Assembly (NCBI RefSeq): GCF_030944625.1
Contig: NZ_JAUSXY010000001.1
Span: 1,054,001-1,118,000, forward strand
DNA from: Arthrobacter sp. SLBN-112
GTDB lineage: Bacteria; Actinomycetota; Actinomycetes; Actinomycetales; Micrococcaceae
Length of the DNA stretch: 64,000 bases
Direction of reading: 5' to 3'
Positions 1-64,000 of this stretch are shown in pieces. The notes beneath the pieces were generated by a model. That model saw only the letters and a list, made by a program, of their open reading frames with translations, was not told the DNA's origin and made no database searches. Numbering within the stretch: position 1 is the stretch's first letter; each line of letters opens with the position of its first letter. Both the position numbers and the translations under genes were made by a program.

Positions 1-1380
1 GGCCCAAGGCCGGGACGGCAGCAGACATTACCGAACCGACGCTCCGCCGCTTCTCCACGCTGGCGGGCTTCGCGTTCGTGCTGGTTTTCGCCTCCGGCAT
101 CATCAACGCCAGCATCCGCGTGACCAGCTGGTCAGACCTCTTCGGATCCGCCTACGGCCAACTGATCCTGGCTAAAGCCGCGGGCGCGGTGGTGCTGGGC
201 GGCATCGGCTTCATGCACCGGCAGTGGGTCATCCCGCAGCTCGGCCGAAAGGGCTCCACCCTGTCCTCCCGACGGGTGCTGTGGCAGCTGATCCTGGCCG
301 AACTGCTGGTCATGGGAGCCACCTCCGGCATCGCCGTGGCCCTGGGCCGTTCGGCGCCGCCGCAGCCAACCACCCTGGCGCCGGATGCGTCCCCCGCGTT
401 CATCCTGAGCGGCTACGAGCTTCCCCCCGAGCTCACGCCTGAACGCTGGTTGACCGAGTGGCGCCTGGACTGGCTCTGGGTGGCCGTGGCCCCTCTTCGG
501 CCTGGTGGCCTACTTCCTGGGCGTGGCAAAGGTTCGCCGCCGCGGCGACAGCTGGCAATGGTTCCGGTCCGTGAACTGGGTCATCGGCATGGTGGTGCTG
601 ACGTACATAACCTCAGGGCCGCCGTCGGTCTATGGCCGCGTCCTGTTCTCCGCGCACATGGTGGACCACATGGCCCTGACCATGGTGGCGCCGATCTTCC
701 TGGTGCTGGGTGCGCCGGTGACCCTGGCCCTGCGGGCCCTCCCCGCCCGCGGTGACGGCTCCCGCGGCGCGCGCGAGTGGCTGATGGTCTTTGTGCATTC
801 GAAGTTCTCGCAGCTGGTGACGCATCCGTTGTTCGCGGCGGCAAACTTCGCCGGCTCGATCGTGCTGTTCTACTACTCGGACCTGTTCGGATACGCGATG
901 CGCGAGCACGTGGGCCACGAACTGATGAACCTGCACTTCCTGCTCACCGGCTACATTTTCGTGCTGACCATGATCGGCACCGACCCGCTGCCGCGCAGGG
1001 CGCCCTACCCCATGCGGCTGCTCCTGCTCCTGGCGACCATGGGCTTTCACGCCTTCTTCGGCGTCTCCATCATGGGCGGCACAGGCCTGCTGGCGGCGGA
1101 CTACTTCGGCAACCTGGGCCGGGCCTGGGGACCATCCGCCCTCGGTGACCAGCAGGCCGGCGGCGCCGTGGCCTGGGGCATCGGCGAGGTGCCCACGCTC
1201 CTGGTGGCGATCGGCGTCGCCATCATGTGGTCCAGGTCGGACCAGCGGGAGACAAAACGCGTGGACCGCGCGGCGGACAGGAATAACGACGCCGATCTGG
1301 CCGCTTACAACGATATGTTTGCCAAATTGGCTGAACGCGACGCCAAGCTGGCTGACCGCAACAAGCTGGAAGGACGCTGA
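1..1380 (+). CDS. CopD/CtaG fusion: copper transport and cytochrome oxidase assembly membrane protein (5' partial, apparent frameshift)
   Basis: Frame 3 is open from the window edge and gives hydrophobic CopD-like sequence (ITEPTLRRFSTLAGFAFV, then several membrane helices) up to about 490. Frame 1 then continues with a caa3_CtaG-type domain (HMVDHMALTMVAPIFLVLGAP, then more helices and a charged C-terminus). The CopD-CtaG fusion is a known actinobacterial architecture, thought to handle copper for aa3/caa3 oxidase assembly. The join lies at a run of four C (490-493). Removing one C gives V-A-L-F-G-L-V-A-Y and a continuous protein. Either this is a sequencing error or the gene is truncated after the CopD half. 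The stop overlaps the next start by one base (TGATG), so the two genes are probably co-translated. Confidence 0.85.
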
Positions 1381-3404
1381 TGAGCGAAACCGTACGCACG
1401 CACGCCCGGGTCCGGGCCTCCGAACTGGTGGGCCGCAACTGGTTGAACACCGGCGGCAAGAGCCTGGATCTCGAAGCCCTGCGCGGCAAGATCGTGCTGC
1501 TGGACTTCTGGACCTTCTGCTGCATCAACTGCCTGCACGTCCTGGATGAGCTGCGGCCGCTGGAAGAGCAGTACTCGGATGTCCTGGTCACCGTCGGGGT
1601 CCACTCGCCCAAGTTCGAGCATGAAGCGGATCCGGTGGCGCTGGCCGCCGCCGTGGAGCGGTACGAGATCCACCACCCCGTCCTGGACGATCCCGAGCTG
1701 GACACCTGGAAGGCCTACACCGCCCGCGCCTGGCCCACCCTGGTGGTCATCGACCCCGAGGGCTACATCGTGGCGCACCTGTCCGGCGAGGGCCACGCGG
1801 ACGGGCTGGCGGTGCTGATCCCCGAGCTCATCGCCGAACACGAGGCCAAGGGCACCCTCCACCGGGGTTCCGGCCCCTACGTGGCGCCCGAGGCGACCTC
1901 CGGCACGCTGCGTTTCCCCGGCAAGGCGCTGTTCCTGCCGCCGGGCCGCGGCTCCATGGCCGTGGCGGGAACGTCCGACGCCGGAAGTTCCGCGGGTGCC
2001 GCAGCCACGGATGGGGCCAGCAAGGGTTCCTGGCTGGTTACCGACACCGGGCACCACCGCCTGGTGGAACTGGGAACGGACTTCCAGACCGTGCTGGCCA
2101 CCTTCGGCTCGGGCACCAAGGGCCATGCCGACGGTCCGGCCGCCGGTGACGACGCCACCGCCCGGTTCAACGAGCCTCAGGGCCTGGTGCTGCTTCCGGA
2201 AGGCGTGGCAGCCAAGGCCGGGTACGACGTCGTGATTGCAGACTCCGTGAACCACCGCCTCCGCGGACTTTCCCTCAGCTCCGGCAAAGCGTCCACGTTG
2301 GCCGGCAACGGCATCCAGCGCCTGCTGGAAACCGGCCCGGCACGGGTGGACGAGGAGGCGGCCGGCTTCACCGGACGACTTGGCGGACACCCCCTGGAGG
2401 TCTCACTCAGCTCACCGTGGGACGTCGTATGGTCGCGCAAACTCAATGCGGTGGTGGTGGCCATGGCCGGCACGCACCAGATTTTCAGCTTCGATCCCGT
2501 GACCGGCGCCGTGGCCATCGTGGCCGGCAACGGGCTGGAAGGCCTGCTGGACGGTCCGGCGCACGAGGCTTGGTTCGCGCAGTCTTCCGGCCTGGCCGAG
2601 GACGCCGACGGCAACATCTGGGTTGCCGACTCTGAAACGTCCGCCATCCGCAAGCTGATTATTGGCGAGAACGGCTCGGTGACTGTTGAATCCGCCGTCG
2701 GCAAGGGACTGTTCGACTTCGGTTTCCGCGACGGACCCGCCGCCGAGGCCCGGCTGCAGCACCCACTCGGCGTGACCGTCCTGCCCGACGGTTCCGTGGC
2801 CATCGCGGATACCTACAACGGAGCCGTGCGCCGCTACGACCCCGCATCCGGTACGGTGTCCACCCTGGCCCGTGGCCTCGCCGAGCCCTCCGACGTGATC
2901 GTGGACCACACGCAGTCCGCCGGCTCGGAGCCGCTGCTGGTGGTGGTGGAGGCCAACAAGCACCAGCTGGTGTACGTGCCCATCCCCAAGGAAGCGCAGC
3001 AGGTGGATGAGGGCGCGTCCCAGACCCACCGGCCCAAGAGCCCTGTGGCGGCGGGCCCGCTGGAGCTGGCGGTCCGCTTCACGGCGCCCACCGGGCAGAA
3101 GCTTGATGACCGGTGGGGCGATCCCACCCAGCTGAAGATCTCCTCCACCCCGCCCGAACTGCTGGTGTCCGGCGGCGGAACGTCCGTGGGGCTGCTGCGC
3201 ACCCTTGAGGTGTCCCCCGACGTCCCCGAGGGCGTGCTGCACATTACCGCCCGCGCCGCGGCATGCGACGGACCCGAAACCGAGGACGGCGAGATCCCCG
3301 ACCATGCAGCCTGCCACCTCTACCAGCAGGACTGGGGCATCCCGGTGGTCCTGCAGGCCGACGGCGACACTGAGCTGGTCCTGGACCTCCGCGGCATGGA
3401 CTAA
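1380..3404 (+). CDS. NHLRC2-like protein: thioredoxin-like domain plus NHL beta-propeller
   Basis: 674 aa. The N-terminal third is a TlpA/thioredoxin-like fold with WTFCCINC at residues 44-51, carrying the C-x-x-C redox pair typical of the NHLRC2 family. NHL-type repeats follow (several SPWDVV, ADS..N..R and LAGNG blocks), then a C-terminal beta domain. No signal peptide is visible, so a cytoplasmic location is likely. The start overlaps the stop of the CopD-CtaG gene, which suggests an operon and a possible redox role near copper or oxidase assembly; the pathway link is inference. A strong hairpin terminator follows. Confidence 0.9.
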   Translation: MSETVRTHARVRASELVGRNWLNTGGKSLDLEALRGKIVLLDFWTFCCINCLHVLDELRPLEEQYSDVLVTVGVHSPKFEHEADPVALAAAVERYEIHHPVLDDPELDTWKAYTARAWPTLVVIDPEGYIVAHLSGEGHADGLAVLIPELIAEHEAKGTLHRGSGPYVAPEATSGTLRFPGKALFLPPGRGSMAVAGTSDAGSSAGAAATDGASKGSWLVTDTGHHRLVELGTDFQTVLATFGSGTKGHADGPAAGDDATARFNEPQGLVLLPEGVAAKAGYDVVIADSVNHRLRGLSLSSGKASTLAGNGIQRLLETGPARVDEEAAGFTGRLGGHPLEVSLSSPWDVVWSRKLNAVVVAMAGTHQIFSFDPVTGAVAIVAGNGLEGLLDGPAHEAWFAQSSGLAEDADGNIWVADSETSAIRKLIIGENGSVTVESAVGKGLFDFGFRDGPAAEARLQHPLGVTVLPDGSVAIADTYNGAVRRYDPASGTVSTLARGLAEPSDVIVDHTQSAGSEPLLVVVEANKHQLVYVPIPKEAQQVDEGASQTHRPKSPVAAGPLELAVRFTAPTGQKLDDRWGDPTQLKISSTPPELLVSGGGTSVGLLRTLEVSPDVPEGVLHITARAAACDGPETEDGEIPDHAACHLYQQDWGIPVVLQADGDTELVLDLRGMD

Positions 3405-3424
3405 CGGACCAATTATGCTGTGAA

Positions 3425-3462
3425 GGCTGCTGCCCGCGACCCACGCGTCACGGGCAGCAGCC
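3425..3462 (+). terminator. Rho-independent terminator after the NHLRC2-like gene
   Basis: Perfect 12-bp stem GGCTGCTGCCCG / CGGGCAGCAGCC with a 14-nt loop, followed by TTTC. It lies 21 bp after the stop codon. Confidence 0.8.
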
Positions 3463-3622
3463 TTTCCCGTGTCCGGGGTTCGGGCAGCCCCGCAATTCCG
3501 CGCTTCGGGCTGCCGGAAGGTCCTCAAACGCTGCGCCGCGTGACGCCGCCGGGGGCTTCCGTATTCCACATAGGGCCTGCGGCGGCTGTCCCAATGTGCC
3601 AGGGGGAGCCCAGCATGGCCGG

Positions 3623-4441
3623 ATGGATATCCTCAAAGCCCTGGAGGTTTGTGGCGGAGCAGCGCGGCGGCCCGCCCTGGCCAGGTTAGGCGTGGATGAT
3701 GCCGCGCTTAGGCGGGCGGTTCGGGGAGGGCTGCGGCAACCGTGCCGCGGGCTCTACGCGCTTCCGACGGCGCCTCCGGACCTGGTTGCCGTCCTGAGGA
3801 ACCGGGAGCTGCTGACGTGTTCCAGTGCCACCACGTTCTACAACTTGTGGTCGCTGCCGTCCGACGGACGACACCACGTATATCATCGCCGCCAAGAGGC
3901 TGTCTGCGGCGACAGCGCCCACCATGCCGGTCTCCTCCTGCCGCCACCACAGTTTCAGCCCGTTGCCGCCTTGGCGGATGTGCTGATCCATGCCCTGCGA
4001 TGCCTGCCTTTCGCGGAGTCACTGGTCATGGTGGAGTGCGCCGTAGCCCGTGGCGACATGACGGTGGATTTCCTGCGCAGGCGGTTGCCCGGAAACCGGA
4101 ACGGTACAGCCAGGGCTGTTCTGGACTGGGTGGACACCGGGGCGGACTCGCTCTTGGAGACGCTGGCGCGGACCTACTTCCGGCAGGCCGGAATCCACGT
4201 GCAACCTCAGGTGTATCTGGAACGAGTGGGGTATGTCGACCTGCTGCTGGACGGGTGGCTGGTCGTGGAACTGGACGGACGGCACCACGCCGACTGGAAA
4301 CAGGTTCAAAAAGACCACCGCCGCAACAATGAGTCAGCCCTGCAGGGGTATACGGCCCTCCGCTACTACTACGCCGACGTGGTCTACCGGCCCCAGGAGA
4401 TGGTGGCTCAGGTGATTGCTGTCCTCAAACGGCGGCGGTAG
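3623..4441 (+). CDS. DUF559 protein with AbiEi-like N-terminal winged helix
   Basis: About 272 aa. The N-terminus (MDILKALEVCGG...RRAVRGGLRQPCRGLYALP) resembles the winged-helix domain of AbiEi-type proteins. The C-terminus is a DUF559, Vsr-like PD-(D/E)XK fold: D206, then E216-L-D218 and a following HADW..KDHRRNN motif form the expected nuclease-like cluster. Such proteins are common in Arthrobacter and their biological role is not established. ATG 3623 is preferred. A GTG at 3596 would add nine residues, and the purine-rich AGGGGGAG at 3601-3608 is somewhat far (15 nt) from 3623, so the start is uncertain. The gene stands alone between a terminator and a convergent gene. Confidence 0.8.
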   Translation: MDILKALEVCGGAARRPALARLGVDDAALRRAVRGGLRQPCRGLYALPTAPPDLVAVLRNRELLTCSSATTFYNLWSLPSDGRHHVYHRRQEAVCGDSAHHAGLLLPPPQFQPVAALADVLIHALRCLPFAESLVMVECAVARGDMTVDFLRRRLPGNRNGTARAVLDWVDTGADSLLETLARTYFRQAGIHVQPQVYLERVGYVDLLLDGWLVVELDGRHHADWKQVQKDHRRNNESALQGYTALRYYYADVVYRPQEMVAQVIAVLKRRR

Positions 4442-4571
4442 CGGAAAGCCAGCGTCACGCGGAGCACGCATTCCCAGTCTCAGGGCTGGCGCAGGCCTGG
4501 AGTGCCGGGGGCTGCGGGACTTGCCACCGCCCAAAGCATGCCTGGCGTGACGCCGAAAGCCGAAACCGGCG

Positions 4572-5570
4572 CTAGAAGCTCAGCATGGGGGTGACCTTGA
4601 CCGTGTCACCGGCGACGTCCAGGCGGGTGGTGAAGCTGAAGTCCACTTCCGCGTCGAGGGGGTACCAGGCCCCGGTGAAGGCATTCTGCTGGAGCGCCTC
4701 CACCTTGGCCTTGCCGTCCAGCGGGGCCACCACCCAGCGGCCGTCGAACGGCTCCACCGAGACGCCCGGATATTCGGTGACGGTCCACTTGATGGTGCCG
4801 TCCTGGACCCTGTTGTTGCTGGCGTAGTAGAAGGGGCAGTCCGGCTGGAGCTTCTGTTCCTTGACGGCCTCCGCCGCGCACCCGTCGAGGAATTCACGGA
4901 CCTTGGCCGCAACGTCGCTCTTCAGCTTGTCCGTGGCCTGGGTCAGCAGGTTGAGCGGGGCCACGGGGGCGTCCTTGGAAGTGACTGTGGCGCGGGTGGC
5001 CGGCGCCGCGAAGTACTGCCCGTCAAGGGAGGCCTCGTACTCGCCCGGATAGAACACGGCAAAGGAGTTGCGGCCGCCTGGCATGTTCACCGGAACACCG
5101 TTCACGGTGGCCTCATTGGCGTTGACCACGGTCATGTCCACTGTGGGCAGCCGGGACGGGACAAATGCCCAGGTGTTGAAGAAAAGCCACTCGGTGCCGG
5201 TCTTTTGCAGCAGGAATTCGGTGTGCAGCCGGCTGCCGTCGATCGTGTACTCCAGGGGCACCATCACCTGGTTGCCGGAGCGTTCCTCGGGATCGCCGAC
5301 GTCCACGTTGGACAGCCGGGAAGCGGCCGTCTGCAGGCCGCTGCCGTCAAGCATCGCGGCGTTTCCGGGCGGGACAGTGGCACGCAGGATCCCCAACGCA
5401 CGGCCTCCGTCACCGCTCCGCAGCGCGTCCAGATACTCCCTGACGGGCTGCTGCGGACTGGCCACGGTGTTGTTCACAATGTTGATGGCCACGATGGCTC
5501 CGGCGATGGCAAGCATAAGGCCCAGCAGCCATCCGGCCGCGATCCTCACCAACGCTTGACTCATCTGCAC
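4572..5570 (-). CDS. Conserved membrane-anchored protein of unknown function
   Basis: 332 aa. A single N-terminal hydrophobic helix (residues about 8-32) is followed by a long extracytoplasmic region without recognised catalytic motifs. A short stretch after the helix (PVREYLDALRSGDGGRALGIL) resembles DUF4878-like repeats in which a folded module follows a membrane anchor. The two Cys residues in the C-terminal half (DGCAAEA...PDCPFYY) could form a disulfide. Initiation could also be two codons later (MSQ). No functional assignment is possible. Confidence 0.75.
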   Translation of the reverse strand: MQMSQALVRIAAGWLLGLMLAIAGAIVAINIVNNTVASPQQPVREYLDALRSGDGGRALGILRATVPPGNAAMLDGSGLQTAASRLSNVDVGDPEERSGNQVMVPLEYTIDGSRLHTEFLLQKTGTEWLFFNTWAFVPSRLPTVDMTVVNANEATVNGVPVNMPGGRNSFAVFYPGEYEASLDGQYFAAPATRATVTSKDAPVAPLNLLTQATDKLKSDVAAKVREFLDGCAAEAVKEQKLQPDCPFYYASNNRVQDGTIKWTVTEYPGVSVEPFDGRWVVAPLDGKAKVEALQQNAFTGAWYPLDAEVDFSFTTRLDVAGDTVKVTPMLSF

Positions 5571-5619
5571 GTTTCTTACAGTAACGGCAGTGCGGACGCA
5601 CTCTAAAGTTGGCGTCCCC

Positions 5620-5649
5620 CCTTATCCGGTGGGCGGCACACCGATAAGG
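5620..5649 (-). terminator. Hairpin after the HerA-like gene
   Basis: CCTTATCCGGTG pairs with CACCGATAAGG (one bulged C, 7-nt loop). On the minus strand it lies about 80 bp beyond the stop of the HerA-like gene and upstream of the membrane protein at 5570. No long T-run is present. Confidence 0.5.
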
Positions 5650-5728
5650 CCCGACGGCGGGTGGCCGGCTTAGCTCCAACCGTCGCTTTAAGGAGTTTCG
5701 CGGCCGGGCGGCAGGGACCCGGTGCGGG

Positions 5729-7432
5729 TCAGCGGCGGCGGCGCCGGGTGGAAGAGGTGCCGAACACGCCGCGGAGCAGTTCGCGTCCCAGCTGGGTGCC
5801 CATGGACCGCGCCATGCTCTTCAGCCCACCACCCAGGGCTCCACCGAGCACGCCGCCCAGATCACCCATCATGCCGCCCGGCTGGGACTGCGGCTCTGAC
5901 GGCGGCTGCGGAGCGCGGGGCGCGGGCGCCGGGGTTGGCGCTGGCCTGCTGCTTGGCCGCCCCAGGATCTCCTCTTCGATCCGGCGGGCCTCGGCGTCAA
6001 CGTCATAGCCGGCCGGTGCAGCCTGGCCCGCAGGTCCGCCGCCGGACGGTTCCGGCGCGGCCGGGCCGGTGGGTGCCGCCCCCTTGCCGGTCAGCTTCTC
6101 GTAGGCGGACGGATTGTCCACCGCCGTCCCGTACTTGCCCAGCAGCGCAGAGCCGGCCACCGTGCTCCGCACCAGGGCGTCGTCGGCGGGTCCCATCACG
6201 GACTCCGGTGCGCGGAGCCGCGTAAGGGCCACCGGCGTGGGCGCACCCTTCTCATTCATGACCGTGATGACGGCCTCGCCGATTCCGGCCGAGGTCAGGG
6301 TCTCCTCGAGGTCGTAGTCGCTGAGCGGGAACGTGGACACGGTGGCCTTCAGCGCCTTGGCGTCCTCGGGGGTGAACGCGCGCAAGGCGTGCTGCACCCG
6401 GTTGGCCAGCTGGCCCAGGACGTCGGCGGGCACATCCTTGGGGGTCTGGGTGACGAAGAAGATGCCCACGCCCTTGGACCGGATCAGCCGGACGGTGGTG
6501 GTGATGGCATCCAGGAAAGCCTTGGAAGCGCCGTTGAAGAGCAGGTGTGCCTCGTCCAGGAAGAACACGAGCTTGGGCTTGTCCAGGTCTCCGGCCTCGG
6601 GCAGGTCCTCGAACAGGTCTGCCAGCAGCCACATGAGGAAGGTGGAGAACAGCATGGGCTTGGTCTGCAGCGTCGGCAGCTCGAGGCAAGTGACCACGCC
6701 CCGTCCGTCCGGAGCAGTGCGGAGAAGCTCGGCCGTATTGAATTCCGGTTCCCCGAAGAACTTCTCCAGCCCCTGCGCCTCAAGGTTCACGATTTCGCGC
6801 AGGATCACGCCCGCGGTTGCCTTGGACAGGCCGCCGAGTTCCTCCAGCTTGTCCTTGCCCTCGTCCGAGGTGAGGAACTGGATGACGGCACGCAGGTCCT
6901 TGAGGTCGATGAGCTCCAGGCCGTTCTTGTCCGCGAAGTAGAAGACCAGTTGCAGGCTGGATTCCTGCGTGTCGTTCAGTTCCATGATGCGAGAGAGCAG
7001 GATGGGCCCGAACGAGGTGACCGTGGCGCGGACCGGGACACCGTTGCCGTCGCCGCCCAGGGCGAGGAACTCCACCGGAAACGCCTTCCCCTCCCACGGC
7101 TGGCCGATGCCTTGGGTGCGGGCGGTGAGTTTGTCGCTGCCGACGGCGGCTGTTGCCAGCCCGGAGAGGTCGCCTTTGATGTCGGCCAGGAAGACAGGGA
7201 CGCCGGCGGTGGAGAGTTGTTCGGCCATCATGTGCAGCGTGACGGTCTTGCCCGTACCGGTGGCGCCGGCCACCAGCCCGTGCCTGTTCATCATGGCCAG
7301 CGGCAGCCGCACCGGCGCGTCCTTGTGGAGTTCGCCGTCGATGATGGCGGCTCCCAGCTCGATGGTGGCACCTTCCAGCGTGTAGCCCTGCTGGATGGTG
7401 GCAAGCTTCTCTGCTGTGGTTTTCGTGGCCAT
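5729..7432 (-). CDS. HerA/YjgR-like ATPase (DUF853 family)
   Basis: 567 aa. Walker A GATGTGKT at residues 56-63 and Walker B-like FLDEAH at 291-296 match the HerA-FtsK superfamily, as do the extended N-terminal beta region and the QTPKDVPADVLGQLANRVQHALRAF-type C-terminal block (read as two halves, QTPKDVPADVLGQ and LANRVQHALRAF) of bacterial DUF853 proteins such as E. coli YjgR. A Pro/Ala-rich linker near residues 445-515 precedes a Gly-rich, basic tail ending in RRRRR. These proteins are predicted DNA-translocating ATPases, but no NurA nuclease partner is adjacent and the in vivo function of the DUF853 branch is unclear. Confidence 0.88.
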   Translation of the reverse strand: MATKTTAEKLATIQQGYTLEGATIELGAAIIDGELHKDAPVRLPLAMMNRHGLVAGATGTGKTVTLHMMAEQLSTAGVPVFLADIKGDLSGLATAAVGSDKLTARTQGIGQPWEGKAFPVEFLALGGDGNGVPVRATVTSFGPILLSRIMELNDTQESSLQLVFYFADKNGLELIDLKDLRAVIQFLTSDEGKDKLEELGGLSKATAGVILREIVNLEAQGLEKFFGEPEFNTAELLRTAPDGRGVVTCLELPTLQTKPMLFSTFLMWLLADLFEDLPEAGDLDKPKLVFFLDEAHLLFNGASKAFLDAITTTVRLIRSKGVGIFFVTQTPKDVPADVLGQLANRVQHALRAFTPEDAKALKATVSTFPLSDYDLEETLTSAGIGEAVITVMNEKGAPTPVALTRLRAPESVMGPADDALVRSTVAGSALLGKYGTAVDNPSAYEKLTGKGAAPTGPAAPEPSGGGPAGQAAPAGYDVDAEARRIEEEILGRPSSRPAPTPAPAPRAPQPPSEPQSQPGGMMGDLGGVLGGALGGGLKSMARSMGTQLGRELLRGVFGTSSTRRRRR

Positions 7433-7480
7433 GGCGCTAGCTTAGCGGCGGCATGCTCCGGTGGCGCGGTACCCGCCCGG

Positions 7481-8020
7481 TCAGTTCCGCGGTACGGCGG
7501 GCAGCTCCTTGGTGAATGCCAGGGGCCCGATGGTTTCCGGGTCTGCCGCCAGGTCGAACTGCGCCAGGTAACCGGTGTTCAGGTAGAGGTGCTTGGCCTC
7601 CGGCTGCCGCGGGCCGGTGGTGAGGTACAGCCGGGTGTAGCCGCGGGCGGCGGCCAGGGCTTCGAGTTCGGCGAGCACCCGGCGTCCCAGTCCACGACGG
7701 CGGTGGGCCGAGTGCGTCCAGATCCGTTTCAGTTCCGCCGTGGTGGGGTCGTACCGGCGGAACGCGCCGCCGGCGATCGACTCGTCATTTTCCTGGATTA
7801 CCAGGAGGGCGCCGTTCGGCTCCTCGAATTCGGCCGCCGGGTAGCGGTTCAGCTCCTCCGCCGCGGCGCCGCGGCCAAACAGGTCCCCGTAGCGGGTGTC
7901 ATATTCGACGGCGAGTTCGTCCAGGAGGGGGCGGACGCGGGGATCGTGCAGGGGCAGGGTGAGGACTGTCAGGGCGGCGGGGTCCAGGGGCCTCGGACGG
8001 AGGCCGGGTTCTGCGGTCAC
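7481..8020 (-). CDS. GNAT-family N-acetyltransferase
   Basis: 179 aa. The acetyl-CoA pyrophosphate-binding loop is visible as RRRGLGRRVL from residue 107, after the usual beta strand (ELKRIWTHSAH), and the C-terminal strand carries LYLTTGPRQPEAKHLYLNTG. The start is a GTG with AAGGAAAG upstream. It lies 20 bp after the FAD/NAD(P)-binding gene and is probably its operon partner. The substrate is unknown. Together with the divergent ABC transporter and monooxygenases it may acetylate an uptake product or intermediate (inference). Confidence 0.85.
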   Translation of the reverse strand: MTAEPGLRPRPLDPAALTVLTLPLHDPRVRPLLDELAVEYDTRYGDLFGRGAAAEELNRYPAAEFEEPNGALLVIQENDESIAGGAFRRYDPTTAELKRIWTHSAHRRRGLGRRVLAELEALAAARGYTRLYLTTGPRQPEAKHLYLNTGYLAQFDLAADPETIGPLAFTKELPAVPRN

Positions 8021-8040
8021 TGGTCTTTCCTTGTCACTGG

Positions 8041-10008
8041 TCAGTTTTTTCCGACGGCGGCTGGTTCTGGAGTTGCTGGTTCTGAAGTTACCGGGTTTGA
8101 AGGTATGGGGGCGGACGCGTGGGACAGGTCCCGGGCAGCGCCGAGGATGGTGCGGGCCAAGGCATCATTTTCCCGGAACGGTGCGGCGTTGGTGTGCGGG
8201 CGGGCGAAGGCACCGGCGCCCCACCCGGACGTTCCGGGACCTACGCCGAAGAGGGTGGGCTGCGGGTTCCCGTCGGAATCCACCAGCTGGTGCCGCGCCG
8301 AGACCAGCAGCTTCCCGGTCGAGTGGATGCCATCGGAGGTCAACAGCTGCTGCTCGGTGCCCAAGCCGCTCCCGTGCAGTGAGGCGAGTACAGGGTTGAG
8401 CGAGCGGGCCACGGACGTGGATGGGAGCCGTGCCTCGATCAGGGCCGTGGCCGCAACCGAGACTCCCGACTGCGGGGACGAAGCAACAAACAACCCGGTG
8501 GTTTCGTCGGCGGTGACGTTGAGGCCCGGGCCCAGGAACTGCAGCAGCCCGGCCCGGTGCAGCGCCAGCATTTGGCGCAGCCGGTGCGGCGGGGGACCGG
8601 AATCGACGAAGCTGAAGAAACCGTGCCACCAGCCATGGACCACTTGCTGGGAGCGTGCGTTCAACCGTTCCGGCGGAACCACCCGGCCCACCTCCATGTA
8701 TACGTGCAGCAGGGCCAGGAACAGGGCCAGCGTTTCGGGGTGGTCCGGGCTGTCACGCAGCGCAAGGTCGCGTTCGATGTACCCGGCCACGGCGTCCTGC
8801 ACGTCCTGGTGCTCCGCGAAGGTGAGGCCGTCGAAAGGCCGGTCCAGCCGTTCCAGGTCCAGGTGCAGGGCGGGGTCCGGGACGGCGGCCGCAACCAGCG
8901 ATGCGCGCCCGCTGCTGTACCAGTCCAGCTCTGCGTAGCGGGGGGCGAACTCGTCCCAGCCCATGGCGGCGCGTTCGGGGCTGCCCGTCAGGAGCTCGCG
9001 GTAATAGTAGTAGCCGGCTTCCTTGGCAATGAGCGGCCAGAGGTGCCGGCGGAAGTCCAGTTCACCGTGCTGCTGCAGCAAGGAGTCCACCGTGGCTTTT
9101 GTGAAGATCTGCAGCGGCCCCGGCGCCTGCCCGCGCAGGACTGCGGAAATTTTGGAGTGGTACGGCACGCCCCGGCGCGAGCCGGCCCAGAGCCGTGGTT
9201 CGCGGCCTGACGGAAGGTAGCGGAGCCCGCCGTCGGACGTTTCCTGGAACCTGCCGCCGCGGCCCTCCATGAGCAGGACCAGCAGGTCCACGAAGGCCAG
9301 GCCCATCCCGGCGACGATCACGTCCTGCCCGGCGGCGATGGGGGAGTAGTCGACGTCGGTGGTGTAGCCGGGTGCCGCGTGGTAGCCGCCGTGCCGGGCG
9401 GCAAAGTCCGAGAACCCCGCGGATTCAGCGTCCGGGCGCGAATCGGTGTGGCCCAGCGCGGTCACCACGATGTCCGCGTGCAGGGTCCGGCCGTTGCCCA
9501 GCTCGACGTCGTGCCCGCCGCCGGCCGGCTCCGTGATGCCCACGGCCGTGGTGCGGTGCACGGTGACGCTGCGGTCCAGCGACTTGGCGGCCCGGCGGAA
9601 GAACCACTCCAGGTACTGGCTCTGCAGCTGGCGGGTGGGAAACGTGGTACCGGTGAGGGACCGGAGCTGGTCCCACAGCGGCTGTGGGAAGTCCGGGACA
9701 TCGATGATGGAGGCGTCCAGGACGCCGGCGGCCCACTCGGCCAACCCCGGTCCCGGCCCGGCAGGACCCTCGCAGTCCACCGACCCGTCCGTGAACATGG
9801 TGATGTCCGCTGCCATGGAGTTGAGCAGGAGGCCGGGATCCTGGTCGTACCGCCAGATGCGGCCCGACCCCGGGATGTGCGGTTCCACCACGTGGACCTG
9901 CAGCGGGCCGGGGAAGACGTCCGGCCGGTTGGCCGCGATCCGTTCCAGCACGCCCGCCGTGCGCGGTCCGCCGCCGATGAAGACGATGGCCGGGATGGTG
10001 GCTGGCAT
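8041..10008 (-). CDS. FAD/NAD(P)-binding protein (NAD_binding_9 type)
   Basis: 655 aa. An N-terminal dinucleotide-binding loop (FIGGGPRTAGVLERI, residues about 10-24) opens a FAD/NAD(P)-binding domain of the kind found in putative flavin mono-oxygenase-like proteins. A second nucleotide region (VIVAGMGLAFVDLLVLL) and a long helical C-terminal half follow. AGGAG lies six bases before the ATG. The gene is divergent from the amino-acid ABC transporter and monooxygenase operon and shares a 264-bp promoter region with it, so a role in the same sulfur/nitrogen-compound pathway is likely but unproven. The exact reaction cannot be read from sequence. Confidence 0.8.
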   Translation of the reverse strand: MPATIPAIVFIGGGPRTAGVLERIAANRPDVFPGPLQVHVVEPHIPGSGRIWRYDQDPGLLLNSMAADITMFTDGSVDCEGPAGPGPGLAEWAAGVLDASIIDVPDFPQPLWDQLRSLTGTTFPTRQLQSQYLEWFFRRAAKSLDRSVTVHRTTAVGITEPAGGGHDVELGNGRTLHADIVVTALGHTDSRPDAESAGFSDFAARHGGYHAAPGYTTDVDYSPIAAGQDVIVAGMGLAFVDLLVLLMEGRGGRFQETSDGGLRYLPSGREPRLWAGSRRGVPYHSKISAVLRGQAPGPLQIFTKATVDSLLQQHGELDFRRHLWPLIAKEAGYYYYRELLTGSPERAAMGWDEFAPRYAELDWYSSGRASLVAAAVPDPALHLDLERLDRPFDGLTFAEHQDVQDAVAGYIERDLALRDSPDHPETLALFLALLHVYMEVGRVVPPERLNARSQQVVHGWWHGFFSFVDSGPPPHRLRQMLALHRAGLLQFLGPGLNVTADETTGLFVASSPQSGVSVAATALIEARLPSTSVARSLNPVLASLHGSGLGTEQQLLTSDGIHSTGKLLVSARHQLVDSDGNPQPTLFGVGPGTSGWGAGAFARPHTNAAPFRENDALARTILGAARDLSHASAPIPSNPVTSEPATPEPAAVGKN

Positions 10009-10179
10009 GGGTACTCCTGAGGGCCGGGGCTGGGTTGATTGCCCATGCTAGGCAGCCGTGACGACGGCGGTCGAGCGCCTGGTCACGCCCGTTAACTCCG
10101 CGTCACGGCGGGTTAAACGACGCAAAAAACCGACTCATGACGCCGTGCGAAGCCCCGTGAACTTATGCAACCTGCCGCC

Positions 10180-10209
10180 TTGCTGGCCCTTTCCGGGCGG
10201 TCCTAGATT
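10180..10209 (+). promoter_or_regulatory. Candidate sigma-70 promoter of the ABC/monooxygenase operon
   Basis: TTGCTG (10180-10185), an 18-bp spacer and TAGATT (10204-10209), 64 bp before the permease start. The rest of the 264-bp divergent region shows no riboswitch-like fold that I can recognise. Confidence 0.4.
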
Positions 10210-10272
10210 TGCAGCCAGCAGCAGGCCGGAAGGGCCCGAAACATCAACCGACGACAAGAAGCGAGGTGGCGC

Positions 10273-11301
10273 ATGAGTTCAGCAGCAACCAAAGCGGCGC
10301 AGTCACAACGGCCGCAGCCCCCGGCGGCGGAAGCGCCCCCGGCCAACACCGGTGCCCCCGCCGGACAAGCCCCGACGCGGCAGGCGGTGGACTACTCGTC
10401 CTACCGGGTGGTGGCCGCCAGGCATCCGTGGCGCTGGGTGGGGACTGCCGTCGTCGCGCTCGGCGTCCTGGCCGTTGCCTGGTCCCTGGCCACCAACCCG
10501 CGCTGGGAATGGGGGGTCGTGGCCCAGTGGTTCACCGCCCAGTCCGTGGTCAACGGGCTGGTGGAAACCCTGAAGCTGACGGCCATCTCCGGCGTTCTCG
10601 GGTTCGTGCTCGGCTTCATCCTGGCGCTCATGCGGCTTTCGGCATCGCCGCTGCTGGTCTCGGTGTCCTGGACGTTCTCCTGGATCTTCCGGTCCACGCC
10701 GCTGCTGGTCCAGATGCTCCTCTGGTACAACCTGGGCTACCTGTACGAAAAGATCAGTCTGGGGATCCCGTTCACGGATGTCCGGTTCTTCGAGGTGCAG
10801 ACCACCACGCTGATCAGCCAGTTTGCGGCAGCCGTGCTGGGCCTGACCCTGAACCAGGCCGCCTACTCGGCGGAGATTATCCGTGGCGGCATCCTGTCCG
10901 TGGACCACGGCCAACTGGAGGCTGCGGCCGCACTGGGCATCCCGGCCTGGCGCCGCTCCACCCGGATCGTGCTGCCGCAGGCCATGCGGGCCATCCTGCC
11001 CACCGCCTTCAACGAGATCATTGGCCTGGTCAAGGGCACCTCGATCGTCTATGTGCTGGCCTACTCGGAGCTGTTCTACACCGTCCAGGTCATCTACAAC
11101 CGCACGCAGCAGGTCCTGCCGCTGCTGCTGGTGGCCACGCTCTGGTACATCGTGATCACGTCCGTGCTGAGCGTCTTCCAGTACTACATCGAACGGCACT
11201 ACTCCAAGGGTGCGGTGCGGAACCTGCCGCTGACGCCCCTGCAGAAGGCCCGCAAATTCTTCGCCGCCCACGCGGCAGTGCCCAACCGGAGGAACATCTA
11301 A
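10273..11301 (+). CDS. Polar amino acid ABC transporter permease (HisM/GltK type)
   Basis: 342 aa. After a Pro/Ala-rich cytoplasmic N-terminus there are several membrane helices. The EAA-like coupling loop ([18 protein letters not shown]) contacts the ATPase and is typical of the His/Glu/Gln/Arg/opine permease family. Its stop overlaps the ATPase start (TAATG), with GGAGGA at 11288-11293 serving the latter. A single permease gene probably forms a homodimer. It is the first gene of a five-gene operon. Confidence 0.93.
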
Positions 11302-12110
11302 TGACTGCAACCCTTACGGCCCCTCCTGCCACCCGCGGCCTGGTGGAGATCACCGGCGTGCTTAAATCCTTCGGCGCCACCGAAGTCCTCAAAGGCGTCA
11401 GCCTGACCGTTGAACCGGGCGGCGTGGCAGTGATCGTGGGCCCGTCAGGCTCCGGGAAGTCCACACTGCTGCGCACCATCAACCACCTGGAAAAGGTGGA
11501 CGGTGGGCACATCACCATCGACGGGCAGCTGGTGGGCTACGAAATCCGCGGCGACCGGCTGCATGAGCTGCGCGAAAAGGAGATCCTGAAACAGCGCACC
11601 GAGATCGGCATGGTGTTCCAGAACTTCAACCTGTTCCCGCACCTCACCGCGCTGGAGAACGTGGCCGAAGCCCCCGTCGTCGCCCAGGGGCGCACCAAGG
11701 AGGAAGCCCGCCGCCGCGGCCTGGAACTCCTGGACCGGGTGGGCCTCAAGGACCGTGCGGACGCCTATCCCCGCCAGCTCTCCGGCGGCCAGCAGCAGCG
11801 CGTCGCGATTGCCCGCGCACTGGCACTGGAGCCGAAAATCCTGCTGTTCGACGAGCCCACCTCCGCCCTGGACCCCGAGCTGGTCAACGAAGTGCTGGAC
11901 GTCATCCGTGAACTCGCCACGTCCGGCACCACGCTGATCATCGTCACCCATGAGATGGGCTTCGCCCGCGACGTGGCGGACACCGTGGTGTTCATGGACC
12001 AGGGCCAGATCGTGGAGCAGGGCACTCCGCAGGACATTTTCAGCAACCCGCAGGAACCGCGCACCCGGAGCTTCTTCTCCAAGGTGCTGGAACCGGCCTT
12101 CAACATCTAA
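11301..12110 (+). CDS. Polar amino acid ABC transporter ATP-binding protein
   Basis: 269 aa. Walker [10 protein letters not shown] at residues 47-55, signature LSGGQQQR at 160-167 and Walker B LLFDEP at 181-186 are all intact, with the H-loop in THEMGFA. It matches the GlnQ/HisP-type importer ATPases. ATG 11301 overlaps the permease stop and has a strong GGAGGA ribosome site, so longer in-frame extensions upstream are not used. Confidence 0.95.
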
Positions 12111-12122
12111 AGGACCACCCTC

Positions 12123-13169
12123 ATGGCTTTCCCAACCCACGGCAAACGCCGCAGCCGCGCACTCGCGGTGCTTCCCGCCGTCGTACTCCTTGGCACCGCC
12201 GCGCTGGCAGGGTGCGCCGATCCCGGCGCCTCGGCCGCCAGCAACCCCAGCGGAGGAGCGCAGACGACGGCGGCGCGCAACGGCGTGGTTTACAACACCT
12301 CCCCGGACCAGCAGCGGATCCGGGCCGTGAAGGACCCGGCGCTCGCCGCCAAGGTTCCCGCGCTGATCAGCAAGGACGGCAAGCTGACCGTGGCCACCAC
12401 GGCCGGTTCCATTCCGCTGTCCTTCCACGCCACGGACGACAAGACGCCGATCGGCTCCGAGCTGGACATCGCCCAGCTGGTGGCGGACAAGCTGGGCCTG
12501 GAGCTCGGTGTCCAGGTCACGTCCTGGGAGAACTGGCCGCTGAAGACCCAGTCCGGCGACTTTGAGGCCGTGTTCTCCAACGTGGGGGTGAACAAGGACC
12601 GGGTGAAGCTGTTCGACTTTGCCAGCTACCGCGCCGCCTACATGGGCTTTGAGGCCAAGAAGTCCGCCAGCTACGACATCGAGGGCGCGGACGACATCTC
12701 CGGTCTGAAGGTCTCCGTGGGGTCCGGCACCAACCAGGAGAAGATCCTGCTGGCCTGGAACAAGGAACTTGAAGCCAAGGGCAAGGCCCCGGCCACGCTG
12801 CAGTACTACTCCTCCGACCCCGACACCATCCTGGCGCTGTCCTCCGGCCGGGCGGACCTCAACATCGCCCCCTACCCCTCCACGGTTTACCGGGAAAACA
12901 CCCGCGACGACCTGAAAGTGGTAGGCAAGGTCAACGCCGGCTGGCCGTCCGAAACCCTGGTGGCTGCCACCACGCTGCGGGGCAACGGCCTGGCGCCGGT
13001 CATCTCCGAGGCCCTCAACTCGGCCATCAAGGACGGCTCCTACGGCAAGGTGCTGGGACGCTGGGGCCTGTCCGAGGAAGCGCTGCCGGAATCCAAGACC
13101 ATCACGGATGAGAACTACGCGGCCACCCAGACAACGGCCACCGCCACGCCGTCAGGAAAGGCATCATGA
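12123..13169 (+). CDS. ABC transporter substrate-binding lipoprotein (family 3)
   Basis: 348 aa. A lipoprotein signal with lipobox LAGC (AALAGCADPG) anchors it outside the membrane. The mature part has the family-3 periplasmic-binding pattern (GSELDIAQLVADKLGLEL..., SGDFEAVFSNVGVNKDR, GLKVSVGSGTNQEKIL). It delivers an amino-acid-like ligand to the adjacent permease. The ligand is not defined; pairing with monooxygenases rather than peptidases suggests a sulfur-containing or N-substituted amino acid (inference). Its last codon overlaps the first monooxygenase (ATGA). Confidence 0.92.
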   Translation: MAFPTHGKRRSRALAVLPAVVLLGTAALAGCADPGASAASNPSGGAQTTAARNGVVYNTSPDQQRIRAVKDPALAAKVPALISKDGKLTVATTAGSIPLSFHATDDKTPIGSELDIAQLVADKLGLELGVQVTSWENWPLKTQSGDFEAVFSNVGVNKDRVKLFDFASYRAAYMGFEAKKSASYDIEGADDISGLKVSVGSGTNQEKILLAWNKELEAKGKAPATLQYYSSDPDTILALSSGRADLNIAPYPSTVYRENTRDDLKVVGKVNAGWPSETLVAATTLRGNGLAPVISEALNSAIKDGSYGKVLGRWGLSEEALPESKTITDENYAATQTTATATPSGKAS

Positions 13170-14230
13170 ACGCAGTACGCACAGGGCAGGCAGGGTTCCT
13201 TGCCATCGAGCTCGACGGCGCCGGCTGGGACGGCGCGGACCTCACCCGGGCCGTGCTGGCAGCAGAGTCCGCCGGCTTCCACGCCGCCACGTTCACCGAC
13301 GCACCCGCTCCGGGCCGCGCCAACGCGCTGCAGCGCGCAGCCTTCACCGGGCCCGTCACCCGGACCATGGTTCTGGTGCCCGAGGTGGACACCGTGTACA
13401 CCGAGCCGTTCCACGTTTCCACCCAGCTGGCCAGCCTGGACTACGTGTCAGGCGGCCGGGCCGGGTGGATCGCCACCGCCGCCGAGGCACCTGAGACGGC
13501 TGCCGCGGTCGGACGTTCCGCCATGACCGGCGCCGCTCTGGGCCAGGAAGCCGCCGCGTCCATCGAGGTGTCCCGCCGGCTGTGGGATTCCTGGGAAGAC
13601 GACGCCGTGATTCGCGATGTTGCCACCGGCCGCTATATCGACGTGGACAAGCTGCACTACGCAGATTTCCAGACGCCTGCCGAATTCGCCGGCGCGGGGT
13701 ATTCCGTCAAGGGGCCGTCCATCATCCCGCGGCCGCTCCAGGGGCAGTTGCCGGTATTGGTTCCGGCGTCCCTGCTCGGAGAAGTTTCAGCGGCTGCCGT
13801 GGACGCCGTGCTGGTGTCCGCCCCTGCCGCGGAACTGCTGGCAGCGGAGGTCCGCGACGTCCGGGCCCGGGTGGGTGGGGCCGTTGCGGTGATCGCCGAG
13901 CTCAACGTCGTCCTGGACGCCCGCGGCCAGGCTGCGGCCGGGCGTGCGGCCGGCACCGGGACCGAGCGGGCCGTCTATGCCGGTTCTGCTGCCGGCCTCA
14001 CCGACTTCCTCGCGGAACTCCTGACGGAGGCCGACGGCGTGCGGCTGCACCCGGCGTCGCTCACCGTTGACCTGGAGGAGCTGGGCCGGCTGGTGCTGCC
14101 GGATCTTCGCCGCCGCGGCGCGCTCCAGCCGGTGGTCCAGGACGGGACCTTCCGCGACCTGCTGGGGCTTCCGCGCCCCGCCAGCCGCTACGCAACCGCC
14201 TCCGCTGCGCCCGCCGGCGCCGGAAAGTAA
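13166..14230 (+). CDS. LLM-class flavin-dependent oxidoreductase (short form)
   Basis: 354 aa. Luciferase-like (beta/alpha)8 architecture: FHVSTQLASLDYVSGGRAGWI and the ESAGFHAATFTD opening are family hallmarks, as are SRRLWDSWEDDAV and the FQTPAEFAGAGYSVKGPS block that follows the FMN site in NtaA/DszA-like proteins. The ATGA overlap with the binding-protein gene indicates translational coupling. It probably works with the second monooxygenase downstream. An external FMN reductase is not encoded nearby. Confidence 0.88.
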   Translation: MNAVRTGQAGFLAIELDGAGWDGADLTRAVLAAESAGFHAATFTDAPAPGRANALQRAAFTGPVTRTMVLVPEVDTVYTEPFHVSTQLASLDYVSGGRAGWIATAAEAPETAAAVGRSAMTGAALGQEAAASIEVSRRLWDSWEDDAVIRDVATGRYIDVDKLHYADFQTPAEFAGAGYSVKGPSIIPRPLQGQLPVLVPASLLGEVSAAAVDAVLVSAPAAELLAAEVRDVRARVGGAVAVIAELNVVLDARGQAAAGRAAGTGTERAVYAGSAAGLTDFLAELLTEADGVRLHPASLTVDLEELGRLVLPDLRRRGALQPVVQDGTFRDLLGLPRPASRYATASAAPAGAGK

Positions 14231-14239
14231 GGAAAAACC

Positions 14240-15613
14240 GTGACACAGCACACCCGTGCTAAATCCGAGGTCTTTGTGCCGTCCGGCCAGATCCAGTTCG
14301 GCGTCTTCTTCCAGGGCGTCAACTCGGGCACCATCTGGAAGGCGGCGGAATCCGGCTCGCAGACGGACTTCGAATCGTTCCGCCGGATCGCCCAGACCGC
14401 CGAGCGGGGGCTGTTCGCGGCGTTCTTCCTGGGGGAGGGGCTGCGCCTGCGGGAGCATCTGGGCCGCCCGCACGCGCTGGACGTGGTGGGCCGGCCGGAC
14501 GCGCAGACCATGCTCGCGGCCCTGGCCTCGGTGACTAAGAACATCGGCCTGGTGGCCACCCAAAACACCACGTACAACGATCCGGCAGACCTGGCGCACC
14601 GGCTCGCGTCGTTGGACCTGATCTCGGGCGGGCGTGCGGCGTGGAACATCGTGACCACTGACAATGCCTGGACCGGGGCGAACTTCCGCCGCGGCGGCTA
14701 CCTGGACCACGCGGACCGATACAGGCACGCCGAGGCGTTTGTGGAAACCGCCAAACGGATCTGGGACTCGTGGGAAACGCCGGACGGCCCCGCGCGCCGG
14801 GTGCTCCATGAGGGCCAGCACTACACGGTGGACGTGACACCGCGGCTGCCGCGCAGTGCCCAGTACCGGCCGGTGCTGTTCCAGGCCGGTGACTCGCCGG
14901 AAGGCCGCAACTTCGCGGCCCGGCAGGCGGACGTGATCTTCTCTGCCCACCCCAAGTTCGACGACGCCGTGGAGTTCCGCAAGGACCTGGTGGAGCGGTC
15001 CGTGGCCGCCGGCCGCGGGGCCAACGCCGTACAGATCATGCCGGCCAGCGAGTTCATCCTGGCGCCCACCGCCGCCGAAGCCGCGGAGAAGAAGGAGTGG
15101 GTGCGCAGCCTGCAGATCGGCCCGCAGCAGGCCATCGCCTACCTGGAGCAGTTCTGGGGCCGCGAACTGTCCTCCTACGATCCGGACGGCCCGCTGCCGG
15201 AGATCGACCCCGTGGTGGAAGAAACGTCCGAAACCCGGGGCAGCGGCTTCCACGGCGCCAAGGCCCGGCAGTTGACGGATCAGTGGCGGGCTGAGGCCAA
15301 GGACAAGGGGCTGTCCATCCGGCAGTTCGTCACCTCGAAGACCGCGCGGATCGATTCCACCTTCACCGGCTCCTACACCGCCGTGGCCGACCACCTGGCC
15401 GAGTACGCCAGGGTGGGCGCCGTGGACGGGTTCAACATTTCACCCTGGCTGATCCCGACGGGCCTGGACGACATTGTGAACCACCTGGTGCCGGAACTGC
15501 AGGAACGCGGCGTGTACCCCGCCGGGTACCGGGGCAGCACGCTCCGCGAGCACCTGGGGTTGGAGACGCCGGTGCGTACCGCCGATGAGGCCGCCGCGGC
15601 GGTTCGGGCCTGA
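14240..15613 (+). CDS. FMN-dependent monooxygenase of the NtaA/SnaA/DszA family
   Basis: 457 aa, the normal family length. Recognisable blocks are QFGVFFQGVN near the start, TAERGLFAAFFLGEG, RLASLDLISGGRAAWNIVTT, ADRYRHAEAFVETAKRIWDSWE and a C-terminal GVYPAGYRGSTLREHLGL. Members of this family cleave C-N or C-S bonds (nitrilotriacetate, dibenzothiophene sulfone, alkyl sulfides) with FMNH2 and O2. It starts at GTG 14240 with AAGGAAAA upstream. It is last in the operon and is followed by a repeat-type hairpin. Confidence 0.92.
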   Translation: MTQHTRAKSEVFVPSGQIQFGVFFQGVNSGTIWKAAESGSQTDFESFRRIAQTAERGLFAAFFLGEGLRLREHLGRPHALDVVGRPDAQTMLAALASVTKNIGLVATQNTTYNDPADLAHRLASLDLISGGRAAWNIVTTDNAWTGANFRRGGYLDHADRYRHAEAFVETAKRIWDSWETPDGPARRVLHEGQHYTVDVTPRLPRSAQYRPVLFQAGDSPEGRNFAARQADVIFSAHPKFDDAVEFRKDLVERSVAAGRGANAVQIMPASEFILAPTAAEAAEKKEWVRSLQIGPQQAIAYLEQFWGRELSSYDPDGPLPEIDPVVEETSETRGSGFHGAKARQLTDQWRAEAKDKGLSIRQFVTSKTARIDSTFTGSYTAVADHLAEYARVGAVDGFNISPWLIPTGLDDIVNHLVPELQERGVYPAGYRGSTLREHLGLETPVRTADEAAAAVRA

Positions 15614-15660
15614 TGCGCTGGGCCGGTTTCGCTGGGAGGGCCGGGTTGGCTGGGAGGGGC

Positions 15661-15690
15661 GACGACGGCGGCGAAGTAAGTGCCGTCGTC
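15661..15690 (+). repeat. Dispersed intergenic hairpin, copy 1
   Basis: Arms GACGACGGC / GCCGTCGTC with a 12-nt loop, extended by an imperfect GGGAGGGGC / GGCCCTTCCC outer stem. Similar elements lie at 22737 and 37952. It sits 47 bp after the second monooxygenase gene and may act as its terminator. Confidence 0.7.
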
Positions 15691-15783
15691 GGCCCTTCCC
15701 GGGGGGAAGCCGCCTTGGGGGACGGTTCGCAGGGGACCGCCAGGCTCCAGCTGACGGTATGGGAGCAGTGGGTTTAGGCTTCG

Positions 15784-15799
15784 ATTGCGTAAACGCAAT
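15784..15799. promoter_or_regulatory. Palindromic candidate operator upstream of the MFS gene
   Basis: ATTGCGTAAACGCAAT: perfect 7-bp arms around an AA centre, in an AT-rich stretch about 290 bp before the MFS start. The form suits LacI- or IclR-type regulators, none of which is encoded next to it. Confidence 0.4.
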
Positions 15800-16088
15800 G
15801 GCTCGCAAGTTAGATGTTCTACTAGGCCGGGCAGAGCTATCTATTCGCCAAAATCAGGGACTGATTTATCCCTTGCATAACCGCAACAGTTGCTATTAAA
15901 TGAAGGCATGGCCCGCGTGAGGGGCCCGCCAGCAGGCCAACGCGCTGGTTGCACCGCCGCACTGACGGCTCCCCCGCGAAGACCTTCTCATTCCGTCCTG
16001 CGGCGGAAAGCGCCCCACTTGGGTCCGCGGAAGAGTAAAACGGGCTGGGGCGCGATTCAATAAGCCATATTGCGAAGGAGCAACTCCG

Positions 16089-17439
16089 ATGGCACGCAAC
16101 CTCACGTCAGTACCGGCCGTAGGCAACGCCCGGTGGAAGCGGCTGATCCCTGTCGCCATCATCGTCTACATCATCTCGTTCATGGACAGAACCAATATCG
16201 GGTTCGCCCTCAACGGACTCCACCAGGACCTGGGCATTGACGCCGCCCAACAGGGACTGGCCGCCGGCATCTTCTTTATCGGCTACCTCGTTCTGCAGAT
16301 ACCCGGTGGCTATCTCGCCGAACACTGGAGTGCCAAGAAGTTCGTGGGCATCATGGTCCTTATCTGGGGTGTGCTGGCCGTGCTTTCCGGGTTCATCCAG
16401 GATTTCACCCAGCTGCTTGTGGTGCGTTTCTTCCTTGGCGTCGCCGAGGCCGGGATTTGGCCCGCGATCCTTGTCCTGATCAGCCACTGGTTCCCCGCCG
16501 CTGAACGCGCCCGGGCCTACGCATTCTGGATGATGAACATCGCCATCGCTTCCATCATCACCGCGCCCCTCTCCGGGTGGATCCTGTCCTTCTCGGACTG
16601 GCGGTGGCTGTTCATCATCGAGGGCATCTTCCCGTTCGTCATCGCCGCACCCCTGTGGTGGGCGCTGATCGCTGACTATCCCCGTGAAGCCAAGTGGTGC
16701 TCCGTCCAGGAGCGGGAGTACATAGAGAACGGACTTGCTGCCGATGCGGCAGCACATCCGCAACAGGAAAAGCTTGGCCTGCGCCACGTCGTGTCCAACT
16801 CAGTGGTGTGGCGGCTGACCCTGGTGTACTTCCTCATCCAGATCGGCTTCTACGGCATCAACATCTGGCTCCCGCATGTGATCAAGACGATCACCTCCGG
16901 GAATTCCGTGGAGGTTGGCCTGATCACCGCGATCCCCTACGTGCTGGCGATGGTGGGCCTCTGGTACAACGCCAAGGCCGCTGACCGTACGGGCCCGCTA
17001 CTCCACCCATGTGCTCCTTTCGATGGCCGTGGGTGCTGTCACCCTGGTGCTCTCGGTGGCAACCGGGGATAACATTCCGTTCCTCGCGGTCACCCTGATC
17101 AGCATCGCCGTCGCCGGCGCACTGGCCTATGACGGCCCGTTCTGGGCCTCCGCGTCCCGGGCAATGCCAGTGGCTGTGGCCGGCACCGCCATGGGCCTGA
17201 TCAACGCCGTAGGCAACCTCGGCGGGTTCGTCGGGCCCTATGTTGGCGGGTACCTGCAGGACGTGACGCACGGCAGCTTCCTTGCCACGTCCATTTTCCT
17301 GGCATGTTGTCTGTTGGCAGCCGGCCTGGTGATGCTAAGCCTCCGGCGCGGCGGTGACCGGCCGGTGGCAGGTGGGCCGCTGCAGGAAGGGAAACAGGGA
17401 AGGGCCGGTGCAGAAAAACCAACGCACAACATTTCCTGA
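16089..17439 (+). CDS. MFS transporter, anion:cation symporter (ACS) family, apparent frameshift
   Basis: About 450 aa if repaired. The first part (frame 3) has the MFS start FMDRTNIGFALNGL and typical GWSAKK/AEAGIWPA loops of the ACS family, which imports organic acids such as phthalate, tartrate or hydroxyphenylacetate. Frame 3 runs into nonsense after KAADRTG. Frame 1 resumes with STHVLLSMAVGAVTL and the last helices, including LINAVGNLGGFVGPYVGGYL. Deleting one C from CCC (16994-16996) restores D-R-T-G-R-Y-S-T-H. ATG 16089 has GAAGGAG upstream. No linked catabolic gene reveals the substrate. Confidence 0.85.
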
Positions 17440-17480
17440 CACTGCGCTTGTCGCGGCCCATTTGCACCGAAGTTGAATGG

Positions 17481-17513
17481 GGCCGGCTGCCGCACTTAGT
17501 GCGGTAGCCGGCC
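17481..17513. terminator. Bidirectional terminator between the MFS gene and the Cys-rich peptide gene
   Basis: 15-bp stem GGCCGGCTGCCGCAC / GTGCGGTAGCCGGCC (one G-T pair) with a TTA loop. It abuts the stop codon of the minus-strand peptide gene at 17514. Confidence 0.75.
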
Positions 17514-17597
17514 TTAGTCGGTCTCAGGACTACAGCAGTAGAAGCAATCTCCCGTATCGCAATCGTCAGTTGTTTCTTGAGTTTGAAGTTCACTCAT
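17514..17597 (-). CDS. 27-residue acidic Cys-rich peptide, unknown function
   Basis: A short open frame encodes a peptide beginning MSELQTQETTDD, followed by CDTGDCFYCC and ending SPETD: four Cys (C-x4-C-x2-CC), many acidic residues, no membrane segment. GAAAGGAATC lies just upstream of the ATG, a good ribosome site. A terminator stem begins at the base after the stop codon, as expected for a real short transcript. The size and the Leu/Glu/Thr-rich front with a Cys cluster at the end recall precursor peptides of modified natural products or small metal-binding peptides. No modifying enzyme is adjacent, so function is open. Confidence 0.6.
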   Translation of the reverse strand: MSELQTQETTDDCDTGDCFYCCSPETD

Positions 17598-17697
17598 TTT
17601 GATTCCTTTCGGATGGATGGTGGGAAGACAATTTTGGTTATGGTTCGACGGGTCCCGGGCTCCGACGGTCGGGACCCGTATGGCCGTGTCACTCCCG

Positions 17698-18142
17698 CTA
17701 GAGAAAACCTGTGGGGAGCAAGAGCGCCCACGCCATGGCCGGGGCAACCAGGACCACCGCTCCGGCGTAGAACATGAGTTGGCGGTAGACCCGCTGCCGG
17801 TCGTCTTCCTGGGCGTTGGCGACTACCAGGGCGCCATCGGTGGAGAAAGGCGAAACATCCACCACGGTTGCGGACTCGCGGTCACGTTGTTCCCTGCGCC
17901 AGCCGCCGATGGAGGGTGACGCCGTCGCTGCGCAGGAAGAGTTCGCGGTCGTTTCCGGGCTCCTTGAGGATCCATATCATGGTGCCGTCAAGGGCAAGCA
18001 TATCGATCCGGCCGGCCGCGATGTGGCGCCCGTTCCGGCGTATTTCCACTTCGTCTGAACGGGAGAGCGTGCACCAGTTGGGTATTGGCTGTCCACGCGG
18101 AGGGCGGCGGGGCACTCCATTGCGTTCGCTGTTTGTTTCCAC
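17698..18142 (-). CDS. Small protein with C-terminal membrane helix (apparent frameshift)
   Basis: A GTG start at 18142 with AGGAAGGA upstream opens an 86-codon frame (…EVEIRRNGRHIAAGRIDMLALDG…), a beta-rich module like small actinobacterial unknowns. It ends at 17882. The next frame continues with strong GC3 bias and encodes RDRESATVVDVSPFSTDG, then VYRQLMFYAGAVVLVAPAM and AWALLLPTGFL, a single membrane helix ending at 17698. Removing one base from the CCC at 17892-17894 (GGG on the coding strand) fuses both into about 147 aa. Alternatively there are two genes, the second from GTG 17865 with a weak ribosome site. Function unknown. Confidence 0.5.
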
Positions 18143-18190
18143 TGCCTGAGTCCTTCCTGTGTGTTCTTGCGTGCCGTGCCGGCAAAGCTA

Positions 18191-18218
18191 GCCCGGGACC
18201 CCTGCTGGGATCCCGGGC
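18191..18218 (-). terminator. Hairpin after dctA
   Basis: GCCCGGGACCCC / GGGATCCCGGGC, 12 bp with one mismatch and a TGCT loop, just beyond the dctA stop on the minus strand. It separates dctA from the small genes downstream. Confidence 0.6.
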
Positions 18219-18248
18219 AAACACTGGGGGTGGTGGCCTGCCGGCAGG

Positions 18249-19559
18249 CTAGTGCGCCAGGGCCGGCTCGGCCAGCTGCACCTTTTCTTCCTCGGTGGGC
18301 ACGAAGCCCGCCTGGAGTTCGGAGCGGAGCTTGGCCATGTCCAGTTCACCCTGCCATTTGGCGATGGCCACGCAGGAGACGATGTTGCAGACCGTGCTGG
18401 TCAGGGCGCGGGCCTCGCTCATGAAGCGGTCGATGCCAACGATGAGGGCAACGCCGGCCACCGGCAGGGTGGGCATGACCGTCAGCGTCGCCACCAGGGC
18501 CACGAAACCACTGCCGGTGACGCCCGCCGCGCCCTTGGAGGTCAGCAGCATCATGCCGAGCATCAGCAGGATCTGGCCCCAGCTGAGGTGGATGTCGCAG
18601 GCCTGGGCGATGAACATGGAGGCGAGGGTGAGGTAGATGGCCGTGCCGGTGAGGTTGAAGGAGTATCCGGTGGGGACCACAAGGCCCACGACGCTGCGGT
18701 CGCAACCGATCCGTTCGAGCTTGGACAGCAGACGCGGCAGGACGGGTTCGCTGGAGGACGTCGCAAGGACAATCAGGAATTCGTCCTTGAAGTAGCGCAG
18801 GATCTGCCACAGGCTGAAGCCGGTCATCTTTGCCAGGAGGCCCAGGCCCACCACCACGAAAACAATGCAGGCGGCGTAGAAGGCAAGGATCAGCATGCCG
18901 AGGTTGCCGATCGAGTGCGCGCCGTACTTGCCAACCGTGAACGCCATGGCCCCGAAGGCTCCCAGCGGAGCAACCTTCATGATGTAGCCGAATATGATGA
19001 AGAGCAGCTTGTTGAAGCTGTTGACCACATTCAGTGCCAGCTGGCCCGGCGCGCCGAGCTTGCTGAAGGCGAAGCCGCACAGCAGGGCAATAACCAGCAC
19101 GGGGAGGACCTCACCATCGGCGAAGGCGCCGACGAACGTGCTGGGGATGATGCTCAGGATAAAGTCCACGGGGTTGCTGCTCGGCAGCTGGGTGGTGTAC
19201 TTCTGCGCCACCGAGGAGTCCAGGTGCGTGGGATCGATGTGCATGCCCGCACCTGGCTGGAAAAGCATCACCGCGGCCAGGCCCAAGGCCAGGGCGAGTG
19301 CCGTCAGGGCGTAGAAGAGGCCCAGCGAGCGGATCAGGGTGGGACCCACCTTTTTGGTGTCCCGCAGGGAGGTGATGCCTCCCACGATGGTGCAGAACAC
19401 GATCGGAGCGATCATGAACTTCACGAGTTTCACGAAACCGTCGCCGATTGGCTTGAGGGATGCGCCGAGGTCCGGCCACAGTGCGCCCACAACGACGCCG
19501 AGGGCGACTCCGATGAGTACCTGGACATACAGGTGTCCGAGGATGGATTTGATCTTCAT
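18249..19559 (-). CDS. dctA: C4-dicarboxylate:cation symporter DctA
   Basis: 436 aa, the usual length. DAACS-family features are present: start MKIKSILGHLYVQVLIGVALG, a conserved serine-rich loop (ATSSSEPVLPRLLSKLERIGC), the NLTGTAIYLTLASMFIAQA signature and the ligand-site helix VMPTLPVAGVALIVGIDRFMSEAR. It imports succinate, fumarate, malate or related acids with H+ or Na+. ATG 19559 is chosen because AGGAAG lies just upstream; a longer in-frame extension has no ribosome site and is low-complexity. It follows the PrpF-type gene by 55 bp in the same operon, so the imported acid may be the isomerase's substrate. Confidence 0.93.
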   Translation of the reverse strand: MKIKSILGHLYVQVLIGVALGVVVGALWPDLGASLKPIGDGFVKLVKFMIAPIVFCTIVGGITSLRDTKKVGPTLIRSLGLFYALTALALALGLAAVMLFQPGAGMHIDPTHLDSSVAQKYTTQLPSSNPVDFILSIIPSTFVGAFADGEVLPVLVIALLCGFAFSKLGAPGQLALNVVNSFNKLLFIIFGYIMKVAPLGAFGAMAFTVGKYGAHSIGNLGMLILAFYAACIVFVVVGLGLLAKMTGFSLWQILRYFKDEFLIVLATSSSEPVLPRLLSKLERIGCDRSVVGLVVPTGYSFNLTGTAIYLTLASMFIAQACDIHLSWGQILLMLGMMLLTSKGAAGVTGSGFVALVATLTVMPTLPVAGVALIVGIDRFMSEARALTSTVCNIVSCVAIAKWQGELDMAKLRSELQAGFVPTEEEKVQLAEPALAH

Positions 19560-19614
19560 TGAACAACTTCCTGGTTGGTGCGGCCCCTTAATGATGGGGC
19601 AAAGAGAAAGGGGT

Positions 19615-20757
19615 TTAGGCGGACAGCTCGGCGGCCGGGGCCACGTCGATGTCTGCGGTTGCGATGTGGCGGGCTGCCCGGTGCAGGGCCACTTCGCTGA
19701 CGGCGCCGGTTTCATCGGAGATGATTTCGGCGGTGATGACGCCGGCGGGTGTCCCGACCCGCAACAAGCGGGCACTTCCGGCGCCGGTGGAGGGTGACGG
19801 GCCTGCTGCGTTGGCTACGACCGATGACTGCAGCGAGGCGGCAAGGGCAACTGCCACGGCTGACGTCAGGCCGATGGCAGGGTGGGGCGCGAGCATCGAC
19901 AGCATCCGCACCCGTACGTCGTGGCTGTCCGCAGGGATGGTTGTCCCGTCCGCGGCGATGTAGTCCCCGGCAGGCGCCACAACCCCGACTTTCGGGACAG
20001 CGTTCTGTGGTGGATCCTCAGGCTTCCGCAGCCCCATGATGAGGCCCGCTGATGCCCGTGCCGCGATGAGGGTGGGCAGCTGCGCGGTGAGGGTGTCCGT
20101 CATCGAGGAAAGATCGACGCCGGCCTGGTCGGCTGCGAGAAGCACGGCAGGGGCGCCGGCGTCCACCATCGTTGCGCTCAGCGTCATGCCGTTTACCTGG
20201 AGCTGGTCCACCGTGTTGCCGGTGGGCAGGAGTGCGCCGGTGTTCTGGCCCCAGGGGCCGTGGAACGAGAGGCTGACGGGAACACCGGCAGCGCTGCTGC
20301 CCGGAACCCGGGCCAGGCCGGACTTGGGAACGTGTCCGCCGGGAGTGGGAACCGTTCCGCTGAGCACGGCGCCGGAGGTGAGGTGGCGCATGCGGACCTT
20401 GGTCATGCCGTCCCGGGCGGGAACGATGCCCGTCTGGACTGCGAACAGGGCAATGGCGGTGGCGCAGTTGCCGCAGTTGGAGCCGAGTTCAACGGTTGGG
20501 TCGCCGATCCCCACTTGGGCGAAGAGGTAGTCAAGGTCAGCCTCGGCATCGGGGGTTGCCCAGATGACGGCCGCCTTTGACGTGGTGGACGTTCCTCCCC
20601 CGACGCCGTCCAGCTGCCGCGCGTCCGCTGCGCCGAAAGCTGCTGACAGCAGTGCGGGGATGTCCTCGCGGGTGGGGGCGTGGAGGGCCACGTCCCTGGC
20701 ATCGAAGAGCCAGCACTTGCTGGTGCCGCCCCGGTACCAATGTCCTTTGAGTCCCAC
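19615..20757 (-). CDS. PrpF-family isomerase (4-oxalomesaconate tautomerase/aconitate isomerase-like)
   Basis: 380 aa. Family signatures are WYRGGTSKCWLF near the start, QLDGVGGGTSTTSKAA, ELGSNCGNCATAIALFAV (the catalytic cysteine region of the PrpF/DAP-epimerase fold) and GAPAVLL. Members shift double bonds in acids such as 2-methylaconitate or 4-oxalomesaconate (GalD). GTG 20757 with GGGAG upstream is preferred over longer frames. It is cotranscribed with dctA and divergent from a LysR gene. Neither methylcitrate nor gallate genes are nearby, so the substrate is undetermined; an imported di- or tricarboxylate is a reasonable guess. Confidence 0.85.
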   Translation of the reverse strand: MGLKGHWYRGGTSKCWLFDARDVALHAPTREDIPALLSAAFGAADARQLDGVGGGTSTTSKAAVIWATPDAEADLDYLFAQVGIGDPTVELGSNCGNCATAIALFAVQTGIVPARDGMTKVRMRHLTSGAVLSGTVPTPGGHVPKSGLARVPGSSAAGVPVSLSFHGPWGQNTGALLPTGNTVDQLQVNGMTLSATMVDAGAPAVLLAADQAGVDLSSMTDTLTAQLPTLIAARASAGLIMGLRKPEDPPQNAVPKVGVVAPAGDYIAADGTTIPADSHDVRVRMLSMLAPHPAIGLTSAVAVALAASLQSSVVANAAGPSPSTGAGSARLLRVGTPAGVITAEIISDETGAVSEVALHRAARHIATADIDVAPAAELSA

Positions 20758-20884
20758 TGTATTTCTCCCTCGTAACTTGCAGTGCTCTACTTCACAGCAC
20801 CTTGTACTTCTACGATCCGGGATGGGAGGCTTCAGCACAATCGCAAATAAATGGACGACTATCTACTTTTGCTAAACTCAGTAC

Positions 20885-21790
20885 ATGGCAATCCTCGATC
20901 TCCACCGGCTCCATGTGCTCCGCGAGGTGGGCCGTTCCGGTTCCCTGACCTCCGCTGCTGCCGCCCTTTCCTTCACCACCTCGGCGGTCTCGCAGCAGAT
21001 CGCGAAACTTGAGCAGGAGATGGGCGTGGTCCTCATCGAGCGCCATCCCCGGGGCGTGGTTCTGACCGAAGCGGGGCACGCCCTGCTGCACTACGCCGAC
21101 GACATCGACAGGACCGTTGAAGCTGCCCGTGCCGAAATGGGGGAGTTCGCGGGCCTTCGGCGGGGCCAGTTGCGCCTTGGAACCTTTCCCACCGGCGGAG
21201 CATCCCTGATGCCGGACGTTGTGCTGGCGTTCCGCGCCCGCCATCCGGAGGTGGCAGTGACGGTGGTCAGCGCCCGCCGGGACGGCCTGCTGGAACGCCT
21301 GCGGCGGCGGGAAATCGAACTGACGCTCCTGTGGGACTATCCCTGGCAGCAGATCGAGGATCCTGACCTGACCCTGGTCCGGCTGACGAACGATCCGACA
21401 GTGCTGCTGGTTCCGCGGGAGCACCCCATTGCGAAACTGGGCTCGGTCCGCATCGGTTCATTGAGCGACCAGGAATGGGTGGTGCGTGACGAGCACCCCG
21501 TGGCCGACGTCCTCAGCCGGGTATGCCGCGACGCGGGGTTCGAGCCGCGGATCGCCTTCGCAGCCAACGATTACCAGGAAACGCAGGGCATGGTGGCGGC
21601 CGGTATCGGGATCGCCCTGGCTCCCAGGCTGGCGCTGACCGCTCTGCGCCCCGACGTCGTAGCCGTCCCTCTCGCCGGTTCCCCGAAACGGCGGATCCTC
21701 CTCGCCCATCTTGCAAGCCGTCGGCTCAGCCCCGCTGCGCAGCAGGCAACCCAGGTGTTTCAGTCCATTGCCAAAGGGCAGGCTCCCTGA
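20885..21790 (+). CDS. LysR-family transcriptional regulator
   Basis: 301 aa. The N-terminal winged helix is clear (LHVLREVGRSGSLTSAAAAL, TTSAVSQQIAKLEQEMG), followed by a periplasmic-binding-like effector domain (LRLGTFPTGGASLMPDVVLAFR, GIGIALAPRLAL). It is divergent from prpF-dctA across 127 bp, the classic arrangement for a LysR activator of that operon with a carboxylate co-inducer (inference). The shared region is AT-rich near the LysR start (AATAAATGGACGACTATC). Confidence 0.92.
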   Translation: MAILDLHRLHVLREVGRSGSLTSAAAALSFTTSAVSQQIAKLEQEMGVVLIERHPRGVVLTEAGHALLHYADDIDRTVEAARAEMGEFAGLRRGQLRLGTFPTGGASLMPDVVLAFRARHPEVAVTVVSARRDGLLERLRRREIELTLLWDYPWQQIEDPDLTLVRLTNDPTVLLVPREHPIAKLGSVRIGSLSDQEWVVRDEHPVADVLSRVCRDAGFEPRIAFAANDYQETQGMVAAGIGIALAPRLALTALRPDVVAVPLAGSPKRRILLAHLASRRLSPAAQQATQVFQSIAKGQAP

Positions 21791-21863
21791 CAAAGGAGGG
21801 GTCCCGTTCCCGTCGGGAGTATGCCACTTCCCACTCTCGGGAATTCGTCCCAACATCTCTGCG

Positions 21864-21883
21864 TACTACTGTATACAGTGGTA
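21864..21883. promoter_or_regulatory. Palindromic operator of the GntR gene
   Basis: A 20-bp near-perfect palindrome with a perfect 12-bp core, ACTGTATACAGT (21868-21879), plus outer TAC/GTA. It ends 26 bp before the GntR start. TGTATACA-type cores are common for FCD-class GntR proteins, so autoregulation is likely. Confidence 0.65.
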
Positions 21884-21909
21884 TGCGGAACTAAGTGGAA
21901 AGAGGAAAA

Positions 21910-22545
21910 GTGGCCACACCCGTCCATCAACGGCTTCGCGAGGACGTTCTGGCAAGCGTCTTCGCCCCGGACGAGCCGCTCACGGAGGCCAAGCTCACCG
22001 AGCGGTACGGGGCCTCCCGGACGCCGGTGCGGGAGGCGTTGCAGCGGCTGGAACAGGACGGTCTCCTCGAACGCCGCGGCAAGGCCGTTGTTGTCCGCAC
22101 GCATTCGGCCGAAGAGATCATCGACATCTACGAGTCGCGAATCATCCTCGAACAGGCCGCCGCTTCCAAGGCTGCCATCAAGGCAACGTCGCTGGATAAG
22201 CGCTCGCTCAACGCGCTGCTGCTGAAGATGCGCGATCTGGACGTCAATGATGGGCGAATGCTCGCGGACACGAACCGCACCTTCCACACACAGCTCTGGC
22301 ACGCCACCCACAGCCCCTCGCTGATCAGCCTGCTGGAGCGTTTGGACCAGCAGGTGCGGCGGTATTCCTTCACAACGCTGACCTACCCCGGCAGGTGGCC
22401 GGCGGTGCTGGCGGCCTACACCGAACTGCTGGCAGCCATCGAGGAGGGCGACCCCGAACGCGCAGGCAACGTGGCAGCCCGGCACATGACGGAGGCCCTG
22501 GCCATCAGGTTGAAGATGTACGCCGAGGACCCCCGGACGCTCTAG
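21910..22545 (+). CDS. GntR-family regulator, FadR/FCD subclass
   Basis: 211 aa. A winged helix (LTEAKLTERYGASRTPVREALQRLEQDGLLERRG) precedes an all-helical FCD ligand domain with the metal-type residues of the class (DTNRTFHTQLWHATHS, ... HMTEAL). The GTG at 21910 has AGAGGA just upstream; an earlier in-frame GTG at 21895 lacks a ribosome site. Regulated genes are not obvious. Candidates are itself, through the palindrome upstream, and the lipoprotein gene downstream. It probably senses a carboxylate. Confidence 0.9.
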   Translation: MATPVHQRLREDVLASVFAPDEPLTEAKLTERYGASRTPVREALQRLEQDGLLERRGKAVVVRTHSAEEIIDIYESRIILEQAAASKAAIKATSLDKRSLNALLLKMRDLDVNDGRMLADTNRTFHTQLWHATHSPSLISLLERLDQQVRRYSFTTLTYPGRWPAVLAAYTELLAAIEEGDPERAGNVAARHMTEALAIRLKMYAEDPRTL

Positions 22546-22654
22546 GTACACCCTGCCTGGCAGCGTCCCTTCAATCCCGCCGGCAGATGTTCCTGCATAC
22601 TCCATCGCAACAGGAATCCCGAAAGTCGGGCGCAGGGCATCAGCCGGTGCAAAG

Positions 22655-22694
22655 AGGAGGGGCAGGCTCCAATGGGCCTCCCCTCCTCGCTTTT
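22655..22694 (+). terminator. Rho-independent terminator after the GntR gene
   Basis: GAGGAGGGGCAGG pairs with CCTCCCTCCTC (a two-base bulge), followed by GCTTTT. Confidence 0.7.
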
Positions 22695-22713
22695 CCGGCG
22701 CCTGGTGCGCCGG
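22695..22713. other. Short GC hairpin
   Basis: CCGGCGC / GCGCCGG with a CTGGT loop, immediately after the terminator T-run and followed by a second CTTTT. Confidence 0.5.
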
Positions 22714-22736
22714 CCGCTTTTGCTGGAACGGGCGAC

Positions 22737-22763
22737 GACGACGGCGGGGTGAGTGCCGTCGTC
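22737..22763 (+). repeat. Dispersed intergenic hairpin, copy 2
   Basis: Arms GACGACGGC / GCCGTCGTC with a 9-nt loop (GGGGTGAGT). It is preceded by TTTTGCTGGAACGGG, which closely matches the flank of copy 3. Confidence 0.7.
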
Positions 22764-22869
22764 GAGCCTTCCGCGGGGGCTGGCTCTGCAGGAAGTGTCC
22801 GTTCGGACGCACAGCAACGGCACAGCAGCAACCGGCCTACCGCATAGCGCCGCGCGGTTTCCTTGCATC

Positions 22870-23781
22870 ATGACCACTTCACGCACACCCCACCAGCCCG
22901 ACTTCGACCAGCCGCACCCCGATCACGACCGGGGGCTGGAGTTCGACCTGAACACCCTGGTGAGCCGCAGGTCCCTGGGACTGTTCCTGGGTGCAGGCGG
23001 CGCGGCTGCCGCGCTCGCCGCCTGTACCCCGGCCGGGAACACTGGTGCCACGTCGTCAGCCACTTCCTCAGCGACCGCCACTGCTTCGGCGACTGCCGCC
23101 GGCTCGTCTGCCGCCACCGCCACACCAACGCTGACCCGGGCCATCGCCGAATGCGGCGTGGAAATCCCGGAGGAAACCGCGGGCCCGTATCCGGGCGATG
23201 GCTCCAACGGGCCGAACGTCCTGGAAGCGTCCGGGGTGGTGCGCCGGGACATCACTTCGAGCTTCGGCACGGCTTCTGCGAAGGCCGAGGGCGTTCCGCT
23301 GACCTTCACCCTGACCCTCCTGGACAACGCCAACGGCTGCACCCCGATGGCCGGCGCCGCGGTGTACGCCTGGCACTGCGACCGCGACGGGAAGTACTCG
23401 ATGTATGACTCGAGCCTGAAGAACGAGAACTACCTCCGCGGCGTGCAGGAAGCCGATGCCAACGGGCAGGTCACGTTTACGTCCATCTTCCCGGCCGCCT
23501 ACTCCGGGCGCTGGCCGCACATCCTCTCCGAGGTGTTCGAGTCCATGAACAACGCCACCTCTGCCGGGCAGGTGCTGGCCGTCTCCCAGGTCGCGTTGCC
23601 GAAGGCGGCCTGCGACGACGTCTACGCCACCCCCGGATACGAAAAGAGCATCACCAACATGACCCGCACCACCCTGCAGTCGGACAACGTGTTCGGGGAC
23701 GACCTCGGCATCTACCAGCTGGCGACGATGACCGGCTCGGCCGCGGCCGGTTACACGGCGGGGCTCAACGTGACCATCTAG
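22870..23781 (+). CDS. Secreted intradiol-dioxygenase-like lipoprotein, one metal ligand missing
   Basis: 303 aa. The N-terminus combines a twin-arginine-like start (SRRSLGLFLGAGGAAAALAAC) with a lipobox Cys at 52, then a Ser/Ala/Thr linker and a dioxygenase_C-type beta-sandwich. Expected iron ligands of intradiol enzymes are two Tyr and an H-x-H pair. Tyr176 (HCDRDGKYSMYD) and Tyr211 (FPAAYSGRW) are candidate ligands and His217 is present, but the motif reads PHIL, so residue 219 is Leu where His is expected. It may therefore be inactive or use another ligand. ATG 22870 has no strong ribosome site. Exported members of this family are common in actinobacteria and of unclear substrate. Confidence 0.8.
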   Translation: MTTSRTPHQPDFDQPHPDHDRGLEFDLNTLVSRRSLGLFLGAGGAAAALAACTPAGNTGATSSATSSATATASATAAGSSAATATPTLTRAIAECGVEIPEETAGPYPGDGSNGPNVLEASGVVRRDITSSFGTASAKAEGVPLTFTLTLLDNANGCTPMAGAAVYAWHCDRDGKYSMYDSSLKNENYLRGVQEADANGQVTFTSIFPAAYSGRWPHILSEVFESMNNATSAGQVLAVSQVALPKAACDDVYATPGYEKSITNMTRTTLQSDNVFGDDLGIYQLATMTGSAAAGYTAGLNVTI

Positions 23782-23885
23782 CGCGTCGGAGCTCCTCAGG
23801 TCCAGGCAACTGCCCCCGGTTCCGTTACATCGGTCTGTTATTAAGGGACAATCAAGGGGTCAACATCTGAGGACTGGGCGGATCG

Positions 23886-25364
23886 ATGGGGCACGGTATG
23901 GGGCGCACCGGCGGGAGCGTAGCTGCTGCCTGCCTGCGGATCTTCCTGGCGGCGATTTGCGTGGTGGCGCTTATCTGCGGCGGGGACGGTACGTCCGGGG
24001 CGCCATACGTGACCATGCGGCCGCATGAACGGGTTTCAAGCCAACCGCAGGCCGAGCCCCTGCCCACCCTGGTGTCGGACATGTTGGATCGCGCGGTCGG
24101 GGCGCCCGGCGGGTACCCCATGACGTTGACCGCCCACGTCGGAGATCATCGCGTCAATGCGTCCTGGACCTATATCGACGGGCTGCCGGGGTTGAACATG
24201 CAGGTCGATTCCTGGCTGCTTGGCGTCCTGGATGCGGCCGCGCCGGCCGGCAGCCGCTACCGGCCCGCGATGGCACTGAACGCACTCCAGCCCTTGAACC
24301 AGGAAATGACCGTCTCGGCGGCGCCCGTGCAGGCTGCCGGAACAATCGTCGTCGTCCGTGAAAAAGTGAAGAGTTCCGGGACGAACGGGACGGGCTCCGT
24401 AAGGTCTGCCACCGTGTACGTCGACACAGTCACCGGGCAACTGCGCAGCGGCGCGGAATTGCTTCGGCCGGAGTCTGTCCCCGGCATCCAATCCCGCATC
24501 ACGGGTGTCCCGGCGGACATCGCGGCGCCTTCCCAGCAGGAACCACCGGTGACCGACCTGCTTCTCAGCCCATCGGGGGAACTCACGGTAACGGCGGAGT
24601 TGCCCGGGGGGCCCGGCCGCCAGGTGTCCATGACGATGAGTGCCGGCGATGCCAGGGCGGCGCTCAGCGACTACGGCCGCCACGTGCTGGGGCAGCTGAA
24701 CGCCGCCGCGGTCCCGCGTCCGGCGACGGCACCGGCACTCCGGCATGTGAACTGCGACATCGTCCCGTGCGCTGCCTTGACGTACGACGACGGGCCGGAC
24801 GCCCGCACGACACCGCAGCTTTTGGCCATCCTGGCAGAGAGAAAAGCCCAAGCCACCTTCTTCATGACCGGGTCCAATACTGCCGCCAACCCATCAATCG
24901 CGAAACAAGTGGCCGACGCAGGCTACGCGATCGGAAACCATACCTACAGCCACCCTTATCTCACCAAGCTGCCCATCCCCGCGGTCAAGAAGGAGATCGA
25001 GCGTACGGACGCCGCCATCCTGGCCGCCACCGGGTCCACCCCGGCCATGATGCGGCCGCCCTACGGTGCAGCTGATGCCGCCGTGCAGGGTGCGGTGGGC
25101 AAACCACTCATTATCTGGGCCGTCGACTCGCTTGACTGGCAGAGCAAGAACCCGGCGGCCTTTGTGCCCAAAGTGCTCAAGGAAATTACGCCCGGGGCCG
25201 TGGTGCTCATGCACGACGTCCAGCCAACGACAATAGCCGGACAACAGGAACTGATCTCCACCCTGCAAGGGCAGGGCTACCGGCTGGTGTCAGTCCCGCA
25301 GCTCTTCGAAGGAACGCCGCTCATCCCTGGCCACGTCTACAGGTCCCGGCCCGCGCGCCCATAG
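23886..25364 (+). CDS. Secreted/membrane-anchored polysaccharide deacetylase (NodB domain)
   Basis: 492 aa. An N-terminal hydrophobic segment (LRIFLAAICVVALICGG) is a signal or anchor. An unassigned 240-residue extracellular domain follows, then a NodB homology domain with TYDDGP at 299-304 (metal and base Asp), HTYSH at 352-356 (metal His pair), RPPYGA and a C-terminal LMHD. The family removes N- or O-acetyl groups from peptidoglycan or other glycans. It appears monocistronic; the next gene is convergent. Confidence 0.9.
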   Translation: MGHGMGRTGGSVAAACLRIFLAAICVVALICGGDGTSGAPYVTMRPHERVSSQPQAEPLPTLVSDMLDRAVGAPGGYPMTLTAHVGDHRVNASWTYIDGLPGLNMQVDSWLLGVLDAAAPAGSRYRPAMALNALQPLNQEMTVSAAPVQAAGTIVVVREKVKSSGTNGTGSVRSATVYVDTVTGQLRSGAELLRPESVPGIQSRITGVPADIAAPSQQEPPVTDLLLSPSGELTVTAELPGGPGRQVSMTMSAGDARAALSDYGRHVLGQLNAAAVPRPATAPALRHVNCDIVPCAALTYDDGPDARTTPQLLAILAERKAQATFFMTGSNTAANPSIAKQVADAGYAIGNHTYSHPYLTKLPIPAVKKEIERTDAAILAATGSTPAMMRPPYGAADAAVQGAVGKPLIIWAVDSLDWQSKNPAAFVPKVLKEITPGAVVLMHDVQPTTIAGQQELISTLQGQGYRLVSVPQLFEGTPLIPGHVYRSRPARP

Positions 25365-25439
25365 GCGGACGTTCCGGCCGCGTTGAAGCAGGATGCCACG
25401 ACGCCGCGCGAAGGGGCGCGCTGGCCGCCGTGACGGGGG

Positions 25440-26666
25440 TCATTCCAGCAACAGGCCTCCGGACCGGGGTGCCAGGACGTGGTCAAGGACGATGCAGGCG
25501 GCTCCCACGGCCGTGATGTCCTCGCCGAGAACCGAACCCACCAGCTCGACTTCGTGGATCATTCCCATGGCCAGGCGGTTGGCAAGGGCGGCGTGGAGGA
25601 CTTCAAGGTATCGGGTTCCGACCGGGGGCCAGGACGGTCCACCGAAGACGATGCCATCGACGTCGAGCAGGTTCGCGATGTCCTCCACGGCACGGGCAAG
25701 GCGGTCCGCTGCTTCCTGGAAGATCGACGAGGCGCTTTGGTCCCCGGCATCCGCCAACGCCGCCAGCTTGTGGAAGTGGTCGGTGATTTGGCGCAGGTCC
25801 GAATCGTCGACGGGGCCGGAGAGGATCCCCTTGACGACGGCGTCGTTGACCAGCTCGACGGGCATGATGGATATGCCCAGGCAGCCCTTGCGTCCGCAAC
25901 CGCACAGCCGGCCTCCCTCACCGGTGGAAAAATGTCCGATCTCGCCCACATTGTTCGAAGATCCGCGCACCACTTCGCCGTTCATCACCACGGCTGCGCC
26001 GACGCCGCTGCCGAGGTAGACGAAGGCAAAATTCTGGTCTGATCTCTTGTCCCGCACCCACAACTCGGCGTGGGCTGCCGCGGCTGAGTCCTTATCCAGG
26101 AAGACGGGAAATCCCGTGGCTTTCCCGAGCGATTCCCGCAATTCCACGCGCTCCCAGCCGGTCAGCATCGGCGGCCCAACCACGGCGCCCTGATCGAACT
26201 CGATGGGTCCGGGTGCGGCGATGCCTACTCCCAGGACGCGCGTCCGGGGTATATCCGTTTCGCTGATCAGATCCTCAATGGCAGCCGCAATCCGTGCCAC
26301 GGTTTCTTCCGGTCCGGCAACGGCCACCACCGGGAGGTGTTTGCGGTGCACCACCGTACCTGCCAGGTCCAGCAGCACGAACGTGAGCATGGATGGATCC
26401 AGGTGGGCCCCCACCGCATATTTGCTCTTCGGATCGATGGTCAGCGTGGTTCGCGGTTTGCCCTGGGGGACGTGCACTTTTCCGCTCTCCAGGATCAGTC
26501 CCAGATCCAGCAGCCGCCTCGCGATGTTGGACACCGTCTGCGTGGACAGGCCCGTTGCGCCGATGAGTTCCACCCTGCTCATCCCTGATTCCGAGCGGCG
26601 CACGAGGTCCAGTACAACGGCCTGATTGAAGGCGCTGACACGCTCCAGATTCGATCCGCGAGGCAT
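25440..26666 (-). CDS. ROK-family transcriptional repressor (NagC/XylR type)
   Basis: 408 aa. N-terminal winged helix (MSRVELIGATGLSTQTVSNIARRLLDLGLILES), then a ROK sugar-kinase-like domain with GIAAPGPIEFDQG, GSGVGAAVVMNGEVVRG, EIGHF and the zinc-binding CGCGRKGCLG. It is divergent from the sugar-binding protein. Two near-identical operator-like sequences mark the promoters at both ends of the sugar cluster (26679-26698 and 37250-37269), so it most likely represses both operons and releases them on binding a sugar. Confidence 0.93.
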   Translation of the reverse strand: MPRGSNLERVSAFNQAVVLDLVRRSESGMSRVELIGATGLSTQTVSNIARRLLDLGLILESGKVHVPQGKPRTTLTIDPKSKYAVGAHLDPSMLTFVLLDLAGTVVHRKHLPVVAVAGPEETVARIAAAIEDLISETDIPRTRVLGVGIAAPGPIEFDQGAVVGPPMLTGWERVELRESLGKATGFPVFLDKDSAAAAHAELWVRDKRSDQNFAFVYLGSGVGAAVVMNGEVVRGSSNNVGEIGHFSTGEGGRLCGCGRKGCLGISIMPVELVNDAVVKGILSGPVDDSDLRQITDHFHKLAALADAGDQSASSIFQEAADRLARAVEDIANLLDVDGIVFGGPSWPPVGTRYLEVLHAALANRLAMGMIHEVELVGSVLGEDITAVGAACIVLDHVLAPRSGGLLLE

Positions 26667-26678
26667 CCGAACTCCCTA

Positions 26679-26717
26679 ACTCAATTTATTTGACTAAGCC
26701 CGATCCTAGACTATAGT
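26679..26717 (+). promoter_or_regulatory. Promoter and ROK operator of the sugar ABC operon
   Basis: ACTCAATTTATTTGACTAAG (26679-26698) contains an inverted TCAA-N5-TTGA and overlaps the -35 box TTGACT (26690-26695). A 16-bp spacer leads to TATAGT (26712-26717). Bound repressor would block RNA polymerase. The operator matches 17 of 20 bases of that at 37250-37269. Confidence 0.75.
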
Positions 26718-26807
26718 GGCCTGTATCACAGGCTGTCTGTTAGTTCGGACACTCCAACAAGTAGCTTCGCAGAGGCGGAGCTCTGTCTCCCAAAGGGATC
26801 CCCTGAT

Positions 26808-28220
26808 ATGACTAGGACGAGATTTTTTGCGGCTGCAGCAGGTCTGCTCGCGGGCACCGTTGCCCTGAGCGCCTGCGGCAGCTCATCTGCACCATCCCAG
26901 GCAACCGACCAGAATGCGGACGCCAAGGAGGTGACGCTGACCATTACCGCCAACTCCATCTCGGGCGGGAAAAATGCCGCCGGCGCCGACTGGATCACCA
27001 ACTACGTCATCCCCAAGTTTGAGGAGGCGGAAAAGGCCAAGGGCGTCACGGCCAAGGTCAACTTCCAGCCCAACGGCGTGGATGACCAGGCCTACAAGAC
27101 CAAAGTCTCGCTGGACCTGTCCACGGGGCAGGGCGCGGACGTCACGTCCATCGACGGCATCTGGCTGGGCGAGTTCGCTGACGCCGGGTACATCAGCCCC
27201 CTTGAGGACATTGTGGGCAAGGACAAGGTCCAGGCCTGGGACGGCTGGAAGCAGATCAAGCCTGCCGTTCAGCAGCTCACCACGTACGAGGGCAAGCAGT
27301 ACGGCGTTCCGGACGGCACGGATGGCCGGGTCATCTACTTCAACAAGACCCTGTTCGCCCAGGCGGGCCTCCCCGCCGACTGGCAGCCCAAGAGCTGGGA
27401 CGACATCCTCGATGCCGCGCGCAAGCTCAAGAAACTTCCGGACGTGACGCCCCTGCAGATCAATGCGGGCAAGGCAATGGGAGAAGCGGCAACGATGCAG
27501 GGGTTCCTGCCGTTGCTGCAGGGTACCGGCCAGCCGATCAACAAGGACGGCAAGTGGCAGGGCAACAGCCAGGGCGTCCAGGACGTGCTGAACTTCTACT
27601 CAAAGGTCTACGGTTCGGAGCAGCTGGGCGACCCCCTGCTCCAGCAGGACGCCAAGGGCCGGGACAAGTCCTTCCAGGAATTCTCGCAAAACAAGTTGGG
27701 CATCCTGATCGAAAGTGACTACCTCTGGCGCTCCGTGATCAACCCGGTGAAGGGTGTGTCACCCATGGCGAACCGGGACAGCGCAGTGGGGTGGGCAAAG
27801 ATCCCCGCCCAAGCGCCCGGCAAGGGCCCCAACGGCGCTGACTTTGTCAGCATGTCCGGCGGTTCCGGTGAGGTTATCAACCCCAAAACCAAGTACCCGC
27901 AGCAGGCATGGGAACTGCTCCAGTTCATGTCCTCGGCGGACGCGATCAAGGCCCGAATCGGGTCAACTCCCCAGATCTCAGCCCGGGACGACGTCAACGG
28001 AGAAATCCTCAAAGCTGACCCGTTGCTGAACTTCATTTCCACCGAGGTCCTGCCGGTGACGGCGTTCCGTCCCGGACTCGCGGACTACACCCAGGTTTCG
28101 GCTGCACTGCAGGACGCCAGCGGGATGGTGGCCTCGGGCAAGTCGGCCGCGGATGCAGGCAGCTCGTACCAGAAGGCGTTGGAGGGAATCGTCGGTGGTA
28201 GCGACAAAACCTTCAAGTGA
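26808..28220 (+). CDS. Sugar ABC transporter substrate-binding lipoprotein (family 1)
   Basis: 470 aa. Lipoprotein signal with lipobox LSAC (VALSACGSS). The mature protein is a family-1 solute-binding protein (KYGVPDGTDGRVIYFNK-like segment YGVPDGTDGRVIYFN, ADWQPKSWDDIL, GSGEVINPKTKYPQQAWELLQFM). It precedes two MalF/MalG permeases and overlaps the first by 26 bp. The alpha-mannosidase at the other end of the cluster makes a mannose-containing oligosaccharide or glycoside the likely ligand (inference). Confidence 0.93.
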   Translation: MTRTRFFAAAAGLLAGTVALSACGSSSAPSQATDQNADAKEVTLTITANSISGGKNAAGADWITNYVIPKFEEAEKAKGVTAKVNFQPNGVDDQAYKTKVSLDLSTGQGADVTSIDGIWLGEFADAGYISPLEDIVGKDKVQAWDGWKQIKPAVQQLTTYEGKQYGVPDGTDGRVIYFNKTLFAQAGLPADWQPKSWDDILDAARKLKKLPDVTPLQINAGKAMGEAATMQGFLPLLQGTGQPINKDGKWQGNSQGVQDVLNFYSKVYGSEQLGDPLLQQDAKGRDKSFQEFSQNKLGILIESDYLWRSVINPVKGVSPMANRDSAVGWAKIPAQAPGKGPNGADFVSMSGGSGEVINPKTKYPQQAWELLQFMSSADAIKARIGSTPQISARDDVNGEILKADPLLNFISTEVLPVTAFRPGLADYTQVSAALQDASGMVASGKSAADAGSSYQKALEGIVGGSDKTFK

Positions 28221-29160
28221 CCCAAAAGTGGAGGCTCCGGTGACCGCTCCAGCAGCGGGCACCGGGCCCTCCCGGGCAGTCGTTGACGACGGCGACGTAG
28301 CAGGCCTGGGCAAAGCGAGGGCCATGGCCTTCCTGGCGCCGGCCCTGCTCCTGATCTCGCTGTTCCTCGTCTTCCCCGCCCTCTGGACGCTCTACCTGGG
28401 CATGACCAATTACCGCCTCAGTGGTTCAGCGGCCAAGAACCCGCAGTTCGTCGGGATAGACAACTACATCAATGCGCTCTCCGACGACAGGTTCTTCAAC
28501 TCCCTGGGGCTGACGCTGATTTTCGTGTTCGGGTCTGCCGTCATCGGACAGTCCGCACTGGGGTTCGCCATCGCCTGGACCATGACCAGGGTCAGGAAAT
28601 CGGTGCGGGCCGTCGTCGAATTCTTCGTGCTGCTGGCCTGGATCATTCCCAGTTCGGTCACCACCTTCCTGTGGTACGCAATGCTGGACCGCAGCGATGG
28701 CACGCTGAACGCGATGCTCTCCACGGGCAACACCGCCTGGCTGCTCGACTACCCGCTGCAGAGCATCGTTGTGTTCAACACCTGGGTGGGCACAGCATTC
28801 TCGATGCTCCTGTTCAGTTCCGCCCTCGCCTCGGTGCCGCCATCCCAGCTCGAGAGCGCGCGCATGGTCGGGGCCGGCGCCTGGGCACAGTTTCGCGACG
28901 TGGTGTTCCCACACATCCGTGGACACGTCCTGACCAACACGCTGCTCATCACGCTCTGGACTTTCAACACCTTCACCCCCTACCTGCTCACGGCGGGCGG
29001 ACCCGATGACCGCTCCAACATCCTGCCGATTTTCATCTACCGGCTGGCCTTGAACGACGGAGCACTCGGGCAGGGCTCGGCGATCTCACTGATCATGATC
29101 ATCATCAACCTGGTCATCGCCACCGTTTACCTGCGCCTGCTGAAGGAGAGAAAATCATGA
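28195..29160 (+). CDS. Sugar ABC transporter permease, MalF type
   Basis: About 321 aa. Six membrane helices begin with MAFLAPALLLISLFLVFPALW. The EAA-type loop is SQLESARMVGAGAWAQFRDV. GTG 28195 has GGAGGG nine bases upstream and overlaps the end of the binding-protein gene; an ATG at 28153 is less likely. The stop overlaps the next start (ATGA). Confidence 0.92.
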   Translation: MVATKPSSDPKVEAPVTAPAAGTGPSRAVVDDGDVAGLGKARAMAFLAPALLLISLFLVFPALWTLYLGMTNYRLSGSAAKNPQFVGIDNYINALSDDRFFNSLGLTLIFVFGSAVIGQSALGFAIAWTMTRVRKSVRAVVEFFVLLAWIIPSSVTTFLWYAMLDRSDGTLNAMLSTGNTAWLLDYPLQSIVVFNTWVGTAFSMLLFSSALASVPPSQLESARMVGAGAWAQFRDVVFPHIRGHVLTNTLLITLWTFNTFTPYLLTAGGPDDRSNILPIFIYRLALNDGALGQGSAISLIMIIINLVIATVYLRLLKERKS

Positions 29161-30027
29161 CCGCCGTGACTGGCTCCAAGCGAACCGCCAACGGTGAGAG
29201 CCGGCAGATGCTCACGCACTTCCTTGGGCTGATGGGCAAGAGCGTCTTCACCGCCCTGGTCCTGGCGTTCTTCGTCATCCCCGTGCTGTGGCTCGTCTTC
29301 GCACCTTTCGACGCCCACCCCGGCCTGAACGTGAAGCTGCCGGAATTCACCTTCAACAACTTCAAGATCCTGTTCGACAACCCGACCGCCATCGCTTCCC
29401 TTGGCAACTCGCTGATCCTGGCCCTCGGTTCGATGGTGGTGGTGCTGGTCCTCGGCTCGCTGGCTTCCTACTCGCTGTCACGCGTGAAAATACCCCGGCC
29501 GCGACCTGCTGCTCTACACACTGCTGCTGCTCTCGTCCATCATCACGGGCACAGCAGCCATGGTGCCCACGTTCCTGCTGATGGTGAAGCTGGGCCTCAT
29601 TGACTCCCAGTTCGGTGTGATCCTCGTGCTCAGCGGCGGGATCCTCCCCACGGTGATCTTCATCCTCAAGGACTTCATGGACTCAACACCCAAGTCCTAC
29701 GAAGAATCGGCACGCCTTTACGGTGCCAAGCCCCTGCGGATCCTGTGGGACGTCGTCATCCCGCTGGCCCGGCCCGGGCTCGCCACCATCGCCGTGTGGG
29801 CTGTCGTCCAGGTCTGGGGCAACTTCCTGGTTCCCTACATCCTGCTTAGGTCCCCATCCAAGTCGCCCGCGGCCGTGGTGATGTACACCTTCTACACCGA
29901 AGGCGGCCAGCCGAACCTCGCCCTGATTTCCGCCTTCTCACTGCTCTTTTCAATCCCCGTCGTCGCAATGTACTTCTTCGTCAACCGGCGCTACGGGTTC
30001 CGCTTCCATGGAGGTATCAAAAGCTAA
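29157..30027 (+). CDS. Sugar ABC transporter permease, MalG type (apparent frameshift)
   Basis: About 289 aa when repaired. The first half (frame 3) ends in SLASYSLSRVK and then turns to nonsense. The second half in another frame continues LLLSSIITGTAAMVPTFLLMVKLG and includes the EAA loop KSYEESARLYGAKPLRILWDV. Removing one A from AAAA (29487-29490) gives R-V-K-Y-P-G-R-D-L-L-L-Y-T, which is normal for the family. Since every other part of the transporter is intact, a sequencing error is more plausible than a dead permease. The stop overlaps the ATPase start (TAATG). Confidence 0.88.
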
Positions 30028-31106
30028 TGGCCAGCATCACCACCAGCTCCCTGATCAAGGAGTATCCCGGCGGAGTCCGCGGCGTGGACGAAATGGACGT
30101 CACCATCCACGACGGCGAGTTCTTCGCCCTGCTGGGTCCCTCCGGCTGCGGCAAGACCACCCTGCTTCGCACCATCGCGGGCCTGGAGAAATCCACGTCC
30201 GGCAGCATCAAAATCGGCGATCGGGAAGTCACTAACATGGAACCGGGGCAGCGCCGCGTCGCCATGGTGTTCCAGGACTATGCGTTGTTTCCGCACATGT
30301 CCATTGCCGACAACATCGCGTACCCGCTGAAGATCCAGAAGGTCGCCAAGACCGAACGCCACTCCAGGGCCGAAGAAGTCGGTGACAAGCTGTCCCTCCA
30401 GGGCTTGCTGGAGCGCCGGCCCGGGCAGCTTTCGGGCGGCCAGCAGCAGCGCGTCGCCCTGGCCAGGGCGGTGACCAGCCGCCCCGACGTCTTCCTGTTT
30501 GACGAACCCTTGTCCAACCTGGACGCCCGCCTCCGGCTCGAGGCCCGGACATTCCTGAAGAAGCTCCAGCTGGACCTCGGCGTCACCACGGTGTTCGTCA
30601 CCCACGACCAGGCCGAAGCACTCGCCCTCGCCGACCGGATCGCGATCATGCGCTCGGGCAAGATGCAGCAGCTCGGAACGCCCCGGGAAGTGTTCCAGCG
30701 TCCGGCCAACACCTTTGTGGCGTCGTTCGTTGGCTCAACGTCCATGAACCTGCTCAAGGGCATCGTCGGGGACCACACAGTGACGATCGGCACCCAGCAG
30801 GTGCCGTTGCCCTCCGATGCCGTCGGCAGGGTAGCCGAGGGCCAGGAAGTCACCTGGGGAGCCCGGCCCGAATACCTGGGCATATCCCCGGCCGCGGCCC
30901 CCGGCAGCCTGGAAGGAACGGTCACCGTGTCTGAGAACCTGGGCGCCTCCGCCCTGATAACGGTGGAACTGGCGGACAGCGGGGAACCGGTCCAGGTTGT
31001 GGTCAGTGAGGACCATGAGCCCGGAATCGGAACACGCCTATGGGTCACGTTTGAGCCCCGGCGGACGCTGTTGTTCGATGCTGAAGGTCTGCGGATCGGA
31101 GACTGA
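30027..31106 (+). CDS. Sugar ABC transporter ATP-binding protein, MalK/UgpC type
   Basis: 359 aa. Walker A GPSGCGKTT, signature [14 protein letters not shown], Walker B LFDEPLSNLDARLRLE and H-loop THDQAEALALADR are complete. A C-terminal TOBE-type regulatory domain follows (GARPEYLGISPAAA, EHEPGIGTRLW-like DHEPGIGTRLWVTFE). It energises the adjacent MalF/MalG pair. Confidence 0.94.
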   Translation: MASITTSSLIKEYPGGVRGVDEMDVTIHDGEFFALLGPSGCGKTTLLRTIAGLEKSTSGSIKIGDREVTNMEPGQRRVAMVFQDYALFPHMSIADNIAYPLKIQKVAKTERHSRAEEVGDKLSLQGLLERRPGQLSGGQQQRVALARAVTSRPDVFLFDEPLSNLDARLRLEARTFLKKLQLDLGVTTVFVTHDQAEALALADRIAIMRSGKMQQLGTPREVFQRPANTFVASFVGSTSMNLLKGIVGDHTVTIGTQQVPLPSDAVGRVAEGQEVTWGARPEYLGISPAAAPGSLEGTVTVSENLGASALITVELADSGEPVQVVVSEDHEPGIGTRLWVTFEPRRTLLFDAEGLRIGD

Positions 31107-31108
31107 CG

Positions 31109-32317
31109 GTGCGCATCAGCCGGATGCTGACCCCGGAGGACCGGGCAGGGAACCTCTACTTCGACGTTCCCTTCGAGCTGGGACGCTGCGAATCTTTGGA
31201 AGTGCTCCTGGACTACGACAGGTCCCGGGCGGTCATTGATTTGGGCTGCATGGGTCCTGGCGGGTGGCGGGGTTGGTCCGGCGGAGCCAAGAAGCGGTTT
31301 GTGATCAGCAGGACCGCGGCGTCCACCGGCTATTGCCCGGGTGAACTTGAAACCGGTGTGTGGAAGGTTGTGCTGGGCCTTCACCAGATTCCGGCGGAGG
31401 GTGTCACGGTCGAGTTGACCATCAATACGCCGGCAACAGGGGCCGTGGAACCCGAGCCGCCGGCCCCCGCGCCGGCCGGCACAGTCCCGGCCAGCCGCCG
31501 TCGGAATCTTCCTGCCGCGGCAGGGATGCGGTGGCTTGCCGGGGATTGCCATGCACACAGCCTCCATTCCGACGGCAGCCTCTCCCTCCGGCAACTGGCG
31601 GGAGAGGCTGCACGGAACGGGCTGGACTTCCTGGCCGTCACGGACCACAACACCGTCAGCCACCATCCGCACCTGCAGGGCGTGGGCAATGAGTATGGGA
31701 TCGCGCTTTTGCCCGGACAGGAAGTCACCACCGTCCGCGGCCATGCGAACGCCTACGGCCGCATTAACTGGGTGGATTTCCGGGACCACCCTGACGCCTG
31801 GCTTGACCAGGTTGAAGGCGAAGGCGGATTCCTGTCCATCAACCACCCGGTGGCCACCGATTGTTCGTGGCAATGGCAGTTGTCCCGGAAGCCCACCCAC
31901 GCCGAGATCATGCATGAAACCTGGTTGCCCAACCGGCGCGATACCAGCATCTGGGCTTGGTTGAGCGCCTGGAGCGAGCCCGTCATTCCGCTCGGGGGCG
32001 GGGACTTCCACCGCCTCGAGGACGGCCATCCCACCGGGCTGCCCACAACTTGGGTGCAGTCTGCGGACCCGTCCGAAGAGGGACTCCTGGCGGCGCTCAA
32101 GGCCGGCCCGACAGCCCTCAGCCTGGGGGTCGACGCACCGCTGCTGTTGCGGGTCGACGGCGAATTGGTTGCTATCGACGCGGAAGGGACCATCCTGGTG
32201 GACTTCGAAGGCCGCCGGCAGCTCATCCGCGACCCCTATGCAGCCATCGACGCCCAGGGAGCCGGACCGTACCGGCTCGAAACGTCGGACCGCCGCATCC
32301 TCGCCCTCACCACATAG
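31109..32317 (+). CDS. CehA/McbA-family metallohydrolase (PHP domain)
   Basis: 402 aa. An N-terminal beta-sandwich of about 140 residues precedes a PHP domain with DCHAHSLHSDG (146-156), TDHNT (178-182), a metal Glu region (LLPGQEVTT), SINHP and GGGDFH. The family includes carbaryl hydrolase and phosphoesterases. GTG 31109 follows the ATPase stop by two bases, with GGAG upstream, so it belongs to the sugar operon. A phosphodiester, phosphosugar or carbamate-type linkage on the imported glycan is a possible target (inference). Confidence 0.87.
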   Translation: MRISRMLTPEDRAGNLYFDVPFELGRCESLEVLLDYDRSRAVIDLGCMGPGGWRGWSGGAKKRFVISRTAASTGYCPGELETGVWKVVLGLHQIPAEGVTVELTINTPATGAVEPEPPAPAPAGTVPASRRRNLPAAAGMRWLAGDCHAHSLHSDGSLSLRQLAGEAARNGLDFLAVTDHNTVSHHPHLQGVGNEYGIALLPGQEVTTVRGHANAYGRINWVDFRDHPDAWLDQVEGEGGFLSINHPVATDCSWQWQLSRKPTHAEIMHETWLPNRRDTSIWAWLSAWSEPVIPLGGGDFHRLEDGHPTGLPTTWVQSADPSEEGLLAALKAGPTALSLGVDAPLLLRVDGELVAIDAEGTILVDFEGRRQLIRDPYAAIDAQGAGPYRLETSDRRILALTT

Positions 32318-32325
32318 CCTGACCA

Positions 32326-32367
32326 AACAGATACGCCCCGCTTCTGGTGAAACGGGGCGTATCTGTT
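32326..32367. terminator. Bidirectional terminator between the two halves of the sugar cluster
   Basis: Perfect 15-bp stem AACAGATACGCCCCG / CGGGGCGTATCTGTT with a 12-nt loop, between convergent stop codons. Confidence 0.85.
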
Positions 32368-32374
32368 GTGGCAA

Positions 32375-35098
32375 TTACTTCGAGGGAGTCAGGCGCAGTG
32401 TCCGGATTTCCCACGGATCCAGCTCGAACTTGTACTCACCGTCAGCCGGTTCCGAGGACAACGTCCGGCCCGCCAGGTCAACGGTGGACACGCCGCCGAA
32501 GGGGCCGGTCACCACGCCACCGGTGGGCTGTTCGGCCAGCAGGACAACACGGATTTCGACGTCGTCGCCCACCTGGCGCATGCTGCTCAACCGGATGCCA
32601 TCCCCCCTGAGCCGCAGGCCTTCCGCAGGCGCCGGAACCGTGGGTGCCGGGGTGCCGCGGCCGCGTACGGCCAGGCCGGGTGCGTTGAAGTGGTCCGCGA
32701 GCCGCACCGCGTCCGCGCTGCGGTAACCCTGCGCGGAGGCCATGACCGCAAATTCGACGTCCACCTGGGTTCCTGCTTCTTCCGCGCCCGGGATGGGGAT
32801 CTCGGAGGCGGCCGGTTCGTCACGAAGAGGGTGCACGTTGACGCTGATCGATCCCACGGCGCGCAGCAGCGTGAGCGCCAGTTCCTTTCCATCCACCACC
32901 TCATACTCGGTGGCGTCGTGCAGGAGCACGGTAGCTGGTCCCGCGGACACGAAGGTGTAGGCGGGGAACGTCGGAAGCGGAAATTCGCCGCCGCCGCCCT
33001 CTGCGGTAAGCGGGCGGGTGGTGATGGAGAACTGGCCTTCCGACGCGGAGGATTCCACGGGGCCAGGGAGCGGGATGTGCATCCGCAGCCGGTGGTCTGC
33101 TGCCTCGTTCGTGAACTGGACGCGAAGCCGAACGAATGGTTCACCGCGGCGCAGCTCCACGAACGTGTGGACCGGAACGTCGACGGTGTCGTTGTCCCGG
33201 CTCCCCATGCTGCGGTCCAGGGAACGCGGCCAGGAGTAGTGCCTGGTGACCTTGACGACTGCGCGTACGGGTCCGCGTTCGACGACCTCCACGGCCACCC
33301 GGGAAGGGTCAGTGACGATCCTGTCCACGGCTGGAGGGCCGTAGTTGTAGCTGTCCCCGCAGTCCCCGCCGTCAGCCAGCCTGCCGATACCGTGCAGGAC
33401 GGTGCCGTCCGCCCCGGTCAGGGTGACGTCCCCGTCCGGGCCGATGCGCGCCGAGATGAGTCCGTTGTCCAGAATGCCGTCGTCGCAGCTGATGTGCTCC
33501 GGTTCGGGGCGTTCTGCCTGGAAGACCTTGAACGGGGTAATGCCCATGGCCGCGACGGGGACGCCCACCAGCACCCGGCGCCGGGGTTCGGCGACGATCC
33601 GGACTTTCCAGTCGCCGGGGTGTGCCTCGACGGCGGCTGCCAGTTCGGCCTTGAACGCGACGATGTCGAACACCGGGGCCGTGGGCACCTGCGCCACATC
33701 GAACTCGAGGGAATACGGTGCCACCCGGTACTGCTCGATGAGCTGGCCGAACAATTCGCGTCCGTGGATGCGGTTCATCATGCGTTCCACCAGGACGGAG
33801 GCGTCCATGGTCTCATCACCGAGCATGGTGGGGGCGTGCTCGGTTTCCTGCACCGGCAGCAGGGTGCCGTCGCCGGTCATGGCGGCCACGGGCAGTCCTG
33901 CTTCCGGGGCAGGTACGTCGAGTTCCACCACCACGTTGCGGTCCGCGGGCAACGTATTGAACGCCACGAACGCGTCGCTGGGGATGCCGCCGGCCACCGA
34001 GAGGGCCACTTCGTCGCGGGCGGCGCGGGCTATCTGGGCTGCTTCGTGCAGCCGCGCCTCTACCTGGCTGACGGTTTCATCGGTGCCGGAGCCCACCACG
34101 GAGTCGTGCGCGGTGGACTCGATGATGCGGCGCCAGGACATGCTGATGAAGGGTTCGAAGTCGACGCCCAGATGGGCTGCCGCCAGCCGTTCGGCGTCCA
34201 AGGCCATCCGCTCTGCGGCGGCCATCGCGATCTTGAGGTTGCGGCGGATGGAGAAGACACCCGGAAGGATGTTGCCCCGGGCATGGGAGCGGAGTTCCCC
34301 GCGCACTGCCTCCAGGCGCGCATCCTCCGGGTCGAAGGCCGAAACGTACTCTTCCAGCGTGCCGACGCGGATGGGGAAGGCGGGTGAACCGTACGTGTCC
34401 ACGTGGCGCATCAGTGCCGTGTCCGGCGGCATGTGGTCGGTGCCGACCATGCCCAGGATGGGGTCGCCGCGGTACCTGTCGGCGGTTTGTTGCCGGTATT
34501 CCGCCAACGCGTGCGGGATGTGTTCGGGAATGGCCAGGAGGTCCAGGGCACTGCCGTATCCGTCGAAGAGGTATTCCACCCGGACGGATGATCCGTCCGG
34601 GGCTTCCCACCTGAACGAATGCCCGGAAACTTTGGCTGGCACTCCGCGCCAGAGGCAGGCGTGGGCGATGCCGGCCCGGCTCAGGATCTGCGGCATTTGG
34701 GCCACGTGGCCGAACATGTCGGGCAGGTAGCCCACATTCATGTACCCGCCCAGCCGCCGGGCGCCCGCCATGCCCATTTGGAGGTTGCGGATGATGGTCT
34801 CGCCCGAGCACAGGAATTCGTCGAGCAGGATCTGCCAGGGGCCCAGCGCCAGTTGACCACTGGCCACCACGGCGCGGACCCGCTCTTCGTTTTCGGGCCT
34901 GATTTCCAGGTAGTCCTCGATCGCGGCCGTCTGGCCGTCAAGCGTGAACCGGAACCGTGGGTCTTCCTCCGCCATTTTCAGGACGGTGTCGAACATCTGG
35001 ACCAGCTTGAAGCGGAACACCTGGAAGGGTTCGTACCACTCCCGGTCCCAGTGCGTGTGGGGTACCAGGACGATGCCGGTCTCCTCTACCGGGCTCAT
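32375..35098 (-). CDS. Alpha-mannosidase, glycoside hydrolase family 38
   Basis: 907 aa. HTHWDREWY at residues 14-22 is the zinc-binding GH38 signature, and GYLPDMFGH at 123-131 holds the probable nucleophile Asp127. Further family blocks are LGMVGTDHMPPDT, SWRRIIESTAHDSVVGSGTDE and long beta-domains at the C-terminus. There is no signal peptide, so it acts in the cytoplasm on imported oligosaccharides. Its start overlaps the end of the dehydrogenase gene by four bases (ATGA), within a three-gene minus-strand operon under a promoter with a ROK operator. Confidence 0.95.
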   Translation of the reverse strand: MSPVEETGIVLVPHTHWDREWYEPFQVFRFKLVQMFDTVLKMAEEDPRFRFTLDGQTAAIEDYLEIRPENEERVRAVVASGQLALGPWQILLDEFLCSGETIIRNLQMGMAGARRLGGYMNVGYLPDMFGHVAQMPQILSRAGIAHACLWRGVPAKVSGHSFRWEAPDGSSVRVEYLFDGYGSALDLLAIPEHIPHALAEYRQQTADRYRGDPILGMVGTDHMPPDTALMRHVDTYGSPAFPIRVGTLEEYVSAFDPEDARLEAVRGELRSHARGNILPGVFSIRRNLKIAMAAAERMALDAERLAAAHLGVDFEPFISMSWRRIIESTAHDSVVGSGTDETVSQVEARLHEAAQIARAARDEVALSVAGGIPSDAFVAFNTLPADRNVVVELDVPAPEAGLPVAAMTGDGTLLPVQETEHAPTMLGDETMDASVLVERMMNRIHGRELFGQLIEQYRVAPYSLEFDVAQVPTAPVFDIVAFKAELAAAVEAHPGDWKVRIVAEPRRRVLVGVPVAAMGITPFKVFQAERPEPEHISCDDGILDNGLISARIGPDGDVTLTGADGTVLHGIGRLADGGDCGDSYNYGPPAVDRIVTDPSRVAVEVVERGPVRAVVKVTRHYSWPRSLDRSMGSRDNDTVDVPVHTFVELRRGEPFVRLRVQFTNEAADHRLRMHIPLPGPVESSASEGQFSITTRPLTAEGGGGEFPLPTFPAYTFVSAGPATVLLHDATEYEVVDGKELALTLLRAVGSISVNVHPLRDEPAASEIPIPGAEEAGTQVDVEFAVMASAQGYRSADAVRLADHFNAPGLAVRGRGTPAPTVPAPAEGLRLRGDGIRLSSMRQVGDDVEIRVVLLAEQPTGGVVTGPFGGVSTVDLAGRTLSSEPADGEYKFELDPWEIRTLRLTPSK

Positions 35099-36228
35099 GC
35101 CGAGGCCGCCTCTCCGCCGAGGGAGAGCTGCAGGGACTCGGCCAGGGCTGCGGCGATCAGCTGGGCGACCCGGACGTCCGCCTCACCTTCGGCGATCCCG
35201 GTGGGAGGTGTCGCTTGACCGTCCACCATCCTGTGGAAGGCGACGAGTTCCTGCTCAAATGCTTCCGTGACGTCGGCGAACAGGGAGTCGGAGACCCCGC
35301 TGCCGGCTTTCTCGGTGATCTGCAGCCTGGTGGGGGCGTTGAGGAGGTAGGGGACGGTGAATTCCAGTTTTCCGCTGCCCGTGGTGTGGTGGACGGTCAC
35401 GGTTTCGCGGTACGCGGGGTAGTCGGCCAGGTAATGCCAATTGAAGTGCACGCGGACCCCCTCGGCAGCTGTCGCAGCTATTTCGATGGACCCCGGATCG
35501 TCCTGTTCTGCCCAGTAAAGGACGGAATCGACTGCCTGCAACGGGCCCACCAGCGCCCGGACCACCGCGATGTCGTGAATGAGGCTGCCAAGGATGACGT
35601 TTGAGTAGAGCCGCCGCAGCAGGCCGGGGCTGTCTTTGCCCAGGGCTGCATCCAGCTTTTGTTCGTCGGCTTCCACCAGCCCGGAGAGCACGTCGGCGGG
35701 GACGTCCCGGGCTCCCGGGTGGAGGTTGGCGAAGGCCAGCTGCGCGGAGCCGGCGGGGTGGAGCACTTCCACGTTGACGTACCGCGTGTCTTTCAGGCCT
35801 GGCAACCGTTCTTTCAGGGTCAGGACGGCGGGGTCGTACTCCTTCATGTAGCCCAGCAGGAGCATTGGCCGGCCCTGGCCCTGCTCGGCTTTGCGCAGCA
35901 GTTCGATCTCCCCGAGGGAGAACGCCAGTGGCTTCTCGCACAGCACCGCCACCCCTGCTTCGATGCACTGCAGGGCCGGCTGGCCGTGGGATCCCGAGGT
36001 CAACAGCAAGACGGCGTCCAGGTCCTCACCGGCCAGCATGTCGGTCAGGTTGTGGTACTGGTGCCCGGCCGGGATGCCGTATTGGGCGCCTACCCGGCCA
36101 AGCAGGGCGGGGGAGAGATCTGCCACCGCAACGAGGTCGAACAGATCCCATCGCCTTGTGATCAGGGGCAGGTGCACGGACTGGGCAACGGCGCCCAGTC
36201 CCACAACTCCGATTCGAAGCAAAGTCAT
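35095..36228 (-). CDS. Gfo/Idh/MocA-family NAD(P)-dependent dehydrogenase
   Basis: About 377 aa. N-terminal Rossmann motif GVVGLGAVAQSVHLP, then the catalytic-loop signature CEKPLAFS, expected for sugar or inositol oxidoreductases. The C-terminal half is the alpha/beta dimerisation domain. ATG 36228 overlaps the upstream stop (TAATG); a GTG at 36240 would add four residues. It lies between the isomerase/epimerase-like gene and the mannosidase and probably oxidises or epimerises the released sugar. Confidence 0.9.
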   Translation of the reverse strand: MTLLRIGVVGLGAVAQSVHLPLITRRWDLFDLVAVADLSPALLGRVGAQYGIPAGHQYHNLTDMLAGEDLDAVLLLTSGSHGQPALQCIEAGVAVLCEKPLAFSLGEIELLRKAEQGQGRPMLLLGYMKEYDPAVLTLKERLPGLKDTRYVNVEVLHPAGSAQLAFANLHPGARDVPADVLSGLVEADEQKLDAALGKDSPGLLRRLYSNVILGSLIHDIAVVRALVGPLQAVDSVLYWAEQDDPGSIEIAATAAEGVRVHFNWHYLADYPAYRETVTVHHTTGSGKLEFTVPYLLNAPTRLQITEKAGSGVSDSLFADVTEAFEQELVAFHRMVDGQATPPTGIAEGEADVRVAQLIAAALAESLQLSLGGEAASA

Positions 36229-37134
36229 TAGGGGATCCACTTTCTGAGTACGTTGCGGTTGATGGCATGGTGTTTGTCTGCAAGGTCTGGGTCGTCGCCA
36301 GGCTGGGGGATGGTGTCCTGCTCCACCACCAGCCAGCCGTCATAGCCTGTCCGCGCCAGACCGTCCATGAACGTCTCCACATCCAGGTCGCCGTCGCCCA
36401 GGGGCACGAATGCCTTCCCGGCCCAGACATCACGCATGTCCCCTTTGTCCCGGACCACGGCGCTCAGGACGTCGGCCCGGGCATCCTTGATGTGGACGTG
36501 GTTGATCCGTTTCCCCCACAGCCCGAGGCTTTCCACCGGATCACCGCCACCAAGAATGAGGTGGCCGGTGTCCAGCGTTAGGCCCACGTCAGTGCAATCG
36601 AGGAACTCCTCGATCTCTTCCGGTGTTTCCACGTAGGTACAGGCATGGTGATGGAAGGTGGGTTCGTACCCGCGGTCCCGCACCAGGCGCGCGGCGGTGG
36701 CCACGTTCCGGGCCACCGTGGTCCAGCCCTCCGCGTCGAGGGCCACGTGCGCGCCTCCTCCCGGATTCGCCCGACGGCGGTCGGAGCCGCTGTCCGCAAG
36801 AGTCGGCAGCGGCAGGTGGCCCCGCAGCCCGGCCGAGGCTTCGTCAAACACGTCAAGTACTACCGAGAGCGACGGAAGCGCCGCGGTAAAGGCGTCGTCG
36901 TCGGTGAAGGGAAGATCGATCCAGCCGCCGGCGAGGGACAACCCGTACTCCTCCAGCCGGCTACGGAGCCTCGGGCCGCGGCCGAGAAATCCGCACCGGC
37001 CCCAGATCGATCCCGGTATATCCGTGTTTACTCAGGACCGCGCAGACCTCGTCCGGCCCGGGCACGCGGCCTCCTGCTGTTGCGCCTAAGTCAAAGACGC
37101 CAAAACTCACGGGTGCACCCGCAACTCCGATCAA
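36228..37134 (-). CDS. TIM-barrel sugar isomerase/epimerase, IolE-like (apparent frameshift)
   Basis: About 300 aa if repaired. The first frame reads IGVAGAPVSFGVFDLG and then YTGIDLGP before a premature stop. The other frame, open to 36228, continues GFLGRGPRL, LSLAGGWIDLPF, FHHHACTYVETPEEI, LTLDTGHL, HIKDAR and VVEQD, the metal-site blocks of xylose-isomerase-like AP2 endonuclease-fold sugar isomerases. One extra base at 36993-36997 explains the break. TTG 37134 is chosen because AGGAG lies six bases upstream. First gene of the minus-strand sugar operon. It may be non-functional if the frameshift is real. Confidence 0.8.
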
Positions 37135-37226
37135 GGGAAACTCCTCGCAAGGCAAAAGGGAAAGTCACGCGGCCCCAGTGAGCCGGCAGCTTGAGCGGCC
37201 AGGAGGGACCAAGTCTGGACAAAAGT

Positions 37227-37269
37227 AATCTAGCCCACACTCCGCACTAAATCAATTTAGTTGAGTAAG
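37227..37269 (-). promoter_or_regulatory. Promoter and ROK operator of the mannosidase operon
   Basis: On the minus strand TTGATT (37255-37250), a 17-bp spacer and TAGATT (37232-37227) form a good sigma-70 promoter. The -35 lies inside AATCAATTTAGTTGAGTAAG (37250-37269), which matches the operator at 26679-26698 at 17 of 20 bases. The flanking ACTAAATCAATTTAGT is itself a near-palindrome. Confidence 0.75.
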
Positions 37270-37350
37270 AGGGTTGCTGGCCGCCCGTTGACCACAAACA
37301 ACGGCGTGAGTACTGTTGGCCGCCTATTCATCCTCGCCGTGGAGGCACCA

Positions 37351-37923
37351 ATGGCCGGCACTTCGAACAGCAGCACTGACTACGAATTCCTGACCGTCTG
37401 GCGCGTGGCGGGTACCCCGCGGGAGGTCATGGACATCCTGGGCGATGCCGGCACGCTTCCCCGCTGGTGGCCGTCGGTGTATTTGGCGGTCGAACAGTTG
37501 GTGCCGGGCAACCCGGATGGCACCGGGAAGGCGTTCTTCCTCCACACCAAAGGCTGGCTGCCGTACACGCTCAAGTGGCGGCTCACCGTCACCGAGCCCA
37601 TCACGGAGCACGGTTTCGCCATCTCCGCGCGGGGCGACCTCAACGGCACCGGACGCTGGACGTTCAAGCAGGACGGGCCCGAAACGGTGGTCACCTACGA
37701 GTGGCGGGTCAGCGCGGCGAAGCCGCTGCTGCGGCGGCTGAGTTGGCTGCTCAAGCCGGCCTTTGCCGCGAACCACCGGTGGGCGATGGCGCGCGGTCAG
37801 GAGGCGCTGGCCTTGGAACTGCGCCGACGGCGGCCCGGCGCCGACCCTGCCAGGGTTCCGCCGCCAGCGGGGCCCACCTTTTCACGCCGGCCCCGCTGGC
37901 CGGGGAAGGCAACGCACGCCTGA
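37351..37923 (+). CDS. SRPBCC-family (START-like) protein
   Basis: 190 aa. A single polyketide-cyclase/SRPBCC-like helix-grip domain: DYEFLTVWRVAGTPREVMDIL, LPRWWPSVYLAVEQL, KGWLPYTLKWRLTVTEP and GDLNGTGRWTF, with a terminal helix (HRWAMARGQEALALEL) and a basic tail. ATG 37351 is preceded by GGAGG at the right distance. Proteins of this type bind small hydrophobic ligands; the ligand is unknown. It is convergent with the lipase-like gene, with dispersed hairpin copy 3 between them. Confidence 0.85.
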   Translation: MAGTSNSSTDYEFLTVWRVAGTPREVMDILGDAGTLPRWWPSVYLAVEQLVPGNPDGTGKAFFLHTKGWLPYTLKWRLTVTEPITEHGFAISARGDLNGTGRWTFKQDGPETVVTYEWRVSAAKPLLRRLSWLLKPAFAANHRWAMARGQEALALELRRRRPGADPARVPPPAGPTFSRRPRWPGKATHA

Positions 37924-37951
37924 CGTGCCGGTCTGGTTTTGCTGGAAGGTT

Positions 37952-37983
37952 CGACGACGGCGGCGGGCCGGGCGCCGTCGTCG
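37952..37983. repeat. Dispersed intergenic hairpin, copy 3
   Basis: CGACGACGGC / CGTCGTCG-type arms (GACGACGGC at 37953-37961, GCCGTCGTC at 37974-37982) with a 12-nt loop, preceded by GTTTTGCTGGAAGG. It lies between convergent genes and can terminate both. Confidence 0.7.
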
Positions 37984-38016
37984 TAACCTGCCGCCGGGCT
38001 GCTTTCCCCGGGACCG

Positions 38017-38994
38017 TCAGGATGTGGCTGACGGCGTGGGGGAGTCCTGCCGCTGGTGCGAGACCCGCTGGATGAACTCGACCGTCTCGCGCTCGGTTTC
38101 GGCGCGGGTGGTGGGTTCGTTGTGCACCTCGTGCCGGACGCCGGGGAAGACGCGGGTGCGGACGTCCGCGTGGCCCGAATCAGCCAGGCGGTTGGCCACG
38201 TGGTAGGCCCCTTCGCCGTAGTTGGTCACGGGGTCCTGGTCGCCGGCGAGGATGAGGACAGGGAGGTCCGCGGGGAGCTGTTTGTACCAGTCGTCGGCGT
38301 TGACCTGGTCGTAGAGGTCCACGAAGCCCTGCAGGAAGCGCGCGCTCAGCGGTGCGCCGAAGTTGTTGAAGGGATCCCGCCCGTGGTCGGCAACGACGTC
38401 GGGGTCCAGCGCCACCCAGGCAGTGGGGCCGGCACCTTCGCCGAAGCGGCCCAGGAAACCGTCGAACAACTGGCCCACCAGTTCCTCGGGCGCGGGCTCC
38501 GCAGCGCGCTCGCCGGAGGCAAGCCGTGCCAGTTCGGGCCGGTTGATCATTGTCTCGATGCCCCGCATCTGGGCGGCGATGCCGCAGAGGATCAGGCCGG
38601 AAAGCTGCGCCTTTGGATTGATGGCCAAGCCGCGCGCAATCATGGATCCCCAGCTGTGGCCGAACACCACGTACGGAAGCTTGGGGAGTCCCTCCCGGGC
38701 TTTGGCCTGCAGGGTGAGTTCATCGGCAACCACCACGCTGGCGGCATTGTCTCCGGCGTCGCCCCAGGTGCCCTGCTGCATGGCCGTGCGCCCGTGCCCG
38801 GCGTGGTCACCTGCCACCACGATGAATCCCGTGTCCACCAGGGTGGAAATGAGGTGCAGGTAGCGGCGGGAGTGCTCGCCGAGCCCATGGATCAGCTGCA
38901 CGATCCCCTTGGGCTTGCCGATGGGTTCGTAGACCCACGCCTGGATGGTGTCGCGGCCGTTGGCGGACGTGAACTCGATTTCCTGCAGTGACAT
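38017..38994 (-). CDS. Alpha/beta hydrolase, monoacylglycerol lipase-like (serine aminopeptidase S33 domain)
   Basis: 325 aa. Nucleophile elbow GHSWGS at 112-117 (Ser114), oxyanion-hole segment LIHGLGEHSRRY, acid Asp in LILAGDQDPVTNYG and His in FPGVRHEVHNE. This is the pattern of bacterial and human monoglyceride lipases. No signal peptide. The gene stands alone; a role in lipid turnover is a family-based guess. Confidence 0.9.
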   Translation of the reverse strand: MSLQEIEFTSANGRDTIQAWVYEPIGKPKGIVQLIHGLGEHSRRYLHLISTLVDTGFIVVAGDHAGHGRTAMQQGTWGDAGDNAASVVVADELTLQAKAREGLPKLPYVVFGHSWGSMIARGLAINPKAQLSGLILCGIAAQMRGIETMINRPELARLASGERAAEPAPEELVGQLFDGFLGRFGEGAGPTAWVALDPDVVADHGRDPFNNFGAPLSARFLQGFVDLYDQVNADDWYKQLPADLPVLILAGDQDPVTNYGEGAYHVANRLADSGHADVRTRVFPGVRHEVHNEPTTRAETERETVEFIQRVSHQRQDSPTPSATS

Positions 38995-39100
38995 GTATTC
39001 CTCCTGTGGCGGCGCCGTCGCTGGCTCGTGGTGAGCCTAACCCTGGTCAGGTTGATGCCGTCAAGGTTGGGGGCATTCCGCAAAAGCCATCTCCAGAACT

Positions 39101-39265
39101 TCAGTCACGGTGCGGAGCGGTTTGTGTGTCGCATTGGGGTAGTCGGTACGGCTCTCTCAGGCAGGCGAGCATGTGGAGAAGTACTTCAAACTTGTCAGGA
39201 TTCTCAGACTGTTCGGCGGTCCGTGCAATCAGTCCCGTGTAGGGCCCTATTCTGACACTTACCAC
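39101..39265 (-). CDS. Possible small ORF, 54 codons
   Basis: GTG start (VVSVRIGPYTGLIARTAEQS...), a plausible soluble helical composition (DKFEVLLHMLACLREPY). There is no clear ribosome site, and the start lies at the foot of a hairpin that may terminate the upstream gene, so this is weak. Confidence 0.22.
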   Translation of the reverse strand: MVSVRIGPYTGLIARTAEQSENPDKFEVLLHMLACLREPYRLPQCDTQTAPHRD

Positions 39266-39293
39266 ACCCCAACCGGACGTCAGGTTGGGGTGT
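39264..39293 (-). terminator. Hairpin downstream of the 100-aa gene
   Basis: Perfect 11-bp stem ACACCCCAACC / GGTTGGGGTGT with an 8-nt loop, 38 bp beyond the stop codon at 39331. Confidence 0.55.
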
Positions 39294-39330
39294 AACTCAT
39301 TAGGAAGGGTTCACAAGCCAAGGATCTTAA

Positions 39331-39633
39331 TCATGATTTCCCCTTTTGCAGGTTTTGATGACGGGTTTCGTGAGTCACGCCGCATGGCACTTCCTGATCG
39401 ACGCGGACGATGTACTTGCCGTAGTCGCGTTGTATGACGAGGATTCCCTGCTTGTGTTCCAAGGCGAAGGGTATGAGTACGTTGACCGCACGGCAAAGCT
39501 TTTCGTCTCTGCGCCATGGCTCCTCCACAGTGGTGACCTCAAGGGACAGAGGAAGCGGTCGGCTTGGGAAATTGTCGCCGCCCATTAGTGGGAAGGCAAC
39601 GCTGGTCACCGATAGATGTGGTTCGTGGGACAC
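39331..39633 (-). CDS. Hypothetical 100-aa protein
   Basis: GTG start with an ideal AAAGGAGG ribosome site five bases upstream, hence a confident gene. The sequence (SHEPHLSVTSVAFPLMGGDN..., RDEKLCRAVNVLIPFALEHK, QGILVIQRDYGKYIVRVD) looks like a small alpha/beta protein without signal or membrane segment. A seven-codon frame (MIKILGL, 39334-39311) overlaps its stop by ATGA and has AAAGGGG upstream; it may be chance. No family recognised. Confidence 0.6.
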   Translation of the reverse strand: MSHEPHLSVTSVAFPLMGGDNFPSRPLPLSLEVTTVEEPWRRDEKLCRAVNVLIPFALEHKQGILVIQRDYGKYIVRVDQEVPCGVTHETRHQNLQKGKS

Positions 39634-40030
39634 GAGTCCTCCTTTGTTTCGTCGAGTCGATCAACGCCCGGTGTCGGAGGGCCGTGCGGGCGCGGGCACT
39701 TTCCGAACGAGACCGCTGCCCTGAGGTGCCTGTACCTGGTCGCCGGATCCCTGGGCCAACCGGCGGCGGCAGGGCACGCTGGGTGATGAGGTGGAAGCCT
39801 GCGCTAAGCGCGGCGGCCGCCTCGAAAGAGCCATCCCCTAATGAAAACCGGCCGGACTCCACACATCGTTTATCGGACAGTCCCGCAACCGATGGGGTGG
39901 GAGACTCTCCGAAAGCCGCTGGAGATAGTCCGCCGAATGAAGGATTCCCTTTGGGACGCTGACTTCTAGGTCTGTAGGATGCTCCGGCTCGGGAGGGTTG
40001 TACCTCCCGATTGGTTCCTGTCGTTGTTTT
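39634..40030. other. Intergenic region (397 bp)
   Basis: Open frames exist on both strands here but are Arg/Pro-rich, lack ribosome sites and match nothing I recognise. The only clear element is the hairpin at 39989-40010. Confidence 0.55.
39989..40010 (-). terminator. Hairpin after the PLP decarboxylase gene
   Basis: Perfect 8-bp stem TCGGGAGG / CCTCCCGA with a 6-nt loop, 21 bp beyond the stop at 40031 on the minus strand. Confidence 0.55.
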
Positions 40031-41368
40031 CTAGATTGATTGGGGGATAGCCAGGGAGGGAAGCTGGTTCAGCCCTGTCCGCTCCAGTAGTTCCGGGATG
40101 CTTTGGGGACGTCGGAGTGTGGTGAATTTTATGCTTCCTTCGGCGTCGATTTTTGCTCCGTATATGCCTGGTTCGAGCAATGAGTTGTAGCTGAAGGGTG
40201 TGGAGAAGTAGTACGCGCCGGTGTCGAGGAGGGTGATGATGTCGCCTTGTTCGAGCGGTGGCAGGAGCCGGTTCCGGGCGATCAAGTCGCCGGCGAAGCA
40301 GCAGGGTCCTGCGATGTCCTGGGCGACGGGTTCCCCTGGTTTTCGCCGTCCAAGGCGGTCGTGCGCTTGGACGCGAATGGGCCATGCCTCCGGCATGAAT
40401 ACGGTTCGGGTGGCGACTTGCGCCCCGGCATGGGTGATGGCGATCCGGCGGCCGCCGCTGGTTTTGGTGTATTCAACGTGCGCCGCCAGGAATCCGAACT
40501 TCGCCAGTATGGTCCGGCCGAATTCGGTGATGATTTCGTATTTGCCGTTGAACAGACCCGGCACTGCTTTTCGCAGCTCGCGGACGTAGGGATCAAAGCT
40601 CGATTCCATCGTGTCGCTCTCGAAATCGACCGGCAGGCCGCCTCCGATGTCTATGGCCCTGATCTGCTGGCGGCCGAGTGTTTCGTTTACTTCATCGGCG
40701 AAGTCCACAACCCGTGCTATCCCGTCTGCGATAAGCGCCAGGGGGCATCCCTGGGACCCAACGTGGGCGTGGACGCGGCTGAGCCAAGGATATTTACGGT
40801 AGGCCTCGAACAGGCGCGCCCTGCTGCCGGGGTCTGTCAATGCGATTCCGAACTTCGACGTCGCCCCTGCGGTGCTCATGGCCTCTATGCCGCCCAGGCC
40901 GACCTGTGGGTTGATACGGATGCCGATCTTGGAGGCCGACGGCGACTGGCCCAGAAGATGGTCGATGCGCTCGAGTTCCTGGAAGTTGTCGGCGTTTATG
41001 GCCACGCCCAGTGAGAGGGCTTGCCGCAGTTCCCCCCGGGTCTTCGCGGGGGAATCGAAAACGATCCTGTCGGGGGGAAACCCCGCGGCGAGGGCCTGGG
41101 CAAGTTCGCCCTCACTGGCTACTTCACAGCCCATGCCCAAGTCTTTGAGCATGGAGAGGACAGGGACGAGGCAATTGGCCTTGGCCGCAAATGCGTGGAG
41201 TGTGCCGGGGTTGCCGGGGAAGGCGGTGTGCAGGGCCTTGACGTTCTCTTCGACCGCGTCCAGGTCGATGAAACCCGCGACCAAAGCTTCCTCGGGGTGC
41301 AGCAGTCCTTGCCGGATGGCCGTCTCAAGGATCAGCTCCCGCCGCTGGGAGGCCTCTAGGTTTTTCAC
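40031..41368 (-). CDS. PLP-dependent decarboxylase, fold type III (diaminopimelate/ornithine decarboxylase family)
   Basis: 445 aa. HAFAAKANCLVPVL carries the PLP lysine (Lys63). The HVGSQGCPL, IDIGGGLPVDFE and EFGRTILAKFG blocks are the phosphate- and ring-binding regions, and GPCCFAGDLI supplies the C-terminal active-site Cys and Asp of the family. The DapDC-type HVGSQ is present, but the gene is far from lysine genes and is linked to an amino-acid transporter and a PuuD-like hydrolase. A catabolic decarboxylase or racemase of an imported amino acid is likelier than lysA. A hairpin follows. Confidence 0.85.
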   Translation of the reverse strand: MKNLEASQRRELILETAIRQGLLHPEEALVAGFIDLDAVEENVKALHTAFPGNPGTLHAFAAKANCLVPVLSMLKDLGMGCEVASEGELAQALAAGFPPDRIVFDSPAKTRGELRQALSLGVAINADNFQELERIDHLLGQSPSASKIGIRINPQVGLGGIEAMSTAGATSKFGIALTDPGSRARLFEAYRKYPWLSRVHAHVGSQGCPLALIADGIARVVDFADEVNETLGRQQIRAIDIGGGLPVDFESDTMESSFDPYVRELRKAVPGLFNGKYEIITEFGRTILAKFGFLAAHVEYTKTSGGRRIAITHAGAQVATRTVFMPEAWPIRVQAHDRLGRRKPGEPVAQDIAGPCCFAGDLIARNRLLPPLEQGDIITLLDTGAYYFSTPFSYNSLLEPGIYGAKIDAEGSIKFTTLRRPQSIPELLERTGLNQLPSLAIPQSI

Positions 41369-41521
41369 TCTTCGCCTTTCTCAAAAATCACTAATTCGTT
41401 CACTCTTGGCTTGATGGGGCGACCGTATGGGTCTGGTCTGGACCTCGCGTGGGAGGGGGCAATCACGACTGGGCATGCCGCCAAGGCACTGATCTGCTGG
41501 CGGGCAAATCCATCCGGGTCC

Positions 41522-42241
41522 TTATGCGGGGACGGATTCATAGGTTTGGGCCCTGGCGACAAACTCCTCGAAAAGCGGGTCGTGGCCGTCGGAACGCAGC
41601 CATTCCGGGTGGTACTGCACGCCGACAATCCAATGCGAACGATCGATTGACTCGATTGCCTCAATCACTTCGTCTTCGGAGCGTCCAACGACGCGAAGTG
41701 GAGGTGCAATGCGCGCTATCGCCTGATGATGGAGGCTGTTGATCCGCAACTTTGTCTGTCCGTGGAGCCGTCCTAGACGTGAATCCGGGTCGAGGTTGAG
41801 GTCATGGGTGGTGATATCAAGTTGCCCTTCTTGCTTGTGTTGGATTGGTCCAGGTTCCAGATCCTGGATGAGGCTGCCACCGAGTGCAACGTTGAGAATT
41901 TGGGCACCTCGGCAGATCGCGAGAATCGGCATGCTGCGACGCATCGCCTCGGCGATGACCAGGAGTTCCAGGCTGTCGAGTTCCTCGTCAATATTGGTAG
42001 TTGGATCAGGCGCTTCGCCAAATAGCCGAGGGTGTGGATCGATTCCTCCTGGCAGCAGCAAGCCATCGACGAGATCGAGAACGCTCTGTACTGCTGCGTG
42101 ATCGAGCCCGGGCGCGATGGCGACTGGAATGGCGCCGGCAGCTAGCAGAGCGCTGTTGTATGCTTCGGCGATCCTGTAGTTGTTGGGGTCGTGGGGCAGG
42201 TCACGGCCCAGTGTGAGCGCAATGGTCGGGCGCTTGCTCAT
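41522..42241 (-). CDS. Gamma-glutamyl-gamma-aminobutyrate hydrolase-like protein (PuuD, class I glutamine amidotransferase fold)
   Basis: 239 aa. Catalytic Cys110 lies in AICRGAQILNVALGG and the His/Glu pair in GVQYHPEWLR, giving a complete triad. GLLLPGGIDPHP is the characteristic PuuD start. AAAGGACATC precedes the ATG. The family cleaves gamma-glutamyl amides such as gamma-Glu-GABA. Here no gamma-glutamyl ligase or putrescine genes are adjacent. With the decarboxylase and transporter it suggests breakdown of an imported gamma-glutamyl compound (inference). Confidence 0.88.
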   Translation of the reverse strand: MSKRPTIALTLGRDLPHDPNNYRIAEAYNSALLAAGAIPVAIAPGLDHAAVQSVLDLVDGLLLPGGIDPHPRLFGEAPDPTTNIDEELDSLELLVIAEAMRRSMPILAICRGAQILNVALGGSLIQDLEPGPIQHKQEGQLDITTHDLNLDPDSRLGRLHGQTKLRINSLHHQAIARIAPPLRVVGRSEDEVIEAIESIDRSHWIVGVQYHPEWLRSDGHDPLFEEFVARAQTYESVPA

Positions 42242-42407
42242 GATGTCCTTTCGGATGTGGTGGATGCCGCGTAGTGGGCGAGGAGTATGGCCCGCAGCGC
42301 AAGCGGGCTGGGCATTTGCCCGGCCTGGTGGACTGGCATCGGGTGAACGACGTCGTCTCCGATGGTTCGATTGGGGGGCGTTGCCGGCTAGGTCTCAGGA
42401 CGCTCGG

Positions 42408-43187
42408 CTAGAGAACGCTGTGTAAGAAGGCGCGTGTCCGCTGATTCTGAGGGTTTTCCAACACGTCGCGGGGAGCGCCGGACTCCACGACGACGCCGCC
42501 GTCCATGAAGACAACCTGATCCCCGGCTTCGCGGGCGAAACCGATCTCGTGAGTGACCACAATCATCGTCATGCCGCTGCGGGCGAGATCGCGCATAACG
42601 CTGAGGACGTCGCCTACCAGCTCGGGGTCAAGCGCCGATGTTGGCTCGTCGAAGAGCATGAGTTTGGGTGACATCGCCAGAGCGCGGGCAATGGCAACTC
42701 GTTGTTGCTGGCCGCCTGAAAGCTGGGCGGGATAGGAGGATGCTTTTTCGGCAAGTCCGACGCGGTCGAGTAGTTCCAGTGCGGTGGCGCGCGCCTTCTG
42801 GCGGGGCGTGCGACTTACCCCTGTGGGCGCCTCCGTGATGTTTTCCAGAACGCTGAGATGGGGAAACAGATTGAACCGCTGGAACACCATGCCAATGTGG
42901 CGGCGTTGTTTGGCGATCTCCGCGGGCTTCATCTCCCGCAAGCCTCCGCGATGGGGTCGGTAGCCCATAAGCTCCCCGTCCACGTAGATGCTGCCACCGT
43001 CGAGGCGTTCAAGGTGGTTGACGCAGCGCAGCAAGGTTGACTTGCCGGACCCCGATGGGCCGAGCAGGCATAGGACCTCGCCTCGGCGAACGGAGAGGTT
43101 TATGTCATCCAGCACGCGCAGGCTGCCGAAGGCCTTGCGAACGCCTCGGACGTCTACGAGGACGTTGTTCGTGTTCTCAGCGGACAT
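42408..43187 (-). CDS. Polar amino acid ABC transporter ATP-binding protein
   Basis: 259 aa. Walker [10 protein letters not shown], signature [14 protein letters not shown], Walker [15 protein letters not shown] and H-loop THEIGFARE are intact. It overlaps the permease gene by 11 bp. It resembles the ATPase at 11301 closely enough that the two systems belong to the same importer subfamily. Confidence 0.94.
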
Positions 43188-44187
43188 GTTTGTCCTCCTT
43201 CACGGCTTCTTCGTGGTCGGTGTGGGATGGATTGACGGGAGCGCGTTTGATCTGCATCTCCTGGAACTTGCTGCTGAGATGACGTAGCCGCTGCCACGGG
43301 GTGGTGACGCGGCGGCCTACACCGCGTCCATAGCGGCGCTCGAGGAAGTACTGCGGCACCGAGAGCACCGTTGTGAGGAGCAGGTACCAGATGCTGACCA
43401 CGACCAGCAGCTCGACCTGGCGCAGATTTTGCGCGGAAATGTCGCTGGCACGGGTATATAGCTCTTGGACCGCGATCAGCTGCAGGAGGGCACTGTTCTT
43501 CAGCATCGAGATCGTCTCGTTGCCCATCGGGGGGATAATGATACGCATTGCCTGCGGCAGGACGATGCGCCGCAAGGTGTAGCGGGGCGACATGCCCAGG
43601 GAGTTCGCCGCTTCGACGTGGCCTGGATCAACCGAGAGCAGACCCGCTCGCACGATTTCAGAGGCGTAGGCCGCCTCGTTCAGTGCAAGTGCGAGCAGGC
43701 CGGCAATAAAGGGGGTCACTACGGTAGGGGTTGGTGCGGTGAAGATGGTGAGCTCCGTCATCGGAATCCCGACTGAAATGTTGGCATACAACAAACCGAG
43801 ATAGCCCCAAAAGACGATCTGCACGAGCAACGGGGTGCCCCGGAAGAACCAGGTGTAGGCCCACGCGACGGTAGCCATGACAGGGTTTGACGATAGCCTC
43901 ATGACCGCGAGGATGGTGGCCAGGACAGTTGCCAGCAGCATGCTGCACGCGGTCAGGACAATGGTCATGAGCACCCCGTTGAGGATGCGGGGGTCGAACA
44001 GGAACTGTGCGATGACGTCATGTTCAATGTTTTTGTTGTTCCAGACCGAAATAATCCCCAACGAGGTGCCGGCAGCGATCAGGGCGGCGGCAACCCATCT
44101 CCAAGGGTGCCGCAGGGGTCGGGCAACGATGTCATGGCCGCTGAGCCTCTTGTCATCGGTGGCCGGTTTCATTTCCAGGGCAGGCAT
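43177..44187 (-). CDS. Polar amino acid ABC transporter permease
   Basis: 336 aa. Multi-helix permease with the EAA loop [21 protein letters not shown] and a TMD start [14 protein letters not shown]. The stop overlaps the ATPase gene and the start overlaps the binding-protein stop by one base (TGATG). It is the counterpart of the permease at 10273, with the same long cytoplasmic N-terminus (HPWRWV motif in both). Confidence 0.93.
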
Positions 44188-45077
44188 CAGGCACCGCCGT
44201 TAACTTTGGCTGTCTGGACGGCGTATTGCGAGAGATGGTATTTGTCCAGCAGCTTTTGATAGGTGCCGTCCTCGATCAGGGACTGGAGCGTCTTTTGAAG
44301 AGCCTGGGTGAGGTCGGCATTTGCCTTCAAAACGCCGATGCCGGTCGGCGCCGCACCGAACCCTTTTGGATTGTGGGGATCGTTGATGATCTCGAAAAGC
44401 TTGCCATCGCCCGATGTTTCTGCTGTATTCACCGCAGGTGCGGCGTCCAAAACGTCGCCAACGGCCTGCCCGGAACGGACAGCCAGCAGCGCCTCTCCTT
44501 CGCTCGGCAACTCGAGCGGAATGATCGGGCCTGCACCTGCTTTTGCACAGCTGTCCGTCTGGTCCCTGACGAACTGGGCTTGGGTGGTGCCTTTGGCCAC
44601 TGCCACAGTGTGACCGCACAAGTCGAGCAGTCCATGTATTCCTTCCGGGTTTCCCTTCTTGACGACGATGGCAAGGCCGGCCTGGAAATAGTCGACGAAG
44701 TTGAGCGCTTTTTGCCGCTCGGCCGTGTCATTCATTCCGAACATGATGATGTCGTGTTTGCCGGCTTGGAGGGAGGGAATGATGCTGGTGAAGTCCTGGG
44801 TCGTGAAAGTGAACTTGGTGCCAAGTCGTTCGCCAAGAGCCTGGCCCAGGTCGTAATCGAAACCGCCGAAATTACCCGCTTCATCTCGGGTGGTCATGGG
44901 CGGGTAGACCCCGCTGGCGACGTTTATGCCATTGGCGTACCGCTTGGGAAGAAGCGAGGCGAGCTTGGCGTCCGCCGTCGATGGCGGAGCCGAAGAGGTG
45001 CTGCACGCCGTCAGGCCTGTAAAAGTCAGCACACCGCAGAGCGCGGTGGCCAGCAGGTGTTTTCGGTTCAGTGACAT
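44187..45077 (-). CDS. ABC transporter substrate-binding lipoprotein (family 3)
   Basis: 296 aa. Lipobox LTAC (TGLTACSTSS). Mature family-3 binding protein with GGFDYDLGQALGERLGTKF, IPSLQAGKHDIIMFGMNDTAERQ and a CGHTVAVAKGTTQ block. First gene of the minus-strand operon (binding protein, permease, ATPase, PuuD-like, decarboxylase), divergent from the PucR regulator over 132 bp. The ligand is probably an amino acid or amino-acid conjugate. Confidence 0.92.
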   Translation of the reverse strand: MSLNRKHLLATALCGVLTFTGLTACSTSSAPPSTADAKLASLLPKRYANGINVASGVYPPMTTRDEAGNFGGFDYDLGQALGERLGTKFTFTTQDFTSIIPSLQAGKHDIIMFGMNDTAERQKALNFVDYFQAGLAIVVKKGNPEGIHGLLDLCGHTVAVAKGTTQAQFVRDQTDSCAKAGAGPIIPLELPSEGEALLAVRSGQAVGDVLDAAPAVNTAETSGDGKLFEIINDPHNPKGFGAAPTGIGVLKANADLTQALQKTLQSLIEDGTYQKLLDKYHLSQYAVQTAKVNGGA

Positions 45078-45209
45078 GGGAAATCCTTAATGCCAGGTGC
45101 TGGGGATGGGTCGGGCGTTGGGTGGAACTAGTGACCGGTTCGAGCGGTTCCCTTAGCGTAGGTGCCCTAAATCCTTCAGTTCATCGTCCGACCGGCCTAG
45201 ATTTGCTGT

Positions 45210-46829
45210 ATGTCTTTGTCTGATCTTTCAAGAAACCCAGGCGGTAAGGGCGACGTAGCCACGCTCAGGGAAGTGCTCGCCAGGATTGGCGAGCCGATCG
45301 TGCGGGTTCTCGCTGCTCCGCGGGGACTTGATCACCAGATCCGGGGCACGTTTTTGCACGACCCGGCAGACCCCCTCCCTGAAGGGGTTGACGCGTTGCT
45401 GCTGGTACCCGGACTGACACCTGATTCCGCAGCTGCTACAGACCTTCTGAGCGCATCGCGCCTGCGGGGGTACTGCGGCATCGTTATCAAGCAACGAGGG
45501 GTAGATGCGGCAGACCTCGCCGCGGCGGCAATCGCTGCGGGGGTAACAGTCCTGACCGCCGACGATGATGTGCCCTGGCGCCATCTGGACTCACTCCTGC
45601 TCTCGCTGCTGGGCTCCCAGGGTGCCGGGGCAGGGGACACGCCCGCAGGCGACGACCTGTTCGCATTGGCCAACGCGCTGGCGGCCGTTGCCGGCGGCGC
45701 AGTCTCGATTGAGGACCTTGACCGCAAGGTCCTGGCATACTCATCGTTGCCCGGACAACCCATCGATGAGCTGCGACGGGAAGGGATATTGAACAGACGC
45801 GTCCCTGAGATCACACACAACCTGGGCCGGTACCGTGTGCTGTTGGAAGCGGCGGGTGTCATCCACTTCCCGGAGGAGCTCGGGACACGGCCGCGTTCGG
45901 CCATCACGATGCGTGCGGGCCGGCAACCCCTTGGAAGCATCTGGGCGATTGAGCCGCCGGAGGGCCTGTCGGCCGACGGAGAGCGTGCGCTGATCGATGG
46001 TGCTTCGCTAGCTGTCATGCACATCCTTCGCCGCCGCAATGCCGACGAACTGGAGTGGCATATGCGAGAAAGCGCAATACTTGGCGCCCTCAATGGATCA
46101 TGGCCGGCTCATGACATTGCGTTCCGGCTCTCACTGCCACCAAATGCCGAACTCATACTCTGCGGGCTCGCTCTACTCCCGGACCCAACAGGTACCGGAC
46201 CACTCATGGCCCATCTTGGTAGCGCCGTATCGCGCTACGTATTCGCGCTTCGCCCCGATGCAGGAGTTGCTACGACATCACGTGCTGTCTACGTACTGCT
46301 TCCATCCGGAGGGCTGGATGCGGCGCTTCGACTTGCCCGGGGCGCAGTGAGTGCAATGTCGCCAACGTTCAACGATCGGGTCCGGGTAGCGGTCGGTCAG
46401 GCAACAACCGACCCAGCAAAGCTCCCTGCCGTCCGGCAGGAAGTCGATGACGTCCTGCGGGTAACGTTAGCCGACGCCTCACTGCCAAATGTTGCGAGGC
46501 TGTCCGACGTCCACACAAGAGTGCTGCTTAACCATGTCGGTGACGAATTGGCCCGCGAGCCGCGCTTGCAGCACCCTGGAATCGCTGCGATGCTGGCATA
46601 CGACCGGCGCCGGAACACGGACTTTGCCGCATCAATCAGCGCCTGGCTCGAGGCCGCAGGGGACGTATCGACCGCTGCGTCCGTACTTCACGTCCATCCA
46701 AACACCTTGCGGTATCGGCTGCGGCGGGTCTCCGAACTGTTCGGCCTAAACTTCAAGCACCCCGATGACCGGCTGGGCATCTGGATACAATTGCGCCACC
46801 TCGAGCGTGGCTCGGCTACTGAGCCGTAA
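45210..46829 (+). CDS. PucR-family transcriptional regulator
   Basis: 539 aa. N-terminal PucR-type domain, central GGDEF-like region without catalytic motif and a C-terminal PucR helix-turn-helix (DVSTAASVLHVHPNTLRYRL, then RRVSELFGLN). Such regulators usually activate a neighbouring catabolic operon in response to its substrate. The divergent position relative to the amino-acid importer fits. The intergenic region holds CGGTTC-GAG-CGGTTC direct repeats near 45140-45155 as a possible binding site. Confidence 0.9.
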   Translation: MSLSDLSRNPGGKGDVATLREVLARIGEPIVRVLAAPRGLDHQIRGTFLHDPADPLPEGVDALLLVPGLTPDSAAATDLLSASRLRGYCGIVIKQRGVDAADLAAAAIAAGVTVLTADDDVPWRHLDSLLLSLLGSQGAGAGDTPAGDDLFALANALAAVAGGAVSIEDLDRKVLAYSSLPGQPIDELRREGILNRRVPEITHNLGRYRVLLEAAGVIHFPEELGTRPRSAITMRAGRQPLGSIWAIEPPEGLSADGERALIDGASLAVMHILRRRNADELEWHMRESAILGALNGSWPAHDIAFRLSLPPNAELILCGLALLPDPTGTGPLMAHLGSAVSRYVFALRPDAGVATTSRAVYVLLPSGGLDAALRLARGAVSAMSPTFNDRVRVAVGQATTDPAKLPAVRQEVDDVLRVTLADASLPNVARLSDVHTRVLLNHVGDELAREPRLQHPGIAAMLAYDRRRNTDFAASISAWLEAAGDVSTAASVLHVHPNTLRYRLRRVSELFGLNFKHPDDRLGIWIQLRHLERGSATEP

Positions 46830-47520
46830 CAGGGTGCTGCCGTCGCGGCACTGACATGAGCTCACCGCTCGCCCTGCGAAAGCGGCTCGGACGGTACGGA
46901 GTGGCTTACGAATCACTTGTGTCCAGCTGCAAATACACTCGACTCGCTTTGCAAGGGCTGGGCGGTCGATCGGGCCTCCCGCAAGCCGGCTCCTCATTAC
47001 GGGTGGTCTCGGGATCATCGCCGGGCATTGACGGAATCCACACAGGCATCCCGAGCATGGCAGGTACCTACCGAACGACGACTTGCAGCGCAAGCGGCCC
47101 AAGCCGATCTTGCTTCTTTCAGCGCCGCTTGATGCGCCAGTGGGGGCCTTTCGTGCTTCTGCGCTGGGCGGCCAGTTGCGCCTTGCTCTGGTGCGCCTAC
47201 CGTGACTGGTTTGGGCATCGTGGCAGCGAAGGGCTTCACACCTCTTGCGGCCGAAGACCCGTAGATCGACGATCTCCGCCACTCCCTCACGCTGACAGAA
47301 TCTTCATTATCGGCTTTCCGTCCTGGGACTTGTGCAACTGCGATCACCATGGACCTCCGTGCTCTAAACCAGGCCTAAATTCAACTTCCCACGGGCTGTT
47401 CTTGTCCGCGGCGAACTTGGCCCACTACGTAAGTGGGGCACCATCTGCCGCACTTTAGAGACGGGCGTGGAGTCGGTGCTTCCTCTTGACCTGCGACTGG
47501 CGTCAAACTAACTTGACGCC
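46830..47520. other. 690-bp stretch without a supported gene
   Basis: Base composition is lower in GC than the surroundings. Open frames on both strands are Ser/Arg/Cys-rich, lack convincing ribosome sites and show no known motif. The segment before the HTH gene at 47521 may be decayed DNA; a short block (RAWQVPTERRLAAQAAQADL near 47052-47120) has more protein-like character but ends abruptly. Confidence 0.5.
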
Positions 47521-47925
47521 ATGGATCAGGCGTCAGTGGAGCAGGCACTCAACAGCGGTGACGTCCACGAGCTGCTCAAAGTGTGGGAAGACTTTAACCG
47601 GGGCGAGGCATCGCCTGGCATTTCCCCCGCCGGCGATGATCCGGCGCTGGAAGCTGCAGCACATTTTCTGTCAGAGGTATCGGAAGTCGCCGCGCTGGAG
47701 GCGCTGCGGGCAAATGCCAAAGCAGTTGAGCTGCTCACGGCGAGGCGCTGGTATGTCATGAAGTCTGCCCGTGAGGGCGGCGCCACGTGGACACAGATCG
47801 GTGAGGCATTGGGGATCACAAAGCAAGCAGCCCACGATTTTTACCGCCGCAAGATCGAAGAACAGGAAAAGCACTTGCCGAATCTCCACGACATGGCAGC
47901 CGCTCGCGCCGTCCTCGAAGACTGA
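47521..47925 (+). CDS. Small helix-turn-helix protein
   Basis: 134 aa. The C-terminal half contains a helix-turn-helix of the type seen in small actinobacterial DNA-binding proteins (GATWTQIGEALGITKQAAHDFY followed by RRKIEEQEKHLP; the first block read in two parts GATWTQIGEALG and ITKQAAHDFY). The N-terminal half is helical and acidic. It lies 96 bp before metH on the same strand. A second protein with a related W-x-x-I-G-x-A-L-G helix is encoded just after metH (51703-52137). Function unknown; possibly regulatory. Confidence 0.7.
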   Translation: MDQASVEQALNSGDVHELLKVWEDFNRGEASPGISPAGDDPALEAAAHFLSEVSEVAALEALRANAKAVELLTARRWYVMKSAREGGATWTQIGEALGITKQAAHDFYRRKIEEQEKHLPNLHDMAAARAVLED

Positions 47926-48021
47926 TTTGAGGGACGCCACCACCCGCCGTCCCAGTACACGGGGAACGTAGCATCCGGACACACAGCGCAACGCAGGCGC
48001 CCCCGCCCGTAACCTGGTTAA

Positions 48022-51000
48022 ATGCCTCGTTTCGCACTGGACATCGAGTCCGTCCCCCGCCCCGCCCGTTCGCAGGAGCTCCTGGACGCCGTGAACCACC
48101 GGGTGGTCATCGCCGACGGCGCCATGGGCACCATGCTGCAAGGCCGGGACCTGCAGCTCGAAACGGACTTCCAGAACCTCGAAGGCTGCAACGAGATCCT
48201 CAACGACACCCGCCCGGACGTCATCGCGGACATCCACGACGCCTACTTCGCCACCGGCATCGACGCCGTGGAAACCAACACCTTCGGCGCCAACTGGTCC
48301 AACCTCTCCGACTACGGCATCGACGACCGCATCGAGGAACTCGCACTGAAGGGCGCCAAAATCGCCCGAGAACGTGCCGAAGCGGCAGAAGAAACAGACG
48401 GCCGGATGCGTTGGGTCCTCGGCTCCATGGGCCCCGGCACCAAGCTCCCCAGCCTGGGCCACACCAGCTACGACTACCTCAAGCAGACCTTCGCCCTCCA
48501 GGCCGAGGGCCTCATCGACGGCGGCGCGGACGCGTTCCTCATCGAAACCAGCCAGGACCTCCTGCAGACCAAGGCCGCCGTCAACGGCTGCAAGCAGGCC
48601 ATCGTCTCCAAGGGCATCCGGCTCCCCATCTTCGTCGAAGTAACGGTCGAAACCACCGGAACCATGCTCATGGGCTCCGAAATCGGCGCCGCGCTCACCG
48701 CCCTCGAACCGCTCGGCGTCGACGCCATCGGCCTGAACTGCGCCACCGGCCCGGACGAGATGAGCGAGCACCTCCGCCACCTCTCCAAACAGTCCTCCGT
48801 CGCCATCGCCTGCATGCCCAACGCCGGGCTGCCCATCCTCGGCGCCAACGGGGCGCACTACCCGCTTTCCCCCACCGAACTCGCCACCGCGCACGAACAA
48901 TTCGTCCGCGAATTCGGCCTGGGCCTGGTGGGCGGCTGCTGCGGTACGACGCCGGAACACATGGCCGCCGTCGTCGAACGTCTTGCCCCCTTCCGCACCC
49001 AAGCCGTGGCCGCCACGGACACGAACGCCAGCAACGGCAAAACAGCCCCCGCCCGCGTCCCCACCGAACGCGAAGCCGGCGTCGCCTCCCTCTACCAGCA
49101 CGTGAACTTCGACCAGGAGTCCGCCTACCTGGCCATCGGCGAACGCACCAACGCCAACGGCTCCAAGGCCTTCCGCCAGGCGATGCTCGAAGAGCGCTGG
49201 GACGACTGCGTGGACATCGCCCGCGAGCAGATCCGCGTAGGTGCCCACCTGCTGGACGTCTGCATCGACTACGTGGGTCGCGACGGCGTGGCCGACATCA
49301 AGGAGGTTGTGAGCCGTTTCGCGTCCGCCTCCACCCTCCCGCTGGTCATCGACTCCACCGAACCGCCTGTGTTGCAGGCCGGACTCGAACTCATCGGTGG
49401 CCGCCCGGTGGTCAACTCCGTCAACTACGAGGACGGCGACGGCCCCAACAGCCGCTTCGCCCGCATCATGCCGCTGGTCAAGGAACACGGCACCGCCGTG
49501 ATCGCCCTGACCATCGACGAACAGGGCCAGGCCCGCACCACCGACGGCAAGGTAGCCATCGCGTCGCGCCTGGTCGACTCCCTGGTGGGCGAGTGGGGCA
49601 TGCGCGTCGAGGACATCATCGTGGACTGCCTCACCTTCCCGGTCGCCACCGGCCAGGAGGAAACCCGCCGCGACGGCATCGAAACCATCGAGGCCATCCG
49701 CCAGATCACCGCCAAGTACCCGGGCATCAACACCACGCTCGGCGTCTCCAACGTCTCCTTCGGCCTCAACCCGGCAGCCCGCATCGTCCTGAACTCCGTG
49801 TTCCTGCACGAAGCCGTCCAGGCAGGCCTGACCAGCGGCATCATCGACGCCGCCAAGATCGTCCCGCTCGCCTCCCTCCCTGAAGAACAGCGCAAGGTGG
49901 CCCTGGACCTCGTCTACGACCGCCGCGAATACGACGCCGACGGCAACACCACCTACGACCCCCTCGCCAGCATGCTGGACCTCTTCGCCGGCGTCGACAC
50001 CGCAGCACTGAAGGACCAGCGCGCCGCCGAACTCGCCGCCCTGCCCACCGGCGCCCGCCTGGAACGCCGCATCATCGACGGCGAAGGCAAGGGCCTCGAG
50101 GAGGACCTGGACCTGGCCCGCAGCGAAGGCATGACCCCGCTGGGCATCATCAACGACCACCTGCTCGAGGGCATGAAAGTGGTGGGCGAACGCTTCGGCG
50201 CCGGCGAAATGCAGCTGCCGTTCGTGCTGCAGTCCGCCGAGGTCATGAAGAACGCCGTGGCCCTCCTCGAGCCGCACATGGAAAAGGCGGATTCTTCCGG
50301 CAAGGGCACCATGGTGATCGCCACCGTCCGCGGCGACGTGCATGACATCGGCAAGAACCTGGTGGACATCATCCTCACCAACAACGGCTACAAGGTAGTC
50401 AATATCGGCATCAAGCAGGGCATCGCCGAGATCATCGCCGCCGCGGAGGAACACGACGCCGACGTAATCGGCATGTCCGGGCTGCTGGTGAAATCCACTG
50501 TGGTGATGAAGGAAAACCTCGCCGAGCTGCAGACGCGCGGCCTGGCCAAGAGGTGGCCTGTCATCCTGGGCGGCGCCGCCCTGACCCGCGCCTACGTGGA
50601 GCAGGACCTGGCGGAGCAGTTCGAGGGCACCGTCAGGTACGCCAAGGACGCCTTCGAGGGCCTTGCGCTCATGGAACCGCTGGTGCGCGTGGCCCGCGGT
50701 GAGGACCCGGACTCCGTGGGCCTGCCGCCGCTGAAGAAGCGCATCCACAAGGGCGGCCCGAAATTCACCATCACCGAGCCTGAGGCGATGCCCGGCCGGT
50801 CCGACGTCGCCACCGACAACCCTGTCCCCGCCCCGCCGTTCTGGGGCACCCGGATCGTCCGCGGCGTCTCGCTCCACGACTACGCCGCCTTCCTGGACGA
50901 GCGCGCCACGTTCATGGGGCAGTGGGGCCTCAAACCCGGCCGCGGCGAGGACGGCGCCTCCTACGAGGAACTGGTGGAGACCGAAGGCCGGCCGCGGCTG

Positions 51001-51684
51001 CGCTACTGGCTGGACCGCATCCTGGGCGAGGGCATGCTGGACGCCTCGGTGGCCTACGGCTACTTCCCCGTGGTCTCCGAAGGGGAACAGGTGGTGGTGC
51101 TGCACCACGGCGAGGATCCCGACGGCGTCCTGGGCCAGGCGGGCCTGCTCGCCCCCGACGGTGGTTCAGGCGGTCCGATCGGCACGGACAGGCTGCGCTT
51201 CAACTTCCCGCGCCAGCGCCGCGACCGGCACCTGTGCCTGGCCGACTTCGTGAAGTCGCGGGAATCCGGGCAGATTGACGTGCTGCCAGTGCAGCTGGTC
51301 ACCGCCGGCTCCAAGATCGAAGAGTTCACCTCCAAGATGTTCGCGGCCAACCAGTACCGCGACTACTACGAACTCAACGGCCTGGTCATGCAGCTCACCG
51401 AGGCGCTCGCCGAATTCTGGCACGCCCGGATCCGCAAGGAGCTCGGCTTCGCGGCCGAGGAGCCCAAGGACACGGCAGGGTACTTCAAGCTTGACTACCG
51501 CGGCGCCCGGTTCTCGCTCGGCTACCCCGCCTGCCCGGACATGGAGGACCGCCGCAAGGTCACCGAGCTGCTGAAGCCCGAGCGCATGGGCGTGGTCCTG
51601 AGCGATGAGCTGATGCTGCACCCCGAACAGTCCACCGACGCGTTCGTGTTCCACCACCCGGAGGCCAAGTACTTCAAGGTGTGA
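48022..51684 (+). CDS. metH: Cobalamin-dependent methionine synthase MetH
   Basis: 1220 aa. Homocysteine domain with zinc-site GGCCGT at 304-309 and the partner Cys in GLNCATGP, a pterin-binding domain (IGERTNANGSKAFR), a B12-binding domain with D772-V-H774-D-I-G, and the C-terminal AdoMet activation domain ending in DAFVFHHPEAKYFKV. It transfers the methyl group of 5-methyl-THF to homocysteine via methylcobalamin. No cobalamin riboswitch is visible in the 96 bp upstream. The last 69 coding bases plus the stop are duplicated 709 bp downstream. A putative B12 transporter is encoded nearby. Confidence 0.97.
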   Translation: MPRFALDIESVPRPARSQELLDAVNHRVVIADGAMGTMLQGRDLQLETDFQNLEGCNEILNDTRPDVIADIHDAYFATGIDAVETNTFGANWSNLSDYGIDDRIEELALKGAKIARERAEAAEETDGRMRWVLGSMGPGTKLPSLGHTSYDYLKQTFALQAEGLIDGGADAFLIETSQDLLQTKAAVNGCKQAIVSKGIRLPIFVEVTVETTGTMLMGSEIGAALTALEPLGVDAIGLNCATGPDEMSEHLRHLSKQSSVAIACMPNAGLPILGANGAHYPLSPTELATAHEQFVREFGLGLVGGCCGTTPEHMAAVVERLAPFRTQAVAATDTNASNGKTAPARVPTEREAGVASLYQHVNFDQESAYLAIGERTNANGSKAFRQAMLEERWDDCVDIAREQIRVGAHLLDVCIDYVGRDGVADIKEVVSRFASASTLPLVIDSTEPPVLQAGLELIGGRPVVNSVNYEDGDGPNSRFARIMPLVKEHGTAVIALTIDEQGQARTTDGKVAIASRLVDSLVGEWGMRVEDIIVDCLTFPVATGQEETRRDGIETIEAIRQITAKYPGINTTLGVSNVSFGLNPAARIVLNSVFLHEAVQAGLTSGIIDAAKIVPLASLPEEQRKVALDLVYDRREYDADGNTTYDPLASMLDLFAGVDTAALKDQRAAELAALPTGARLERRIIDGEGKGLEEDLDLARSEGMTPLGIINDHLLEGMKVVGERFGAGEMQLPFVLQSAEVMKNAVALLEPHMEKADSSGKGTMVIATVRGDVHDIGKNLVDIILTNNGYKVVNIGIKQGIAEIIAAAEEHDADVIGMSGLLVKSTVVMKENLAELQTRGLAKRWPVILGGAALTRAYVEQDLAEQFEGTVRYAKDAFEGLALMEPLVRVARGEDPDSVGLPPLKKRIHKGGPKFTITEPEAMPGRSDVATDNPVPAPPFWGTRIVRGVSLHDYAAFLDERATFMGQWGLKPGRGEDGASYEELVETEGRPRLRYWLDRILGEGMLDASVAYGYFPVVSEGEQVVVLHHGEDPDGVLGQAGLLAPDGGSGGPIGTDRLRFNFPRQRRDRHLCLADFVKSRESGQIDVLPVQLVTAGSKIEEFTSKMFAANQYRDYYELNGLVMQLTEALAEFWHARIRKELGFAAEEPKDTAGYFKLDYRGARFSLGYPACPDMEDRRKVTELLKPERMGVVLSDELMLHPEQSTDAFVFHHPEAKYFKV

Positions 51685-51690
51685 GCTGGT
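51616..51690 (+). repeat. Direct repeat, copy 1: 3' end of metH
   Basis: 75 bp from CTGCACCCCGA through the metH stop to GAGCTGGT. It matches 52325-52399 at 73 of 75 positions. Confidence 0.95.
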
Positions 51691-51702
51691 CTCGCGGTCC
51701 TC

Positions 51703-52137
51703 TCAATGCTGCCCGAACCGCGCCCGGGCAGTTCGAGCGGATGTGCCGAGGGCGGCACCGATAACCTCCCACGAGTCTCCTTTCGCGCGGGCGGCGCTGA
51801 CGGCTGCGTCCAGCTCGGCTGCGGCTTTCGCGGCAGCCGTACGGGCAGCGGAGATCCGGCGGAAGTCCGCGGCCTCCCTGTCCACAGGAGGAGCCGGGCT
51901 CAGGCGAAGGAGCGTGCCATCCACCCGCAGCGGCGCGGTTAGGTGCTCGAGGTGCAGGACGTAACCTTCTTCGGGCGCGCGCTGAATGTAGAGGGTGAGG
52001 ACGGCCTTTCCCTCACCGTCATCAAAGTCCACTTTTCCGTAGCTCTCGCTGGGGCCAACAGGCCACGGGCGCGGCTTCAACCGCCAACCAGCTTCGTAAT
52101 GCGTCGGCTCGTAGGTTGGTGCTTCGTGAGGGGTCAT
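51703..52137 (-). CDS. Small protein with C-terminal helix-turn-helix
   Basis: 144 aa. The N-terminal 70 residues form a predicted beta-rich module (GKVDFDDGEGKAVLTLYIQR, GYVLHLEHLTAPLRVDG). A long Ala-rich helix leads to a C-terminal HTH (SWEVIGAALGTSARTARARFG as SWEVIGAALG and TSARTARARFG). GAAGGAG precedes the ATG by about ten bases. It is the only gene in the 634 bp between the two copies of the metH 3' repeat, so it may have arrived with that insertion. Function unknown. Confidence 0.7.
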   Translation of the reverse strand: MTPHEAPTYEPTHYEAGWRLKPRPWPVGPSESYGKVDFDDGEGKAVLTLYIQRAPEEGYVLHLEHLTAPLRVDGTLLRLSPAPPVDREAADFRRISAARTAAAKAAAELDAAVSAARAKGDSWEVIGAALGTSARTARARFGQH

Positions 52138-52167
52138 GCTGGCCGTTCTCCTTCAACTGTCTTGCCA

Positions 52168-52193
52168 CTGCGCCCCGACGCGTAGGGGCGCAG
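52168..52193. other. Hairpin inside the segment between the metH repeats
   Basis: Perfect 9-bp stem CTGCGCCCC / GGGGCGCAG with an 8-nt loop, upstream of the HTH gene. It is not followed by a T-run, so it may not be a terminator. Confidence 0.4.
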
Positions 52194-52324
52194 CAAGGTC
52201 TAAGTCCACGGTACGGCCGCGGTCTAACGGGCACCCGGGTGGCAGGTACCCGAATTCAGCGAAGGCTTTTACCTGCGGTGGGCGTAGGTCGGGGAGGGCG
52301 CGGGCCTACGGGTGGACACTATTC

Positions 52325-52399
52325 CTGCACCCCGAGCAGTCCACCGACGCGTTCGTGTTGCACCACCCGGAGGCCAAGTACTTCAAGGTGTGAGCTGGT
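52325..52399 (+). repeat. Direct repeat, copy 2: relic of the metH 3' end
   Basis: Same 75 bp with two differences from copy 1, one of which changes FVFHH to FVLHH. It overlaps the end of the ECF transporter gene (stop at 52383) on the other strand. Confidence 0.95.
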
Positions 52400-55244
52400 G
52401 CCGGTCCCTGGCGTGGGTGGACGGTGTCCGGGCGGGGCGGCCGTTTGCGCCGGAAGCCGGGCCAGCGACCGGCTTCACCCGCCGGAGCGCGGCCAGGACG
52501 GCCCGCCCCACCACCGCGATCCCGATGACCGTGGTGACGGCGCGGAGGGTGTCCCATCCCGCCGTCGACGTCAGCAGTGAGTAGAGCAGGAAGCTGCTGA
52601 GGTTGGTGCCCAGCGGTGCGCCCGGCACGTAGGAAATCCCGGTGCCGCTGCCCACCGCAAAGGGCCAGAACCACAGATTGAGCAGCAGGCCGAACACATA
52701 GGACGCCACCACGCCGTACCCGGCAAGCATCCACAGCTCTGCCCTGCCGCGCACCCGGCGGGGGAGCAGTCCGGCCCCCGCGCCCACCCACGCGCAGGCA
52801 AACATCTGGAACGGCGTCCACGGCCCGATCCCGCCCCACAGCACGCTGGAGACGGCGATGGTGGCCGCGCCGAGGAGCAGGCCAAACCGCGGACCGAACG
52901 CCCGGCCCGCCAGGACCAGCAGGATGAACACGGCTTCCACGCCGCCGACGCCGGTACTCGCCACCCGCACCGCCGAACCTACCGCTGCCAGGACGCCGAG
53001 CAACGCCACCGTGTGTGCCGAGCGGACTGAACCGTCCAGGGACACCACGACGGCGGCCGCGGCCAGGGGCGCGATGGCCAGGGCGGCGTACGGGGTGGCT
53101 GCAGCGGCGTCCTGCGGAAGTGCCGCGGCAAGCAGCGGCCAGCAGAAGGCCGCGAGGGCCAGCAGGTTTGCGGCTGCCAGGACTGCCAGCTCGGCTGCCC
53201 GCGGCATCCGGATACGGCGGCCCGGCTTCGCGCCGGGCAGGTCAGGCCGGTGCTCGATGGTCCGGGCCGGGGCCAGAGGTTGGGCTGCGGGAACGTCTGC
53301 TGACTCATCCGGACCGGCTGCCAGGGCGGAGGGCGCCACGCCGTCCCGCATCGGCAGGATCCGGGCCCCGAGCCGGTGCGCAAACTCGAGGTCGTGGGTG
53401 GCGAACAGGACCGCGACGCCCTCCGCGGCAGCGGCCCGCAGTGCTGCCGCGACCGCCGTCCGCGCGGTGGGATCGAGCCCGCGGGTGGGCTCATCGATCA
53501 GCAGCACTTGCGGCCGGTCCATGGTCTGCAGCGCGATGGCAAGGATCCTGCGCTCGCCGGCGGACAGGTCCCGGGGGTGTTCGTGCCCGATGGGCATGCT
53601 GACGTTGCCCCGGAGCCGGGCAAGCCGTGCTTCCGCCGTGCCGGGTGGAGGCTTCCCAGCGGGCTTTCCGCCAGAGCCTCCGCGCGTCTTTCCGCGCGCC
53701 AGGCGCCGCTCCGCCGCCCTCAACTCGGCGGCAACGGTGTCCCTGGTGAAGAGGTCGTCGGAGGCGTCCGGCACCAGGGCCACCCGGCCGCCGTCGTCCG
53801 TCCTTGCGGCGCTGGCGCCCTCACCCAGGGCCAGCGCCACCAGGAGGGACGACTTACCGGCCCCATTCGGGCCCACCAGCGCCACAATCTCGCCGGGGTG
53901 CAGGGCCAGGGATGCCTCCCGCACCAGGGGCGTGCCGCCGCCGTGCACGGCTAGGTTCGTGGCCGTAAGCACGGGTACGGTGTCCGCCAAAACTGGGGCA
54001 GGACCTTCAGCGGGATGCGCAGGAGCGGGAGAAGGCGCCGCGCCGGGCACCAGCGCGCCGCCCTCGAGGGTCCACCATGAACCGGCAACAGGGACCAGCG
54101 CTTCCGCCCGGTGCTCCGCCACGATCACGCACACACCGGAGTGGCGGGCGAGGCCGCTGAGCACGGCGATGACGCGGCGGCGCGCTGTGGCATCGAGGTC
54201 GGCCAGCGGCTCGTCCACCAGGAGCAGGACGGGATGGTCCACGACGGCGGCGGCGATGGCCACCAGCGTTGCCTCACCTGCCGACAGGGTGCTGACGTTC
54301 CGGTCCAGCAGTGCCGAGACCCCGATCCGCTCCGCCACCTCCAGCACCCGGGCCGTGGCGGCCGGCCGGGCCACGCCGCGCAGTTCCAGGGCCAGGCCAA
54401 TCTCGTCCCTGACCCGCGTGGTGGCAAAGGCCGCGCGGGGATTCTGCAGGACCACCCCGGTCAGGCGGGCCGTGTCGCGCGGCGGGGCAGCGGCACGGTC
54501 CACGCCGGCCACGCGCACCGTGCCGGAGATGCCACCGCCGTCGACATGCGAGAGCAGCCCGGCGACGCCGCGCAGGATGGTGGACTTGCCGGAGCCCGTG
54601 GGACCGGTGATGACCGTGATGGATCCGGCGGGCGGCGTGAACCCGGCCGCGCGCACCTGCGCGCTGCCAATCCGGAACTGTGCGTCCCGGACCACGAGCG
54701 GCGGGGCGCTGCCGGAAACCGATTGGGGTGCGGGCCGGCCAGCGAATCCGCGCAACTCCAGGGCCGCGGCAACCCGGCCCGCATGCTCAAGGGTGCGCTC
54801 CAGCACAGGAACCAGGGCACGGGGTCCGAAGCGTTCGCCCCGCAACCGGAAGGCCAGGCGGACGGAGGCCACGGCGTCGGACAGGGCCGGGAGCGCCGCC
54901 CATGCCACCACCAGCACCCGGGCCACGCCCTGCAGTGGGCCGCCCCGGGCCAGCCGGACGAAGCCGCGGGACACATCAACCCACGCGTTGAGCAGCCCGA
55001 AGCCGAGGATCAGCCCGGCTATGGGCAGGGCGGACAGCACCGCCTGCCAGAGACCGGGCGCCGTAACCGGGCCGAGGAGGACCACATGCGCGTAGGGCGC
55101 GGGAAGCCGGACCTGCGGCATGGCCAGCAGGAGCGGCTCACCGATGCCCGCCCCGTTGAACAGGACTCGGTAGATGACCCGCGCCGCGATGAAGACGGCG
55201 GCGAGGGCCGCCGCCGCCCGTAACGGCGCGGGCCGGAAGGTCAT
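52383..55244 (-). CDS. Single-chain ECF vitamin transporter (T, A, A' and S modules fused)
   Basis: 953 aa. Residues 1-175 are an EcfT-like membrane domain with the ATPase-coupling motif ALELRGF (161-167). The first ATPase has Walker A GPTGSGKST (214-222), VLQNP (265-269) and LSAGE (320-324). The second has GPNGAGKSS (458-466), LSAGERRIL and LLIDEPTRGLD. Residues from about 690 form a multi-helix S-component-like domain (AAELAVLAAANLLALAAFCW, FGLLLGAATIAVSSVLWGGI, YGVVASYVFGLLLNLWFWPF). These four parts are normally separate genes. The S part defines the vitamin; being next to a DUF4430-like lipoprotein and near metH, cobalamin is the best guess. Confidence 0.88.
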   Translation of the reverse strand: MTFRPAPLRAAAALAAVFIAARVIYRVLFNGAGIGEPLLLAMPQVRLPAPYAHVVLLGPVTAPGLWQAVLSALPIAGLILGFGLLNAWVDVSRGFVRLARGGPLQGVARVLVVAWAALPALSDAVASVRLAFRLRGERFGPRALVPVLERTLEHAGRVAAALELRGFAGRPAPQSVSGSAPPLVVRDAQFRIGSAQVRAAGFTPPAGSITVITGPTGSGKSTILRGVAGLLSHVDGGGISGTVRVAGVDRAAAPPRDTARLTGVVLQNPRAAFATTRVRDEIGLALELRGVARPAATARVLEVAERIGVSALLDRNVSTLSAGEATLVAIAAAVVDHPVLLLVDEPLADLDATARRRVIAVLSGLARHSGVCVIVAEHRAEALVPVAGSWWTLEGGALVPGAAPSPAPAHPAEGPAPVLADTVPVLTATNLAVHGGGTPLVREASLALHPGEIVALVGPNGAGKSSLLVALALGEGASAARTDDGGRVALVPDASDDLFTRDTVAAELRAAERRLARGKTRGGSGGKPAGKPPPGTAEARLARLRGNVSMPIGHEHPRDLSAGERRILAIALQTMDRPQVLLIDEPTRGLDPTARTAVAAALRAAAAEGVAVLFATHDLEFAHRLGARILPMRDGVAPSALAAGPDESADVPAAQPLAPARTIEHRPDLPGAKPGRRIRMPRAAELAVLAAANLLALAAFCWPLLAAALPQDAAAATPYAALAIAPLAAAAVVVSLDGSVRSAHTVALLGVLAAVGSAVRVASTGVGGVEAVFILLVLAGRAFGPRFGLLLGAATIAVSSVLWGGIGPWTPFQMFACAWVGAGAGLLPRRVRGRAELWMLAGYGVVASYVFGLLLNLWFWPFAVGSGTGISYVPGAPLGTNLSSFLLYSLLTSTAGWDTLRAVTTVIGIAVVGRAVLAALRRVKPVAGPASGANGRPARTPSTHARDRHQLTP

Positions 55245-55804
55245 GACGCGGGTGCTGCCGGTTCGTTGTCCACGGTGTAGAGCAGTTCAAGGCTCTCGCC
55301 GGGGCTGAGCTTGAGGCTGTCCAGGCCTTCCTGCGCGTAGGCCCACGTGCCGGCGGCGGGCTTCACCCAGAGGGCCCAATAAGAGACCGTGTTTTTGTCA
55401 TCGCACGCTTCGCGGGTAGTGCCGCCCTTGTGCTTGATGTCGAAGTCCGCAGCGGGCACGCCGTTGACGCGGCACGCGAAGCTCGTGGGGTACTTGGCGG
55501 TGCCCTCGATCTTCACGTCGGCTTTGCTCAGCACGTCCGATGCCAGAGTGGGTCCGTCCGCGGGCACGCAGGTGGAGGTGTCGGCGGCAGCTTGCTTCAG
55601 GGAGGCGGAATCCACCACGACCTTCACCCCGGTGCAGGGCCCGGCGGAGGCAGAGGCGCTGGCTGATGCCGAGGCGGAAGCGGATGCGGATGCGGAGGGA
55701 GCGGACTGGGTGGCGGCCGGCGTGGAGCAGGCGGCGAGGGTCAGCAGGAGGCCGGCGGCGGCGAGGGAGCTCGCGGCGGCGGTGCGGGTCTTAGTCAATG
55801 TCAC
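55241..55804 (-). CDS. DUF4430-like (transcobalamin C-terminal-like) lipoprotein with Ser-Ala linker
   Basis: 187 aa. Lipobox LAAC (LTLAACSTPA), a (Ser-Ala)n linker of about 20 residues (built from tandem hexamer-like DNA), then a compact domain with two probable disulfide Cys pairs. The order P-T-L-x-x-D-V-L, FACRVNGVPA, YWALWVKPAAGTWAYAQ, LKLSPGESLELLY follows the DUF4430 pattern, which resembles the C-terminal domain of transcobalamin/intrinsic factor. It is coupled to the ECF gene by ATGA. It probably presents a ligand, perhaps vitamin B12, to the transporter (inference). Confidence 0.75.
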   Translation of the reverse strand: MTLTKTRTAAASSLAAAGLLLTLAACSTPAATQSAPSASASASASASASASASAGPCTGVKVVVDSASLKQAAADTSTCVPADGPTLASDVLSKADVKIEGTAKYPTSFACRVNGVPAADFDIKHKGGTTREACDDKNTVSYWALWVKPAAGTWAYAQEGLDSLKLSPGESLELLYTVDNEPAAPAS

Positions 55805-55915
55805 CTGTCAAGGGTAGGGCGTTGCTGCCCGGAGCGGGATGCTGCCGCGTTGTATGACGTCAGGTCTCCACTAGAACCACTATCAGTCGGGCTGTCTCCC
55901 GGCTACTCTCGAGAC

Positions 55916-57196
55916 ATGTGCCCAGCGACACAATGGCTGGCCCCTGCTGATGAGGCGAACCTGGTGCTTGACCACGCCGGCCAGGTCAACGTGTTCCTCG
56001 TCGCTGCGCTGCTCGCGCCCGGAGGCTTCCTGGCTCCGGACGGCACGGCAGACATCGCAGCGCTGAGGGCGGTCCTCCGTGAGCGGATTGCGGAGTTGCC
56101 GGCACTCCGCAAAAGCGCCGTCCAGTCGGGCCGTCGGCACCACTGGATTGAAACCATTCCGGACGTCGAGCACCACATCCGCGCCGTAGAGCCCGTGGAT
56201 GGCCTTACAGGACTTGAGGACAGATGCGCCGAACTTATGGGGCAGCCGCTGGCAGGGGACCGTCCGTTGTGGGAGATCCTGGTGGTACCGGGTGCCACAG
56301 CGGGAGGACTTGGCGTCGTGTTGCGTATCCATCACGCGGTGGCCGACGGGATGACGGCGGCGCTCATCGTGCAGCGGCTTTTCGATCCCGGCGAACCGGG
56401 GGAGAGCCCCTCGAACCAGCCCCTTATGCGCCGGCCGACGGAGGCTCCCCGGCACCATCCCCGGAACGATCCCCGCAGCACACTTCGTCGGATTGGGACG
56501 GGGCTTAGCCGCATCCGCAAGACTTTATGGGGCCAGGGCGTGGGCCGCACGATGCTGCTGGGTGAGCGCAGCGCCCACCACGGCGTCGCTTTCCTGCGGA
56601 CGGAAATCGAAGCCCTCGAAGCGGCGGTGCGCCCGCGGGGTGCCACCGTCAACGATGCACTGCTTGCTGCGTCGGCGGCCGGCTTCCGGGCAGCTTTGTT
56701 GGCGGCCGGTGAACCGGTTCCGTCTTGGTTGCCGGTCTCGGAACCGGTGGCTCTGCGGCGCCGCGGGACTGCGGGGAACCAGGTGGGAGTCATGCTGGTG
56801 CGGCTGCCACTCGGCGAGCCAGACCCGGATGAGCGCTTGCGGCTCATCGGTGCCCAGACGCGTGACGAGAAGCTGCGGGCGAGGGACCAGGGCACCCTGG
56901 AGTTCATGCGCGGCCCGATCGGCGCGCGCATCATGGACAGCCTCGCCAGACGGCAGCATCTGGTGGGCGGGTTCGTCACCAACGTGCCGGGTACGAAAGG
57001 AGCTTTTCTCCTCGCGGGGGCTCCGGTCACCGCGCTCTGGCCGGTTGCGGTGCTTGCCGGCAATGTGCGGCTCGGCGTCGCTGCGGTCTCCTACGCCGGC
57101 AACCTGTGTTGCGGCATCCACTTCGATGCCTCGAATGTCCCAGGCGATGTGTTTGCGCAGGCCATGGGGGAGGAGCTGGCACGTCTGGGCAGGTGA
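55916..57196 (+). CDS. WS/DGAT-family O-acyltransferase
   Basis: 426 aa from ATG 55916 (MCPATQWLAPADEANL). The active-site motif HHAVADG lies at 139-145, and a PLWEILVV block and the C-terminal NVPG (VTNVPGTKGAFLLAG) are family features. Members esterify fatty alcohols or diacylglycerols with acyl-CoA to make wax esters or triacylglycerol stores. An upstream in-frame ATG at 55850 has no ribosome site and is not used. Monocistronic; a long hairpin follows. Confidence 0.9.
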   Translation: MCPATQWLAPADEANLVLDHAGQVNVFLVAALLAPGGFLAPDGTADIAALRAVLRERIAELPALRKSAVQSGRRHHWIETIPDVEHHIRAVEPVDGLTGLEDRCAELMGQPLAGDRPLWEILVVPGATAGGLGVVLRIHHAVADGMTAALIVQRLFDPGEPGESPSNQPLMRRPTEAPRHHPRNDPRSTLRRIGTGLSRIRKTLWGQGVGRTMLLGERSAHHGVAFLRTEIEALEAAVRPRGATVNDALLAASAAGFRAALLAAGEPVPSWLPVSEPVALRRRGTAGNQVGVMLVRLPLGEPDPDERLRLIGAQTRDEKLRARDQGTLEFMRGPIGARIMDSLARRQHLVGGFVTNVPGTKGAFLLAGAPVTALWPVAVLAGNVRLGVAAVSYAGNLCCGIHFDASNVPGDVFAQAMGEELARLGR

Positions 57197-57243
57197 GCGT
57201 TGTGCTGGGATATCGCCTCAGAGCGGCAGGACCCATTCCAAAG

Positions 57244-57294
57244 CAAAAGGGTCGACGGCGGCACCCCAGGTGGGTGCCGCCGTCGACCCTTTTG
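57244..57294. terminator. Strong bidirectional terminator between convergent genes
   Basis: 23-bp perfect stem: CAAAAGGGTCGACGGCGGCA continuing to 57266 pairs with its complement ending in GACCCTTTTG; loop of 5 nt. CAAAA on one side and TTTTG on the other serve both directions. Its core (GTCGACGGCGGC) recalls the dispersed hairpins. Confidence 0.9.
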
Positions 57295-57303
57295 CGTGAG
57301 GTG

Positions 57304-58914
57304 TTAGGCGGATTCTGTTGCCAGGGCCCCGTTAGCTGCCAGCGCCTCCTCCGGCGCGTCATACCGCGGATCGCCGGACGACGGGTGGGCAGAGACGGCC
57401 GCGGCGTGCTCGGCCAGCACCCCTGTCTGGTGGCGGATCTTAAGCCGGTAGAGCAGGGTTCCGCCGATCACCACGGCGGCCACGAAGATCACGCCGCCCC
57501 ACTGCAGGTACCACTCGAACGGCGGCACTGAGTTGTAGATTTCCGGGCGGGGCCACACCAGGTTCACCGTCATGGCAGCGCCCCAAAGGACCGCCAGGAT
57601 GTTCACGGGAACACCCCACTTGCCCATGCAGAACCCGGGCTCGGAACCGTCGTCGGCCAGCGGCCACTTCTTCAGGAACCGTTTGCGGAGCAGGGGAACC
57701 GTCACCAGGAGGTAGGAGAGGTAGATCAGGACGATGCTGATGCTGGACAGGATGGTGAAGATGGCCGGCTGCGTAACGTTGACCAGGAGCGGCAGAACGG
57801 CCAGGACACCGATGACGATCGCGGCCACGGTGGGGGTGCGGCGGACGGGATCAACCTTGCTGAGCTGCCGGCTGAAGGGCAGGTTGTTGTCACGGGCCAT
57901 GGCGAACATCATCCGGATGGCGGCGGCGTGGACGGCCAGGGTGCAGACCACCACGGCCACCACGATGCAGGCCAGGAAGGCCTTGCCGAACGGGCCGCCC
58001 AGGACGGAGAGCACGATGTGCTGCAGGCCGCCGTCGGGAGAGCCGATTTGCGGGTCCGTGAGGTCCGGTGCGGCCAGGATGCCGAACAGCAGGATTCCCC
58101 CGCCCAGGAGGAACGACGCCGTGACGGCGCGCAGGATGGCCTTGGGAGCGGTCTTCTTGGGGTCCTTGGTTTCCTCGCCGAGGGAGCTGGCGGTGTCGAA
58201 GCCGTACATGACATAACCGGAGGCCATGGCGCCGATCAGGAAGACGCCGAAGAAGCCCAGATCGTGGCCTTCGCCGAAGCCGTTGGTCTGGAAGAAGACC
58301 TCAGGGCCCCGCACCACGTGCCAGCCCAGGGCGAGGATCAGCAGCACGGCCGCTACCAGCTCCACGAAGACGCCGATGCTGTTGATCCTGGTCATCAGCT
58401 TCACCCCGAACGCGTTAATGAGGGTGGAGATGGTGATCATGATGGTGGCCAGCACCACGCCGTTCATGGCGAAGTCATAGGGGCCGGTACCGTCACCAAC
58501 GAACTGGAAGCCGGACCAGAGCTGCGGCAGCGTGATCTGCAGGGCCAGCGCCACCGAGCCCAGCGCCATGATCGAGGACAGCAGCAGCAGCCACCCGGCC
58601 AGCCAGGACGAGGTCCCCGACGCCAGCCGCTTGGCCCAGTTGTAGACCGAACCCGCCACCGGGTAGCGGCCGGCCAGTTCAGCGAAACACAGGGCCACCA
58701 TCAGCTGGCCTACGAACACGATGGGCCAGGACCAGGCGTACGCCGGGCCGGCCATGGAAAAACCAAAGTAGAACAGTTGGAAAACACCGGTGAGGATGGA
58801 GATGTAGCTGACACCCGCGGCGAAGCTGGCAAATTTGCCGATACTTCGGTCGAGGGTCTGGGTGTAGCCGAATTCGTCCATGCCGCTTGAATCAATACTC
58901 TTGCTGGGTTCCAA
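57304..58914 (-). CDS. APC-family amino acid/choline permease
   Basis: 536 aa, 12 or more membrane helices, start near SIGKFASFAAGVSYISILTG. The signature is of the APC superfamily (AELAGRYPVAGSVYNWAKRL, then the conserved GYDTASSLGEETKDPKKTAPKAI region as YGFDTASSLGEETKDP). It is directly downstream of the choline oxidation genes and may import choline, betaine or a related amine (context inference). Confidence 0.9.
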   Translation of the reverse strand: MEPSKSIDSSGMDEFGYTQTLDRSIGKFASFAAGVSYISILTGVFQLFYFGFSMAGPAYAWSWPIVFVGQLMVALCFAELAGRYPVAGSVYNWAKRLASGTSSWLAGWLLLLSSIMALGSVALALQITLPQLWSGFQFVGDGTGPYDFAMNGVVLATIMITISTLINAFGVKLMTRINSIGVFVELVAAVLLILALGWHVVRGPEVFFQTNGFGEGHDLGFFGVFLIGAMASGYVMYGFDTASSLGEETKDPKKTAPKAILRAVTASFLLGGGILLFGILAAPDLTDPQIGSPDGGLQHIVLSVLGGPFGKAFLACIVVAVVVCTLAVHAAAIRMMFAMARDNNLPFSRQLSKVDPVRRTPTVAAIVIGVLAVLPLLVNVTQPAIFTILSSISIVLIYLSYLLVTVPLLRKRFLKKWPLADDGSEPGFCMGKWGVPVNILAVLWGAAMTVNLVWPRPEIYNSVPPFEWYLQWGGVIFVAAVVIGGTLLYRLKIRHQTGVLAEHAAAVSAHPSSGDPRYDAPEEALAANGALATESA

Positions 58915-59025
58915 ATTGGACTCCTGGATCAGAAAGCACGATGGGACCGGCCGCCCTGGGGTGCGGCGGAATAACGCTTGTTTGAGGGTTGGTGCTCATG
59001 GGAGCGGCGACCCCGTGGGGCCCGC

Positions 59026-60663
59026 TCAGGCCAGGGAAGTGGTGAGCTCCTTGTCTGCGGCATCGGCGCCGGCGTAATCCGCCTTGATCAGGTCAGCGCA
59101 GCGCTCGCCGATCATCATGACCGTGATGTTGGGATTGACGGTGACATGCTCAGGCATGACGGACGCATCGGCGACCCGTAGCCCGGTGACGCCCTTGACC
59201 CGCAGCCGGGCATCCAAAGGCGACATATCGTCGTCGTCCGCGCCCATCCGGACGGTTCCCACCGGGTGGTACACGGTGTTGTGGGTCTTGCGGATGTAGT
59301 CCCGCAGTTCCTCATCCGTCTGCGCCTCGACGCCGGGCGACAGCTCGCGCCCGGCCCATTCCGCCATGGCGGGCTGGGCGGCGATTTCACGGGCCTTGCG
59401 GATGCCCGCCACCATGACGCGCATGTCGTGGCCTTCCGGGTCCGTGAAGTAGCGCGGATCCACCATCGGCTTGTCGCGGAAGTCGCGGCTGCGCAGCCGG
59501 ACGGTGCCGCGGGACCGTGCGTGCGTGACGTTGGGCGTGAGGCTGAAGCCGTTCTCCGTGGTGGGGTAGCCGTGCCGCAGCGTGTTCATGTCGAACGGGA
59601 CGGAGCCGTAGTGCATCATCAGGTCCGGCCGGTCCAGGCCGTCCTCGGTGGGGGTGAAAATGCCGATCTCCCACCACTGCGTTGAGGCCTGCACCATGGG
59701 CTGCTTGGCCTCCCACTGCACCACGCCTTCGGGGTGGTCCTGCAGGTGCTCGCCCACGCCGGGGGAGTCCACCAGGACCTCGATGCCGTGGGCGGCCAAG
59801 TGCGCTGCCGGGCCAATGCCGGAGAGCATGAGCAGCTTGGGCGAGTCGATGGCACCGGCGGACAGGACCACCTCGCGGTGCGCGGAGAGCCGGTGGGTCC
59901 GGCCGAACGCGGAGTCCACCACGTCCACGCCGGTGCAGCGCTTGTCCGCATCGAACACCAGCTGGCGGGCGCGGAGGCCGGTCAGCAGGGTCAAGTTGGG
60001 GCGCTCGATAATCGGGTGGATGTAGGAAACCGAGCTGGAGGCGCGGGTGCCGTCCGCCTGCCGGTTGATCTGGAAGAAGTTGGCACCGTTCACCACGGTG
60101 GTTCCCGTGTTGAACTTCGCACGGGGAATGCCCGCCTGCTCACAGGCGTCCAGGAGCGCGACGCCGGCAGGATCCGCCGGGGGCACGTTCATCAGGTGCA
60201 CGGGGCCGGAGTCCCCGTGGTGGGGTGCGTCCGGGCCGGCGTCCTGGTTGGTTTCCAGCCGCTTGTACAGCGGCCACGCGGCGTCCGCGTTCCACCCGGT
60301 GGCGCCGTACTTGGACTCCCACTCGTCCAGGTCCTCGCGCGGAGCCCAGAAGGCGATGCAGGAATTGTGGCTGGAGCAGCCGCCCATCACCTTGGCGCGG
60401 GCGTGCCGCATGAAGGAGTTGCCGTTCTCCTGCGGCTCGATGGGGTAGTCCCAGTCGTAGCCGGATTCCAGCAGTTCCATCCAGCGGTCCAGCTGCAGGA
60501 TTTCGGGCAGGTTCCGGTCGTCCGGGCCGGCTTCCACGAGGGCGACGGTGACGTCCGGGTCCTCACTGAGCCGCGCGGCGACGGCGGCGCCGGCGGACCC
60601 GCCGCCGATCACGACGTAGTCGAACCCGCGGTCGCTCACGTCCTCAATGTTGTCGTAGTGCAT
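59026..60663 (-). CDS. betA: Choline dehydrogenase-like GMC oxidoreductase
   Basis: 545 aa. FAD-binding GGGSAGAAVAARLSEDPDVTVALVEAG split as GGGSAGAAVAARLSEDP and VALVEAG, GMC signatures (RAKVMGGCSSHNSCIAFW, GAIDSPKLLMLSGIGPAAHL) and an active-site His/His-Asn region in KTHNTVYHPVGTVRMGADD. The start follows the betB stop directly (TAGATG) with AAGGAG inside betB. It likely oxidises choline to betaine aldehyde; a related alcohol is possible. Confidence 0.9.
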   Translation of the reverse strand: MHYDNIEDVSDRGFDYVVIGGGSAGAAVAARLSEDPDVTVALVEAGPDDRNLPEILQLDRWMELLESGYDWDYPIEPQENGNSFMRHARAKVMGGCSSHNSCIAFWAPREDLDEWESKYGATGWNADAAWPLYKRLETNQDAGPDAPHHGDSGPVHLMNVPPADPAGVALLDACEQAGIPRAKFNTGTTVVNGANFFQINRQADGTRASSSVSYIHPIIERPNLTLLTGLRARQLVFDADKRCTGVDVVDSAFGRTHRLSAHREVVLSAGAIDSPKLLMLSGIGPAAHLAAHGIEVLVDSPGVGEHLQDHPEGVVQWEAKQPMVQASTQWWEIGIFTPTEDGLDRPDLMMHYGSVPFDMNTLRHGYPTTENGFSLTPNVTHARSRGTVRLRSRDFRDKPMVDPRYFTDPEGHDMRVMVAGIRKAREIAAQPAMAEWAGRELSPGVEAQTDEELRDYIRKTHNTVYHPVGTVRMGADDDDMSPLDARLRVKGVTGLRVADASVMPEHVTVNPNITVMMIGERCADLIKADYAGADAADKELTTSLA

Positions 60664-62202
60664 CTAGTTCTCCTTGCCGTGGTCAGCGAACCAGCCGGTG
60701 ACCTGCGGGCTGGTGTTCTGGTAGATGTGCTTGGCTTCCTGGTATTCGGCCAGGCCGGTGGGGCCCAGCTCGCGGCCGACGCCGGACTGGCCGAAGCCGC
60801 CCCACTCGGCCTGCGGGAGGTAGGGGTGGTAGTCGTTGATCCAGATGGTGCCGTGCCGAAGCCTGCCCGCCACCCGCTGGGCTTTCCCGGCGTCCTGCGT
60901 CCAGACGGCCCCTGCCAGGCCGTAGATGGTGTCGTTGGCGATCGCCACGGCCTCGTCCTCGGTGCGGAAGGTTTCCACCGTGACCACCGGGCCGAACGCC
61001 TCGTCGGTGACCACGGACATGCCGCGCTGCACCTGGTCCAGGATGGTGGGCAGGTAGTAGAACCCGGCGTCGTACTTCTCCCCGGACGGCGCCGAGCCGC
61101 CGGTCCTGAGCCGGGCGCCTTCGGCGATGCCGCGCTGGACGTACTCGTGGACACTGTCGCGGTGTCCTGCCGAGATCAGCGGGCCGGTCTCGGCGTCGTC
61201 GTCGAAGGGGCCGCCCAGGCGGATGCCTTCAGCGCGGCGCACCAGTTCATCCACGAAGCGTTCGGCGATGGATTCCTCGACCACCAGGCGGGCGCCTGCG
61301 GAGCAGACCTGGCCGGAGTGGACGAATGCACCATTGAGCGCGTTGTCCACTGCGGCATCGAAGTCGGCGTCAGCGAAGATGACGTTCGGGTTCTTGCCGC
61401 CCAGCTCAAGCGCAATTTTCTTGACAGTGGCGGCAGCGGTGGCGGCGATGCGCTTGCCGGTTTCCAGCCCGCCGGTGAATGAGATGAGGTCGACGTCGGG
61501 GTGTTCGGACAGCGGTGCCCCAACCTTGGTGCCGGGTCCGGTGAGTAGGTTCGCGACGCCGTCGGGCAGGCCCAGGTCCTGCATGAGCTGCATGCACAGG
61601 ATGCTGGTGGACGGGGTTAATTCGGCCGGTTTGAGGACGAAGGTACAGCCGGCTGCCAGCGCGGGTGCAATCTTCCAGGCAGCCTGGAGGAGAGGGTAGT
61701 TCCACGGCGTGATCAGGCCGCAGACGCCGACCGGTTCGTAGACGATCCGGCTGACCACGTCCGGATTCCCGGCGTCCACCACACGGCCCGGCTGCTGCCC
61801 CGCGAGCCTGCCGAAGTACTCGAAGCAGGCGGCGATGTCATCGATGTCGATGCGGCTTTCCACCATGCGCTTACCAGTGTCCAGCGATTCGGCGCGGGCA
61901 AACTTTTCCCGGTGCTCCCGCAGGCCAGCGGCAACCTTGAGCAGGAACGTGCCGCGCTCGGGGGCCGGGACGGAAGACCACACTCCGGAGTCGAAGGCTG
62001 CCCGGGCCGCGGCGATGGCGCGTTCGGCGTCCTCACGGTCGCCTTCGGACACCATGGCGACTACTTCGCCGTCGGCGGGATTGCGGATCTCCCGGGCGGC
62101 GCCGGAGGCTGCCGGTTCCCAGCGGCCGTTGATGAACAGGGTGCGGGGCGTGTCGCGGAGGGCGCGTGCGGCGGCGTCTCCGTCTGCTGTGGCGTAAGTC
62201 AT
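60664..62202 (-). CDS. betB: Betaine aldehyde dehydrogenase
   Basis: 512 aa. Catalytic Cys in HSGQVCSAGARL, general-base Glu in ALELGGKNPNVIF, NAD-binding and active-site motifs GLITPWNYPLLQAAWKIAPAL and TLDTGKRM-like SLDTGKRM. It converts betaine aldehyde to glycine betaine, an osmoprotectant. ATG 62202 is chosen from the family N-terminus; the frame is open further upstream into the operator region but that part is not protein-like. It is directly after the TetR operator and before betA. Confidence 0.93.
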   Translation of the reverse strand: MTYATADGDAAARALRDTPRTLFINGRWEPAASGAAREIRNPADGEVVAMVSEGDREDAERAIAAARAAFDSGVWSSVPAPERGTFLLKVAAGLREHREKFARAESLDTGKRMVESRIDIDDIAACFEYFGRLAGQQPGRVVDAGNPDVVSRIVYEPVGVCGLITPWNYPLLQAAWKIAPALAAGCTFVLKPAELTPSTSILCMQLMQDLGLPDGVANLLTGPGTKVGAPLSEHPDVDLISFTGGLETGKRIAATAAATVKKIALELGGKNPNVIFADADFDAAVDNALNGAFVHSGQVCSAGARLVVEESIAERFVDELVRRAEGIRLGGPFDDDAETGPLISAGHRDSVHEYVQRGIAEGARLRTGGSAPSGEKYDAGFYYLPTILDQVQRGMSVVTDEAFGPVVTVETFRTEDEAVAIANDTIYGLAGAVWTQDAGKAQRVAGRLRHGTIWINDYHPYLPQAEWGGFGQSGVGRELGPTGLAEYQEAKHIYQNTSPQVTGWFADHGKEN

Positions 62203-62221
62203 ACCGAGCACAATAATGGAG

Positions 62222-62263
62222 ATTGAACGACTGTTCAATACTTTTCTTGAACAGTCGTTCAAT
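62222..62263. promoter_or_regulatory. TetR operator upstream of betB, nested palindrome
   Basis: ATTGAACGACTGTTCAA (62222-62238) and TTGAACAGTCGTTCAAT (62247-62263) are perfect inverted repeats separated by TACTTTTC. Each half is itself a palindrome (TTGAAC..GTTCAA). It sits 20 bp before the betB start and 40 bp after the TetR gene stop, so it fits a site for the TetR protein. Confidence 0.8.
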
Positions 62264-62302
62264 GCTACGCCCGCCACTATCCGCGTGGTACGGCGGGTGG
62301 CC

Positions 62303-62929
62303 TCAGTCCAGGCCGGGTTCCGGGGAGGTTCCTGTGTCGTCCGGAACCGGTGCGAAGGCGATCTCCTCCGTACGGGCGATGCTCCGCTGGGTGGCAGCCC
62401 GGTCCACGCCGAGGAGGGCGGTCAACCACATGCCGTTTTGGATGACGACAATATCGGCGGCCCGATCCCTGCATGCCTTCCAAGGGAGTTCAGGAATCGC
62501 ATTGGACACCAGTGTGGCGAGCCCGTCCAGGTACCGGTCGAACGCGGCGGCGTTGATCTGGGCGTAATCCTCGTCGGCCCGGGCCAGGGCCCACAGGTGC
62601 AAGCGCAGTGACAGGTAGCGGGTGGTCAGCAAGTCTGCGCCTGCCACCCGCCGAAGCGCTTTGCGCAATTGTTCGTCAGGGGGCAAGGACGGGTCCGGCG
62701 CAACCAGCAGGAGGTCGTGTTCGTCCACCCGCCGCAGGGCAGCCCGGATCAGCGTGGTCTTGTCGTCGTAGTAGTAGTTCACCAGGCCCAGAGCCACGCC
62801 TGCTTCGCGCGCCACGGCACGCATGCTCACCCCTGCAATGCCATGGCGGGACAACAGGTCCATCGCCGCCTCGAGGATGCGTGACTGCCTGTCCACCTGT
62901 TCGCCGGAGTTCACGGCATTCGTCCCCAT
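62303..62929 (-). CDS. TetR-family regulator, BetI-like
   Basis: 208 aa. The HTH reads SRHGIAGVSMRAVAREAGVA, then LGLVNYYYDDKTTLIRAAL. The C-terminal ligand domain is BetI-like in style (VVIQNGMWLTALLGVDRAA). The same strand as betB-betA-permease, with the nested operator between. Choline or betaine aldehyde is the likely inducer (inference). Confidence 0.88.
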   Translation of the reverse strand: MGTNAVNSGEQVDRQSRILEAAMDLLSRHGIAGVSMRAVAREAGVALGLVNYYYDDKTTLIRAALRRVDEHDLLLVAPDPSLPPDEQLRKALRRVAGADLLTTRYLSLRLHLWALARADEDYAQINAAAFDRYLDGLATLVSNAIPELPWKACRDRAADIVVIQNGMWLTALLGVDRAATQRSIARTEEIAFAPVPDDTGTSPEPGLD

Positions 62930-63006
62930 CTGGCCAGACTATTGCCTAACCGGCCGGAAGCGCACTTTGCCGGACCCGGGCGGGCGCCCGGCTGAGCTGT
63001 ATGCCG

Positions 63007-63999
63007 TCACGGCTGGGCGTGGTCCGCGCGCTCAAGCAGGCGGGACACCCCGTAGCCAATCACCAAGCCCCAGAATGCGGCGTGGATGTTGAAGAGGTTC
63101 ATGCCGGAGATGGTCACCACGAACGTCACCAGCGAACCCAGGGTGAAGCTCGTGGCGAAGGCCGTGACGAAGGCCTGCTGAAGGGCGCGCAGCATCGCGA
63201 TGCCGCCCAGCGCCAGGACGAACTCCTTGGGCGCGGCCAGCATCAGCCGGGTCAGGGTGGGGGCAAACGCGGCGAATACCAGGGCCAGCAGGCCGTACGC
63301 CACGGCAGCCGTGTATTGGCGCTGGCGCTTCCCGGACGACGTCAACAGGGCGTTGGTGGGACCCGTGACGCATGCCGAAACTGCGCCGAATCCGGCATTC
63401 AGTATTGAAAACGCGCCCGAGGCGATGGCGAAGGCATTCACCGGCGGCTGATGGCCGGCGGCGCGGAGGACGGCGATGCCCTGGCCGTTTTGGACGAACA
63501 GCACGGTGAGGGCCAGGGGAACCACCAGCTCGAGCTGGGCAGCCCATGTGAAATCAGGGGCGGTGAAAACCGGGGTGGCCAGGAGCGGTCCGCCGGGCGC
63601 AAGGTTGAACTGGCCGCTGGCCGCCACGGCGATGCAGCCTGCCACCAGGGTGCCCAGGACCGGCGGCAGGTACCTGCCAAGCCTGGGAACTGCGGTGAGG
63701 ACCAGGAACGCGGCCACCATCGGAGCAGCCACCGCCGGGTTGTCCTGGGTGGAGGCAACGATGTCAGTGCCGAACTTCAGGAACACCGCGGCCACCATGG
63801 CCATCACGAGCGGCATGGGCACCAGCGCCATGGCTTTACGCACCACCCCGGTGGCGCCCAGGGCGAGGATCAGCACGCCGGAGGTGAAGAAGGCCCCGAC
63901 GACTTCGGGGAAGGCCAGATGCTGAAGGGAAGGTCCCAGGAGCACCGTGCCGGGGATGGACCAGGCGAAGCCCAGGGGCTGCCGGTAAATGAGCGACAT
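63007..63999 (-). CDS. benE: Benzoate/H+ symporter BenE-like (5' truncated by window edge)
   Basis: 330 codons visible; the family is about 390-400 aa and the frame stays open at the right edge, so the N-terminus lies outside. Multi-helix protein with QNGQGIAVLRAAGHQPPVNAF and a following GFGAVSACVTGPTNALLTSSG, conserved in BenE. It may import an aromatic acid. No benzoate catabolic gene is in the window. Confidence 0.85.
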   Translation of the reverse strand: MSLIYRQPLGFAWSIPGTVLLGPSLQHLAFPEVVGAFFTSGVLILALGATGVVRKAMALVPMPLVMAMVAAVFLKFGTDIVASTQDNPAVAAPMVAAFLVLTAVPRLGRYLPPVLGTLVAGCIAVAASGQFNLAPGGPLLATPVFTAPDFTWAAQLELVVPLALTVLFVQNGQGIAVLRAAGHQPPVNAFAIASGAFSILNAGFGAVSACVTGPTNALLTSSGKRQRQYTAAVAYGLLALVFAAFAPTLTRLMLAAPKEFVLALGGIAMLRALQQAFVTAFATSFTLGSLVTFVVTISGMNLFNIHAAFWGLVIGYGVSRLLERADHAQP

Positions 64000-64000
64000 C

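Follow-up and report, generated by a model that had tools for sequence, protein, structure and literature searches.

The window analyzed here, a 64,000-nucleotide stretch of Arthrobacter sp. SLBN-112, contains a lipoprotein gene and a gene for a single-chain energy-coupling factor (ECF) transporter, both on the minus strand and facing metH. The features located by computation were as follows.

48022..51684, plus strand: metH, cobalamin-dependent methionine synthase, convergent neighbor
51616..51690, plus strand: 3′ end of metH, copy 1 of a 75-bp direct repeat (copies 97.3% identical)
52325..52399, plus strand: copy 2 of the metH-tail repeat, including the stop codon of the ECF fusion
52383..55244, minus strand: single-chain ECF transporter, 953 aa, order T-A-A′-S
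52386..53207, minus strand: S-component module, residues 680-953 (sequence and model)
53208..53324, minus strand: Pro/Ala-rich A′-S linker, ~residues 641-679 (~40 residues, borders set by eye)
53325..53966, minus strand: second ATPase (A′), ~residues 427-640 (PF00005 and motifs)
54045..54698, minus strand: first ATPase (A), ~residues 183-400 (PF00005 and motifs)
54705..55244, minus strand: apparently trimmed EcfT module, residues 1-180 (profile, and alignment with distant T frames)
55241..55804, minus strand: lipoprotein gene, 187 aa, GTG start, lipobox LTLAAC at C26 (sequence; an orthologue adjoins the fusion on its 5′ side in 80 of 80 loci)
55262..55633, minus strand: mature domain of the lipoprotein, residues 58-181, predicted transcobalamin/intrinsic factor beta-domain fold (model)
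55634..55726, minus strand: flexible Ser/Ala-rich tether of the lipoprotein, residues 27-57 (sequence; pLDDT mostly low in the model)

The stop codon of the lipoprotein gene and the start codon of the fused chain overlap as ATGA, and the coordinates and lengths that the first-pass annotation had given for these two genes, together with the overlap, proved exact. That annotation had read the pair as a candidate vitamin B12 importer.

Modules of the fused chain and of its lipoprotein partner

PF00005 matched the fused chain in two stretches (131.8 bits), which makes both ATPases certain. Each carries a Walker A motif (residues 214 and 458), an LSAGE signature (320 and 560) and a Walker B motif (341 and 581), located with Walker A, LSxGE and Walker B search patterns. 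All six strict patterns were present in 58 of 80 orthologues of the chain, and the other 22 deviated in at least one pattern. The EcfT module scored only 18.9 bits against CbiQ/PF02361, for which the cut-off is 25, over profile positions 47-211 of 216. BLAST nevertheless aligned it with a T frame standing on its own at 16 of the 20 distant loci described below, and these sequence comparisons indicate a genuine, though trimmed, T module. Compared with the separate T proteins of its relatives, it is missing an N-terminal stretch that includes a predicted membrane helix as well as a C-terminal extension. The distant T frames start 49-105 residues earlier than the T module of the window in 14 of 16 loci, with a predicted membrane helix in the additional stretch; the frame of L156 starts 18 residues earlier, and that of L163 is overlong, so that its start offset is not readable. 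The separate frames span 354-446 aa (886 in L163), lengths that are upper bounds since the first possible start codons were used, versus ~180 residues in the fused chain. A hydrophobic C-terminal extension was seen in the two distant T frames inspected.

The S module consists of two additional N-terminal helices followed by an S-component core (~740-924), and its model shows an S-component fold. By itself the module matched no Pfam family at E values up to 0.01. In the whole-genome search the S stretch came closest to PF07155, an S family named for riboflavin (23.3 bits, cut-off 26.7), and the nearest model after this was the NCBIfam FolT subfamily (16.6 bits, cut-off 60). At E values up to 0.01, the FolT model matched 17 of 35 members of the aligned S family and PF07155 matched 12 of 35. 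The nearness of PF07155 to its cut-off is an observation that speaks against the B12 reading. The earlier description of one 953-residue chain joining EcfT, two ATPases and an S-component held, with PF02361 below its cut-off and the S fold predicted by the model; S families of other substrates all stayed below their cut-offs.

The lipoprotein has the Ser-Ala tether that had been ascribed to it, with Ser/Ala residues at 27-57 following the lipobox cysteine. Three conserved cysteines (79, 111 and 134) lie within the mature domain and C57 lies just N-terminal of it. Sequence profiles did not recognize this protein, so the identity of its domain was settled by the structure model, which predicts a transcobalamin beta domain; the 15 best VIA matches of the model were transcobalamin, haptocorrin, intrinsic factor or RUMGNA_00854. 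The proposal that the domain is DUF4430-like and resembles the C-terminal part of transcobalamin therefore survives in its second half, with the expected fold appearing in the model, but not in its first, as Pfam DUF4430 (PF14478) matched neither the lipoprotein nor its 31 aligned relatives. This lack of a DUF4430 match also weighs against the B12 reading. DUF4430 was likewise absent from eight lipoprotein-like proteins of distant operons, and the whole-genome search gave two weak matches to it, both elsewhere than this lipoprotein. NCBIfam did not recognize the lipoprotein, and when PDB sequences were searched with a profile, the matches resembled signal peptides or chance and were discarded. 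Among the 120 lipoprotein relatives listed, database names were hypothetical protein, with a few DUF4430 domain-containing proteins and one YbaY. Six of these 120 relatives carry a precomputed PF28005.1 assignment, which our own Pfam run did not report for them.

Conservation of the gene pair and the B12 economy of the host

Among the 149 relatives that a scan of genome contigs yielded, we retained the 80 best loci, which belong to Arthrobacter, Pseudarthrobacter, Microbacterium and Agromyces. An orthologue of the lipoprotein gene lay directly upstream of the fusion in all 80 orthologous loci, a co-recurrence that rules out chance or an assembly artefact. The lipoprotein genes ended in ATGA at 60 of the 80 loci and in GTGA at 16, as in overlapping genes. 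The frame of the long chain was split in two loci (L052 and L055), and one fusion locus (L065) ran off its contig.

Of the 77 loci whose flanks were long enough to judge, 59 had a convergent metH no more than 8 kb away; L004, L057 and L065 end too soon and were left out of this count. Three of the 59 neighbors (L029, L033 and L035) matched only in part, where the fetched stretch ends. The convergent gene was present in all 19 loci from Microbacterium and Agromyces and in 40 of 58 from the Arthrobacter group. In the other 18 Arthrobacter-group loci there was no metH within 8 kb, which counts against the B12 reading. The coding frames of metH and the fusion overlapped at their 3′ ends in 17 loci, by 11 bp including the stop codons in the 13 of these that were paired by script.

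The genome that contains the window gave no match to CbiC and a marginal one to CobS (23.6 bits against a cut-off of 23.2, positions 25-177 of 207), so the cell appears unable to build the corrin ring. MetH was the only PF02310 protein found, pointing to a single B12 user of this type, and the S family was represented by one locus. The B12-independent metE is also present, so B12 need not be essential, a further observation against the B12 reading. The use of metH as an argument for B12 import thus stood in part: metH is a cobalamin-dependent, convergent plus-strand neighbor and the sole PF02310 protein, but the argument is weakened by metE.

Distant relatives of the S domain, riboswitches and the origin of the fusion

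Of 394 genomes sampled from the class, 210 contained a match to a profile of the fused S domain. We examined 20 distant loci in genomes hand-chosen for breadth, partly from those with lipoprotein-profile matches, and the profile of the fused clade recovered the S proteins of all 20 (E values of 2.9e-57 to 4.3e-79), which were 38-51% identical to the S module of the window. These matches place the window S in the sequence family of riboswitch-linked actinobacterial S-components, as a divergent relative. S and AA′ were encoded in different frames in all 20 loci, with T as a further frame in 16 and a lipoprotein relative in 15; no metH match was found in the 14 kb examined at any of the 20.

All 20 genomes of this first batch had a sense match to the cobalamin riboswitch RF00174 (E values up to 0.001), at a distance of 3.2-7.5 kb upstream of S. 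In a second batch of 24, taken as every fourth S place after the 30 with loci and skipping those already used, sense matches lay 3.0-6.7 kb upstream in 20 genomes, with G332 counted by its second locus (its other S place is too near the contig start). The four misses were G202, G092, G269 and G253, the last being fragmented (130 contigs, 75% complete). In total, 40 of 44 genomes had a sense cobalamin riboswitch match upstream of S, 20 of them above the Rfam gathering score, and in 12 of the 24 second-batch genomes this was the sole RF00174 match. The other 20 of the 40 matches fell below the cut-off (24.0-31.2 versus 31.5 bits), which tells against the B12 reading. A whole-Rfam scan at the gathering score found a cobalamin or AdoCbl riboswitch in 12 of the 20 14-kb stretches, 10 of them in operon sense. 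Match counts and genome sizes gave a chance expectation of 0.08 of the first 20 loci. A Fisher value was also obtained, which shared ancestry among the genomes keeps from being a clean probability. Cobalamin transport has been proposed for ECF modules behind such riboswitches in acI genomes, as described in PMC5301498.

Among the best 72-150 first-look candidates scored per genome, there was no RF00174 match in the genome of the window or in any of 22 further genomes belonging to its own family or to family f4, 12 of which carry the S family. Neither the window nor eight related loci contained any Rfam family at the gathering score. The absence of a riboswitch match from the host and from all 22 related genomes is likewise evidence against the B12 reading.

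A quick tree put a long branch of ~2.2 changes per site (SH-aLRT 100) between the riboswitch-linked set and a group made up of the fused clade and three unfused neighbors; it also placed family f4 with Microbacterium and Agromyces. These three neighbors (L169, L170 and L171) are intermediate in organization, having the lipoprotein, a T-AA′ fusion, a separate S gene and a convergent metH. The likely path runs from separate, riboswitch-controlled genes through riboswitch loss, metH adjacency and T-AA′ fusion, whatever their order, to the fusion of S as the last step. The quick S tree also put the Arthrobacter group (12 rows including the window) beside one Microbacterium (SH-aLRT 87); a gene transfer from Microbacteriaceae to Arthrobacter would fit this tree, although we offer it only as a suggestion.

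A proposed corrinoid uptake system and its alternatives

Very probably, in our view, the two genes serve to take up vitamin B12 or a closely related corrinoid; the lipoprotein would capture the substrate and the S domain would carry it across the membrane. This reading, which the first-pass annotation had put forward, draws support by computation from the riboswitch matches upstream of relatives in 40 of 44 genomes, the lack of a competing S family above cut-off and the predicted beta-domain fold of the lipoprotein, alongside the observed anatomy, ATPase motifs, gene pairing and metH neighborhood; the exact substrate we infer. The lipoprotein would be anchored outside the membrane by its Ser/Ala tether, and its beta domain would capture the corrinoid and hand it on to S within the fused chain. 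Binding and hydrolysis of ATP by A and A′, coupled through the short T module, would topple the S domain, which, as ECF family knowledge and the gene content suggest, would free the corrinoid inside the cell for use by MetH.

The alternative that fares best, although we think it unlikely, is that the substrate is a corrinoid precursor or analogue (cobinamide or other cobamides) imported for salvage, and not cobalamin itself. TC-beta (PMC5599065) and ECF-CbrT (PMC5997447) are both described as taking cobinamide, and the marginal CobS match hints at late corrinoid assembly. However, that match is barely over its cut-off and only partial, and the adjoining gene encodes a B12 user, not a salvage enzyme. 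We regard as improbable an arrangement in which the ECF fusion imports B12 while the lipoprotein, instead of capturing the substrate, has a regulatory, sensory or assembly role or supplies a different system. Lipoprotein relatives do occur with no ECF match in the 14-kb stretches of two small genomes (L167 and L168), and ECF transporters are described in PMC7761784 as having no classic binding protein, but the invariant co-occurrence of the two genes, the frequent ATGA and GTGA gene ends and the predicted fold, which is that of a corrinoid binder, all argue against a separate role. Slightly less probable again is that the S domain of the fused clade has shifted to another small molecule, for example of methionine, folate or flavin metabolism, with the metH link reflecting this or being incidental: the long branch to the riboswitch-linked relatives means that the substrate could have shifted, the fused clade has no riboswitch, and S bears a weak likeness to the folate-family model and to PF07155, but both likenesses are below cut-off, the same two models pick up further members of the aligned family as well, and the lipoprotein appears from its model to have retained the transcobalamin beta fold.

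Uptake of B12 or a close corrinoid by this pair can be compared with several known systems. ECF-CbrT of Lactobacillus delbrueckii likewise comprises T, A, A′ and S, with B12, the substrate proposed here, as its cargo and import serving B12-dependent enzymes (PMC5997447); set beside it by description, the system here differs in being one chain with a lipoprotein, whereas the S of CbrT is separate and its ECF module is common to other S-components. The riboswitch-linked actinobacterial operons share the S-domain family and bring together a lipoprotein relative, T, AA′ and S, but with S and AA′ separate, sense riboswitch matches upstream and no metH, in contrast to the fusion, the lack of a riboswitch and the convergent metH seen here. 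The predicted B12 ECF modules of acI (PMC5301498) were likened to that set by description. The lipoprotein model has its fold in common with the beta domains of transcobalamin, intrinsic factor and haptocorrin and with RUMGNA_00854 (3U7Z), at 16-22% identity; unlike the transcobalamin-type carriers, the lipoprotein has no alpha domain, is membrane-anchored and has no Pfam DUF4430 match. BtuFCD, to which ECF-CbrT is called unrelated, is a functional analogy in that it also pairs a binding protein with an ATP-driven B12 importer (PMC5997447), but here the lipoprotein is built on a predicted transcobalamin beta domain and transport falls to an ECF-type importer.

Fusion of two ATPases alone is already known, as described in PMC6828968. 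What is new is a four-module chain with an apparently trimmed T, a transcobalamin-like partner and a conserved metH adjacency lacking riboswitch control; the titles and abstract openings searched, which left most subscription papers outside, described neither a four-module single-chain ECF protein nor a transcobalamin-like ECF partner. Single-molecule data for ECF-CbrT suggest expulsion and re-association of S in transport, a model that its authors call contentious (PMC12075633; see also PMC10368641 on the detachment of S from the motor). A natural single chain with an A′-S linker of ~40 residues offers a test of whether full release of S is needed, since an S tied to A′ can undock but cannot diffuse off or be exchanged, leaving release incomplete.

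It is quite possible, although our view here is tentative, that the transcobalamin-like lipoprotein is a dedicated extracytoplasmic binding protein for a one-chain ECF transporter whose S stays tethered through the whole cycle. The textbook rules for ECF transporters are that they have no binding protein and that S leaves the motor; if the reading is correct, a single B12 importer would depart from both, and bacteria would possess an equivalent, with the same task, of the half of animal transcobalamin that holds B12. The lipoprotein would then add a binding protein to a class described as having no classic one (PMC7761784), and would tie the way soil Actinobacteria capture B12 to the fold used by the B12 carriers of animals. 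It would also give a testable function to genes held in databases as hypothetical or ATP-binding cassette proteins; among the 120 chain relatives listed, the names were mostly ATP-binding cassette or energy-coupling factor ATP-binding protein, with one thiamine-type ATPase.

Junction between metH and the fused ECF gene

The two frames are separated in the window by a stretch flanked by copies of the metH 3′ end. The features of the junction are as follows:

51616-51690 and 52325-52399: direct repeat of the metH 3′ end, 75 bp, copies 97.3% identical
51703-52137 (−): small HTH-like ORF, between the metH-tail repeat copies

Since 17 relatives show a direct overlap between the metH frame and that of the ECF chain, the ∼630 bp enclosed by the two repeat copies looks like an insertion accompanied by a duplicated metH tail. 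Comparable metH-tail repeats were also found at two related loci (L032 and L036). Across the 59 loci with a convergent metH, among the 80 carrying the fused chain (L001-L080), the spacing from metH to the ECF gene ranged from −4 to 7841 bp, which makes the metH 3′ end look like a site of repeated insertion. On the other side of the ECF-lipoprotein pair lies a divergent neighbour, for which no connection to B12 was seen:

55850-57196 (+): wax ester synthase/diacylglycerol acyltransferase homologue (PF03007, PF06974)

Length of the EcfT module

The EcfT part of the window's fused chain (54705-55244) is about half as long as the separate T frames of relatives, which span 354-446 aa in 15 of 16 cases. 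Since the T-AA′ fusion of L170, which lies next to the fused clade in the S tree and has S as a separate gene, already has a trimmed T, trimming of T may have preceded the fusion of S.

Cobalamin riboswitches and relatives of the lipoprotein

No match to the cobalamin riboswitch model RF00174 was obtained in any of 22 genomes from the window's family and the Microbacterium-like family f4 (72 candidates scored per genome), as if these riboswitches had been lost in both families. Two distant operons (L157 and L158) carry an additional cobalamin riboswitch, located 3′ of S. These two, together with L155, L156, L161 and L163, also contain two lipoprotein-like frames per operon. A relative of the lipoprotein (E ∼1e-35) is present in two 1.2-Mb genomes (loci L167 and L168), and no match to S, T, A or metH was found within the 14 kb around it. 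Six relatives (P0073, P0082, P0107, P0109, P0116 and P0121) carry a precomputed Pfam domain, PF28005.1, which was absent when they were rescanned with the Pfam copy used here; PF28005.1 is possibly a newer family that covers the lipoprotein.
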